From contig NC_030858.1 in NCBI RefSeq assembly GCF_000208745.1, positions 27,586,691 through 27,650,690 on the forward strand: 64,000 nucleotides of DNA, given 5' to 3'. The notes under the pieces are model-generated. The model ran no database searches and was not told the origin of the DNA. It saw only the letters and a list, made by a program, of their open reading frames with translations. Shown here in pieces: positions 1-64,000 of the stretch (position 1 is the stretch's first letter; each line of letters begins with the position of its first letter). This stretch comes from Theobroma cacao. Lineage: Eukaryota; Streptophyta; Magnoliopsida; Malvales; Malvaceae. A program made the position numbers and the translations under genes.

Positions 1-386
1 ATCATATGCCTAGCTCATATCCATCTTTAGTGCAAAGTTTGCCATCTATCCTTGTCTCTTATTATGCAAGAAATGAACAACCTCATGAGCCATAATAACA
101 TTATCAGTAATCAGTCTGTCAAGAACAAATGCACTTTGGTTTTCAGAGATTGTAATGGGAAAAATAGATTTCAATCTATTGGTAAGTACTTTGAAGGATA
201 TTTTATAAAAAAATGTTGCACAAGCTTATTGGTCTAAATTCGCTTACCAATTCTGAGTTACCAACTTTTGGGATTAAAGATATATGTGCATGATTTATGC
301 TTGCAAGTCTTGGCCTTCCTTCAAGAAAATCAATCACCAATTGATGAACACTTACCCCCAAAACATCCCAGAACCTTTGATAAAAC
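1..386 (-). pseudogene. LINE (L1-type) reverse transcriptase fragment, downstream half
   Basis: On the minus strand this stretch encodes the start of a plant L1-type reverse transcriptase. Conserved blocks seen are ISLIPKV, FRPISLCN, NRLKSIFPITIS, QSAFV, RLITDNV and ALKMDMS followed by AYD. Frameshifts and stops break it, so it is a dead copy. It continues the element whose upstream half is at 17880-20840. The reading sense resumes where that half stops (LSALF on one side, YQRFWD on the other) once the 17.5-kb insert and one target duplication are removed. The LINE runs off the left edge of the window, so its 3' end is not visible. Confidence 0.88.
382..386. repeat. Left target-site duplication of Ogre element A
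   Basis: AAAAC directly before the left LTR, matched exactly by AAAAC at 17875-17879 directly after the right LTR. Five bases is the usual size for Ty3-gypsy integration. Confidence 0.92.
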
Positions 387-3345
387 TGTTGTAACGTGCG
401 GGTCCGGGAACCCGACCTCCAGACGCGATGAAAACTCTAAAAATTAGGAGTCGCCACCAATCTTTTTTACTAGATGCGATTGGCCACCTATCGACTCGAT
501 TCTAATCGATGAAGCCTTAAATTAATTTTAAGCCCACCGAAAAGAACCTTAAACTGGTCTATGTTTTTCTAAATCTAAGTTCGAGAGTACGGTTACGCTC
601 GGGAAAGGATTAGCACTTCCGGGACTCCCGTTCCATGAACGGTACCATTTTTAAATTATTATATTAAGCTTTAATTTTTTAAGTTCACTATATTTTCTTA
701 GTTATTATTCTCTTATTTTATCTCCTATTCAACTTAAAATGGAATGCAAATGTGAGGCAAGATGAAATGCATGGTATGAAATGAAAAATGTCAAATGGAT
801 AACCTTTTATCGATGACATTCTCTCAGATCCGCCCATCATACTGGTGGGATCCGGGGCGTTCTCTCACCTAAAAAATTATCCGAGAAATTCACCTTCGCA
901 AATTCGACGAATAAATCCCATCATCGGGGTTATCGTATGTTTTTTTTAAAAATAATATTTTCGTGAATAATGAACCTAATACGAGCGAAAGCCTTTTATT
1001 AAAGATGTTTCTCGAGCCCTCCCATCATACTAGTGGGACCCGAGGACACCTTTTCATCTAAGAAACTTTTCGAGGAATACCCGCCTTCGCAAGATCCTCG
1101 GAAGATCCCATCATCGGGGCTTAAACTCGAAAACAAAAATATTTATATGCAATGATATGCAAGATGCAACATACATATATGCTATGCTAATGCAATTATC
1201 TATTTTTTTTATCATTTAATTATTATTTTTGTTTTATTTCATATTATCATATTTTTTACTTTTTTAGTCTCCTATATTTTATTTTTTTTATATTCTTAGT
1301 TTCTCCTATGTATTCCTTTTATAATTTAGATAAATTGTTTATAATTCCATGTTATTTTAGTGAACAAAATTTTATTTTTCTTTTACATAACATTTTATTA
1401 ATCTATAATTTATACTATTAGATATTTAATGATTAATTTTAAATTAGCTATTGTTTTGGATTTGTTTCCTTATTTTTTTATTTATTTTGTCCATTTATTT
1501 AATGTCATGTATATTGCATTTTCACAAATTAATTATTTACTATATATTCGAATTATTATTATTATTTTTATCTTTTTTTTATCTATTGTTATTTATTTAT
1601 TATTTTTATTGAGTAATTTTTGTATAGTCAAATTCTTTATTTATTAAACTTTTGGGATCTTGAAATCGAGGCCCTCCCATCGTACTAGTGGAGCCTTGAT
1701 TCGGATTCCGAACCTAAGGAATATGGGTCCGAGATTGTGACTTCTCACGTCCCGACCGATCATCCCATCATCGGTATTGTTTACTTATCTTATTTAAATT
1801 GAATAACTCATCACTTTGCCCCATTCTCATTCTTTTTCATTTATGAAGCTATCTTTTTAAATACTTTGACAATTGCATAGTTTATTATACTATATTTTCT
1901 ATTTTTATTATTTTATTATTTTATTATTTTTTCAAATTCTTTTTCATTCATGATTTCCCCATATAAACTCACCTAGTTAAATGTGTTATTATTATGTCTC
2001 ACGTTTCAACTCTTCCTACATTTTATATTTTCTCTTAACCATATTCTTAATCTAGTCATATATTTCCTTTTCTGATATATATAATTTAATCTAAGTGAAC
2101 CTATTCCCATTTACTAAATATTTAATGTTATTTTATATTGAACATCCACTTAAACCTATTATTATTTTTAGTTAAATGTTCTTTTGTTTCTTTCTATATA
2201 TTTTTATTCTTGGATCTATTTTTATAACTAAATAACCTTTCTACCTAATTTTGCTATTATTTATTACATAATCAAATATATATATATATATATTCTTATA
2301 TTTTTGTCTTATCCCACTTCTTATATATAAAGTTGTAATTTTATTTCCCTAAAAATAACTAAAATAGATAAATAAATAAAACAAAATGAAAAACATTCAA
2401 AATAGGCATCAAAGATTCAAACCCAATAACTGTAGAGTCTAGAACATACCAAGGTCAGGCTTGGACTAGCCCAAAACTGAACCCACGGATGCCCACAATA
2501 GCTCCAGAAGCCCCCTTCTCCAGGTACAAAACTACGCCATTTTGATGTCCTACCCTAAGTATAAAATGGCTTTTTTTTCACCCTTTTTCATTTTCTCCCT
2601 TCAAATTCTCTCTCTAGCAGTCGAATCTCTCTCCTCTCTCTCTACAAAAAATCTCACTTTTCTTCTCTCCTCTCTCTCTCACCAGCGCCGGCTTTCTCAA
2701 CCCTCTTTAGCTTGTCAGTCACCGACCACCCAATAGCCGTCTCTTTCCTAGTGCCGTTCGAATCTCTCTCTCCTCCCTTTACCGACAACCACCCAAATCA
2801 ACTTCAGATTTCTCCCAACGGCAGCGTAAAAACCCCCTAGACTGCCCTCCTCTAACTAGCGACAAGAGGCCCGCAACTCTCTTTCATTTTCTCACCTTTC
2901 AGTCGCGGTGCAAAACCCTTAAAAACCTTCTTTTTTTAACCAACGGTAGAAGACCCAAGATTCTTCTCCCAAATCCGACGGCACCTAAAGTTTTCTATTA
3001 TGATTTTTTTGTTGCTGGTTGCTAGGATTTTCTAAGGTTTTTGATTGCTTGTTCTTGGTTACCGCTCTCATTTTCCTCCCCGGATCCCTTTTGCTACAGT
3101 GGGGCTTTATACACTCGGCTTTTTGGCCAAGTGTAGTGCCTCCATTACCCTGCCAGACGTGAATTTTTCCCGTCTGGCAAGGTGAGGGAGGTGCTTGGCA
3201 GGGTGCGTTCGTACCCTACTAGTCGTACCCCTCTCCCCTTTTCTCTCTCTTTTTTTTATATTTTTATTTTTATATTTTTTTGGTGTGATTTTTGTTTATG
3301 ATTTTTTTTACTAATAAAATTTTATTATAATTTTTAGTGTCTACA
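387..3345 (-). repeat. Left LTR (3' LTR) of Ogre element A
   Basis: 2,959 bp, starting TGTTGTAACGTG and ending GTGTCTACA on the plus strand, nearly collinear with 14848-17874. It contains hairpin modules around CCCATCATACTGGTGGG (833, 1021 and a variant at 1676), a TATA-like and CT-rich segment at 2560-2700, and two hairpins near 3110-3180. It lacks roughly 85 bp present in the other LTR near 17465-17550. Open frames inside it look incidental. Confidence 0.93.
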
Positions 3346-3365
3346 GCTGCCCCTCTTTGTGCATT
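3346..3365 (-). other. Polypurine tract of Ogre element A
   Basis: Read on the minus strand, AAAGAGGGGCAGC ends exactly at the 3' LTR boundary. This is the expected plus-strand priming site of an LTR retrotransposon. Confidence 0.75.
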
Positions 3366-3448
3366 TTGAAAATCTAAAATAGTACAAAGACGTAGACATT
3401 GTATTTGACTAAATTCTTTAATTCTCTTACTAGGTTTTTTTTTTTTAA

Positions 3449-3675
3449 ATGAACTTCTCAAGATTGAGGTAATAACACTTTAAGAATAGACTCCTCAAAA
3501 TTGAGGCAATAAAACTTTAAGAGTAAACTCTTCAAAATTAAGGTAACGAAACTTAAAAAAATGAACTCCTCAAAGTTGAGGTAACGAAACTTCTTTAAAA
3601 ATGAACTCCTCAAAACTGAGGCAGTGAGACTTTTAAAAATGAACTCCTCAAAACTGAGGCAACGAAACCTTTGTT
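3449..3675 (-). repeat. Tandem array of about 40-bp units in the Ogre 3' spacer
   Basis: About six degenerate copies of a unit with core CTCCTCAAAACTGAGGCAACG, each followed by an A-rich spacer. Each unit has a short inverted repeat (CCTCA facing TGAGG), so each could fold into a hairpin. The array lies between the integrase end and the polypurine tract. The open frame across it on the minus strand only translates the repeat and is not taken as a gene. Confidence 0.85.
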
Positions 3676-4551
3676 CTTTTTTGAAATGGTGAAAAATAAT
3701 CAATTCCTCATCTGAGGTTCTACGACTATAAAGATGAATTTTCTTCTTTTTCAATTGTTTTAAAACTTTGAACATGGCAATTTAAATATCCTAATAATCT
3801 TCATCAACTTTTTTTTTGAGTGTTTTAGAGCTCTCTCTTTGATCATTGGGGGATGAACCGATCACGCTTCTGATCTCTTGTCTTCACCAATTCATTGCTC
3901 ACAACTGTTTTCTTCCTCTATCATATGCATGGTCTAATCATTCTTCACATTTTTACTGTTCTCCGTTTTGTTGCTACTTCCATTTCTTTCTTTCTTTTCT
4001 TAGTCTTTTCTCTTTCTTTTTTACATTACCAGACTCCATTTCATTCCCCGTCAATTACGATCCTTTTTCAAAATATTGCAAACATTTCTTACTTTATCAT
4101 GCTCTTTATTAAATATCATTCTAATTTTATGACAAATGCAATGCAATGTACTCATATCTCCTCTCTTGGCAGAATGGAAATGATGACAATGTTGGGAGCA
4201 GAAAGGCTATTTTTCATTAGAAAAAAAAGAAGTTTCTACTATCAGGCATAATGACAAGGAACAGGGGAAAACCAATTGATACAAAAGAAATACAGTTCTT
4301 TCTTAATGACTGTTCCGATAGATATTGACAATAGCCTTGAAATTTTATCTCAAAGCAGGCACAAGCGTCAGCTCCCTTGTCTTTTGTCTGAACATCTCGG
4401 ATCATGATTTTCACCATTTCTGTGTTAAGCCCTTGTAGTATTTGGACCTCTTTCGTGTCTAGACCGCCCTTTTGGGTTTTCGCCCTAAACACATCTCCCA
4501 TACTCAAGCTGCCTTTTCAGGTTTTCAACTTGAAATTTTTTTTCTTTTTTT
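3676..4551 (-). other. Ogre 3' untranslated spacer, no recognisable gene
   Basis: Pyrimidine-rich sequence between the tandem array and the integrase C-terminus. Open frames of up to about 118 codons exist on both strands, but they look like low-complexity shadows with no domain I recognise. Confidence 0.6.
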
Positions 4552-5652
4552 TTACTCAAAATATTTCTTGACAGCATCGGCATTCAATGGGTTGGAAAAC
4601 TCCCTTCCGTCCATCTCTGCCAAAATTAGTGCTCCTCCTAAAAAAGCTTTCTTCACCACAAATGGTCCTTCCCAATTCGGTGTCCATTTCCCGCGAGGAT
4701 CTTGTTGGTTCGAAAGAATTGTTTTCAATACTAACTTTCCCTCGTGGAACTGACGAAGATGTACCTTCTTGCCATATGCCCTCATCATTCTCTTTTGATA
4801 TAACTTCATGTGGCAAAGTGCTGTCAACCTTTGTCCTTCTATGAGATTCAATTGCTTATAACGAGCGTTAACCCATTCGGCTTCTTCCAACTGAATTTCT
4901 TTAAGGATTCTTAGGGAAGGGATTTCTACTTCAATTGGTAAAACTACTTCCATCCCATATACCAAAAAGAACAGCGTAGCTCCCGTGGAAGTTCAGACTA
5001 TTGTGCGATAAGCATGCAAAGCAAATGGTAACTTCTCATGCCAATCTTTGTATACATCTGTCATCTTTTCAATTATCCTTTTGATGTTCTTGTTGGCTGC
5101 TTCTACCACTCCATTCATTTTTGGGCGATAAGGCACTGAATTGTGATGCTTGATCTTGAACTTGGCACAAACCTCTTTCATCATTGAACCATTGAGGTTA
5201 CTGGCGTTATCTGTGATGATCCTTTCCGGGAGACCATAGCGGCATATTATTTCTTTTTAGATGAACTTACATACCACTTTCTGGGTCACATTGGCATAAG
5301 ATGCTGCTTCTACCCACTTAGTGAAGTAGTTAATTGCCACCAGAATAAACCGATGCCCATTTGATGCCTTCGAGGTTATTAACCCAATCACATCCATGCC
5401 TCACATTGAGAATGACCATGGTGATGTCAGTACATTCAGTGAATTTGCAGGAGTGTGGATTTTGTCTGCGTATATCTGACACTTGTGACACTTTCGAGCG
5501 AAATCCATACAATCCGTTTCCAACGTGAGCCAGTAATACCCTGCTCTCATGACCTGTCTTGCCAACATATGCCCACTTGCATGTGCCCCACAAATTCCCT
5601 CGTGAACTTCCTCAACTATTCTCTGAGCTTCGGTTGAATCCACATATCTCAA
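4552..5652 (-). pseudogene. Ogre integrase remnant
   Basis: Three open pieces in different frames, in order on the minus strand. At 5652-5401 is the zinc-binding HHCC head (HEGICGAHASGHML, then CHKCQ). At 5184-4993 is the distal catalytic core, with YRPKMNGVVEAANK carrying the glutamate of the DDE triad. At 4965-4552 is the C-terminal domain, with the PNWEGPFVVKKAF block. The core between 5400 and 5185 is readable only with stops. The integrase would insert element cDNA into host DNA; this copy cannot be functional. Its place after RNase H is the Ty3-gypsy order. Confidence 0.88.
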
Positions 5653-6376
5653 GCACTAGATCCCTACTTCTCTTGTATAAGATGTCCCCATCCAAGAAGA
5701 AATTCATTGCCAACCTTCTAATGGTTTTCTTATCATTTTCTAAGCTTTGCTCTGGATACTGCTGGAACTTGAGATAATGCACAATATCATGGTACCACGG
5801 TTTCCCGTCTATTTCTTCCTCTACACTAGAGCAGTGTGCGGGGCACTCTCGAAGATTAATCATGATGGGTTGAATCTTGACATCGGTATCAACGTTAAAC
5901 ATTGCTGCCAGCGTGGCTAATGCATTAGCCATTTGATTCTCCTCTCGAGGCAAATGGGCGAAGCAAATCTTATCAAAATTTTTAATCAGCTTTGAAACAT
6001 ACTTATGATACCAGACTAACTTCGAGTCGTGTGTCTCCTATTCTCCTCGCAACTGATAAATGACCAAAGCAGAATTCCCATACACTTCCAAAACGTGAAT
6101 TTTCCTCTCGATTGCTGCTTGAAGACCCATGACACAAGCTTCATATTCAGCCACATTATTGGTGCAATAGAAGTTGAGTTTAGCTATGATGGGATAATGA
6201 TCTCCTTCTGGTGACACTAACACGACCCCTATGCCATGCCCCAAGGCATTTGAAGCTCCATCGAAAAACATCTTCCAATTCTCTTTCTCCTCTGATTCCT
6301 CCTTATTTGTTTGACAAACCGACATCAGGTCCTCATTTGGGAACTCAAACTCCATTGGTTCATAATCCTCCTCCAC
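5612..6376 (-). pseudogene. Ogre archaeal-type RNase H and connection to integrase
   Basis: 6376-6038 contains the RNase H signatures MFFDGASNALGHGIGVVL and NNVAEYEACVMGL (catalytic D and E positions), followed by a stop at about 6038. 5953-5612 continues with REENQMANALATLAAM and the linker to the integrase zinc finger. A second, archaeal-type RNase H after the polymerase RNase H is typical of Tat/Ogre elements. The frame is broken between the two pieces. Confidence 0.85.
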
Positions 6377-6421
6377 CCTTTCCGCCAGAAAATATGCGAT
6401 TGCACTTCCTTTGATAGCTTT

Positions 6422-7867
6422 TTAGGACACATATATAATATCATATTCAGACAACAACACTTGCCATTTTGCCACTCTACCTGATAAGGATAGTTTCTCG
6501 AAGATGTATTTAATAGGATCCAACTTCGTAATGAGCCAAGTGGTATGATATAGCATGTACTGCTTGAGTCGATGCGCCGTCCATGCTAAAGCACAACACA
6601 TCTTTTCCAATGAGGAATACTTGGACTTGTACTCAGTGAACTTTTTACTCAAGTAGTAAACTGCCCTTTCTTTCTTACCAGTTTCATCATGTTGTCCCAA
6701 CACACATCCCATGGATCCTTCATTTACTATTAGGTACAAAAAGAGGGGTCTTTCGGCCACAAGTGGTACCAATACTGACGGACTCAACTGATATTCTTTA
6801 ACCTTGTCAAAAACAACTTGGCACTCATCGTTCCATGCCCCAGGATTATGTTTGTGAAGAAGCTTGAAGATTGGGTCACATTTGAGTGTGAGTTTTGATA
6901 TGAACCAGGCTATATAATTCAACCTTCCCAAGAATCCTTTAACTTTTTTCTGCGTTTTGGGAGGAGGCAAATCACGGATTGCTTGAACCTTATCCGGGTC
7001 AACTTCTATTCCTCTTTCACTGACGATGAAACCAAGTAACTTTCCTAAAGTGACTCCAAAAGTGCACTTTACCGGATTTAATCTGAGCTGAAACTTCCGA
7101 AACCTCTTAAATAACCTTTCAAGATTGGTTGCACGGTCCTCTGTTTTGCGAGCTTTTACAATCATATCATCCACATACACCTCAACCTCTCTATGCATCA
7201 TGTCATGGAAAAAAGTCACCATGGCTCGTTGATAAGTTGTCCCAGCATTCTTCAATCTAAATGGCATTACCTTATAACAAAAGGTCCCCCACATAGTTAT
7301 GAAGGTAGTTTTTTCTTTGTCCTCTGGTGCCATCTTAATTTGGTTATATCTTGAAAAACCATCCATAAAGGAAAACATGGAATGACGAGCAATATTGTTA
7401 ACGAGGGTGTCGATGTGGGGCAAAGGAAAATTATCTTTTGGGCTAACTCTATTTAAATCTAGATAGTCCACACACATTCTTACTTTTCCATCTTTCTTAG
7501 GCACTGGGACAATATTTGCAACCCATTTGGGGTACTTAGCTACTTCCAAGAATCCTGCATCGAATTACTTTTTCACCTCTTCCTTAATTTTCAACAGCAT
7601 TTCAGGTTTCATCCTTCTCAACTTTTGCTTAATTGGTTTGCATTTAGGTTTCAAAGGTAGTTTATGGGCTACAATGTTTGTATTGAGTCCTAGCATATCT
7701 TGATAAGACCATGCAAACACATATTCATATTCATGAAGTAGCTTTATTAGTTTTTCTTTTTCAATTTGCACCAACGTCGTACCAATTTTAACTTCTTTCT
7801 TATTATCTTCATTTCCCAAATTAATCGTTTCAAGTCTCTTGATGTGGGACAATTTGTCTCCCCTCAT
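6422..7867 (-). pseudogene. Ogre reverse transcriptase with adjoining RNase H
   Basis: 7867-7565 encodes the N-terminal approach to the polymerase (YEYVFAWSYQDMLGL). After a short break, 7549-6422 is open for 375 codons with the polymerase blocks VPVPKKDGKVRMCVDYLDLN, FMDGFSRYNQI and the catalytic YVDDM, then a Ty3-type RNase H region (FLYLIVNEGSMGCVLGQHDE, RAVYYLSKKFTEYKSKYSS). The catalytic YVDD is intact and this is the best preserved coding block of the element. It lacks a continuous link to the protease and integrase. Confidence 0.93.
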
Positions 7868-8224
7868 GTTCTACTAGTCTTAACAAATCCGGAGTTAAAT
7901 CATAATCCTCTACGTTTTCTGTATCGTCAAGTTCACTGACACTTGTACCTTTTTCAAAATTAACCTCAAAACCACTGTCACTATCATCTTCGCATTCATT
8001 ATTTGGAATCCTGAAAGGTAAAGGGAATTGAAAGATGTAGAGCTATTGTATAGATAAATAGTTAAAATAAAAGGATGAGATGACAAGAATGGAAATGGTG
8101 AATCATGAGAGGAGATATGAGAAATGCACTATGCATGTCAATTTATTAGAATGATAAATGATAAAAAGCCCGATACATAAAATTTTCAATGCTCTTGGGC
8201 ATAAGCACAGATGTTTAATTTGCA
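7868..8224 (-). other. Spacer between protease/G-patch and reverse transcriptase (possible Ogre intron region)
   Basis: No domain is recognised. Ogre elements are known to carry an intron between protease and reverse transcriptase, and the position fits. I did not establish donor or acceptor sites. Confidence 0.4.
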
Positions 8225-8680
8225 TTACTTTGAAATTGAATCACAAGTGACTGGTAAACTCATAGTGGTCCAACTGCTCAACTTCAGCTCAAGTGGCCCG
8301 AGGTATGTAGTAGGGATCCCCTCCACATTTCCTAGCTGCTCTTCGCCTTCCTTCGTTACACATATTGATAAATAAAAAAAGGCTTCCCCTAATACTGACA
8401 CTGATTCTTGGCTCCCAACGGTGAGTGATTTAGGAAAGATGTAGCCTCCGGACCGAAATGTCTCGTAGAGATGAGGATATATCATTATATGGTTTTTCAA
8501 CCCGTGCCCCTTAAAGCGAGCCAACCTTTCCCTTCTTCTTTCAGCTATCATTTCTTCCCTTTCCTTCTTAGTCTACTTATATCCTAGGCCAAACTTTCTT
8601 CATTTTTGGCAGCAAGTATTGGCTTTTTAATGCCTTACAGCTATTTTCCCAATTTTACCCTCGTTCAGTATCATTTCCAT
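8225..8680 (-). pseudogene. G-patch-like remnant in Ogre pol
   Basis: On the minus strand the sequence reads FGLGYK, a stop, then TKKEREEMIAERRRERLARF, followed by an open stretch to 8225. The GLGYK core and basic tail resemble the G-patch found after the protease in some plant gypsy polyproteins. One stop lies inside the motif. A role in RNA binding is inferred from the family. Confidence 0.55.
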
Positions 8681-8739
8681 ACTATTTGACTAACAGCCAT
8701 CTTGGTGGTTTTGGAAAGCCTTGAAATGGGTGGTGTGGT

Positions 8740-9693
8740 TCATTCTCCAACATATGTGGTGTTAACAAACTCGAAAGATCGAAAGGAACATTCAGGCACT
8801 TCTTCCGTCGCTTCCACGTATGGAGTATCCGCTAGCTTGCTTATGAGTAAGTCCTCTTCCCCGTTAACAAATACAATCTTCCCATCCATGATGAACTTGA
8901 CTTTTTGGTGAAGCGATGAAGGTATGGCCCCAGCCAAGTGGATCCAAGGTCTTCCCAACAAATAATTGTATGAATAAGCGATATCCATAACTTGGAATTC
9001 AGTGGTAAAGGTACACGAGCTGATTTCTATCAGTATCTCTATGTTCTCTACTACTTCTCTCCTCGTCCCATCAAAGGCTCTCACAATCATCTGGCTCTTT
9101 CTCATGTAAGACATGTCGATGGGTAAGTGGGCCAAGGTCCTCATGGGCATCACATTCAGGGACGATCTATTATCAAGCAACACTTTTGCGACGGTACAGC
9201 CTTTACACTTGGTAGTGATATGCAAGGCTTTGTAGTTTCCCCTACCTCCAAAAAGGATTTCTTCATCGCTAAAGGATATTATGTTACCCACTGAAATGTT
9301 CCTAATGATGTAGTCCAAATTTTCAACTGAAATGTCATGATCCACATATGCTTGGTTCAGAATCCTCATCAAAGAGTTCCTATGTGATTCTGAGCTGAGG
9401 AGCAAAGATAGTAGTGAAATATGAGCAAACAACCTGTTCAATTGCTCAACCACATTGTACTCACTATGTTTAATGAACTTGAAAAACTCGACAGCTTTTT
9501 TTTCCGTCACAGCCCCCTTTGAGCCATCTGTCGATTCTTGAGAATGCACTTTTTCTTCTCTCAAATTTTGTTCTTTTTCTTGTCCTTTCTCATTTTTGAG
9601 ATTCTCCAATGCCTCCGGTGTATAGCAACGTCCGCTGCTGGTAATCCCCCCAACATCAGTTATATTTGCAACATTATCTTGAGATTCGACCAT
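8740..9693 (-). pseudogene. Ogre retropepsin-like aspartic protease region
   Basis: An open stretch of 317 codons. An N-terminal linker (KKAVEFFKFIKHSEYNVVEQL) leads to a retropepsin-like core with VAKVLLDNRSSLNVMPMRTL, then YNYLLGRPWIHLAGAIPSSL. The catalytic motif is normally D-[NST]-G-[AS], and here the glycine is replaced by arginine (DNRSS), so proteolysis is probably lost although the frame stays open. Its place between gag and reverse transcriptase is standard. Confidence 0.88.
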
Positions 9694-11855
9694 TCATTTC
9701 CCCGTATTTGAAACTTGTACATTGCAATTGTAGTTCCACGGGACAACTTTGTCATCTTTGTAAGGGAAAGGTTTAGGGACTTCGATGGTCATTTTGGCAT
9801 GGGTTCTGCCTTCCACAAACTTTTCTCTTAGTTCATAGAAAATGGTTAAAGGTTTTATCTTCATTGGGTGAGTGAAATCTTTGGCCATCATGTTTATTGC
9901 TGGCCTTAAGGCTTCCACGTAGAATTCAATCCTTGATTCGTCTATCATCCTTTGCACTTCCTTTCAGAAAGAACTACAATATCGAATTAAATGCCCCACA
10001 CATCCTTTGTGATATAAGCAGTATGGTCATTGGATATCTCCTGAATCATTCACATCAGGACATCCCGGCCAAACCTCGAGCATATAAGCCTTTACCAAGG
10101 CTTCAAACACTTTCTCCATAGGGGTTTCTACTTCCCGAATGTTCCTTTTAACATACACCTTCCTTTCGATTGCATTTACCCCTACCCCAGTATGATTTGG
10201 CAGTGGGTTATTGTTAACATTCTGTTCCGGCTTCTTTTCAAAATTTAAGATTCCTGCCTTGATCAACCCTTGCACCTTATGTTTGAATGCTGTACAATTC
10301 TCGATCGAGTGACCTTCGATTTCATAATGATAATCATAATGGGCGAAAGCGTCATACCATCTCGAGAATGAAGGTTTTAATGGCTCTATGTATAAATGTG
10401 CCACCAGATGGTTTGCAACTAACTGAGTGAAGAGTTCAACATATGGGATTGGGATTGGGTCAAACTGCACTTTCTCTTGCTTGTTTCGCCATCCTCTTGA
10501 TTCATCGACAGTATGGTTGTTTGAAGGTGTTGTTTGTTATGTGGTTGAAGTTGCAACGGATGTGGAAGTAGATGGATGGATATTTGTGGGGTAAGGTGTC
10601 TGTTGGATGAGAGCATATGGGTATAGGTTAGAAAAGGCATTTGGCATGGGTGGATATAGGTATGGGCTTTGTGAAGCGTTATTCACAACTAGGTAATAGG
10701 GGTATGATGGATATGGCTGGTAAGGGTTACAGCTTCCTCTTTGGGGTTGTCCCGAAGTAATGGCTTGGGCTTCTCCTTCCTTCTTCTTAAAAGTTCTCCC
10801 TTTTTTCGTGTGTGCTACATCACCTCCTTCTATCTTCCCTTGCTTAATGGCAGTTTCTATCATCTCTCATGAAATCACCATATCACCGAAGTTCTTTGTG
10901 GCACTACCGACCAACCGTTCATAGTAAGGGGCTCGTAGGGTGTTAACGAACATCACGGTGGTCTCTTTCTCAGTCAATGGTGCCTGAACTTGAGAAGCCA
11001 TATTCCTCCATCTTTGAGCATATTCTTTGAAGCTTTCAGTGGGTTTTTTCTCCATGTTTTGTAAAGAAAGGCGATCCGGAGCCATATCTGTAACATGCTT
11101 ATACTGAGCTACAAACGCCCGAGCAAGATCTTTTCATGTGTGAATTCGATTGCGGTCTAATTGGATGTACCACTTTGCTGCAGCACTGGTGAGGCTATCT
11201 TGGAAGCAGTGTATCAAGAGCTTGTCATTATGGGCATATACAGCCATCCTTCTGCAATACATGGTGATGTGTGTGACCAGGCACTTGGTTCCATCATATT
11301 TTTCAAAGTCTGAAAGTTTGAATTTTAGGGGTATAACCACATCTGGAATGAGATAGAGTTCGATTGCATCCATAGAGCAATACATTCCTATTCCTTCTGT
11401 CATGCGTAGTCTCTCCTCCAAAAGGTCAAATTTCTGGTGGGTATCGGGATTGTCATTTGATTCAACGGATCCACACTTGAGCTTCTCTTGTTCTTTTGGA
11501 TCGTCCAGATCAGGTACAGAGATGGGGTTTGAAAGATTTGCCCTTTAAATTGGCCTCTGTTGGGCATAAGTCGGTGGTGGCCTTATAGGCATTGGCATCC
11601 CATAAAAAATGAATATTGACCCATCGATGGCATGGGGATAGATGCATTCCTTGTCGGTGGTGGTGTGAATCCTGGTGGATATACGAGGTCTGTATTGGCT
11701 TCTGTTTGTTGAACATCTTCTGGTGCACCAAAACTCCTTGCCACTCTCTTCCCTTTATCTGTCGACATCAACTCCAAAATCTTTGACAACTGACCCATGA
11801 TCTCTTCTTGCTTCTTCTTGATCTTGTGCATTCTCTCCGAGTGTTCATCCCCCAT
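9694..11855 (-). pseudogene. Ogre gag remnant
   Basis: Consecutive broken pieces on the minus strand. 11855-11583 has a polar N-terminal helix and proline-rich region (YPPGFTPPP). 11421-11134 has the capsid-like block KFKLSDFEKYDGTKCLVTHI. 11085-10867 has ESFKEYAQRWRNMASQV, the classic plant gag motif. 10863-10537 is a tyrosine/proline-rich linker. 10470-10027 includes YHYEIEGHSIENCTAFKHKV, a zinc-knuckle-like segment. 9957-9694 is the run into the protease. Gag would form the particle; here it is broken at five or more points. Confidence 0.88.
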
Positions 11856-12250
11856 GATCTTAGAGCAAGCTCTTGTGTTGTATTTGTGTAGGGTTCGTTT
11901 CTCTGGAATTTTGTTCTTTATGGGCCAAATGGATAAGTTAGAATTTTATGTTGATGAATGCATTGTCATTTGTTATTATTTATATGAATCATGCAACTAT
12001 GATGCAAGTGAAATGTGTTTGAAAAGAAAAGAAAAATAAGAAAAATATTGGCAATCCAACATTTACCATAAGAAAATCCACATCCATAGAACTGAAATAT
12101 CCAATTACATCATTGTCTAAAACCATTACATTACTACCAAAAGGAAAAACCAACTTTGTCATATTGGTCCCTAACCATCCTGAGGTGTTCGATCAACCGC
12201 TCACTCAATTCATCCCTTGAAAGAATCTCCCGCCTGAGTTCTTCGATCTT
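11856..12250 (-). other. Spacer between Ogre ORF1 and gag
   Basis: No conserved protein is recognised. It separates the extra ORF from gag, as in other Ogre elements. Confidence 0.5.
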
Positions 12251-14022
12251 GTTTGCCATTAGTCACGCTCTAAATGCCACTTCTCTCATCTGTCTCAGTA
12301 TCCATCGCATTTCAGCTTCTTTCCTTTGAAGGCTTTGTGTGCACGAATCATTTCTTTCCCTTATTTGGAAATATTATTGCCTTACTGCTTTATACTATGC
12401 CTTGTAGTCGTCCATGGCATTTTTCATCAAGCCGCAGTCATTTCTCAACTCTTGGATAGTTTGTTCTTGTCTTCGTACCTCGTGTTGCAAAGCATTGTTG
12501 ACACTTTGGAGTTCTTGCATTCTAGCTATAAGAGAAGAATTTGCCACGTTCACTTCCTCAAACTTGCTCCGTCACTCATCCCGCTCTTCCAAAGCCATCC
12601 ATACCTTTCTTGTCGTTTTTTTTTTCACTTCTTCTAGCTCATCCTCATGTCTCCGCTTCATATTCATCATCTTTTTTTCAAGTCTCTTTCTTGTCAACTC
12701 GCTCTCTAGCAAGACATCTTGAGGTTCTGGGTTTATGGGATGTTTTGATGGATTTCTCGGGGGGTATATGACATTTTTCACCCTTTGGTCATGCCAAGTA
12801 TCATATCCTGTGGTGACTTCATCGGTAACCCTCCCTTGATCTCGGCACATTTTCTTCTAATCTTGTGCAATTTCCTCAATTTTTTTTAGTGTTTTCGGCT
12901 CTTCATATGTAAACTCTAACTGGTTGAGCTGGTGAGTCATGGGCATGAATTGCTCAGATCTGAACTATCTCCGTACCATTGTCGGTGCATAGCTAATGGC
13001 TCCTTATGGTCCCATCAGCAGCACCCACGGTTTGTCCTCGTATTTATACATTACTTGCATTCGCGGCATCCATGGAGCTCTCCAAGTCACTTCAACTCTC
13101 ATTAACTTCCGGAGCCTCGCGACCCACTATTCTTTCCTCTTGTAGTCGGGCCATTCACTTTTGTAGAACTCAAGAATAGGGCAACTCGCAAATAGATAAG
13201 GCTTCCGAAATTTGCTTTCTTTGCATTCGAAATGGCTTTTGATCTATATGGTTAAGAGTTAGGCACATCCGATGAATCGTCCCTCGTCTTTGCGTTGACA
13301 GAAATTCAAGGATCTGAAGGTTTTAGCTAAGATGGATAGGGCCGGGTTGATGCTCCTTGTCACTTGATCGAAAAAGTCTATGAGTGATAGCTCCACATGA
13401 CCTAGAACCTTCGGGAAGACCACTAAGCCATAGATTACCATTGCGAAAGCTAGGAGACCTTGTTCATCCTCCATGTTTTTTTTGAGATATCCGTTTAAGA
13501 AACTCCACGGAAGGCATTCTGTATCTCTTTCTTCTTCAGGTGTTGATCCACGTCTACCGTATTCATTCCTAGCAACTTGGCCAACTTCCTCCAGTGTCCC
13601 ATCTTTTGGGCCCTCCAATAGATCTTGTCAAGCTACATGTGATCTATTCGGAGTAGAAAGGAGTACTCTTTTATGGTAGGGGTCATGTCCACCTTGTTAA
13701 AGACAAAGCAACGGTATGAAAGATCCCAAAACTAGATGATGGCTCAGAGCATCTGGTCATCAACAGGTACATATAGGAGCCTTGCAATGTGTCCATACTT
13801 GCTTCAAAAATTGTCTCGGTGAGCACGTCTCCATTGTTCCCAAATTCCTATCATCTCTATGAAGTCATTCTGCTGAAGGTCCAAGTGAACTCTCTCGGGT
13901 AAAGTTGGGATATGTCCTTGGGTCAAACAGTCTCCCTTTTCTTGTTGAATCTACCCCATCTGTAACTATATCTCATAGTCATTTCTGTATATGTTGAGTG
14001 GACCTGCTGATGACGATGCCAT
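12250..14022 (-). pseudogene. Ogre ORF1 remnant (DUF7745-like head, coiled-coil tail)
   Basis: The inferred start is the ATG at 14022 (MASSSAGPLNIYRNDYEI), matched by the second copy at 61816. The head contains ECLPWSFLNGYLKK, EDEQGLLAFAMVIYGLVVFP and ILAKTFRSLNFCQRK (13618-13259), resembling the DUF7745 proteins common in cotton-family genomes. The tail at 12850-12572 is rich in charged heptads (LTRKRLEKKMMNMKRRHEDE), a predicted coiled coil. Stops appear soon after the start, so it is dead. The function of ORF1 in Ogre elements is not known. Confidence 0.75.
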
Positions 14023-14827
14023 GGATGTAATCGAGATATCTTAGGTTGGATGTTGTGTAGCCAATATTTCTCCTATATGCAATTACGATGCATCCAAATG
14101 AACATGTAACATGCACATGACAAGCAAAATAAACTTAAGTTAGTATTGGTAAAAAGAAAGAGTGGAACGTTAAAAATAATGAGAGAATAATAAGCAGTAT
14201 CATGGGTATTGCTAACGTCATTAGACATTATTTACTCCACGATATTTTATTATCTTGTGGCAAAATTTAAAATAGAGGGAGTAGAAGAAATTCCTTCATG
14301 TGTACCTATTTACAGGGTATACTCTCAGGGTATGGCCCTACCTAGGGTTACACTGCTCTCGGTATTCTATATGTTGGGTTGGGATTATAGATAGAGTTAA
14401 GGTTCCCAAATCGTTCCTCACTGTCGTCCATGCGGACTAGTAAGGCATCCCAGTCCTCACCCATTACAGGCTTCAAACAGATTAGGTTTGATTTGAGTGG
14501 GAGTCTTCACTAGCCCGTGCGGAGGTTATCACCTCACGAGAGCGTAGCTACTAAACTCCTTCCTAAAAAGGACATAACCCGGGTGAAGGGTTTATGTATG
14601 AATGCAAAATGTGTTATGTGTGTGAAGGAAAACATCGAGTTCGGAGTAACATTCTCACATTCCTCTATCCTAAATCCCCACAATTATTAAAAGCAATAAA
14701 GTAACAAATGCGAAATAAACAAATGCACTAAACAAAATATGCCGAACAAATCATCAACACTAAGGAAACATCGAATTATTTAAAGCCTTGGATAACCTAT
14801 TATTATCTAATGGTTCAACTCTCGGCT
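14023..14827 (-). other. Ogre 5' untranslated leader
   Basis: About 800 bp between the primer site and ORF1 with no gene. It is nearly identical in layout to 61817-62608 of the second copy, apart from small indels. Confidence 0.7.
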
Positions 14828-14845
14828 TCCCCAGTGGAGTCGCCA
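14828..14845 (-). other. tRNA-Arg primer binding site of Ogre element A
   Basis: The plus strand reads TCCCCAGTGGAGTCGCCA, matching the 3' end of plant tRNA-Arg(ACG) with CCA added. On the element strand it is therefore the complementary primer site, two bases from the 5' LTR. The identification rests on recalled tRNA sequence. Confidence 0.85.
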
Positions 14846-14847
14846 GT

Positions 14848-17800
14848 TGTCATAATATGCGGGTCCAGAAACCCGACCGCTAGACGCGATGAAAACTCTA
14901 AAAATTAGGAGTCGTCACCAATCTTTTTTACTAGGTGCGATTGGCCACCTATTGACCCGATTCTAATCGATGAAGTCTTAAATTAATTTTAAACCCACTA
15001 AAAAGAACCTTAAACTGGTCTACGTTTTTCTAGATCTAAGTTCGGGAGTACTATTATGCCCGAGGAAGGATTAGCACCCCCGAGACGCCCGTTCCATGAA
15101 CGGTACCATTTTTAGATTATTCTATTAGGCTTTAATTTTTTAAGTTCACTATATTTCCTTAGTTATTATTTCCTTATTTTATCTCCTATTCAACTTAAAA
15201 TGGAATGCAAATGTGAGGCAAGATGAAATGCATGGTATGAGATGAAAAAAGTCGAACGGATAACCTTTTATCGAGGATGTTCTCTCGGATCCGCCCATCA
15301 TACTGGTGGGATCCGGGGCGTTCTCTCACCTAAGGAATTATTCGAGAAATTCAACTTCGCAAATTCGACGAATAAATTCCATCATTGGGGTTATCGTACG
15401 TTTTTTTTTAAATAATATTTTCGTGAATAATGAACCTAATACGAGTGAAAGCCTTTTATTAAAGATGTTTCTTGAGCCCTCCCATCATACTGGTGGGACC
15501 AGAGGATACCTTTTCACCTAAGAAACTTTTCGAGGAATACCCGCCTTCGCAAGATCCTCGGAAGATCTCATCATCGGGGCTTAAACTCGAAAACAAAAAT
15601 ATTTATATGCAATGATATGCAAGATGCAACATATATATATGCTATGCTAATGCAATTATCTATTTTTTGTCATTTTTTATTATTTAATTATTATTTTCGT
15701 TTTATTTCATATTATCATATTTTCTACTTTTTTATTCTCCTATATTTTATTTTTTTTATATTCTAAGTTTCTCCTATGTATTCCTTTTATAATTTAGATA
15801 AATTGTTTAAAATTCCATGTTATTTTAGTGAACAAAATTGTATTTTTCTTTTACATAACATTTTATTAATCTATAGTTTATACTATTAGATATTTAATGA
15901 TTAATTTTAGATTAGCTATTGTTTTGGATTTTTTTCCTTATTTTTTTTATTTATTTTGTCCATTTATTTAATGTCATGTATATTGCATTTTCACAAATTA
16001 ATTATTTACCATATATTCGAATTATTATTATTTTTTTATCATCATTTTTTTTATTGTTATTTATTTATTATTTTTATTGAGTAATTTTTGTATAGTCAAA
16101 TTCTTTATTTATTAAAATTTCGGGATCTTGAAATCGAGGCCCTCCCATTGTACTGGTGGAGCCTTGATTCGGATTTCGAACCTAGAGAATATGGGTCCAG
16201 GATTGCGACTTCTCGCGTCCCGACTGATCATCCTATCATCGGTATTGTTTACTTATCTTATTTAAATTGAATAAGTCATCACTTTGCCCCATTCTCATTC
16301 TTTTTCATTTATGAAGCTATCTTTTTAAATATTTTGACAATTACATATTTTATTCTACTATATTTTCTATTTTTATTATTTTATTATTTTTTCAAATTCT
16401 TTTCCATTCATGATTTTTCCATATAAACTCACCTAATTAAGTGTGTTATTATTATGCCTCATGTTTCAACTCTTCCTACATTTTATATTTTCTCTTACCC
16501 ATATTCTTAATCTAGTCATATATTTCCTTTTCTGATATATATAATTTAATTTAAGTGAACCTATTCCCATTTACTAAATATTTAATGTTATTTTATATTC
16601 AACATCCACTTAAACCTATTATTATTTTCAGTTAAATGTTCTTTTGTTTCTTTCTATATATTTTTATTCTTGGATCTATTTTTATAACTAAATAACCTTT
16701 CTACCTAATTTTGCTATTATTTATTACATAATCAAATATATATATATTCTTATATTTTTGTCTTATCCCACTTCTTATATACAAAGTTGTAATTTTATTT
16801 CCCTAAAAATAATTAAATTAGATAAATAAATAAAACAAAATTAAAAACATTCAAAATAGACATCAAAGATTCAAACCCAATAATTGTAGAGTCCAGAACA
16901 TACCAAGGTCGGGCTTGGACTAGCCCAAAACTGAACCCACGGATGCCCACAATAGCCCCAGAAGCCCACTTCTCCAAGTACAAAACTACGTCGTTTTGAT
17001 GTCCTACCCTAAGTATAAAATGGCTTTTTTTCACCCTTTTTCATTTTCTCCCTTCAAATTCTCTCTCTAGCAGCCAGATCTCTCTCCTCTCTCTCGACAA
17101 AAAATCTCACTTTTCTTCTCTCCTCTCTCTCTCACCGACGTCGGCTTTCTCAACCCTCTTTAGCTTGCCAGTCGCTGACCACCCAATAGCCTTCCTTTTC
17201 CTGGTGCCGTTCGAATCTCTCTCTCCTCCCTTTACCGACAACCACCCAAATCAACTTCAGATCTCTCCCAACGGCAGCGTAAAAACCCCCTAGATTGCCC
17301 TCCTCTAACCGAAGACAGGAGGCCCGCAACTCTCCTTCCTTCGCTCACCCTCCAGTCGAGGCGCAAAACCCCCCAAAACCTTCTTTTTTTAACCAGCTAC
17401 AGCAGACCCAAGATTCTCCTCCCAAATTCGACGGCACCTAAAGTTTTCTATTATGATTTTTGGTTTTTCTTTCTTTGGTTTTTTATTGGTTTTTGGGCTT
17501 GATTGTGGATTTTTTGTGGCTGCTAGGAAGCTTGCTAGGGATTTTTTTGTTGATGGTTGCTAGGATTTTTTAGGGTTTTTGATTGCTCGTTCTTGGCTGT
17601 CGCTCTTATTTTCCTCCTCGGATCCCCTTTGCTACAGTGGGGCTTTATACACTCGGCTTTTTGGCCGAGTGTAGTGCCTCCACTACCCTGCTAGACGGGA
17701 AAAATTTTTCACATCTGGCAGGGTGAGGGAGGTGCCTGGTAGGGTGCGTCCGCATCTTGCCAGTCATACCCCTCTCCCCTTTTCTCTCTCCTTTTTTTTT

Positions 17801-17874
17801 ATATTTTTTTTGGTGTGATTTTTGTTTATGATTTTTTTATTAATAAAATTTTATTATAATTTTTAGTGTCTACA
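14848..17874 (-). repeat. Right LTR (5' LTR) of Ogre element A
   Basis: 3,027 bp, TGTCATAATATG to GTGTCTACA on the plus strand, collinear with 387-3345 with scattered substitutions. The LTR start has CpG-to-TpA changes relative to other copies (ATAATATG versus GTAACGTG), as expected of methylated, silenced DNA. It carries the CCCATCATACTGGTGGG modules at 15294, 15481 and 16143 and a perfect 10-bp stem hairpin at 17648-17673. Confidence 0.93.
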
Positions 17875-17879
17875 AAAAC
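17875..17879. repeat. Right target-site duplication of Ogre element A
   Basis: AAAAC, identical to 382-386. Confidence 0.92.
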
Positions 17880-19242
17880 AAAGCTGACAATCCGTCCAGT
17901 CTAAAAGCCTTTAATGGGGCCATTTGAAATAATGCCAATCGAACCTCTTCTAATGAGATATCTGTAGACAGTTCCTCATTCATTGCCATTGTCACACACG
18001 GTTGGATATAAGCTAACACCTCATCAATCATTGAAGGATGGGAAGATGTGAAAGATGAGAAAAAAAATCATACTCCTAAAAGAAATACCATTTTGTGAAT
18101 CCACCCATTCACCATTATTTTTTTTCAATGTCTAGAGAGTATTCATCTTGTTTCTCTCTAAAGCTCTTTGATGAAAATTTTTTGAATTTTACTCACTTTC
18201 TTTTAGCCAATCCACCATAGACTATTATTTCCACATAACTTCCTCTTCTTTGGCTAACTCATTCAATTCTCGTTGTAAGACTTTGGTATTGCAACTCCCA
18301 AATATCGTAACATCTGCCTTATGCACAACTTGCAACTCTTTTTGTTTCAACTTAATTCTATCCTGTATATCCTTTAATGGGTTAGGCTTAATAGAATAAA
18401 ATAACAATTTAACATTACTTAGTTTACCAAGGAAATTCGATGAAGAGGACACAGGGTCATGCCATTCATTTGACACCATGCGCTCGCACATGTCATCCCT
18501 CAACCAAGTTACCTCAAAATGAAATCTACGCCTCCAATTAACCTTTTTTTGAAAATAAAGGTCCACTTTCAAGGCTAGATGATCCGAAGCGCCTAAAGAT
18601 TTCATGAAAATTGCCTTTCTAGAAAATTTATTGGATCAATTAGAAGTAGCAAGAGTCCAATCTAATTTGCATCGTATATAAGCCTCCTCATCTCTGTTAT
18701 TCCACCATGTAAATCTAAGACCTTTTACCCCATGTCTCTTAATAAACAATTGTCACACACTTCTCTAATGCCCGCATTTGACATTCATTTTTATCTACCC
18801 CCAAACTTTTTACTATCATAAAATATCTCATTGAAATCCTTAACACAATGCTAATGACATTGTGACTATGTTTTCAGTGTTTTGAGCAATCCCCAACTTA
18901 GTGGCCTATCTGAAGTATTAAAATTACCATAAAATCCTGTCAATCGCCATATTTCATCTCATCACAAAATCTCTGATTGATGTGATTCAGAAAGAATGAT
19001 GTCACTGCTAAGGAAATTTCCTTTTTCCATAATATAGTTAGCCCGCTAGCTCTAACAATCCAATCCACCATAAAACAATAGTCCAAACCAAAGCTCAACC
19101 TTAATCTCTCCCTCTCAACACTATTCTTTCGAGTCTCCATCAAAAATAAAACATCGAGATTGAAACTCCTTAAATATTTCAGCAGTATTTCAACTGTACA
19201 AGGATTCCCTAATCCTCGATAGTTCTAGCTTACTAACCTCAT
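17880..19242 (-). pseudogene. LINE ORF2: endonuclease and start of reverse transcriptase
   Basis: The start is inferred at 19242 (M-R-L-V-S, stop, N-Y-R-G-L-G-N-P), the usual beginning of plant L1 ORF2. Endonuclease blocks follow: LLKYLRSFNLDVLFLMETRK, LDYCFMVDWIVRASGL, then SDHLALKVDLYF near 18600, the catalytic SDH motif. Further along are WRRRFHFEVTWLRDD and the approach to the polymerase (NEELSTDISLEEVRLALFQM) ending at 17880. There are several stops and frame changes. The rest of the polymerase lies at 1-386, beyond the Ogre insertion. Confidence 0.88.
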
Positions 19243-19259
19243 TTAGTTAGACGGTGCTG

Positions 19260-20840
19260 GTTGTCGTGACACTTCTGCACTATCGTTTCATTTATTAAAT
19301 CTGCATGCACCCTGCTACACTTACCATACTCCAACCCTTTAGCTTGTTATCCCGTTCTCTTCCTCTTACGATTTACTTGCTTATGAACCTTAGAACCCTA
19401 ACCTAAGGCTGGTAACACATCTACAGTAAATAGATTAGCCCCATTGATCTTAGTTAATAAGGTATTACACTTCATGCTATTTTCCACTTCCTTTCTCAAC
19501 TTTGTTTGTGTCCTTACTTATGCGTCACTCTCATGCAGCACAGGCCCATCATTTACCATCCAATTAATTAACTTTACAGCATCCTGCCCACTATTCTCAT
19601 CTTCAACACGTGCTGCAACCTTGTCTTTAATTTCTAAATTACTGCCATCTTCACCACTTATACCAAACACACCTCTAATCTCCACTTTATTGTTATCTTT
19701 GACATGTACAAGAGACTTACCCTGAAGCTCGACATCATTAAGGCTGCCACCTTCACCACATATAGCCCTAGTCTCCACGTTACTACCATTTTCGACACGT
19801 ACAATCACTCACACCCAAGTTCAATGTTATTATGGCTGCCATCTTCACCACGTATACCCCTAAGCTCCACGTTAATGTCATCTTTGACTCGTATTAGAGA
19901 ATCACCCTGAAGCTTGACACTACATTATGGTTATTTGAACCCACAAAATTTTGATCATTAGAGAGAAACTCATCCAAATTTTTGTTAGTGAATTTGCATC
20001 CATTGTATCATTTGTTTTACTAAAACTACAATCTGTCTCCACGTTCCTTTCCTTTTTACTTTCAGTATCTTTAGAGATAGATCCATTAATGACAATTCTT
20101 GAAACCTTTTTTTGCAGTGGCATTACCATAAAAGGAACCATATTGATCAGTGACCTTTTTATAGTCTTCATTTACGCTTGGAATTTTGCAATCTTTCTCA
20201 TTGTGCCCCTCACTCCACACCTATTTCAAAACCTAGGCAAATGTTCATACTGAAAACTAATCCACTTGGTCTGATTATCCTCACAAGCTAACATAATACC
20301 CTTTCTTAGAGGCTTTGTAAGATCCATTAAAATCCTAATCTGCAAAAAACAATATGTTAAATTATCCTCCTCACCATCAATCTTCACAAAACATTCGATC
20401 ATACCCCCAATTGCTTTAGCTGTTTCCCCATTCATCAGTTTTAAAGGGACACTTGTAACTTGAATCCAGAATTCCCCCATACTAAAATCCAACTCAGTCG
20501 AATCCATATATTATTCATTAAACTCTTTCAAAACCAACAAGCATCTATTAAAACACCATGGTTTACCGATTCCTACTCTTTTATAATCACTCTTTTTTGT
20601 AAAAGTAAATAGGTACATGTTATCTCTAATTGCGTTTGCTGAAAGCTGCCCCCTCAATCTCCACATATTACCTAATGTTTTTATCATTGCATCTTTCTTA
20701 ATTGACTTGGGCTCCCAAATCGATCCTATCAAATAGAACTCTTTTCTAGTGCGAGAAGATCCTACCAAAGGATTCTATTGTATTCGTAGCGGACATGTTT
20801 TCGCCTCAGTCAACCTAAGCTCTCTCCATTTTGATTGAAA
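19260..20840 (-). pseudogene. LINE ORF1: DUF4283 and zinc-knuckle protein remnant
   Basis: 20768-20511 encodes a DUF4283-type RNA-binding head (NMWRLRGQLSANAIRDNMYL, GKPWCFNRCLLVLKEF). 20507-20226 continues with FWIQVTSVPLKLMNGETAKA and ISFQYEHLPRF. Next comes a degenerate CCHC knuckle (NRCGVRGHNEKDCK) with a stop in place of its first cysteine region. The linker to ORF2 (about 19930-19630) is a threefold degenerate tandem repeat. This is the nucleic-acid-binding protein of plant LINEs; this copy is dead. Confidence 0.8.
19630..19925 (-). repeat. Threefold tandem repeat in the LINE ORF1 linker
   Basis: Three degenerate units of about 90-105 bp, each beginning on the plus strand with GCTGCCATCTTCACCAC or a close variant, then CTC-CAC-GTTA and TTTGAC-CGTA blocks. 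They would encode a repeating acidic segment (GEDGSNLEI, KVEIRGVFG). Confidence 0.75.
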
Positions 20841-21419
20841 ATTCTCCCTACAATTCACTACTCAAGTTTCATAAAATTAAAACTAGAACCAATCCCAAAA
20901 AATGAAAGAGCCAAAATCTAAAAAATGTCTTGGCGACTACCTTGAATCATAAGACATTCTTTCTCATAAACCTTAGTTTAGAGAGAACTAATCGAAATTA
21001 ATTATGCTTTTTAATTTTTACTTACATTCTTCTCTTTCTCCCATGATCTTAAGTTGACTTTTTATGATAATTTTTTAAATAAAATTTTGGCTTTATTTTT
21101 TGAAAAAATTTTATAATTATATTTGAAATTTACTTCATTCAAAGCTTTTAAAGAGCAGTTTTGTATTTTAGAATTCAATATATGATAAATTAGAAATAGA
21201 TAAATAAAAATTGAATAATTTTAATTAAAAAATAGTTAAATTGAGACAGTATTTATAAGATTAATGGAATAATAAACTTTACACCTAATGGTCAATTACT
21301 CCTTGAACAAAAATTTCTGCAATGCATCGTTTCTAGTTCACATTTTAGATTGAAATGACTTTTTTTGAAAAAATATTTGTATACTATATGAAGATTTTTG
21401 TAAAAAAAAAAAAAAAGGA
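20841..21419. other. AT-rich spacer, probably LINE 5' leader then host DNA
   Basis: No open frame with recognisable content. The LINE 5' end cannot be fixed from sequence alone. Confidence 0.45.
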
Positions 21420-21722
21420 GATTGAAGCCAAACTTATCATTATACTACATGTCAATGTTGAATTTCACCATCATACTTCAATTTATTTAATTTTATCACT
21501 ATACATTTAATTTTATTAATTTTAGACAAATGCTAACTAAATTTACAAAAAATTTGCCACTTTGCATTAACTGAATTTTTCCTAAAATATTCTAATTCTA
21601 TTGGTTTTTTTCTTAAAAGTCAATGAAATTATAAGTATAGTGACAAAATTCAATAAAATTAAAATACAATGACAAAATTCGATATTAAGCTCATAGTATA
21701 ATGACAAATTCGACTTTAATCT
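21420..21722. mobile_element. MITE with long terminal inverted repeats
   Basis: About 300 bp, whose left 80 bp (from AGATTGAAGCCAAACTTATC) and right 80 bp (ending GACAAATTCGACTTTAATCT) are imperfect inverted copies that meet at ATCACTATAC / GTATAGTGAC. It has no coding capacity. The superfamily is not assigned because no target duplication was fixed. Confidence 0.75.
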
Positions 21723-22055
21723 AAAAAAAAGGGAAATCCTATAATATTAGAACAGCAAAAAGATTTTTCTTATTTCTTAATTAGAAGTATGATGCACCAT
21801 TTAATTTAATTGGTTAAGGAAAGAATAAGGAAATTATTTGATTTTACAAAAAAATTATTATTAAATATCATGATTTTTTTTATTCAGGAAAAATCTTTGG
21901 AGATCCATTTATACATTGCCACATTATGTCTTATTTTTAGTACTGTCTCCCTTTTTGATTAAGACAATACCTCATAAACTAATTTCATTAAAATAGAATG
22001 TTATGAATTATATATATAGACTTTTCTACTCGTCAACATAGAAAAGTGTATATTG
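21723..22055. other. Non-coding AT-rich spacer
   Basis: No gene or repeat structure recognised between the MITE and the copia element. Confidence 0.5.
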
Positions 22056-22060
22056 ATTCT
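22056..22060. repeat. Left target-site duplication of copia element 1
   Basis: ATTCT, exactly repeated at 27806-27810. Confidence 0.9.
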
Positions 22061-22618
22061 TGTTAAAAAGTAATCTAAGTTTGGTAAACTAAAGTAACAG
22101 TGTTTTGGAGGGAAGAAATGGTCATTTGAAGTTTGAAGAAAATAATCATGGACACCAAAACGTTGTCGCATTAACTTTACTAAATTGAGCTCCCCAAAAC
22201 GAAAAATCTTTATGTTGTTTTAATTTTTTCCATGTTTTGTGTTTAGTGAGATGTCATCATCTAGTGTCGTTTCAAGTGTCAAAGGACTGTACACCTATTT
22301 TCTTTGTTGTTTTGAGTCTTTCTTTGTAAGGCTTAACAACCACTTGGTTTGTTACTCTATGAAGTCGTTATTGCACAAAAAACTATACTGGTTTTCTATG
22401 TTTAGCTATTTTGTTCTTGTTTTCTTGTGGTTGCTTTCCCAAGGCTAAATCTAAGCTATACTGGTTTCTTATTTTAAAATGCTTGTATATAAGCATTATA
22501 TGAAATGAATATTAGGTGCTTCCAGTTTTCACTAATTCATCACTTTCTCTTTCTTTGCTTGCTACCTTTATTCTTCAAGTTTTTGATTTTTGGCAATCTT
22601 TTCTTTGAAAACTCAACA
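22061..22618 (+). repeat. 5' LTR of copia element 1
   Basis: Starts TGTTAAAAAGTAATC and ends GAAAACTCAACA; it matches 27264-27805 with many substitutions and small indels. TATAAGCATTATATGAAATG at about 22490 is shared by both copies. Confidence 0.9.
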
Positions 22619-22631
22619 TGTTATTAGAGCT
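22619..22631 (+). other. Degenerate initiator-tRNA-Met primer binding site
   Basis: TGTTATTAGAGCT immediately after the 5' LTR, close to the plant copia consensus TGGTATCAGAGC. Confidence 0.75.
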
Positions 22632-22692
22632 TTCATCTCAAGGGACATACAAAAGCACTTTGTTCTATTTACCTTGATTATTTTCTAATTAA

Positions 22693-23580
22693 TTGAGTCA
22701 CTTTTTTATGGCAACGGTAGGCTTCAGTACTTCAACTGCACCAGCTTTTTCAGGCTTGAATTATCCATTTTGGGTCGTAAAAATGAGATCTTACTTGAAG
22801 GCTTTTGATTTATGGGATGTAGTTGAGGTAGGTAGTGAACCTCTAGTGCAAAGACATGCTATCCCACTTTGGCTTAAATCAAGCAACATAATGAGGAGGT
22901 AACAAAGAGGTACAAGACTATTTCATGCTTACAATCTACTGTTTCAATTCTATATTTGCTAGGATTATGAAATTTGATTATCTTAAGCAAGTTTGGGACA
23001 CTCTAAAGGAGGAATTTCAAAAGAGTGATCAAATAAGGCAAATGCGAGTATTGAATTTGTCAAGGTTGTTTGAACTTCTAAGAATAAAGGAAAAGAAAAT
23101 ATTCAAGAGTATTCAGATAAAGTGATGAAGTTAGTGAATCAATTGAGATTATTGGGAGAAGAGGTTATTGAAAGGAGAGTTATGAATAAGATTCTGGTAG
23201 GTTTGCAGAGAGATTCGAAGCAAAGATCTCATTATTAGAAGATTCAAAAGATTTAACCAAGATTTCAACAACAGAGTTGATTAATGCATTCTTGGCTCAA
23301 GAGCAGAGGAGAGCCCTCAAGTTTGAAGACTCAATGGAAAATGCTTTGGTTGCAAAAACCAAAGGCTTAAGAGTTAAAGGTGAAGGTTCAAAGAAGCTCA
23401 AAGGCAAAGTTAGTCTAGTGAAGGGAAACAGGGAAAGAAGAATGAAAAATACCCTTCATGCACTCACTATAAAAATAAGAATCACACTCCAAAATATTGC
23501 TAGTGCAGACCAAATGTGAAGTGCAGGGCTTGTAATCAGCGAGGACATGTCGAGAAGGTATGCAAAAACAAGAACTTATA
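22693..23580 (+). pseudogene. Copia 1 gag remnant with CCHC zinc knuckle
   Basis: Begins with GLNYPFWVVKMRSYLKAFDL, the typical copia gag head. It continues with FARIMKFDYLKQVWDTLKEE and RQMRVLNLSRLFELLRIKE in a second frame, then a lysine-rich linker. The knuckle near 23525-23570 reads C-R-A-C-N-Q-R-G-H-V-E-K-V-C, an intact CX2CX4HX4C. The frame changes several times. Confidence 0.85.
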
Positions 23581-23589
23581 AGTAAATGG

Positions 23590-24660
23590 TAAAATTGCAG
23601 TAGTTGAAGATGCTGGTGAACCTAAAAAATTGTTGTTCATGGCTCAAGTGGATGGTATCTCATCAGCTAGGAACATTTGGTTGATTGATAGCTAGTGCTT
23701 AAATCATCTTACAGATAATGAAAGCTTGTTTACTGAACTTGATAAAAGTTATAAAGCTCGTGTGAAAATAAGGAATGAAGTTTATCTTGGTATACTTGGC
23801 ATTAGTACCGTAAGTGTGGACATTCTTTCTGGTATCAAGTTCATAAATGATGTGCATTATGTACCTGAAGCTGATCAAAACCTGCATAATGTAGGGCAAC
23901 TAGATGATAATCATTATGCATTGTTATTGAAAGATAAGCAATGCACCATTTTTGACCTTATTGGTGTGGAACTATTGATTGTCAAAATGAAAAACAAATG
24001 CTACCTTTAAAAGCTAATGGAAACTGAGTTGAATGCTTACTATAATGAAACTAACTTATCTGAGATCTAGCATAAGAGATTGGGACATGTTAACTATGGT
24101 TAAATGAGAAAAATGGTCTCTAGTGAGCTTGTGGAAGGCCTCTTTGCTATAATGAAACCTGACAAGCTGTGTGAAGTGTGTCAATATGGAAAGCAATCTA
24201 GAAAGTCATTTCCGAAGGAAAGAAAGCGGAAGGCTTCTCAGAAACTTGAACTTGTTCATATTAACATTTGTGGCCCAATGAAAGCTTTGTCACCAAACAA
24301 CAACAGGTGTTACATCTTGTTCATTGATGATCTGACAAAATACTACTAGATATTCTTCATGAAGAACAAATTAAAAGTTTTACAAAATTTTAGAAGGTTC
24401 AAAGCCTTAGTTGAAAATCAAGCAAAGTTAATATAAAAATTATGATAAGTGACAATGGCTTAGGATTCACATTAGCTGAATTTAAAGAATTCTTAGTAAA
24501 GCTAGGTGTTAAACACCAACTTACAATGACATATTCACCCTAACAACAATGGTGTCTCAAAAAGGAAGAATGGGACCTTGGTTAAAATGGCTAGGTGCTT
24601 ATCATTTGAGAAGAACTTCCCAAGGGTATTTTAGATAGAAGTAATCAATACTACTAATTA
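23590..24660 (+). pseudogene. Copia 1 protease and integrase remnant
   Basis: 23690 onward has WLIDS with a stop in place of the usual tryptophan-free protease turn, then HYVPEADQNLHNVGQL, a conserved protease-domain tail. 24070-24350 has the GAG-pre-integrase block (RLGHVNYG, CEVCQYGKQSRKSFPKE), then LELVHINICGPMKALS and RCYILFIDDLTKYY, carrying the first catalytic aspartate of the DDE core. A second stretch around 24450 retains SDNG. Stops interrupt throughout. Confidence 0.82.
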
Positions 24661-24661
24661 C

Positions 24662-26140
24662 TTGTTAAACATGACCTATACAAGGTCCTTAGTCTTCAAA
24701 ACACCTTATGAACTATGGTTTGAGCATAAACCATTAATAAGTCACTTGAGAACCTTTGGTTGCATCTGTTATGCCAAGGGTCCAAATGAGAAAATGACTA
24801 AGCTAGATCCTAAATCTGTCCTGGCTATACATCTTAGTTGCAGTGAGCATTCTAAAGGTTTCATACTTTATGATCCTGAATCTAAGAAGCTATTCATCAA
24901 CAGGGATGTTAAATTTGATCGAGTGAGCTCCATTAACCCAAATTCTTATGCACATTGGAGGGCTACAATGGATGTTGAGATAAACATGATATTGAAGAAT
25001 GTAACTTGGACTTTAGCTGGCAAATAAAGCACACAACATGTCATTGGGGTTAAATGGATCTACAGGACCAAGTTAAATCCTGATGGCACTGTCAACAAGT
25101 ATAAGGTCATATTGGTTATGAAAGGATATGCACAAACTTATAGAGTTGATTATTTAGTGACTTTTGCCCCTGTAGCAAGGCATGACACAATTAGATTACT
25201 AACTGCTTTGTCAGCTAGGGAAGGGTGGTAGATATTTCATTGGGATGTTAAGTCAGCTTTCTTAAATGAAGTCTTAATAGAGGACTGCATTCAACAATGT
25301 GAAGGATATGAACAGAAGGGTTCTGAAAACAAGGTATGTATGCTTATTAAAGCTTTACATGGTCTTAAACAGGCTTCAAGAGCTTGATATGAAAAAATAG
25401 ATAAGCATTTTAGAGATTAAGGGTTCAATAGAAGCTTGACTAAACCTACTCTATATATCAAGAGTTCAAATGATTTAGTTATGTTGATTGTAACATTATA
25501 TGTAGATGACCTATTAATCACTGGACCTAATACTGATTATTTAAAAAAATTCAAAGATCAGATGATGAATGTTTTTGAGATGATTGATCTTTGATTGATG
25601 ACTTACTTTCTTAGAATGGAACTTCAACAAAGTGCAGATCAGATTGTTATACATCAGTCAAAATATGCAAAAGATCTTTTGAAAAAGTTCTAAATGGAGT
25701 CTTGTAAGCTTATGCATACACCATTATCAACTGGAGATAAGCTTAGGAAGAATGATGAGACAACTGATGCTAGTGGTTTTGTCTATAGGAGTATGATTGG
25801 TTTTTTATTTTATATGTTTGCTACCAGACCGGAAATAATGTTCTCCACAGTTTGTTATCAAGGTTCATATAGTCTCCTAGTAAGATGCATTTTAAAGTTG
25901 CTAAGAGAATACTAAGGTACATAAAAGGCACTGTGAATTTTGGGCTCAGGTATTGTAAATTAGAGAATAGAGATCTTTAAAGGTACACTGATAGTGACTG
26001 GGCAAGGTCAATAGATGATTCGAAGAGTACAGGAGGATTTTGCTTTTTATTTAAGAGTGGAGTCTTCTCTTGGAACTCTAAAAAGTAGGACATAGTGACC
26101 CAATCATCAGTAGAGGCTGAATATATAGCCACTGTATTGG
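24662..26140 (+). pseudogene. Copia 1 reverse transcriptase and first part of RNase H
   Basis: 24662-25027 covers the integrase tail (KTPYELWFEHKPLISHLRTF) and the run into the polymerase. Polymerase signatures follow: GVKWIYRTKLNPDG, DVKSAF near 25250 and the catalytic [10 protein letters not shown] near 25500. 25694-25915 encodes the thumb (YRSMIGFLFYMFATRPEI). RNase H starts with YTDSDWA and is cut at 26140, just after SVEAEYIAT, by the nested LTR. Several internal stops. Confidence 0.88.
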
Positions 26141-26937
26141 TGTAATTTCCAAACCAAAGATTATGTCATATAATAAAAAGCTATCTTAACTTAAAGGTTA
26201 TATCACATAAAGTGACATAGTGTGACTATTGGATTGTAGGTCGATTTTCATATGAATGTTTATATCTTTTGGTAAAATAACATCCAAAGGTTATGAGACA
26301 AATTGAAAAAATATCATAGCTCCAAAGTTTAAATATGAAAAGTTATTATTTCAAATTATAACTCAAAGATTATGTTTTATAGAATAAATAGTTGTCCTTC
26401 TATAAAATGATTATTGAAACAATACCTTCATCCAAAGGTTGTGTCTTGCAAAACGTAAAGATCTCTTTTAGACAAAATGGTGTATTAATGAAAGGGTTGT
26501 GTCTTTGAAGAAGAGACAGTTGCAAGCTTATATAAAGGGCTTGTTATCAACTATTTTGACATATCAAATCAAAAACAAAACAAGAGCCGAAAATCAAGAG
26601 TAAGAAAAGTATTGTTTTCTCTTAACATAAACACTTAAGTTCCCATCAACTAAAAAAGCGTCCAAAGTTTTTATAATCTACTTACTGCAAAAAATAAGCT
26701 CTAAGGCTGAATAACTTTGCAAACCATCAGGTGTATATAGAGGTTTACTCTCGTAAAGTGCAAGACGAAGTTAAACATTGACTTTATTGTATCTCTAAGG
26801 CTATTCGTATTATTCCCTTTTACATACCGAGTGGTAGGAACAAAATAAGTCTTAAACATAATATCTATTGAAAGGTTTACCTTGAAGTCAATTTTGCCGG
26901 TTTCCTAAATTCCATCTAAACCCTATTTACTCCAACA
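26141..26937 (+). mobile_element. Solo LTR nested in copia 1 RNase H
   Basis: TGTAATTTCC to TACTCCAACA, about 797 bp, with no coding capacity. It contains a TATA box (TATATAAA at 26529-26536) and downstream AAATCAAAAACAAAACAAG typical of an LTR transcription start. The flanks read TATTG and CATTG, a probable 5-bp target duplication with one mismatch (one extra G precedes the TG). The RNase H reading resumes directly after it. Confidence 0.8.
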
Positions 26938-27240
26938 CATTGCTGCTACTGCAAACCACATTCAGTGGCTAAGGAAGATTTTGTCTGACTTGAGATTTAA
27001 ACAAGAGAAAGGTACAGTGCTGAAAATTGTTATCAAGTCTGCCATTGCATTTGCTAAAAACCTTGTAGAGCGTGGTCGAACCAAGCACATCAAGGTTAAA
27101 TACCATGCCCTACGAGATGCTGGGAAAGAGAATGAAGGTGAGTTGTAGTACCGTCCAACTGACAAGCAATTGGTTGACATCCTTACAAAAGGATTAAACA
27201 GAGATAAATTTGAATTTTTGAGATCGTGTTTGGGTTTTTA
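26938..27240 (+). pseudogene. Copia 1 RNase H, part after the insertion
   Basis: Continues the RNase H with ATANHIQWLRKILSDLRF, then RGRTKHIKVKYHALRDA and QLVDILTKGLNRDKFEFLR, the normal end of copia pol. The translation is in the plus sense with one internal stop near 27149. It stops just before the polypurine tract. Confidence 0.85.
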
Positions 27241-27263
27241 TCAGATATTAAATCATGTGGGTG

Positions 27264-27805
27264 TGTTAAAAAGTTATCTAAGTCTGGTAGACTAAAGTAG
27301 CAATGTTTTCGTGGGAAAAAAGGTCACTTAAAGGTTGAAGAAAACAATCATGGACATGAAAAGGTCTTCGTATCAGCTTTACTAAATTGAGCTCTCCAAA
27401 ACGGAAAATCTTTGTATGGTGTTTATTTTTGTCGTGTTTTATGTTTAGTGAAATATAATCACCTACTGTCATTTCAAGTGTCGAAGGCCTCCTGGTCGTT
27501 TTGAGGCTTTCTATGTAAGGATTAACAGCCACTTGGTTGTTACTCACTGAAGTCGTTATTGCGCAGAAAACTATACTGGTTTTCTGTGCTTAGCTATTTT
27601 GTTCCTGTTTTCTCGTGGTTGCTTTCCCAAGCTAAATCTAAGCTCGGGTAGTTTCTTATTTTAAAATGCTTGTATATCAGCATCATATGAAATGAATATT
27701 GGCCGCTTCCAGTTTTCACTAATTCATCACTTTCCCCTTCTTTGTTCTCTACCTCTGTTCTTCAAGTTTTAGATTTCTGGATATCTTTTCTTTGAAAACT
27801 CAACA
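27264..27805 (+). repeat. 3' LTR of copia element 1
   Basis: TGTTAAAAAGTTATC to GAAAACTCAACA, preceded by a short purine-rich run (GTGGGTG). ATTCT follows at 27806-27810. Confidence 0.9.
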
Positions 27806-27810
27806 ATTCT

Positions 27811-28230
27811 TGAGTATCACTTGTACGAATTTTAATACGGGGAAGAATCCAGATGGAACTTAACAACTCTCTGTATGTCTTTCAAAAGTTAAAGATTGGA
27901 AGTTTAAATTGTTGTCCCTTGAATTTCCTGGTATGCAATCAAAAAAATTGTTTTCGATTACGATGAAAACACAGGTTTACGATGAAAAAAATGGGAGAAT
28001 CAACAATTAGAATGGGACACTAAACTCGAGTACTCGACCCACTGAATCCACAAAAGACACATAATCGTTTCCAAGAAATCCAACTGATCGTCTTTTCCTA
28101 TCTCTTGGTTCCCGATAGATTCCTTTACATTGTTGTTAAAAGGTATATGAACATATAGAAACACATGCATAAGTGTGCATGAATGAATGCACAGGAAGAG
28201 ACATTTTAGTCGTTATTAATGTTGTTCGTT
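27811..28230. other. Intergenic, non-coding
   Basis: No repeat or gene recognised. If the small minus-strand gene at 28231-28500 is real, this holds its 3' untranslated region. Confidence 0.45.
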
Positions 28231-28500
28231 TTAAGCGACGGTGTTCCCAAGCTTCGACAGGAAAGGATGAGCATCAAAGAAACCGAATATGCGAAACAGA
28301 AAGAACATGCTCGGAGTAAACGAGGAATCTCGAATATTAACAACAGTGAGATTTGTCGTCTTCTTGATGGAGGCTACAGGAATCTCTCCGTCTTTAAATT
28401 CGACTGTGATCTCAGCAGATTTCATGTATGGAGATACGGCGTCTTCAGCTTCTTTGACGCTTTCTATAATTCTTATTCTTTTCTCCACTTGTTTCGCCAT
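28231..28500 (-). CDS. Possible small gene of unknown function, 89 residues
   Basis: A single open frame starting ATGGCG at 28500. The protein begins MAKQVEKRIRIIESVKEAED, a charged helical head, then has a beta-prone middle (SAEITVEFKDGEIPVASI) and a hydrophobic aromatic tail (PSMFFLFRIFGFFDAHPF) that could be membrane-associated. I do not recognise the family. Reasons to keep it: it lies outside the transposons, has a sensible amino-acid composition and lies head to head with the multidomain gene at 29581. Longer plus-strand frames overlap it (28219-28605), but their serine/phenylalanine-rich translations look like antisense shadows. Confidence 0.42.
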   Translation of the reverse strand: MAKQVEKRIRIIESVKEAEDAVSPYMKSAEITVEFKDGEIPVASIKKTTNLTVVNIRDSSFTPSMFFLFRIFGFFDAHPFLSKLGNTVA

Positions 28501-29580
28501 TTGGTCTCAGACTCTTTTGCCAACTTCAGCTCTAAGGTTAGATCCTTGCTGCTTCTAAACTTATTACCGCCTAGTGTCATATATTCATTTGTTGTTAGTT
28601 TCTGATTGAAACCTATATAATACATTTACTGAAGAACCAATGTGTTTGTTTTTGTTGGTGGGGTAGAATATATGTTCTTAAATTTGAGTTTGGAAAGAAA
28701 ATGGAAGCGAAGGGTATAAGAAAGAAGAATGTAATATGCTTTGTGTTGGTAGGACGTCTACAAGGTTTGATTTTTTAGATTGTGGTTGTGGGGGTCATGT
28801 CATGGCATAACAGGGAGTGGTTCATACTGTGTTCGGAAATGTTCACGCCGGTGTGGAAAAGACGTCGTACTCTGCATTCTTTATAATTTGTAAGATTTTG
28901 TTTCCATACAAGTCTTTTATCTCACACATGGTTTTTTAGTCTGCCAAGACAGCCTCTTCTAGTTTTGCTATTGTTCTCAGGCTTTTTGCTCCCATTTGCT
29001 TCGTGTTACGTTTGCTGCACTAAGAAAAATGTCTTTCTGCATAGGCAGAAAATTGTGGTGTGACAACCACCATGCCAAACAACTTCAGATTTTTGGTGTT
29101 CAATTGGTTTTATCGAGCACTCTTCTTTTTTATTGCGATTCTTGCAAAACCAGGCTGCAGTATTTATTAAAGTAAATTCATTAATGTTCTAAATAGTTGC
29201 AGCGATGATGAAAGTAGCTAATTACTATGCAGTTTTATTGCATTTTGGATTTTCTTCATGATAAATTTGTATGATGCACATTTCTCCCGTCAGCTTCTTG
29301 CTAGAATTGTTATCTCAACTATATATGTTTGTCCTTCTGTTCATGTGTCGATTTTAGAGGTTATATAAGCCTTCTTTCTTAACCAGAATAGACAAGAAGA
29401 TGCATAAGAGCATCCTTTTTGCACCCTCAAGTTCCATTTTTAAATTCAGGACTTTATTTGATTTATCCTTGTACTGTGGTTCTCTGCAGAAACTGGAAAT
29501 TAACAATGTACGGAAGTTGGACAAGATTTTTTTCTTGAGTTCAACAGTCACTGCTGGTAGGAGGTCTAAACTTGTCAAAA
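28501..29580. promoter_or_regulatory. Putative divergent promoter region and 5' leader
   Basis: About 1.08 kb without convincing coding sequence between the start of the small minus-strand frame and the start of the multidomain gene. It must hold the promoter and 5' untranslated region of the latter, perhaps with a leader intron. I could not fix a TATA box. Confidence 0.4.
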
Positions 29581-31306
29581 ATGGACCAAGGAAAATCAAT
29601 AGAAGATCAATTCTCCAAGTTGCATCCATGCCTCCCTACAAACACAAGTATTGGGATCATAGGGGCTGGTCCTAGTGGCATATCTGCTGCCTATGCGCTA
29701 ATCAAGCTTGGTTATAATAATGTAACCATATTAGAGAAGTATCATACAGTAGGTGGAATGTGTGAATCAGTTGAAATACAAGGTACTAAAATGAGTTTCT
29801 TCTTATTATTATTTAAATTTAATGCTCTGTATGTTAACTACTTGTGCCATATGTCATCATGCAGGAAAGATCTATGATTTAGGTGGCCAAGTTCTTGCTG
29901 CAAACAGCGCACCAGTCATCTTTCACTTGGCAAAAGAGATTGGGTCTGAACTCGAAGAAATGGACTCCCACAAGCTTGCCCATATAGACAGTTCTACAGG
30001 GAAGTATCAGGATATTAAAGTTGCGGATGATTATGTGTCCATGATCTCACTAACATTAGAACTTCAGGTTAGTTGCTACTTTCATTGTTTCCAGACTATT
30101 AAGTCGGGAGTTAGTTTAAGAATCCATTTTACTTTTCACAGGATAAAGCAAAGGCTTCGAATCGAATTGGTGTCAATGCTGTGAGCGACTTAGCTGCAGA
30201 CTTAACCCCAACCTATCTCGAGGGTCATGGATTTAAATCTGTTCCAAAATCTGTAGCTTATGGATACACTGCTTCTGGTTATGGATTCGTTCAAGACATG
30301 CCTTATGCCTACGTCCACGAGTTCACAAGAACTTCAATGGCTGGAAAAATACGACGTTTTAAAGGTGGATACACAAGTTTTTGGGAGAAGATCAGTAAGT
30401 CTCTTCCAGTGAAAGTCATTTGTAACGCTGAAGTATTGGCAGTGAGACGAAATGCTCTTGGTGTCAGTATTGATGTTAAAAACGTTAATGGGGATTCTGA
30501 AGTTATGGAGTTCGATAAGTTGATCGTTTCAGGAGCCTTTCCTTTCAAGAATGGGAAAACATATAGATCACCACTTTCACATCCTGCAGGTTCGTCAACT
30601 TCTGTAAGCCTAGCTTCTTTTTCTTCTTTTCCTCCTTTCTCTTTTTTTCTCTTCTGCCCTGCCCACAAGAAGCTCAACCGAGTGTTTTTGCACAGAGAAT
30701 GAAACTGGAGTAATGGATTTGAATGATCTTGAAAAGGAGCTGTTCAGTAAAGTAATGACAATTGACTACTACACCACTGCCTTGAAAATAAAAGGGCTAG
30801 AAGATATGCCTGTTGGTTTTTATTACTTTGGCGAATATATGGACGATCCCGCAACAATTGGACAACCTGTTGCAATGCAGAGATTTTTCGCTGATGCTGA
30901 CATTTTCTTGTTCTGGTCATATGGCAACTCCCTTAATATACGAGGAGCAACTGTCTGTGAGCTTGCAATAAAGGCAGTTGAAACCATGGGAGGAGAAGTT
31001 GAGCAGGTGGTTCTACAACGACGATTTAAGTATTTCCCTCACGTTTCTAGTCAAGGTATGCTAAAGCAGCTGCTGCTAGACCATTGAACTATGCCAGATG
31101 GATGCTGATATTTTAATTTTACTACAGATATGAAGAATGGATTTTACGAGCGCATAGAGTCTGAACTTCAAGGTAAAAGGAATACTTACTACGTTGGTGG
31201 GCTTACGGCATTTGAGCTTACAGAGAGGAATTCTTCTTATGCAATGGCCCTAGTCTGCAAGCACTTTGCCAATAACAATTCTCCGCCAGTGCTTCCATAT
31301 GTTAAG
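29581..31306 (+). other. Module 1: FAD-dependent oxidoreductase (exons 1-5)
   Basis: Encodes residues 1-464. The Rossmann fingerprint GIIGAGPSGISAAYAL, with acidic E52 ending the second strand, is the dinucleotide-binding site of amine-oxidase-like flavoproteins. FKGGYTSFWEKISKSL near residue 260 resembles the second FAD-contact region. It carries the short introns of a normal plant gene, whereas the following modules are coded in two very long exons. Confidence 0.85.
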
Positions 31307-34300
31307 GTAATATACATAATTACATGCTTAAGGCGATCGATTTTTGACTGTGAAATTTATGTTCCGAATTGTTTGCTTAAAATCAAAGATCCAAACCAGA
31401 ACTTGACTTATAATGTGATTTTTGCAGAGTTTATTTCCATTAAAATCAGATTGTGGGAATAGAAATCCCAAAGAATTAGGTGAAGACCCAGGAGTGCAAT
31501 TTCCTGATCTGTCTACACTAGATGGCTATTTGAAGCACTGGGGAACTCATGAAGTTATTCAAAGCAAAACACTTTATACGTGGATTAACGAGGAAGGTGC
31601 AGCGTTCGGCCAAAGGACTTATGCAGAACTTCATGCTAATGCTTTCTCCATCGCTCACAAGATCTTGACAAGCAGAAAACCAGCCATCAAGCCCGGTGAC
31701 AGGGTTCTATTAGTCTATGTTCCAGGTCTGGACTTCATTGATGCATTTTTTGGTTGCTTAAGAGCAAAGGTGCTACCAGTTCCAGTTCTTCCTCCAGATC
31801 CTCTACAAAGAGGCGGACAAGCACTTTTAAAGATTGAAAATATTGCCAAATCATGTGGCGCAGTGGCAATTTTATCAACTATTGTCTATCACTCAGCAGT
31901 TCGGGCTGGTATGGTGAAGAATCTACTCTCATTGACTGGAAAGAATGGAAAATCATCAGCTAACTGGCCTAATCTTCCTTGGTTGCACACGGATTCATGG
32001 ATCAAGAACTTCAAGAAAGTACTTCTCAATGACATAGCTGATCAACCCGAACCTCAGCCAAATGACATATGCTTTTTGCAATTTACATCTGGGTCAACTG
32101 GTGATGCCAAAGGGGTCATGATTACTCACAGCGGGCTTATTCATAATGTGAAGTTGATGCGAAAGATATACAAGAGCACCTCAAAGACTGTATTAGTCAG
32201 TTGGCTTCCTCAATACCATGACATGGGCCTCATTGGGGGACTTTTTACTGCAATGGTTAGTGGTGGCTCGGCAATACTGTTTTCCCCAATGACGTTCATC
32301 AGAAACCCCCTCATGTGGCTTCAGATCATGAGCCAATACCAAGCAACTCACAGTGCTGGCCCCAATTTTGCTTTTGAGCTAGTGGTTCGAAGACTGGAGT
32401 TTGAGGATAAGGTTTGGAACTATGACCTTTCTTCCCTTATTTTCCTCATGGTTGCTGCTGAGCCAGTAAGACAGAGAACTCTGAGAAGATTTGTTGAGCT
32501 CACTCATCCATTTGGCCTTTCTCAAGAGGTGGTGGCTCCTGGCTATGGCTTGGCTGAAAATTGCGTCTTTGTCAGTTGTGCTTATGGAGAAGGGAAGCCC
32601 ATCTTGGTTGATTGGCAGGGAAGAGTTTGTTGTGGTTATGTTGATCCAGATAATCAAGATGTTGAGATAAGAATAGTTGATCCAGAGACTGGTGTAGAGC
32701 TTGAAGAAGTTGGAAAAGAAGGAGAGATATGGATTAGTAGTCCAAGTGCTGGCATTGGTTATTGGGGTAGGGAAGAATATAGCCACCAAACTTTTAGAAA
32801 TGAGCTAAAAAATCGCACTGGAAGAAAATACACTAGAACTGGAGACTTGGGACGAATCATTGATGGAAAATTGTGCATCACCGGAAGAATCAAGGATATA
32901 ATAATTGTAGCAGGAAGGAATATTTACTCAGCAGATGTAGAAAAGACGATTGAGAGCTCATCTGAACTTTTACGGCCTGGTTGTTGTGCTGTCATTGGTG
33001 TTCCAGAGGAAGTCCTATCGGAGAAAGGAATTTCAGTTCCAGATGGTTCTGACAATGTTGGCCTTGTCGTAATTGCAGAAGTTAGAGATGGAAAACCTGT
33101 TGATAAGGACATCATTGAACAAATTAAAACACGTGTTACAGAAGAACACGGTGTTAATGTTGCTGCCATCAAACTGATCAAGCCAAAGACCATCAGTAAA
33201 ACAACATCCGGAAAGATCAAGAGATTTGAATGCCTCAAACAATTTACTGAGGGATCTTTGAACATTGTCCAAGAACCAACCTTTTCAAAGAGAACTTTGG
33301 TCCGATCATTCACTACTGGGACTTGTAAAGAAGGAAGAACACCTCGTCAACTTTTGAGTTCTCCTTTACCAAGTCCAAGATTGAGAAATAAGGACATTGT
33401 AGAATTCCTGAAAGGCCTAATCTCTGAGCTAACCGGGATCCCCACCAAGAATATTTCTGCTACTGAAAGCCTTGCCTCGTATGGAATTGATTCAATTGGT
33501 GTTGTCAGAGCAGCTCAAAAGCTTTCAGATTATCTAGGCGTGCCAGTTGGAGCAGTAGATATCTTCACTGCAACCTGCATTGTGGACTTGGCAAACTTCT
33601 CAGAGAATCTCATAGCAAAGTCTAAACCTGAACTTATGACAACTTCATCCCTTCTTCCTGAACCTGATCTCGATTCTGATGAGTATCTGGTGGAAGTATC
33701 GATATACCGCCAAGTGGGTTTCTGGTGTCTACAATTTCTGGCTCTAATCGTCGTGTCTATCATGTTGAGTGTGCCTGCATATTTATCAGTTTCTGCATTC
33801 ATGACTTTCACCTCCGTGAGCCACACAACAACAGGCGGAATACACTGGTCGACCTATTTGATATATTTGGCCATTGCACCACTTGTTTGGATCCTCTGCA
33901 TGGCTTTAACTTGCGTATGCATTGCTGTCTTTGGAAATCCATTCTTGAGACCAAACTATGCACTCAGTCATGACATTTCCATTTGGTCAATTGATTTTGT
34001 TAAGTGGTGGGCACTTTACAAGGTCCAACAAATATCTTCAAAAGTATTTGCAGAGCATTTGAGAGGAACGGTATTCTTAAATTACTGGTTTGAGATGCTT
34101 GGAGCAAGAATTGGGTCGTCGGTTTTGCTAGATACTGTAGACATTACGGACCCATCTTTAGTTTCAATTGGAGATGGAGCTGTGGTTGCAGAAGGGGCAC
34201 TAATTCAAAGCCATGAGGTGAAGAATGGAATACTAAGCTTCCACTCCATTAGAATTGGCCGAAATTCAACAATTGGGCCATATACAGTGATCCAAAAGGG

Positions 34301-37300
34301 AAGTGTATTGGGAGTAGGAGCTGAAATATTGCCCCTACAGAAGAGTGAAGGAGGCACACCCATAATCAGATCAGCCAAGGCTAACAATGCCCAAAAAGTA
34401 AGTACTTAGCACTTTCAAATCTCCAGGTTTTATGGTTCAAAAGTAGCAAATAACATAGCTGATCAAGACATGTATAAAGTCACCATAACTGCAAAGAAAA
34501 ATTATTGCATTAACTAAGCAGTTAGGATTTCTTTCATTTGATTCTAGTTTTAAGGTTGCAACTTTCATCATTGATAATATGAATATGGCGCAATTGTGTT
34601 TCTTAATAAATATTTATATAAGAAATATAGTATCTTGCACATATCTTTTGCTATTACACATGCTACTTCCTCAAAGGCAACATGATCTTCCCGAAGTTTC
34701 TTAAATCACTAAAACTAAACCGGCATGCACACAAAGAAGGGAGAACTGGAGATGGGTGCTTGAAGGGATGGGTGGAAAAAATTGGACTAGCTTAAATCTT
34801 AGACTCAACACATAGAGCTTGGACAAAGTGTCCGCTGTTAGCAAACAACTTTCTACAAACTTAGCATCTTAGTAAACTGATGTAATTAATTGGAATTTCT
34901 TATGGAAGATTTTTTTTTTTTTTTAAGATTCTTATAGAAGATATTGTTAAGTTAATAATGCAATTCTTTGATTACTTGAATAATAAAAGTTAGGGCCTTT
35001 AGTCTCAAATACAATCCGTACTAATGATCAAGCTTATAGTGCTTAATTCTACTAGTATCATTAAGAAAATGTCATATAGGATTTCATGTATATGAACTCT
35101 TCTCTTTCTTCTTCTCCCTTTCTTTTTAATGAGATAAGTTGGAAATTGATCATTTATTGTCTTTTCTACCATGGTTTCAGAGCACAGTGCTATCAAATGC
35201 TACTCCAAATAAGACCATGTCCCACTTCATGGGCATCTACTTGGTGGGTTTCCTTAGCGGTTTCTCAGCAGCTATTCTCTATTTCCTATGCGTTTGGCTC
35301 TCCAAAACTCCTCCTTCTGCTGAACACTTTGCATTTGTTTGCATATCTGGAGCCTTACATTGGATTCCTTTAACGGTTATTGCATACGTTACCATGTTTG
35401 CTAGCATCACATTGAATCCAGCAAGCTTTGCCATCTCAGTTGCCGTTGCTTACTTAGCTCATGGCATAATACTCAGTTTCCTTACATGCGCTTTAACCCA
35501 TCTTCTTACTGAGAGACAACAGTCAAAGCAATCTCATGTCAAGGTATTCCTTGGACACCGAATTACCATTGCTTGCCACCTCAGATTTGCCAAACTTCTT
35601 TCTGGAACAGAAGCTTTTTGTATGTACTTAAGGCTTTTGGGTGCCAAGGTTGGGCAACATTGTTCAATCAGAGCTATCAATCCAATTTCAGATCCAGAGC
35701 TGGTCAAAATCGGGGATGGTGTTCATCTTGGTGACTTTAGCAGAATCATTACAGGATTCTATACATGCAATGGTTTTATTCGCAAGAAAGTTGAGGTGCA
35801 AGATAATTCAGTTGTCGGGAGTCAAAGCCTAATCCTCCCTGGCTCTTTAGTTGAAAAGGATGTAATTCTTGGTGCACTTTCAGTGGCTCCAGAAAACTCA
35901 GTTCTACAAAGAGGTGGTGTTTATGTTGGATCTCAAACTCCGACCATGGTCAAGAACACCAAGCATGCTTTGGATGACCGGATAGAAGAAATGGACATGA
36001 AATATAAGAAAATAGTAGGAAATCTGGCGGCAAGTTTAGCTTCTACTACTTTGAAGGTTAAATCAAGATATTTTCATCGAATTGGTGTTGGAGGGAATGG
36101 CTATTTGAAAGTATATGATAAGATAGAAGGCTTTCCAGATCACAAGATTTTGCACCCTGGAAAATGCTACGGTGTCGTAGTTAGACATAGCAATAGCTTG
36201 AGTGCTGATGATGATGCAAGAATAGATGCTCGCGGTGCTGCAGTGAGAATACTTGCAGAGAATAACACCCCACTCCTTGACTTAACACTTAAAACTGGCA
36301 AGGCGTTTTATGCTCGCACAATATCGGATTTTGCAACATGGCTTGTGTGTGGGCTTGCTGCAAGAGAAGAGCATGTAAAGCGAGTCCCACATGTCCGTAA
36401 TGCAGTGTGGATGTCCCTTTGCCAAGCTAACTCATATACAGAGTTGCATTATTACTCAAATTTTGTTAGGCTTCTTCGATTCGCAGATGGAGAGGAATCG
36501 TATGTGAAATTCAAGTTGAGACCTTATGATGAAAGTATCAGTGAGGATGCTGGGAAGGTGGAACCTACTGGGATTCTCCCACCAGAAACAGGTGCCATTC
36601 CAAGGGATGATAAAGATACCCGCCCCCTACTTTTCCTGGCTGAAGATTTCCAGCACCGCATAAGTTCTGGTGGTGTTCGCTACATCTTCCAATTACAAGT
36701 CCGGCCAGTTCCACAAGATGAAGCCACACGTGACATTGCACTTGACTGCACTAAACCATGGGATGAGACTGAGTTCCCTTATATCAATGTTGGTGAGATT
36801 TATATTGAACAAAATCTCACCAAGGAAGAAGCAGAAGCACTAGAGTTTAATCCTTTTCTCAGATGCCATGAGGTTGATGTCATCCGGGCTTCAACATCCT
36901 CTCAGAGTGCTTCTATTGATCATGGTCGCTCTCTTATCTATGAGATTTGCCAACGCTTGCGAAATAAGGAACCACTTCCGGAGGCCTGGAAGATCTTTCT
37001 TGAGCAATCTGATGTAAAAGTAGACCTTTCAGGCTGTCCAATGGCAGCAGCATTGGAGAAAAAAGAAACAGGGAAAGTGACCTTGGAAAGAACGTGGTAT
37101 CAAACCTCGTGGGCAATTTTTGCTCAACCATTACTACAAACTGTGCTCCCTTATTTCCTCTTGGGATTAGCAGTTTTTGCACCTTTAAGTTCTGTTCTTT
37201 ACATGAAGGAGTCAAAGAAATTCCCCCTACATTGGTTGCTTCCGTTGCTTTGGGTTTCTTCCGGACTTATAGCTGCATTAACTTGTGTTGTGGCCAAATG

Positions 37301-37751
37301 GATTCTTGTGGGAAAGAAGAATGAAGGTGAAACAGTACAGATTTGGAGCAAAGGGGTCTTCATGGACACCATCTGGCAAGCTTTTAGAACACTAGTGGGG
37401 GAATATTTCATGGAAATGACTAGTGGATCTATTTTGTTCGTGCTATGGATGAAGTTAATGGGTTCAGATATAGAACTGGACCAAGGGGTGTATGTGGATA
37501 GCATGGGAGCTTCACTGAATCCTGAAATGGTGGAGATTGAGAGAGGAGGATGTGTAGGAAGGGAAGCTCACTTGTTTGGACACATATATGAAGGAGAAGG
37601 CGGGAAAGTTAAGTTTGGGAAAATCAGAATTGGAGAAGGCGGGTTTATAGGAAGTCGAGCAGTGGTCATGCCTGGGGTAAGGGTGGAGAGTGGAGGGAGT
37701 CTATGTTCTCTTTCCCTTGCCATGAAAGAAGAGATCATTAAGTCAAGGTAA
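29581..37751 (+). CDS. Multidomain acyl-processing enzyme: FAD oxidoreductase, fatty-acyl-AMP ligase, carrier domain, membrane beta-helix modules, catalase-like domain
   Basis: Seven exons: 29581-29782, 29865-30067, 30142-30589, 30696-31055, 31128-31306, 31428-34397, 35181-37751. All introns are GT-AG and all phases agree, giving 2,310 residues. Order of parts: FAD/NAD-binding oxidoreductase (1-464, GAGPSG at 28-33); adenylating fatty-acyl-AMP ligase (about 495-1100, TSGSTGDAKG at 684-693, TGD at 935-937); carrier domain with phosphopantetheine serine 1153 (GIDSIG); membrane pair and left-handed beta-helix (1228-1450); second set (1470-1720); catalase-like region (about 1745-2050); third membrane pair and beta-helix (2100-2310). 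The start ATG has A at -3 and G at +4. The membrane/beta-helix part resembles the C-terminal region of bacterial non-ribosomal-peptide-synthetase-like enzymes. I infer that it loads an acyl chain as acyl-AMP onto its own carrier and modifies it at a membrane. Substrate and product are unknown. No stops or frameshifts, so it is probably functional. Confidence 0.93.
31428..33610 (+). other. Module 2: fatty-acyl-AMP ligase and carrier domain (exon 6)
   Basis: The adenylation domain has SWLPQYHDMGLIGGLF and VAPGYGLAENCVFVSCAYG, which fit the fatty-acyl-AMP-ligase branch rather than acyl-CoA synthetases. The final part has ITGRIKDIIIVAGRNIYSAD and the C-terminal lysine region (SKTTSGKIKRF). The carrier domain follows at residues 1115-1190 with GIDSIGVVRAAQKL. 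A ligase fused to its own carrier is a polyketide/lipopeptide starter arrangement. Confidence 0.9.
33700..36020 (+). other. Modules 3-4: membrane segments with two left-handed beta-helix domains
   Basis: Hydrophobic segments at residues 1228-1256 and 1271-1300 precede a hexapeptide-repeat domain (LVSIGDGAVVAEGALI, RIGRNSTIGPYTVI). A three-segment membrane region at 1471-1562 precedes a second one (LVKIGDGVHLGDFSRI, NSVVGSQSLILPGSLV). Such domains often carry acyltransferase activity, but a catalytic histidine was not established here. An intron (34398-35180) separates the two sets. Confidence 0.82.
36050..36990 (+). other. Module 5: catalase / allene-oxide-synthase-like heme domain
   Basis: RYFHRIGVGGNGYLKVYD places H1753 at the distal-histidine position of the catalase fold. 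ARIDARGAAVRIL matches the catalase block with RG-A-V. DHGRSLIYEI offers R2037-x3-Y2041, the spacing of the arginine and heme-ligand tyrosine of catalases and of coral allene oxide synthase. The usual distal asparagine position appears to be lysine (LTLKTGKAF). Assignment is by motif only. Confidence 0.65.
37090..37751 (+). other. Module 6: terminal membrane pair and third beta-helix domain
   Basis: Hydrophobic segments at residues 2101-2130 and 2138-2166, then a hexapeptide-like repeat region to the C-terminus (FGKIRIGEGGFIGSRAVVMP). This is the third occurrence of the membrane-then-beta-helix pattern in one protein. Confidence 0.78.
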
Positions 37752-37846
37752 AGGGTTCTTAATGCTTCGCTACTTGTCACTTGTTTTGTGAAAGAAGTAA
37801 TATACCTTCTCAGCTTATAATATTATGCAAACTTGCTGGTCTTATC

Positions 37847-37852
37847 AATAAA
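37847..37852 (+). terminator. Polyadenylation signal of the multidomain gene
   Basis: AATAAA about 96 bases after the stop codon, a normal position for a plant far-to-near upstream element. Confidence 0.6.
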
Positions 37853-38268
37853 TCACCAGCTTTTATAGAAATTTAGGAAGATAATTTATAGGTGAAATAA
37901 TCTTTCTGTCTCGAGCTCTTGATCTCTTCTGTACAAATCAGAGAGCGAAACAGTTCTGCTTTTAAAAGCCTAATGCGATTACTTCGTACAATACATTTGC
38001 AGATATATAAGAACGAATATTCTCCATGTACCACCAAGTTTTGAGATAAATAGATATTTTCATTCTCAGAACAAAGGTCGCATGTTGTAATTTATATCCT
38101 CTTCCCTCACTAAATGGAGCAATTTTCTAGTTCTAGCTTCAGATAACTTCGTAGAACAATTAATTTCATTTACAGCTGCCTTGGCACCAAATCAAAATGA
38201 CTTGAGGACAACATTCTTCAACGTCTTGATATAGATGCACGTCAAAATTTTTTCATTGACACATAAAT
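37853..38268. other. Intergenic, non-coding
   Basis: AT-rich sequence between the gene 3' end and the next copia element; no feature recognised. Confidence 0.5.
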
Positions 38269-38655
38269 TTATAAATTTTACTTTTTGATAAATTTAACAC
38301 ATTATAAATTAAATCAGAAATTTTAATGGAGAAAGAAAATTTGAGAATGAAAAAGTGAAGTTAAAACAACACGCAAGTATCTAAACCAATAAAAAAAAAA
38401 TGAAATGTGGATCCCATAACTACTATTATAGCACATACAAAGTACCATTTCTTACCCACTCATAATCAATGAACATGGTCTCTTTTAAACCACCACATTT
38501 TCTATATAAACTTGTAACACTAAAAACGGTACCGCATGGGTTAATGAATCACATAACCCACTTATACGTGATTATCTCTCTTCTTGCAACAAGGGACCGC
38601 CTGCGAACAACAATGAAAAACATCTGAATGTCTAGACAGAGTTCATTTTTTAACA
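38269..38655 (-). repeat. Left LTR (3' LTR) of copia element 2
   Basis: 387 bp aligning to 42688-43168, but with an internal deletion of about 95 bp near 38390 and a TG-to-TT change at its outer end. It ends TTTTTAACA. Confidence 0.85.
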
Positions 38656-39480
38656 CACCACCTTGAGTTCTGTCTTGCACAAACCCAACTTTGATCTGAA
38701 AGTAAGAAATTTATCTTTGCCTAATCCTTTAATGCAGATATCTGCAACCTGTTCATCTGTATTGCAATATTTTACACTGATTTCTTCATTCTTTATAGCA
38801 TCTCTCATTGCATGATATCTGACTTTGATATGCTTGGTACGACCACGTTGTACTGCGTTCTTGGCAATGGCTGTTGCGAATTGGTTGTCAAGCCAAATTG
38901 TTGTCTCACAAACTTGTTTAAAGCTCAAGTAATTTAGAATTTTTCTTAGCCAAAGTGCAGGTTGGCAATAGAGGCAACAACCACATATTCGGCTTCAACA
39001 AAAGATTGAGCCATTGTTTCCTGTTTTTTTGAATTCCATGCAAATACAGCACTTCCAAGCAAAAAACAAAAACTTGTGGTGTTGTTGGCATCAAATGAAC
39101 AATTGACCTAGTCACTATCACAAAATCTCATAAGTTCTCCACTTTTTTTTATGGATATACTTGAGTCCACATTTTATAGTTCCTTTGATGTATCGTAGGA
39201 CTCATTTTGCTACCATCATATGAGTCTTAGAAGGATTTTGCATGTATCTTAACAAAACACTTGTTGCATGCATTATGTCAAATCTAGATGTTGTTAAATA
39301 TAGTAGACAACCCACCAAACTTCTATACGAAGACATGTTTGTAGCTGGAGCATCATCTTCTCTATACAGTTTATTTTCAAAAGCCATAGGGGTCTCAACT
39401 AGTTTACATAGTAAACCTTTTGAGAAGTTTCTAAGCATATTTGCTTTGGTGAAGACAAATATATTAAGGTTCTTTTATGA
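38650..39480 (-). pseudogene. Copia 2 reverse transcriptase end and RNase H
   Basis: 39438-39202 has YRSLVGCLLYLTTSRFDIMH, the polymerase thumb. 39121-38918 and 38928-38650 are RNase H with TTIWLDNQFATAIAKNAV, RGRTKHIKVRYHAMRDAI and EQVADICIKGLGKDKFL. There are frame breaks between the pieces. Confidence 0.87.
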
Positions 39481-40800
39481 TTTCAAGACCCAAGAAGTAA
39501 TGCATTTTTCCTAGATCAATCATATCAAATTCTTGTTTCATTTGGATCTTGAAATTTTTCAACTCAAAATTGTTAGGTCTTGTCACCAAAATATTATCAA
39601 CATAAGGGGAAATTATTAGACTTACTTGGTCATGTGAGCTCTTGACATGTAAAGTTGGTTCATTAAGTTGCGTCTGAATCCTTTCTTAAGCAAGTAGCCG
39701 TCAATTCGTTCATACCAAGCTCTTAGAGCCGGTTTTAAGCCATACAAGTCCTTAATGAGTTTACAAACTTTGTCTTCATTTCCTACTCCATAAACTCCTC
39801 TGGTTGCTCAATATAAGCTTTTTCCTCAATCAAGACATTAAGAAAAGTAGACTTTACATCCAAGTGCCATATAAACCATTTTTCTTTTGTAGCCAAAGCA
39901 CATAATAATAGAATCATATCATGCTGAGTTACTGCTGTGAAAATCTTGATGAAATTTGTCCCGTACGCTTATGAATAGTCTTTGGCTACAAGTCTAGCCT
40001 TGAGCTTATTCATTGAACCATTTGCATTTAGCTTGGTTCAATATACTCACTTGACACCTATGGTTCTTTTATTTTCTAATTTGTCAACTAATACCCAAGT
40101 GCCATTTTTCTTGATTGCATCCATTTCGACAAGCATTGCTTCTTGCCAAGCTTTGCTTTTTGTTGCATCAAAATAAGTAGTGGGTTCTACAATGGACATG
40201 TTGCACTTTTCATAAAATTCTTGCGAGCTTCTCGTCCCTCTTACAACATAATCATCATCGCCTTCTTCATCAGTCTCTTTGGTATTCTCACCTTCATCAT
40301 TACTTGTACTTTAAAGACCTTTAACTTGATTAGTCTTCTATTCCCATCTCATGTCTTCTTCAAACTTTACATCTCTTGACAAAAATACCTTACTTGTGTG
40401 CACATTGTAAAACCGATAATCTTTAGAGGCGTTACTAAAATCCAAATAAAAAGCAACCTCATATTTTATGTCAAGCTTTGTACATCTTTTATTAGGAAAT
40501 TTTACATAGCAAGGACATCCAAATACATGCAGATGAAAGATTGAAGGTTTAGGTCCATGTTATGCTTCCAATAGGCTCTTCATGTTTAATGCTTTTGTTG
40601 GCAAATTATTGAGCAATTAAGCCGCAACATTTGCGCCTTCTACCTAAAAGGTTTTAGGCATTTTTTTCTCTTGAAAAAGACATATAGCCATTTCAATCAA
40701 GGTTTTGTTTCTCCTCTCACAAATCCCATTTTGTTGGGGATTGTCTAGTATAGTGGTAAAGTGTTTGATGCCATTTGTATTCAAATAATTTTTAAATTCA
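39480..40800 (-). pseudogene. Copia 2 reverse transcriptase core and integrase tail
   Basis: Readable only with frame changes. Near 39600 the catalytic motif reads YVDNILV, where the second aspartate of YVDD is asparagine, so polymerase activity would be lost. Further upstream in element sense are the copia linker and integrase C-terminal stretches. Confidence 0.75.
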
Positions 40801-41291
40801 TTTTGAGTTAAACTCACCCACATTATCTAATCTGATGGCTTTTATGTTGCAGTTCACTTCATTTTCTACCAGGACTTTAAACCTCTTAAACCTGTCAAAC
40901 TCATCAGCTTTTCTTTTTAGAAAACTAACCCAGTTGTACCTTATAAAATCATCAATAACCAGTAGGTAATAGAAATTTTCATTGAGAGATATGACTGTCA
41001 TGGGGCTCCCACTTCTACATGAAGGAGTTGCAACTTGCTATGGGTACCTGAATTACTCTATTTTGGGAATGGTGTCCTTGTTTGTTTGCCAAGTTGACAT
41101 GTCTTGCAAACTTTTTCTAGTTTTATGGTTTTTAGCAACACATCAATCACGTTTGGCGTGTCCATGTGACTTAATGAGTCACGGTTCACATGGTGTAATC
41201 TTTTATGCCACAATTCAGTGTCAGATAAAATGTATTTGTATGCTTGTTGTCTTATTTTAATCCAATTCAAGGGAAAGCATCTATTATGCAT
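40798..41291 (-). pseudogene. Copia 2 integrase and GAG-pre-integrase remnant
   Basis: 41291-41058 encodes LWHKRLHHVNRDSLSHM and CKTCQLGKQTRTPFPK, the zinc-binding pre-integrase block. 41001-40798 encodes YYLLVIDDFIRYNWVSFLKR and IRLDNVGEFNSK, with two of the DDE acidic positions, the second within a changed motif (DNVGEF where DNGGEF is usual). Confidence 0.87.
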
Positions 41292-41299
41292 TCTAATGT

Positions 41300-42650
41300 C
41301 AACAATTTACTTCCATTTGCATCAAATATCTTGCAACATCAGTCTTTAAACTTTAAAATATAATTACTTTCAACCAATTGGCTCATGTTAAGAAGGTTTT
41401 AGCTTACCTCTAGTGCATACATGACCTTTGCAATTAAATTAATACCATTCACACTTTGCACTCCCACAATTCCAATACCTTCAATTTTTAAGCAATCAAC
41501 ATTTCCTATCTCAACCTGTGACTTATCTTGTCCATATTAAAAAAATTCTCATTTCTCCCTATTCAATGATTGGAGCAAGCACTATCAATGAGCCAAGTAT
41601 TTGCTCTGTTTAGTTTATCAGGTTTCCTCACCATGAACAAGAGTCTATTTTCTTCTTTGTGTTGTTCCATCATCGTTGCTTTCTATTCATTATGCGTGTC
41701 TTTTTGCTTGCAAACTTTTTACATGTGACCCATTTGGTTGCATGATCTGCACTTAACATTAGGTCCAAATCAACAGAATTTTTTTGAATGATTTTTCCTT
41801 TTACAGTAAAGACAAGGAGGAAACTTTGCTTTGCCTTTTCCTTGTCTTCCATTAGTGCCCTTCTTTTCTTTATTTTTTCTGTCATAATCATTTTTCTTTA
41901 AATGACTACTACTGATGCCTTTCTCTTTTGCTCAACAATCAATACTCTTTCAATGGAATTTTCTTGTTTTAGAGCTCTTCATTGCTATTAAGCTTGAAGA
42001 GCATTAATCAACTTAGTTACTAAAATTTGTGAGATATCTTTAGAGTCTTCTAGAAAAGAAATTTTAGCTTCAAATTTCTCTGGCAAGCTCACAAGAATTT
42101 TATAAACTGTCCTTTTTTAGTCAAGTTTTCTCCTAACAATCTTAGTTGGTTAACAAGTTTCATAATTTTATTTGTATAATCTTTAACACTTTATCCTCTT
42201 TCAATCTTAATATTTCAAATACTTTAAGCAGATTAAAAATTTGAATTTGTCTAGTCTTGTCACTTCTATGAAATTCCTTATTCAATTTGTCCCAAGCTTT
42301 TTTAGTTGTCTCACAAGTCATTATTCTAGTGAAAATTGTGTCAAACATAGTAGGGTGAATACATGATAATGCTTCAAATCTTTTACAAACTTCTTCACTA
42401 TGCTATTTTAATTGAGCTTTGGTTGGGTTTGGTTATCTTAATTCCAAGAGTTCACCTCTTATCGAAATAATATCTTAGAGATCAAAAGCCTTAAGATAGG
42501 CTTTTGTTTTTACCATCCAAATTTAATAATTTTCACTTGAGAATATTGGAAGTGCAGCTGCATTAAAATTTGAGGATGCCGCGAAGAGCTTTTGGTTGGT
42601 AATACTATCTAAAAGGTTGAATATTTATTTGATATTTTTTTATTTTAAAA
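41300..42650 (-). pseudogene. Copia 2 gag and protease remnant
   Basis: 42348-42160 encodes FTRIMTCETTKKAWDKLNKE and RQIQIFNLLKVFEILRLKED, the copia gag core. 41891-41670 holds a lysine-rich linker and a degenerate knuckle region. The protease stretch toward 41300 is readable only with stops. Confidence 0.8.
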
Positions 42651-42674
42651 TATTGGTCCTTTAACATCATTAAG

Positions 42675-42687
42675 GGCTCTAATAGCA
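42675..42687 (-). other. Degenerate initiator-tRNA-Met primer binding site
   Basis: On the minus strand TGCTATTAGAGCC directly follows the 5' LTR, two changes from the copia consensus. Confidence 0.78.
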
Positions 42688-43168
42688 TGATAAATTTTAC
42701 TTTTTGATAAATTTAACGAGTTAAAAAATGAATCAAAAATTTTGATGGAGAGAGAAAATATGAGAATGAAAAGTAAAGATAAAGAACAACACATAGATAC
42801 CAATGTTAATGAGAAATCTATCTTTTTAAAGGCAACAATTGGTTATCATATGATTAAAAAGAGAAAACTGTTGGATAAAACAAATTAACAATTGAAAGCA
42901 ATAAAAAAAATGAAACATGGACCCCATAATTACTACAATGGGAAATACAAAATACACCTTTTTGACCCAAACATAATCAATGAATGGAGCCTCTTTTAAA
43001 GAGCCTCATTTTCTATATAAACTTGTAACATTAAAAAAGTGTTGCATGGGTTAATGAATCAGATGACTCACTTACTAGTGATTATCTTTCTCTTTGCAAC
43101 AAGCGACTACCTAGTGCGAACAATAACAAAAAAGATCTCCATATCTAGACAGAACTCAATTTTTAACA
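42688..43168 (-). repeat. Right LTR (5' LTR) of copia element 2
   Basis: 481 bp, TGATAAATTTTAC to TTTTTAACA on the plus strand; the fuller of the two LTR copies. Confidence 0.87.
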
Positions 43169-43393
43169 GAAATAGGTTAGTTAAGTGCAAATTTGAAGAT
43201 CATATGGTAGCTGATCATATGCATTGGAAAAGCTCATCAAAGATTTTCCTACAATATTTAACGTGGATCAATGGACAATTGTCTTCAATGGAATCTGTTT
43301 TGATTCTATAATTGAATAAGCACACCAGCAAAGCAAACTAGTTCATGATGCATAATTTTGGGAAATTATGTTTTAGATTAGAGGAAATTGTGA

Positions 43394-45127
43394 GAAATAA
43401 CCTTCCTCATAAGTCCAATTCAAAAATATCATTTTTTATAATTTTAACTATTTTTGGTCAATTTTTTGCATGACTTGACAATAATACCCCTTAAACAATT
43501 TTAGACAAATTAAAATGGTTTCAGTTTTCTCTCTTCTGCCATCCAGATAAAAATTTTAAAATTAAATCTCGATTTCTCTCTCTACTCAAATATGTCTATC
43601 TCGTCATCCAATTCGCAGAGATGACATCAAGCTCTTTTTTATTTTGTTTTATTTTTTTGGATGGCGGATCTTGGGGTTCTTAAGGGCTATAAACAGCAAT
43701 TTTGCTCTTTACAAGCAATAATTTTGCTCAAGAAGAAAGAACAGCTAAAGCATGTTTGATGGGTTTTATGGTGGTTCACGGTTTTGTTGTGTTTGGGATT
43801 GAGATAATTGTTAAGCATGTTTGCTAGGGATTTTGATTTTTTTTATGGGATTTTAAGTTGAAATTGTTCAGAGAATGTTTTGTAAATAGGGTATATTTTA
43901 TTTTTGTATAAGGGGAGTAAGCAAGGCCTTCCAATAGGGATATATTTTCTCTTGCTTTAAAGGGTTATGGAGTTTTGTAACCTATCTTTTATGAAATGCA
44001 CAATTTCATGGCTTAGCAAAAACAAAAGTATGTGTTTTAGGTTCTTGAGTTTATTGGTTTATTTATAGAACCTCAAAATTGAGTTTACTAATTTTTAAGT
44101 ATTGCATGATTTAATCACTGTATGACTAGTTTTTAGGCATTACGTGATTGGTTTTAGGCATTACGTGACTAGTTTTTAGACATTACATGATTGATTTTTA
44201 AGCAATGCCTAAGTCATACAATGCCTTATTAACTAGTCACTCAATGTCTTATTAACAAGTCACGCAATACCTATCAATTAGTCACGCAAGGCCTTATCAG
44301 AAACTAGTTACGTAATACCTTACTAACAAGTCACGCAATGCCTATTAACTAGTTACGCAATGCCTTATTAAAAACTAGTCATGCAATGCCTTATCAAAAA
44401 CTAATCACGCAATGCCCAAAGTTAGTCACGCAATGCCTATCAACTAATCACGCAATGCCTTATCAGAAACTAGTCACGCAATACCTTATCAAAAACTAGT
44501 CACGCAATGCCTATCAACTAGTCACGCAATGCCTTATCAGAAACTAATCACGCAATAACTTATCAAAAATTAGTCACGCAATGCCCAAAGTCAGTCACGC
44601 AATACCCAAAGTTAGTCACGCAATGCCTAAAAACTAGTCATGTAATTCTTAAAAATCACCAAAACTACTGAATTCTATTTAATAAGATCAACAATTTTAA
44701 ACGATACACCATATTCTATTTAACAACATAATTAACAAATATGAATGCTCAAAATGTTCAAAAGTTTTTCTTCATATATCAAAAATCATTCTAAAATGCT
44801 TAAAAATGCTCAAACGCTCACAGGTTTTCTTCGTGTATCAAAAACTATTCCAAAATGCTCAAAATACTTAAACATTTTTCTTTCTGGTAAGGAATACTTT
44901 AGAGATGAATAGTTTAGTGAGGAAAGCTAAAATAATATGTGTCAGTTTGAGGAGCAAATCTAAACATACTTGACCCGTTAATAGGTTTCGGGTTGAAACG
45001 CGGAGTCAAATAAATAGGTCGATTTCATTAAGGGTAATTTTATCTAAATTTTAATTCTCTTAGCTAAAAACAGTTAAAATTATAAAGAGATCTATTGTCA
45101 AAAACACGTTATGCATAAGGCCCATTT
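43394..45127. mobile_element. Candidate non-autonomous inverted-repeat element
   Basis: The left segment 43394-43470 and right segment 45045-45127 are imperfect inverted copies. The clearest shared part is TTATAATTTTAACTATTTTTGG against the reverse complement of the right side. No transposase-like frame lies between, only T-rich sequence and a minisatellite. Could be a Mutator-like non-autonomous element; a target duplication was not found, so the class is open. Confidence 0.45.
44090..44650. repeat. Minisatellite with core ACTAGTCACGCAATGCC, orientation switch near 44200
   Basis: About 19 direct copies from 44200 to 44650, spaced by short linkers such as TTATCAAAA or CAAAGTT, giving unit lengths of roughly 19-27 bp. 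From about 44090 to 44200 there are about four copies in the opposite orientation (GGCATTACGTGACTAG). No coding meaning. Confidence 0.88.
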
Positions 45128-46890
45128 AAAAAAAGAACCCTTTAGATTATATCACATAGAATTAGCCTGTTCTTCCCTCCTTGGGAGGCCATGAACTTTA
45201 TTCATGATGCAGCAAACTTAAGAAGCTCAAGTGCTAAAAAGATGTAATTCAAGTGAGACTTCCCAAAATTCATTGCGTGAGATTCAGTAGTAAATACAAA
45301 TGATGGCAACGATGGAGTTGGTTTGCACTTCCTATTTTCAGATGGGAAAAGACTAGACAAAATCAATAATGACTTGCATCCAAGAAAGGATTAAGCCCTA
45401 AAACAAAGCAGTGTCTAATTTGCCTTCGCTTTTCAACAAAATTATGGTTATCATTGGAGGGAGGGAGAGAGGTAGTAAATGAATCAATTCGTTTGAATCA
45501 TTTTGAATTTAGAACAATTATTGTTAGACAAGAGTGACAAATAGATTAATTCGATTGAATCATTTTGAGTTTATCGTTAAAGAGAGATAACAAATGAAAT
45601 GATTCGATTGAATCATTTTGAATTTAAGTTATACTTTGAATTGAAATCATTGTGAATTCAAGTTAGAATGAAACTAATGATTGAATTTCATAATTTTAAT
45701 GCTAAATTCAAATTCTTACAAGAATTCCGCTTTTGTTGGAGTAATTTTGAATTCAAAAAGTTCCATTCTCAATCTTTTGATCAATTCAAATTTGATTTGT
45801 TTGAGTCCAAAAGTTTTCAAATGAGTTTTCTTTGCCACCTCTAGGTATCATATATATACTACGATTAGCATTTGTCTTTTTCATTGACACGTTTGGTTCA
45901 ACAAATGTAACAACTATTTTGTAAAAATAAAAAAAATTAAAATTAAAATAAAACAATCATTATATAATTTGATTAATTAAATGAAATTGTTATTCTGACA
46001 CTATTTCAATATTTAGTTATCAATAATAACATTGAAATAATAAAAGATTAAGTGATAAGATGATAATGATACCTTTATTACAATTTAATAAAATTTTGGG
46101 AGTGTTTGAAACTCATTTTCTTTTGGCAATATGTTATTATTAAATTACGATTTAATAATAGTATAATATTTTATCATTAACATATTAATAATTTTTATTA
46201 AAATATTAATTTACTGTTAAAATATTAAAAATGTAGTATTACAATATTATGTATGCTTTTTACTTTAATTTATTATTATTTTTTCTTTATTTTCAACTTT
46301 CCTTTTTTAATTTTTTTAATTTCTTTTCCCATTAAATTTTTTCCCTTTTCTCATTTTTCATTTTTTTTCTGTTAATATCTTTTTTATTAAAATTTTATGA
46401 AAATATAATAAATTTAAAAATTTATTATTCCAATAATAATTTTACAGTATAAGCAGGGTTGCCCATAACTATTTAAACTCCATTTCATAAAGCTTGAAAT
46501 AACTAATACCCTGGGAGGTTAATATTAGTTATTCCTTGCTTTAAAGAACTGTCTATTCCTTGATTCAAAAATGAACCAAAAGGTAATATAAAAGGCCAAA
46601 GAATAAATGGGGAATGACTGAACTATTCCCCCAAACAAACCAACGAAGCAAGCGATGATACCAATCAGCAGCCTGATCATTATTTCCTTACACATTAGGA
46701 TTAGTTAAACTAAATGTACACAATTTGGATTGAAAACATTTAAACAGTCTGACCAGCTTAAATCTCCAACTGGATTTTTCTTTCAAGGCCAAATCACTAA
46801 TTACAAAAACACTAGTTAGATAAAATCATAAAGGACACCTCCCTCCCTGCTGAAACCAGCTTTGAATTTCCAAAGAAAATTGCAAGCTAT
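45128..46890. other. Intergenic AT-rich region; 3' flank of CNOT9
   Basis: No gene recognised. It contains three near-copies of a palindromic motif at about 45480-45620 and very AT-rich DNA at 45900-46440. The 3' untranslated region of the minus-strand CNOT9 gene must lie in its right part. Confidence 0.5.
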
Positions 46891-49800
46891 TCAGTTAACC
46901 AGCATGTGATCAAATCCCCCACCAGCCTGCAGGGTTGGCACCCGGTTCACCCCAACATTGTGAAGCAACTGCTGCAGCCACCTTCTAGTGGTTTGATCTT
47001 CCTAGAAGCATCAACAAAGAGGATGAGACCAAAAAAGATAAGTTTCCCATCACCCAATTATTAAGATTACTCAGATTTCATTGCTTAAATTGAATAATTC
47101 TCTTTTCCAGTTCCAGAACACATGTACACACATCATTTCTGCAAGAATAACAAGTTTAGATCAAATGGATTTTATTAACACCACAAAATAAAATAAATTT
47201 CACAGGCAGCCAACAACCAGCAGTCACAACCGATTGAACTCAACCGTGCCTTTATCTTTAAAACAACCTAAATCAGCAACATGAACCTTTTCTCCATTCT
47301 GGTCAATTGTGGGCTATATCTTCCTAAAGATCTGTAGATGCTAAGTCCTCTAAAAAGTCACCTTGTTTAACTATTCTCCCAATGTAGGTTTTACATTCAA
47401 GAAACCCAATCACTACACGTTAACAAATAACCACAAGCATAAAAGATACACAACTAAAATCCTGAAGCCCATCAAACATAATACTATGAAGTCTCAAAAA
47501 CTCTCAGCAGATATGTAAAGAGTTTAAGATCAACTTCAACTATGCCAAGAAAAAAGGTATTTTTTTCTAATAAATGTACATGTGCACCTTTCCATTTTAT
47601 TGTAACTGAAATGTGTACAAAGAATACAGATCAATAACTTACCATATTATTACTAGTATTTTTCTTTCGAGTGCATTATTAATAGCATTTTACAAAACTA
47701 GTGGTCGAACAATATTCAATGTAACGTCACAAGACAAAATTACAGTCAATTTAACATCTATTAGCATTAAATTTATACAATTCCCTAAACTCACTTCCAC
47801 ATTTTTTTTTAAATTTGAAAAAAAAAATAGAAGTTAAACATATTCATTGGCTTGAAATTTTACCGAAAGGAGAAACATAAACAAAACGTTAAATCTAAGT
47901 CAGTTTAGTAAAATATAGATCATAATTTCACAAACTGGTATAAAAGTTAGTAACCCTGAAGACGTTTGACAATAATTGATCCCTCAAATACATACAGGTA
48001 CATATATCTATATGTTGATACAGATAATAGCTGGAAATACCCTCAAACTTCACTCAATAATGTAATTCATCCCTGCATCTTTATTGCATTCAATTAAGGC
48101 TACATGCTCAAATTTTGTATCATTAACCCATTAAGGAATATCAATAATCCGTTATCATGCTTAGCAGGCAAAATTTAACTTAAAAAATGCCGCAAAAATT
48201 ATGTCCACATGGACAACAAGATTAGGGAAAAATTTTGTTTCCTTTTTCTTCCCTGCCGCCAGCCAGCCTTGAAGTCGGAAAAATTGCTGTTTCCACACAC
48301 CTAGAGCAGGCCTTCTCTGGCCTGCCACTGCCTGAGCTAGCAGCAGCTTGGCCAGGTCAAGCAAGATCTAGCTGAAACAAACCGCAAGGTCAACAAGAGC
48401 TTTCCACTTTCTCTCTAGATCTTGTTGGAGTCTTCTCCAAGTACCCTCTCTCTCTCTCTTAGGCTCCCCTTTCACTCAACTCTCTTTTAATTCCACTCTT
48501 CCACTTTTCTCTATCTTGCTTTTCCACTTAACAAAAATAAAATTAGCACCACTTAATATAATTAACTGATATATATATATATTTAAATTCTTTAGATGAT
48601 AACCTTGATTAATTTTCTCTCAATTATCTCCTTTACAAATCCACTACATGACTGACTAGTCTTGGTACACCAAATTCACCCAGAAGCCAAGCAAATTAAC
48701 AATCTCAACAAGACAAAGGCCAACTCTTAGGTCTTTCTTTCTCTCTTTCTATAATACAATTACCAAAATCCAAAACATGATGCAAAAGTAAAATCAAGCA
48801 CCAGAAAATGTTTGAGAAAAACATAAGAAGCAATCTTGTAAAGCTTCGGTGACATTTTGTTTTGGCTTTCATTTATTTTTTTAATTTCAAATGAAGGCAA
48901 ATGGTTGCTGAAAATTTTTACAGTTTATGAATTTTATATTTCAAGTGAAAGCCATAAACCATACCATGTCAGTAAAAGTTAACCAGAAAGAAGGGGTAAA
49001 AAGCAAAGAAAAGCAAGGAAAAAATTGAATATCTTCCAAAGTCAGACAAAAACAATAGTAATATTTCATTTTTAGCTTTATTTTTTTATGAAATGCCACA
49101 TGGCTGACAACAAAGCATTATAAACGCCACATGGCTGCAAACAAAGCGTAACCAACAGGAAGTAGTGTCTTGATGTTTTAGTGGCCTACATCGCACAAAT
49201 CTTTATAATAAAGATTATAAATTGCATTGAGATAGAAGTATATATGTTTAACTGAAAGCAATAACAGATGGACTACTGAAATACACTTTTGGGTGAAGTT
49301 CGAGACCATTTTTAGGTATTATCACATGTTGATTATTGAATTCGCATATGAAAAAGGCTGAATACCACCCTTCTCAGCAGGACTCTTCAAGATAAAATAT
49401 AATTTGAATAACATGTACTTGATTATAGCCAAAAATAAATTAACAAAAAGGAATATAAATTAAACATACAGTACTTACACGAAGGCAAGTACTAAAGGTG
49501 GCATCTCGTAACATATCTGGAAGGCAACTTCTTAGCGCATCACAAGCCCTGTATTATGAAAACAACCTCAGAAACAAAATTATGGAAAAGGAAAGAGCGT
49601 AAGCTTAGAGCCAAAAATTGACACATGGGCCCATGATCAACTTGATTAACAAACCTAGGGTTATCTGACAATCGAAGATAACATCGAATAATATGTTTTA
49701 ACAGTCGTGAAGAGGGTTGCTCAGCAAGTGCTGCAACCATATTTCCCAAAACTCGACCAACTGCAAAAAACCGCTCAGCCGTAGTGCAAATATAGTCCAA

Positions 49801-52800
49801 GCCAACATCATCTAATAGAATCTTTTGAACTATAAAAGTGGCAACCTGCCATCACAAAATCATTTGTCACATATCAAGGAAGCAAGAACCTCATACATAA
49901 TCCAATGAATTCAGGATAAACCACTTATTAAAATCAACTATTACAGAATCAACTCTAACAATGAGGTGGAACAGCTGTCAAGTGCACAACCATTTCAGAT
50001 ATCTCGCGGTTCACCACAATCTGCTGCCTCCTATGCAGCCCCAGACTATAACATACTACAGCTCGAGAGAACAGAGACCTAATAAAATTCCTAAAAAAGG
50101 GGGTGGGGAGGAGAGTGGACTATTCTGCAAATTGGTGATCTAATTACCATATCTACTAGCTGGTATATGACTAACTCTGTGAAGCGAAAGCAACAGAATG
50201 AGAACATTGAAATCCTTTGTGAACTAGTCAAGCTACCAAAACTCAGCAATCACATAAGAAGCAGAAAATATAGAACTCTCACTATGAATCTCTTAATGAG
50301 TAAAGTGAAGATGGTCTGCAACAATTGTATAGCAAAGTTTGTGTTCTTTACTAACTTAACAGATCAGCAAGAGAAAAGGGGCATCAGCTAGGAATAGCAA
50401 AAGCCAGCCCAATCCAAATGACACCCAAATCCCAACCCAACCTAATCTTAAAAAGTCAACAGCCTAAACTTAAACCCAAATCCAGTCCCACTTATAGCAG
50501 AGTACCAGCAGCAAGACATGATCCAAACCTGATGCCACCAAACTCCATCAAGTTAAAAAGGTTCCACCCAAAACACGTGTTGGGCATGTTGGCTGAGAGC
50601 ACATGAGACGAAGGTCGCACAGAGTGCGTCAAAAAAGGAAGCCAGAGGGAGAAGCATGACAACCAGCAGAATGCTTGCTCAACAGAGAGGTCAAGGCAGA
50701 GGGATGCAAGTCTGAAGCATCGATTGGTGCAGCAGAGGCAGTGCAAGGCTGTGATGCCCAAGGAAGCAGCATGCAACAAGACAACATGCCAGGCGAGAGC
50801 ATCCAAGGCAACATCACAGGGAGTCGCAGTGCACAGGGCCAAACTGGTCTGGGACAATGACATTCAACAGGAGAGCATGCAAGGCAGTGAGGTGATGAAG
50901 CTACGTGTGCGATGCAATAGCATATGCTAGGCAAGGGAGCACAAGACAGGCACAACTACCCTCAATAACGAGGCTGTCGCTAGATTGAGTGGGGGAGCAT
51001 GTCATGCCTCACATGATTAGACCAGATGAGGGATGCCTAGGGAGCACCAGGAAGAGGCCATCAGGGCCACCAGCCAAGCGGATATAGGTTGAAGGGGACC
51101 CTCAAGCTGACTAGGAGGGCCAAATGAGCCAGCAGCAGCACTGCCTGTGCACCAGGCGAGCCAGACTGCATGCCCAGCGAGCCAGCTGGCCTTGCCAACA
51201 GGTAGGCAGCACACCAGCACTGCTCCAACAATCTGCTCACTGTTCCCGCAGGAAGAAACAGTCTTCTAACAGGCTAGGAGTTTGAAATCATGGCAAAGGC
51301 TCTTCCTAGCCGTTAGAGAGGAGAGGGCTTTGTAAAGGGGCTTCCTTGCCCTATAAAAGAACACCCCCACCCAAGCAAAGGGTAGCTGGGGGATGTGAGT
51401 GTGTGGAGTGAAAGAGCTCCTCCCCACCCCCTATCGTGGGCAAAGGTTTTTGGGGGTTTCTCTTGTGTAGATATTGTATTTTTGTGAATACAATACCCTT
51501 TTCCTAACTCTCCTTTCTTGAGAACTTTCTGCTGCATATTCTTGGTTCATTCCTTCCTTAGAAGGTAATGTGGGTTTCTAGGCTCACTTAGTGGCCTAGT
51601 AGTGTATGAGGGGAGCCTAAGGCTGCACGGGGGTCAGACTAAAGTCTTAGCACGTGACACGAGCATAAACCTCCAAGACATGCTATCTCAACCCCAAATT
51701 GACTTTGAAATGTAAGACAAATAACAAGACACGATCTTTGAGATGCTAACAAACCATAAAAAAATGCATATTCTAATTTACTGTTCTAGTATATAATGTA
51801 AGCAAAATTAAAATATAGCATGTGCATACTATCAGGTGTGCATAAGCAGGCCTTTGCCTAGTCCAAGTCCAAGAAAAAATACAAGTCAGGCTTAAGCCGC
51901 GCTCAAGTGGAACCTAGATTTGGAAACCCAAGCCCATCCATTAAGTATTCAGTATAAAACAGTATAAAACTTATATTAAAAAAATATACGGTGTTATCAA
52001 CAAGCTATAAATTATCATAAAAATCTATAAATCAATATATATATCTCAAATATATATTTCATACTAATATTTTTGGCATTGTTATGGAAGTATGTGTCCA
52101 AGTATGCCACAAAATAAAATAAAAAGTGTTGTATCGCACTCAAAATAAGGGCTGGAATGGCAGGCCTGGGCAGGCTGCCCGGCCATGGGCACCACCAGGC
52201 ATGCATGTTAGTTATCACACAATTCCACCCAAATCCTGCTACTTGAATAACAAAAATATTTTCAGATAAAACACATAGGGAAACAGAAAAAGTAGACAAT
52301 TCAGCACAATTAGAAAAGCAAAGTTCCAAAATCAACAAACTCAACTGTTTTCGACAGTTCACTACCCATCTCCATTGTGCGCAGGCATAGCGGGATTATC
52401 TCTGTTGAAAGAAGGAAGCTAATAACTTCCGTATCATCAACCTGCAAAAGAAAGAAAGTAAGCTCATTTTATTAATATCTTTAGAATAATTCTACAGACA
52501 ACATTTTGAATAACAACAAAGAGATAATTGTTAGTTTGTTTCAATTTGACCATTATAATATCTCTTTCCCACACATTCATAACAGAGGGAGGGAAAGGAA
52601 GTGAAAGTTGCAAGCAAATATCATTACCAGTAATTAGCAAAAATACTAATATACTTTATCAAACAAACCCAAGATACAGAGCATGAATTGCAAGCTCTCA
52701 AACTTGAGAGACTAAAATAGAGGGGAAAAAAAAGCAAAAGCAATATACGAATTTTCTTTTCGTTTCTTTTCTTTTTGTTTTGATACATATCAATTTACAT

Positions 52801-55800
52801 TTTATAAGTGGAGAAAAAATCACTAACTACTGAGGAAATAAAGGTTCACAATCCTCTGCACTAAAAAGACAACAGCACATAATAATGGGGAAACTCCCTA
52901 GATCATGTAGTTCACTGTATGAGCTCCTCATAAACAAGAAATGGATACTTGCTACTGGCTAGCTGATTACAGAGTTCAAGTGACACATAGAGGAAATCAA
53001 ATTGCAGACTGGTTTGTAAAATAGCTATGGAAGCTTTTTCTTTACGCCAATTAATGCAAGTCTCATTGAACATAAATTTCCAGAGGGTCCCATCCAAGTT
53101 TATAATTATCTGTTGCAGATCATGCAAAGTCCCTCTATGCTATTTATAACAGTGGGTAAACAACATCTTTGCTATTTTCTATGTTTTGATCATGGATCCA
53201 CTAATCATAGACCATTGATTTGCCTTTAGAATTCTTTCACACCCTTCATGGGTAATGCATTTCCTTCAGCCTTGCATGTTCTAGTAAAACGTATAATGGC
53301 ATTATAATCCATGAAGATCACAATGTTGACAACACAATCAACTTGAATAAAGCAAGAATGAATTTACCTTCACCAAGGCACCAATGACACCTAAGCTAGT
53401 AAGCCTCAAGTACTCAAAAGGCCTTGATTTACTTGTTGTATTAAGGAAAGGATACAGATACAACGGTATATGAGCTGCAAATGGAAAATATTTAGTGAGA
53501 GGCATCGATTAGAACATATACAACTTTATAGAGGGGATGAAAGACAATCTACAATCCGTTAATGTAATAGATGAAGCAAGAAAGTAACATCACAAATGCC
53601 TAAGCATTTGACAAAGATATTGTCTTATGGAGGGGAGAGGGGGATGAAAAGAACACATCTAAACAACCAGCAAATGGGCTAAGAAACCAACTGATGATAT
53701 GGAAAAATCAACACAATGCAACCCTCTATTTACAAGCTATGCACACAGCCCAAAGGGCAAAGGCTGCACACAGGGAAGGACTTCTAGTTCAAAGCTACCT
53801 AAAAAAGACAATAACACGAATGTCCAATATAAATTCAAACTTTCTGCCAATACAACCTTACAATAAAGAACAAATTTAGAAACCAATTTTCTCCCTCTGT
53901 CAATATTCTTCTCTTTGTAAAAGCTCAAAGACTAAGAAAATGCATTAAATTATAGCTGACAATTTTTTCCCCCACATAAACGGAGTAGATTCTTTTAACT
54001 CCCTTTTGTATCATAGTTGAAAAGTTATTAAAAGGTGTTGGAAATAATTAGCCCTTGACTTTTAATACTGTACAATTTTGCGAGGCCATCTTAAAGTAGA
54101 AAATCATGACAGTTGTTAATAAGATGAAGTATAGATCAATCCATTTAATTAACCAATCAGCCACAATATAAATTTTCCAGCAGTCTTTTAACTGGACTTA
54201 TAGTTGAAAAAGGAATTTGGATTATTATTCTCTACTCCAGCAATGGAGCTCCACAAGCAGAGTTAGATAGTTTCCATATGTCCATTTAATAATTAATTAA
54301 CTTATTAATTTTAATAAATATGTCCACTAAACTGCACTTGGGGAGTTTAAAAACTCCACCGCCACTGTAAAGGATAAGTTTCCTTAAAACAAAAGAAATT
54401 TTACAGTGAAATTAATATTTCAAGTATCACTTAAAATGTTTATTCCACAATCTCAAACTGCTATTCTCCCTTCCCAAGGGAATATCAACTTCTATGATTT
54501 TAGCAACAGGTAATCTCAATAGAATGACTTGTACTCAGGAACTGAGAAGCAGCTCCATTTATGACAGCATCACTATCCTATTTCAGAGGATAGTCTATAA
54601 TTAATCGCACAATGTTCTGATTTTCAATGCAACCTCAAGATCAATAAAATCCAAAAAAAAAAAATGCACACTGAAACCAGAAAATATCCCTGACATGCGT
54701 TAAGCAACAAATACACATCTCAAGACCGAACACGTATGCTCATCAGATAATAAAGTACCATTTAGGAATAACATCCTTGTGTCTGGATGAGAAGCTACAC
54801 ACTGTAAGAAAGATGAAAAATTATGACGCATTAGTAGTGCCTTCTAATTGACAAATACAATAATAAACAAAAATCATGCAATCTTCTATCTTTTTTAGCC
54901 TTCAACAACAATATAAGGAAAAATGTACAACAAACTAACAAAAAAGGCAACCTTAGGGTAATAAGTTACTATAAGTGAAGTAAAAATCAATATAACAGAA
55001 GAACTTGGAAAGGCCAAAAACATATCACCTGAAGTAGAGCAAGAGCATTGCAAACTCGATTTGATTGTGCTGGAGTTAGATTTGGTGGTGAGAGAACAGG
55101 ATAAATTGAAACTATCTCCTGCAAGTAAAAATGGTTTAGCATCAAGGATTGAGACAGAATAAGCCCCTAACCATGAAAGATTTTCAACTTCAAAAACTGG
55201 AAACTCAATTAATAACAAAATACTATATAAGAAGCATCTAATGTATTATGTGGTCATTAGACTCAAAACAACGAGAATACACTTGTTTTGAGGGAAACAA
55301 TCCATGATTTAAAATGTTTCCATGTAAAAGAACATTTTCCATGTGTATGATAAAAATGTAAAATAAATTAAATTAGTTTACATCAGATATATCCTTATTT
55401 TGAAAGAAAAACTAATTTAAGCCTTTTTTCCCATGAGTCATTTCTCATTAGCCAAAAAAGAACACACCCTTAACTAGTGGAGTCAATTATGCCTTTCTAC
55501 CATATCTCCAATTAACACAACCACTTCTACTTTTTCCTACCCCTATCTTATTGAGTAGGTCCTAAAAGGAAGGCATAGAGTACAAATTGAGTTAAAATGA
55601 ATTTATATGTGAAGTAAATACACCATATCTGAATGAAATTGCACCAGATAAAAAATTTCACATACTATAAAAAACTAAAAGAAGAAGAAAGAAAGAAAGA
55701 AAGAAACTCATAATTTTATGTTTACAAAGAAAATGTTGAACACTGTAAAATCTCTCAAAACAAACAAAGCTGAAGTCAAATACGGAAACACTCAAACAGT

Positions 55801-58055
55801 AAACTGGAACATATGCAGCCATCATGCAGATGCAAATATCAACCGATCAGGTAAAATGAACTGCATGTTAACAAAGATGCACAGGAATGTTACCAAAGTA
55901 ACAATATAGACATACCATCTTTCATAACCCAGTTTTGAAGAAATAATACCATGACATTTAACTTTAACTTCAAATAATATTTTAGCTGCCTTTCCTCATT
56001 TCATTGATGTTCACATCCAACCTTACACTGCTAGCTTACAACATGAGCAACATGGAAAGATATCAACTTGCTAAAAGAAGTACACAATAATTAAAGCGTA
56101 TAAAACAACAGCAGTAGCATCAATAACTCAATAAAAGAAAGATGATAAAATGAACTGCCAAAGTTCTCTATCAAGCTTATATGCATTAAACAGCGAGCAA
56201 GAAATTACAAAAATCATGGAGAACGGGAGTGGGTGAGGGAGGAAACAGGGAATAATTATGAACTACCAACCATAAATAGCATACCTGTAAAAGTGCAGCA
56301 ATAGTACCAAAAGAATTCCACAACAATGGAGCCAAATCTTGAAATAATTCTCTCTTCTAAAAATAAAAACAAAAACAAGTTTATTAGGCATACCTGTATG
56401 AGTGCAGCTATAGTACCAAAAGAATTCCACACGAAAGGAGCCAAATCTTGAAATAATTCCTTGTTCTAAAAAATAACCAAAGGTAGACACTAGTTTATAG
56501 TAGTAACAGACAAATGCTGAACAGCTAAATTGCATAACCACATACAGAGAAAGAACATGACAGGAGATCAAGTTGCAGATATTGACCTAACAAGCTCAGT
56601 GCACAAGAACAATTATTCTGGGGCCATATATCTTATTTTTAGACCTTCACAAATAACAATGAACCCAAATATTTTATTTTTAAAGAAGTTGCCCCTAGAT
56701 GATGGATTCACTTCAACCAACCACCCAGACCTCCATATCACTTGCTTTGATGAATAGTTGACTAATTCCCTAGGCAGGACAAGTATTTCAACCTCAATAT
56801 CCAGCATCATTATGAAGATAATGCATATGAATGCAGCTAAATGGAATGCTAAATGCTTTACAATGAACCAAAGCCATTGCATGAGAAAAATGATAAATGC
56901 ATCACTAGCAAAGGAGAAAAAGGAAAGAGCAGAAGCAATTTTCAGTTACCCTATCATAACCATAGAGAATGGATATGAGAGTGTTCCCCTAAATAAGAAC
57001 CAGATACAAAATACATATGACCTCCTTCAAGGTCATTGTGCCTTTAAGGATCTAAACATAACAAATAATACGCAATGCATACATAAAAAGGACACTAGTG
57101 AGCAAGAGCAAAAGGCTTAATACAAATAAATAACCCATATAAGTGAAAATCTGGTCAAAAATTACATTTAAAAACAGGAGAGTTCGTAAAACTTGAAACC
57201 ATACAAGATAAAGAGTAGACTGCTGAGTAGAGTCTAAAAATTTTTAAGGCTCTAGACAGACGATATTTAACCCATTCTTAATTTTAACTCTCTTCTAATT
57301 CAATCCAAACTTCTAATAATAACTCTTCTCCATAATCTCTTTTTCTCCAAATTACCGACATTATAGTTTACTAGTCCTTATTCCCCAGAGCCCAAAAATA
57401 GTCTCATGTTCCTATAGGTATTCATTTCCACACATTATCAATGACTAAATCCCATTAATAGGTATGTCATATCCATTTTCATGACTTTGTATCTCTTACA
57501 AAAAAAAACAGAGGGAGTAGAGAAGCCATCTATAAACCCAAAAATTATTAGCCAAACCAAAAATTTTGGAATTAGTTTCTTCTTTTGTTAACTTAGCTAC
57601 AACATATTTCTATTCCCATCCCCATTTTATCATTTAGAAGTAACATAAATATAAAACATTTCACCTTTGCCTACAATTTTAATGGGTATCCTCATCAACT
57701 AAACCAGTAAAAAGTTCAAAATCAAATTTCATCCAAATTTTCTACTTTATTTAAACCAAAACCCTACTTTGTCAAACACATAAAGGAAAAGAGCAGAACA
57801 ACATCGCTTAATCAAATACTATAAAAAGGAAAAAAAAAAAAAGATAACAGTTTTTTAAGATTAAATTACCTTGGATAGTTCGAGAAGAGCGTTTTCTCGG
57901 AGATCGGGATTGCTCAGATCGAGAACCAAATGCTCAGCCGATGCCATTTTCCTATCCTTATTAGCCGGAGCTCCGGCGGCAGTTGGATTCGACGATGTGG
58001 GTCCCCCAAAAGGCGTGTTCATCGACAGAGATTGGGGTAGATTCACCATTTGCAT
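46891..58055 (-). CDS. CNOT9: CCR4-NOT complex subunit 9 (RCD1/CAF40 family)
   Basis: Coding exons on the minus strand: 58055-57870, then 56465-56394 or 56356-56285 (alternatives), 55118-55029, 54801-54759, 53474-53368, 52441-52346, 49845-49655, 49548-49479, 47001-46891. With one exon 2 the product is 321 residues, the usual plant length. All junctions are GT-AG and in phase. The start is the ATG at 58055 or the one two codons on (58049, [10 protein letters not shown]); a stop lies just upstream in frame. After a glycine/proline-rich head come armadillo repeats with the nearly invariant [48 protein letters not shown] and [16 protein letters not shown]. The family is a subunit of the cytoplasmic deadenylase that docks mRNA-silencing factors. 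No disabling change is seen. Introns hold repeats, including a GC-rich insert in the sixth. Confidence 0.96.
50578..51659. mobile_element. GC-rich insertion in CNOT9 intron 6, probable solo LTR
   Basis: About 1.1 kb far richer in G and C than the surrounding intron. It begins near TGTTGGGCATG and ends near CACGTGACA. A TATA-like CCCTATAAAAGAACACC at about 51350 followed by a plausible transcript start suits a plus-strand LTR promoter. The flank ACACG appears on both sides if the end is set at 51656, but the ends are uncertain. Long frames on both strands here (50492-50955) are compositional. Confidence 0.5.
56285..56356 (-). other. CNOT9: CNOT9 exon 2b (family-consensus copy)
   Basis: 72 nt encoding [19 protein letters not shown] and AALLQ, flanked by TTTTTAG and GTATGC. 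It matches the usual plant sequence at residues 63-86. Confidence 0.93.
56394..56465 (-). other. CNOT9: CNOT9 exon 2a (duplicated alternative copy)
   Basis: 72 nt encoding [19 protein letters not shown] and AALIQ. Nine nucleotide and five amino-acid differences from exon 2b, with intact acceptor (TTTTAG) and donor (GTATGC). Only 37 nt separate it from exon 2b, too short for a plant intron, so joining both in one mRNA is unlikely. Confidence 0.88.
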
Positions 58056-58220
58056 AAATTACAGAAATGGAAAAAAGTAGAAACTAAAAAACAAAAGCAA
58101 AAAACTATGCGTCACGTTCTCCCCAGCACTTTCCTTCTGAATTTTTTGTTTCGAATGAGGAAAAGAGAGCGTACGTTCCAAACAAAAATCTGTTGAGCTC
58201 AGAAAGTTAAAGAGAGTTAC

Positions 58221-58226
58221 CACGTG
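58221..58226. promoter_or_regulatory. G-box in the CNOT9 upstream region
   Basis: CACGTG, about 165 bases upstream of the coding start, a bZIP/bHLH binding core. Functional role unproven. Confidence 0.3.
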
Positions 58227-58261
58227 CATTACATGCGCGTGAGTATCTTTGGTCATCTCAT

Positions 58262-60256
58262 CCGCGAGAGTTATGTTTAAGTAGCCGTTTCAAAGGTTTT
58301 TTCTTACTCTTTCTTTCTTTTCCTTTGTTGTTTTTTTTTTTTTTAATTTTCATCTATTTGCTAATCAGAAAATAATTTATTTATGAAATTTTTTTCAAAA
58401 TAAAATATTTCATAAGAAAAATAATTCTTATTATTTAGCTAAATTATTAAAAATATTTTTGGTTATTTAATTCATTTCATAAAATTAATTTTTATAGCCA
58501 TTCATTTGCAAAAATTTTTCCTTCTTTGTTATGATAGGGATAAATTTTTTTACTATAATATTACAATTTGTCATTGATAAGTAGTATAAAGGTTATTTAT
58601 CATAAATTACTTGAGTAGCTTTTTTTGTTTTAAATTAATAAATTTTATGTCTATCTAAGCAACAAAAAACTAAAAAGATTTTCTAAAACATTTTACTTAC
58701 TACTCAATGTTGGTCATCATTGCTCTTTGTCTCTAATTGTAGCTTCCATTGAAATTGTTATTTGTTGATGTGTTTGGTGTCAAAAGAGCCTTAAATCCAT
58801 TATTTTACTCTTATAAGTTATTTGGTATATACATGTATAAATGACATAAATGTAAGTTACATATGTAATCAAAATCTTGTATTTTATGTTTCGAATATAA
58901 AAGAAAAATAATATAGATAATTCGTAACAAGATCACTCCTAAATCTTCAAGGAAACAAAACTTCTTTTATTATCATTCAATGTGAATGTCTATTGAAAGC
59001 CAAAATCTAGCATTCCTTCATCTCAGATATTATCAATCTCTACTCCTTAACTATTCAACAAATTTCCATTACCAAATAACTCACGACTATTAGCCTTCCT
59101 TGTTGAAACTATTCCTTCAATATGTGATTGATGCTGATAAACTGATAATCATAGTAATGTGACAATGCTAATACAATTCAATCTTTTTATTAGTAAATTA
59201 AAACCAAGCTCAATAAAAGACAAATACTCCATTGAAACATTTAATATTAAAGACCAACCATTAGAAGATTATGCACAAATGCAAGTGAGGAGCATCCTAA
59301 TTTCATACAAAATATGTTGCTTTTTCCTCAAAAAGGAAAAAGAAGAAATTTTTTAGCCAAAATACATGTTAGAAGATTTTATTTGTAGTATACACTTAAA
59401 AAGCATGCATGTCTGCACATCAAATTTTAAATTCAGTGTATATGGGTTTATATGCAAATCTCATATAGAGTCAATATCAAATACATTTTATAAATCAAAC
59501 AAAACATATATCGTTTAACTCAAATAAAACACATATGAACTTTAAACATTAAACAACCAATATAAACCTCATTTATTAAAAATGGTAAGATAGAGAATAA
59601 TAACCAAACTCCTACACATACAACGTTCCAACATCAACCACAATGACCAAAAAATATATAGTTGTGCATGTGCGTAATAGGTTCTAAGGTAAACTTTCAT
59701 AACAGCTCTTGGTTTGATGATTTTCCACTTAACACATGTAGATAGTCGATTTTGGTTATTACTTATTCTCTAAAGAATTACTTTATAACATAATATTGTA
59801 CAGAGAATAATGAGAATAACCATTATAAGTGAAGTACTACTTCACACAAAACAACTACAAGAAGTGAATTACTACTTCACATGATATAATTAGAATAAGT
59901 GGAGCATTAATCAATGTGGAGCAACTAATACAAATAGAACAACTACTTTGCATAGAATAACCACTTTACATAGATAACAGTGAAAGTAATTTGGAATAAA
60001 TGGTAAGGCTCATGGGTTACTTTCATCTAAGGATGTTCGGAGAGTTTGGATTGGTGGCTCAGATGTGGAGGTAGTTAAGAGGTCTCTTTCTTAACTATTT
60101 CCTGAAGTACAAGTGTTTCTCTCGTTTACCTTGTTCTCTTATACTTGTTCACCTATAGCTTATTCTCCTATACTTGTTCAATATAACTTCTTCTCTTATA
60201 ACTATTCATGTACAACTCTTCTTTGTTAGTTTCTATTTGAGAACAAGTCTTATTAC
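58262..60256. other. Intergenic region between CNOT9 and Ogre copy B
   Basis: AT-rich, no gene or transposon ends recognised. It has a loosely repeated AGTGAA-type segment at 59830-59990 and degenerate CTTGTTC-type repeats at 60110-60240. Confidence 0.5.
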
Positions 60257-61048
60257 TGTCGTAACGTGCGGGTCCGGGAACCCGACCCCCAGACGTGAAG
60301 TGAAAACACTTTAAAACTAGGAAAAATTAGGAGTTGCCACCAATCTTTTTTTACTAGGTGCGATTGGTCATCTATTGACTCGATTCTAATCGATGAAGCT
60401 TTAAATTAATTTTAAGCCCACCGAAAAGAACCTTAAACTGGTCTACGTTTTTCTAGATCTAAGTTCGGGAGTACGGTTACGCTCGAAGAAGGATTAGCAC
60501 CCTCGGGATGCCCATTCCATGAACGATACCATTTTTAGATTATCCTATTAGGCTTTAATTTTTAATTTCTCTATTTTCTTAGTTATTATTCTCTTATTTT
60601 ATCTCCTATTTAACCTAAAATGAAATGCAAATATGAGGCAAGATGAAATGATGGCGTGGGATAAAAATATGTCGGACGATTAACCTTTTATCGAGGATAT
60701 TCTCCCGATTCCGCCCATCATACTGGTGGGATCTGAGGTATTCTCTCACCTAAGGAATTATTCGAGAAATTCACCTTCGTAAATTCGACGAATAAATCCC
60801 GTCATAGGGGTCATCGTACGTTTTCTTTTAAAATAATATTTTTGTGCATGATGAACCTAATCCGGGCAAAAGTCTTTTATTAAAGATGTTTCTCGAGCCC
60901 TCCCATCATACTAGTGGGACTCGAGGATATCTTTTCACCTAGAAAACTTTTCAAGAAATACCCGCTTTCACAAGATCCTCGGAAGATCCCATCATCGGGG
61001 CTTAAACTCGAAAACAAAAATATTTATATGATATGATATGCATGATGA

Positions 61049-61085
<37 letters not shown>

Positions 61086-61215
61086 TATGGTAATGCGATT
61101 ATCTATTTTATTATTATCATTTTTTGTCATTTTTTATTATTTAACTATTATTTTCATTTTATTTCATATTATCATAATTTTTATTTTTTTATTCTCCTAT
61201 ATTTTATTATTTATT
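60257..61215 (-). repeat. Truncated left LTR of Ogre element B
   Basis: TGTCGTAACGTG start; collinear with the first ~960 bp of the A LTRs; ends within TTATTCTAAG. It contains a TA dinucleotide run at 61053-61083. Confidence 0.88.
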
Positions 61216-61816
61216 CTAAGCCATAGATTGCCATTGCGAAAACTAGGAGACCTTGTTCATCTTCCATGTGTTTTTTAATATATCCGTTCAAGAAACTCCA
61301 CGGAAGGCATTCTGTGTCTCCTTTCTTCTTCAGATGCTGATCCACTTCTACCGTAGTCATTCCTAACAACTTGGCCAACTTCCGCTGGTGTCCCATCTTT
61401 TGAGCCCTCCAATAAATCTTGTCAAGCTACATATGATCTATTTGGAGTAGAGAGGAGTACTCTTCTATGGTAGGGGTCATGTCCACCTTGTTAAAGACAA
61501 AGCAACGGTATGAAGGATCCCAAAACTGGACGATGGCTTGGAGCATCTGGTCATCAACAAGTATGTATAGGAGCCATGCAATGTGTCCATACTTGCTCTG
61601 AAAATTGTCTCGGTGAGCACGTCTCCACTGTTCCTAAATTCCTATCATCTCTGTGAAGTCATTCTGCTGAAGGTCCAAGTGAACTCTCTCGGGTAAAGTT
61701 GGGATATGTCCTTGAGTCAAATAGTCTCTTTTTTCTTGTTGAATCTGCCCCATCTGTAACTCTATCTCATAGTCATTTCTGTATATGTTGAGCGGACCTA
61801 CTGATGACGATGCCAT
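61216..61816 (-). pseudogene. Ogre B ORF1 5' part
   Basis: ATG at 61816 (MASSSVGPLNIYRNDYEI) and a clean first stretch to a stop near 61634, then ECLPWSFLNGYIKKHMEDEQ near 61300. In this copy two early stops of element A are sense codons (YEIELQMGQIQQE), which shows that A's stops arose later. The frame ends at the deletion junction. Confidence 0.8.
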
Positions 61817-62608
61817 GGATGTAATCGGGATCTCTTAGGTTGAATATTGTGTAGTCAATATTTCTCCTATATGCAATTACGGTGCATGCAAATGAACATG
61901 TAACATGCACATGACAAGCAAAATAAACTTAAGTTAGTATGGTAAAAAGAAAGAATGGAGTGTTAAAAACAATGAGAGAATAATAAGCAATATCATGGGT
62001 ATTATTGTCTACTCCACGATATTTTATTATCTCGTGGCAAAATTTAAAATAGAGGGAGTGGAAGAAATTCCTTCATGTGTACCTATTTATAGGGTATACT
62101 CTTACGGGTATGGCTTTACCTAGGGTTAAGCTGCTCTCGGTATTCTATATGTTGAGCGGGGTTTATAAACAGAGCTAAGGTTCCCAAATCGTTCCTCACT
62201 GTCGTCCATTTGGACTAGTAAGGCACCCCGGTCCTCACCCATTACAAGCTTCAAACGGACTAGGTTTGATTTGAGTGGGAGTCTTCACTAGCCCGTGCGG
62301 AGGTTATCACCTCACAAGAGCGTAGCTACTAAACTCCCTCCTAAAGAGGACATAACCCGGGTGGAGGGTTTATGCATGAATGCAAAATGTGCTCTCTGTG
62401 TGAAGGACAACATCGAGTTTGGAGTAACATTCTCACATCCCTCTATCTTAAATCCCCACAATTATTAAAAGCAATAAAGTAACAAATACGAAATATGCAC
62501 TAAACAAAATATGCAGAACAAATCATCAACACTAAGGAAACATCGAATTATTTAATTATTTAAAGCCTTGGATAACCTATTATTATTTAATGGTTCGACT
62601 CTCGAAAA
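61817..62608 (-). other. Leader of Ogre element B
   Basis: Collinear with 14023-14827 of element A; non-coding. Confidence 0.75.
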
Positions 62609-62626
62609 TCTCTAGTGGAGTCGCCA
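62609..62626 (-). other. tRNA-Arg primer binding site of Ogre element B
   Basis: TCTCTAGTGGAGTCGCCA on the plus strand, with the 3'-terminal 13 bases identical to element A and changes at the outer end. Confidence 0.75.
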
Positions 62627-62628
62627 AC

Positions 62629-63072
62629 TATCGTAATGTGCGGGTCCGGGAACCCGACCGCCAAACTTGAAGTGAAAACGCTCTAAAACTAGGAAAAATT
62701 AGGAGTCACCACCAATCTTTTTTTACTAGGTGCGATTGGCCACCTATTGACTCGATTCTAATCGATGAAGCTTTAAATTAATTTTAAGCCCACCGAAAAA
62801 AACCTTAAACTGGTTTATGTTTTTCTAGATCTAAGTTCGGGAGTACGGTTACGCTCGGAGAAGGATTAGCACCCCCGGGACGCCTATTCCATGAATGGTA
62901 TCATTTTTAGATTATCCTATTAGGCTTTAATTTTTAATTTCGCTATATTTTCTTAGTTATTATTCTCTTATTTTATCTCCTATTTAACCTAAAATAAAAT
63001 ACAAATATTAGGCAAGATGAAATGCATGGCGTGGGATAAAAATATGTCAGACGATTAACCTTTTATCGAGGA
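62629..63072 (-). repeat. Right LTR of Ogre element B, start only
   Basis: TATCGTAATGTGCGGG onward; collinear with the first ~440 bp of the family LTR, then interrupted at 63072 after CGAGGA. Confidence 0.85.
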
Positions 63073-64000
63073 TGTCGTAACGTGCGGGTCCGGGAACCCG
63101 ACCGCCAGACACTAACGTGAAAAAACTCACTAAAAAATTAAACTAGGAGTCGCCACCAATCTTTTTTACTGGGTGTGGTTGGCCACCTAATGACTCGATT
63201 CTAATCGATGAAAACTTAAATTAATTTTAAGTCCACCGAAAAGAACCTTAAACCGGTCTGTGATTTTTTTTAGCTCTAGGTTCGGGAGTACGGTTACGCC
63301 CAGGGAAAGATTAGCACCCCTGGGACGCCCGTTCTATGAACGGTACCATTTTTAGATTATCCTATTGGGTTTTAATTTTTAATTTCACTATATTTCCTTA
63401 ATTATTATTCTTTTATTTTATCTCCTATTTAACTTAAAATGGAATGCAAATGGGTGGCGAGATGAAGTGCATGACGTGAGATAAAAATGCCGGACGAATA
63501 ACCTTTTATCGAGGATATTTTTCCAAATCCGCCCATCATACTGGTGGGACTCGGGATATTCTCTCACCTAGGGAATTATCCGAGAAACTCGCCTTCGCAA
63601 ATTCGACGAATAATTCCCGTCATCAGGGTCATCGTTCGTTTTCTTTTTAAAATAATATTTTTGTGCATAATGAACCTAATTCGGGCAAAAGCCTTTTATT
63701 AAAGACGGTCCTCGAGCCCTCCCATCATGCTGGTGAGACCCGAGGACGTCTTTTCACCTAAAGAACTTTTCGAGAAATACTCGCCTTCGCAAGATCCCTG
63801 AAAGATCCCATCATCGGGGCTTAAACTCGAAAACAGAAATATTTATATGCAATGATATGTATGATGCAATACATATATGCTATGCTAATGCAATTATCTA
63901 TTTTTTTTGTTATTATTAATTATTTTTATTTTATTATATATTTTATTATCATATTTTCTATTCTTATTTCTTATTATTATTTTTTATACTTTACATTTTT
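63073..64000 (-). repeat. LTR of a third Ogre element (C), truncated by the window edge
   Basis: TGTCGTAACGTGCGGG begins inside the B right LTR and runs collinear with the family LTR, with hairpin modules at 63532 and 63721. It differs from A and B near the start (CCAGACACTAACGTGAAAAA). The rest of C lies beyond the window; minus orientation is inferred from family collinearity. Confidence 0.82.

What the first reader, a model, noticed from the sequence alone, without database searches (positions are those of the whole stretch)
29581..37751. Single plant gene combining flavin oxidoreductase, fatty-acyl-AMP ligase, carrier domain, three membrane/beta-helix modules and a catalase-like region
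Seven exons join in phase to 2,310 residues with no disruption. Ligase-plus-carrier is the starter logic of bacterial polyketide and lipopeptide synthases, and the membrane/beta-helix tail resembles the terminal region of bacterial NRPS-like enzymes such as polylysine synthetase. Adding a flavoprotein head and a heme-type domain suggests one chain that activates, oxidises and transfers an acyl group at a membrane. I know of no assigned product for this architecture in plants. The last two exons are almost intronless and hold all modules after the flavoprotein, which hints at a fused or transferred bacterial-type block; that part is inference.
Basis: partly seen in the sequence, partly recalled or inferred. 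Interest (0 to 1): 0.88.

Follow-up and report, generated by a model that had tools for sequence, protein, structure and literature searches.

The report
Plant fatty-acyl loading-and-oxidising membrane megaenzyme
A single intact gene of cacao (or a very near relative), found widely in flowering plants, encodes one 2,310-residue chain that joins a relative of a bacterial fatty-acid flavoenzyme, a fatty-acid activating enzyme with its carrier, a relative of a coral fatty-acid heme enzyme and a bacterial-type membrane transferase core; it is predicted to load a fatty acid onto itself, reshape or oxidise it and likely pass it on at a membrane, and its product is unknown.

The parts
29581..37751 (+). 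whole coding region, seven exons, 2,310 residues
29641..31267 (+). flavin (FAD) domain, residues 21-451, in exons 1-5; nearest solved structure 2b9w
   Evidence: glycines of G-x-G-x-x-G kept in 109-110 of 114, the rest gaps
31476..33275 (+). fatty-acyl-AMP ligase domain (exon 6)
   Evidence: Lys1060 in 114 of 114; W224, M231, F279 (E. coli FAAL numbers) in 115 of 115 rows
33405..33599 (+). carrier (phosphopantetheine) domain; Ser1153 codon 33492-33494
   Evidence: Ser in 114 of 114
33735..34334 (+). membrane pair 1 and beta-helix 1 of the Pls-type core
34398..35180 (+). intron 6, inside the Pls-type core (between beta-helix 1 and the second membrane part)
35241..35948 (+). [not shown]
36021..36998 (+). 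catalase-fold heme domain inserted between beta-helix 2 and membrane pair 3; nearest coral allene oxide synthase
36072..36077 (+). Phe1752-His1753: plant-specific Phe beside the distal heme His
36291..36293 (+). Lys1825, in place of the distal Asn of the distant relatives compared
36939..36941 (+). Tyr2041, expected proximal heme ligand (Arg2037 four residues before)
37131..37739 (+). membrane pair 3 and beta-helix 3; His2255 (37581-37583) shared with three bacterial-looking Pls-type proteins

Best explanation
This is one plant gene for a self-loading fatty-acyl enzyme predicted to sit in a membrane: its ligase likely turns a fatty acid into acyl-AMP and loads it on the enzyme's own carrier, its flavin and heme domains would then shift double bonds and rearrange or reduce a fatty-acid peroxide, and its Pls-type core would transfer the finished acyl group to an acceptor. 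Shown from sequence: the single reading frame, the kinship of each domain, retention of the ligase lysine, carrier serine, FAD loop and heme Tyr/Arg/His in all or nearly all of 114 homologues, and the insertion of the heme domain into the Pls-type core. Inferred: that the substrate is a polyunsaturated C18 acid or its hydroperoxide (the peroxide supplied by ordinary plant lipoxygenases, as no lipoxygenase domain was found), the order of the steps, that chemistry happens on the carrier, and that the last step forms an ester or amide at a membrane. The plant-specific Phe/Lys pair near the heme predicts chemistry related to, but not the same as, coral allene oxide synthase, and little or no catalase activity.
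Against: No substrate, product, localisation, heme or FAD content was measured. The distal Thr and Asn that contact the hydroperoxide in the coral enzyme are replaced. Substrate residues that I recall for the isomerase (Arg88, Phe193) are not clearly matched. Of 52 bacterial loci with a related flavoprotein only 6 have a ligase-like frame in the flank held, five of them weak, and none a heme-domain or Pls-type relative, so the analogy rests on one locus. The stretch recalled to hold the FAAL-specific insertion is shorter than in a bacterial FAAL. The alignment for the heme model held coral rows, which may favour the coral match. Catalytic residues of the beta-helix units are not known to me.
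Confidence: 0.5

Rival explanations
1. Amide former: the Pls-type core joins the acyl group to an amine (amino acid or polyamine), and the flavin and heme domains act on the acceptor or the product rather than on the acyl chain.
For: The core is of the Pls/PosA type whose studied members make isopeptide bonds (PMC10522769 passages); the flavin head belongs to the amine-oxidase superfamily.
Against: Both redox domains are nearest to fatty-acid enzymes, not to amine oxidases or catalases; the ligase is of the fatty-acyl class.
Confidence: 0.2
2. Oxidase plus clean-up: the flavin head oxidises the substrate with oxygen and makes hydrogen peroxide, which the catalase-fold domain removes.
For: Flavin amine-oxidase superfamily member and catalase fold in one chain; heme ligands kept.
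Against: Nearest relative, coral allene oxide synthase, does not scavenge peroxide (PMC5617202 passage); distal pocket carries Phe and Lys in plants; catalases are more distant.
Confidence: 0.15
3. One or both redox domains are non-catalytic scaffolds or regulators; the working enzyme is ligase, carrier and transferase only.
For: Two distal heme residues changed; recalled isomerase residues not clearly matched.
Against: Heme Tyr, Arg and His in 114 of 114 and the domain about as constrained as the ligase; FAD loop kept.
Confidence: 0.1
4. Two or more separate genes or a mis-joined model.
For: Some database models are partial (for example the 375-450 aa models).
Against: Clean in-phase splice sites; cacao protein and 113 other near-full-length homologues align along the chain. 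How many of those are gene predictions rather than cDNAs was not checked.
Confidence: 0.02

Closest known systems
Plant FAAL between HemY and catalase domains (eLife 2021, PMC8460268)
   Same: Same named domains in the same order; the authors call the function unknown (passages)
   Different: Here the flanks are placed nearest to 2b9w and to coral allene oxide synthase, the Pls-type core is recognised and the plant-specific heme pocket described. Whether the paper's sequences include this gene was not checked (its supplement was not readable)
Coral allene oxide synthase (1u5u, 3dy5), catalase-related
   Different: About 23-27% identity; distal Thr is Phe, Asn is Lys; fused to a Pls-type core instead of a lipoxygenase
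Linoleate (polyenoic fatty acid) isomerase of Cutibacterium acnes, 2b9w (entry name 'putative aminooxidase'; link to the isomerase recalled)
   Same: Homology along the domain, 27% identity
   Different: Stand-alone enzyme; recalled substrate residues not clearly matched
Pls/PosA poly-amino-acid synthetases
   Same: Ligase, carrier, three membrane/beta-helix units
   Different: Activate amino acids; no flavin head or heme insertion in the three relatives aligned; plant protein scores below the family cut-off
Bacterial FAAL loading domains (7r7e, 3kxw, FadD32)
   Same: Sequence class and CoA-rejecting pocket residues
   Different: Feed polyketide or peptide synthases (PMC8460268); no such partner domain in this chain

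Membership tests
Fatty-acyl-AMP ligase (FAAL) | FAAL-class sequence and catalytic lysine | tested here: met
   Lys1060 in 114 of 114
Fatty-acyl-AMP ligase (FAAL) | CoA-rejecting bulky residues W224, M231, F279 (E. coli FAAL numbers, PMC8460268) | tested here: met
   115 of 115 rows by ungapped counting from the HDM motif; counting checked against no structure
Fatty-acyl-AMP ligase (FAAL) | FAAL-specific helix at T252-R258 | tested here: inconclusive
   position present and ending in an invariant Pro (P259), inner residues partly variable; helix not modelled
Fatty-acyl-AMP ligase (FAAL) | FAAL-specific insertion | tested here: inconclusive
   about 15 residues fewer than 7r7e in the stretch recalled to hold it; 47 residues in 110 of 115 rows
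Fatty-acyl-AMP ligase (FAAL) | makes acyl-AMP and acyl-carrier, not acyl-CoA | not testable with these tools
   needs enzyme assay
Catalase-related allene oxide synthase | catalase fold nearer to 1u5u than to catalases | tested here: met
   the model's alignment held coral sequences
Catalase-related allene oxide synthase | heme residues R64, R102, R360, H67, Y353 | tested here: met
   cacao; His and Tyr in 114 of 114
Catalase-related allene oxide synthase | distal Thr66 and Asn137 | tested here: not met
   Phe in 114 of 114, Lys in 113 of 114
Catalase-related allene oxide synthase | converts fatty-acid hydroperoxide to allene oxide | not testable with these tools
   needs enzyme assay
Polyenoic fatty acid isomerase (2b9w type) | homology along the domain, with FAD loop | tested here: met
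Polyenoic fatty acid isomerase (2b9w type) | substrate residues Arg88 and Phe193 (recalled) | tested here: inconclusive
   two alignments disagree at Arg88; at Phe193 plants have Met201 in 113 of 114
Pls/PosA synthetase | three membrane/beta-helix units after a carrier | tested here: met
   membrane part by hydropathy only
Pls/PosA synthetase | score above the TIGR02353 cut-off (423 bits) | tested here: not met
   127.6 bits for exon 7, 84.7 or less for single units; the exons were scanned apart
True catalase | distal His and Asn as in catalase (PMC5617202) | tested here: not met
   His kept, Asn replaced by Lys; activity not testable

The most novel reading that the evidence does not exclude
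Flowering plants carry a carrier-tethered oxylipin synthase embedded in a membrane: its heme domain is a new catalytic type of catalase fold (Phe-His with Lys) that works on a fatty-acyl chain loaded by the enzyme's own CoA-independent ligase, giving a class of plant lipid nobody has identified.
Probability: 0.4. Interest if true: 0.88.

Novelty: new variant of a known kind. Interest (0 to 1): 0.66.

Why it matters
From general knowledge (recalled), plants handle fatty acids through CoA and plastid carrier proteins and make oxylipins such as jasmonate with P450 enzymes. A conserved chain with a CoA-rejecting type of ligase, its own carrier, a catalase-fold oxylipin-type domain and a bacterial-type membrane transferase would be a second, parallel route with an unknown product. 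The domain identities give direct assays: fatty-acid peroxides for the heme domain, polyunsaturated acids for the flavin head, acyl-AMP formation for the ligase.

Tried and rejected
The prokaryote genome search (genome search) did not complete; so copy number in the own genome and a wider bacterial survey are missing. Bacterial genome scan with the heme-domain alignment: 180 pattern matches, no relative confirmed, although protein search had found cyanobacterial relatives, so the scan's patterns were too strict to show absence. With the flavin alignment: 115 pattern matches, 52 loci; beside none of the 52 was a Pls-type or heme relative found (flanks of 10 kb or less, frames of 100 residues or more). 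Phosphate-starvation link: a tomato 'FadD26-like' gene is strongly induced in starved roots (PMC10441952, passages) but was not shown to be this family; the PHR1-type site (motif recalled) occurs 14 times in the window against 14.7 expected, one of them at 28285 upstream of the gene: no support in cacao. Rye wax marker resembling a soybean FadD28-like mRNA (PMC7593958, passages): not shown to be this gene. The model of all of exon 7 was weak (pLDDT 66), so the heme domain was refolded alone. Tree: plant heme domain is one group, but long branches leave its sister group open. Literature: ten searches in open-access PMC only; 'function unassigned' holds for that library and those terms.

Full report
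What is there. The window is from cacao or a very near relative: a Theobroma cacao protein (P0121) differs at 11 of 2,305 residues. Of 370 database hits to the full protein the 120 best were listed, at 64% identity or more; those that bear an organism name are flowering plants, a few bear none; 114 of the 120 are 2,200-2,450 residues long and were aligned. The other 250 hits were not shown. The gene is widespread, and it is one gene.

Prior art. PMC8460268 (eLife 2021; [quoted passage not shown] I could not read its supplement, so I do not know whether this very family is listed.

Flavin head (residues 21-451). Best solved structure 2b9w at 7e-27, the next at 1.5e-7. The entry is named putative aminooxidase; that it is the linoleate isomerase of Cutibacterium acnes is recalled (the isomerase itself is the subject of papers seen only as listings and abstract starts). 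The FAD glycines are kept in 109-110 of 114, the rest being gaps. Substrate residues that I recall for the isomerase are not clearly matched.

Ligase and carrier. A FAAL family model scores 3e-92, an NRPS/PKS subfamily model slightly better, and FAAL structures are the best in the PDB. The catalytic Lys and the carrier Ser are in 114 of 114. The three bulky CoA-rejecting residues named in PMC8460268 are in 115 of 115 rows, cacao included. The stretch recalled to hold the FAAL-specific insertion is about 15 residues shorter than in 7r7e.

Membrane core. Each of three units matches the Pls/PosA terminal family, far below its cut-off and each time against the last repeat of the profile. Membrane segments come from a hydropathy scan, which also flags three stretches in the ligase and carrier. 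Aligned with three bacterial-looking ligase-carrier-Pls proteins from unnamed sources, the plant core runs end to end, and the heme domain is an insertion between beta-helix 2 and membrane pair 3. His2255 of unit 3 is shared by all three and by 114 of 115 plant rows. In polylysine synthetase the core is needed for the polymer; for PosA it is modelled as three membrane helix pairs with three left-handed beta-helices, no structure being known (PMC10522769, passages).

Related loci. Of 115 pattern matches in bacterial genomes 52 encode a relative of the flavin head. Six of the 52 have a ligase-like frame nearby, five of them weak, and none a heme or Pls-type relative. The strongest, in Calothrix PCC 7103 (L024), has the flavoprotein gene directly after polyketide synthase genes and before a ligase-acyltransferase fusion, with genes that look like phosphonate head-group synthesis beyond (the carrier motif in the fusion is read by eye, Pfam did not list it at 1e-5). 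This is one case and an analogy only.

How it likely works. Fatty acid to acyl-AMP, to the own carrier; double-bond shift or dehydrogenation by the flavin head; peroxide rearrangement by the heme domain, with the peroxide supplied by ordinary lipoxygenases; transfer by the Pls-type core. The domain identities are shown by homology; every chemical step is inferred. That Lys in place of the distal Asn can still allow this chemistry is suggested by the coral work, where Asn137 mutants change rate, not chemistry (title of a cited paper and a passage in PMC5617202).

Verdict. Observation confirmed, interpretation partly supported, architecture known, function unknown. The plant-specific heme pocket, and two fatty-acid type redox domains around a CoA-rejecting type of ligase, make the question testable.

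Noticed in passing
28234-28500 (-): An open frame antisense to the extra first exon of the annotated cacao protein P0121 (28267-28536, +); no Pfam match. The extra N-terminus of P0121 may be a mis-modelled 5' end.
   Followed up: partly
6425-7549 (-) and 8743-9693 (-): Retrotransposon remnants: reverse transcriptase/RNase H and a gag-like frame (by eye) without Pfam match.
   Followed up: partly
38653-38928 (-): Frame that reads like a copia-type RNase H end (by eye; only a weak DUF1573 match).
   Followed up: no
L024:3178-20143: Calothrix PCC 7103 cluster: polyketide synthase, KR/DH, isomerase-like flavoprotein, ligase-acyltransferase fusion, then CDP-alcohol transferase, nucleotidyl transferase, aminotransferase, TPP enzyme and PEP mutase, which suggests a phosphonolipid with a remodelled acyl chain.
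   Followed up: partly
literature: Tomato Solyc04g080480, 'FadD26-like', log2 change 10.23 in phosphate-starved roots and a hub gene with a PHR1-type promoter site (PMC10441952, passages); whether it is this family is not known.
   Followed up: partly
literature: The marker closest to a rye wax locus resembles a Glycine soja FadD28-like mRNA (PMC7593958, passages); P0182, named FadD28 of Glycine soja, belongs to the family here. Whether they are the same locus was not checked.
   Followed up: no
I saw no Brassicales or Caryophyllales name in the two listings (120 rows each, many unnamed, the second cut from 370 hits); a possible loss in these orders, not tested.
   Followed up: no
Several plants have database models of 375-450 residues holding the heme domain, with the same Phe and Lys (8 of 8 looked at); stand-alone genes or truncated models.
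   Followed up: no
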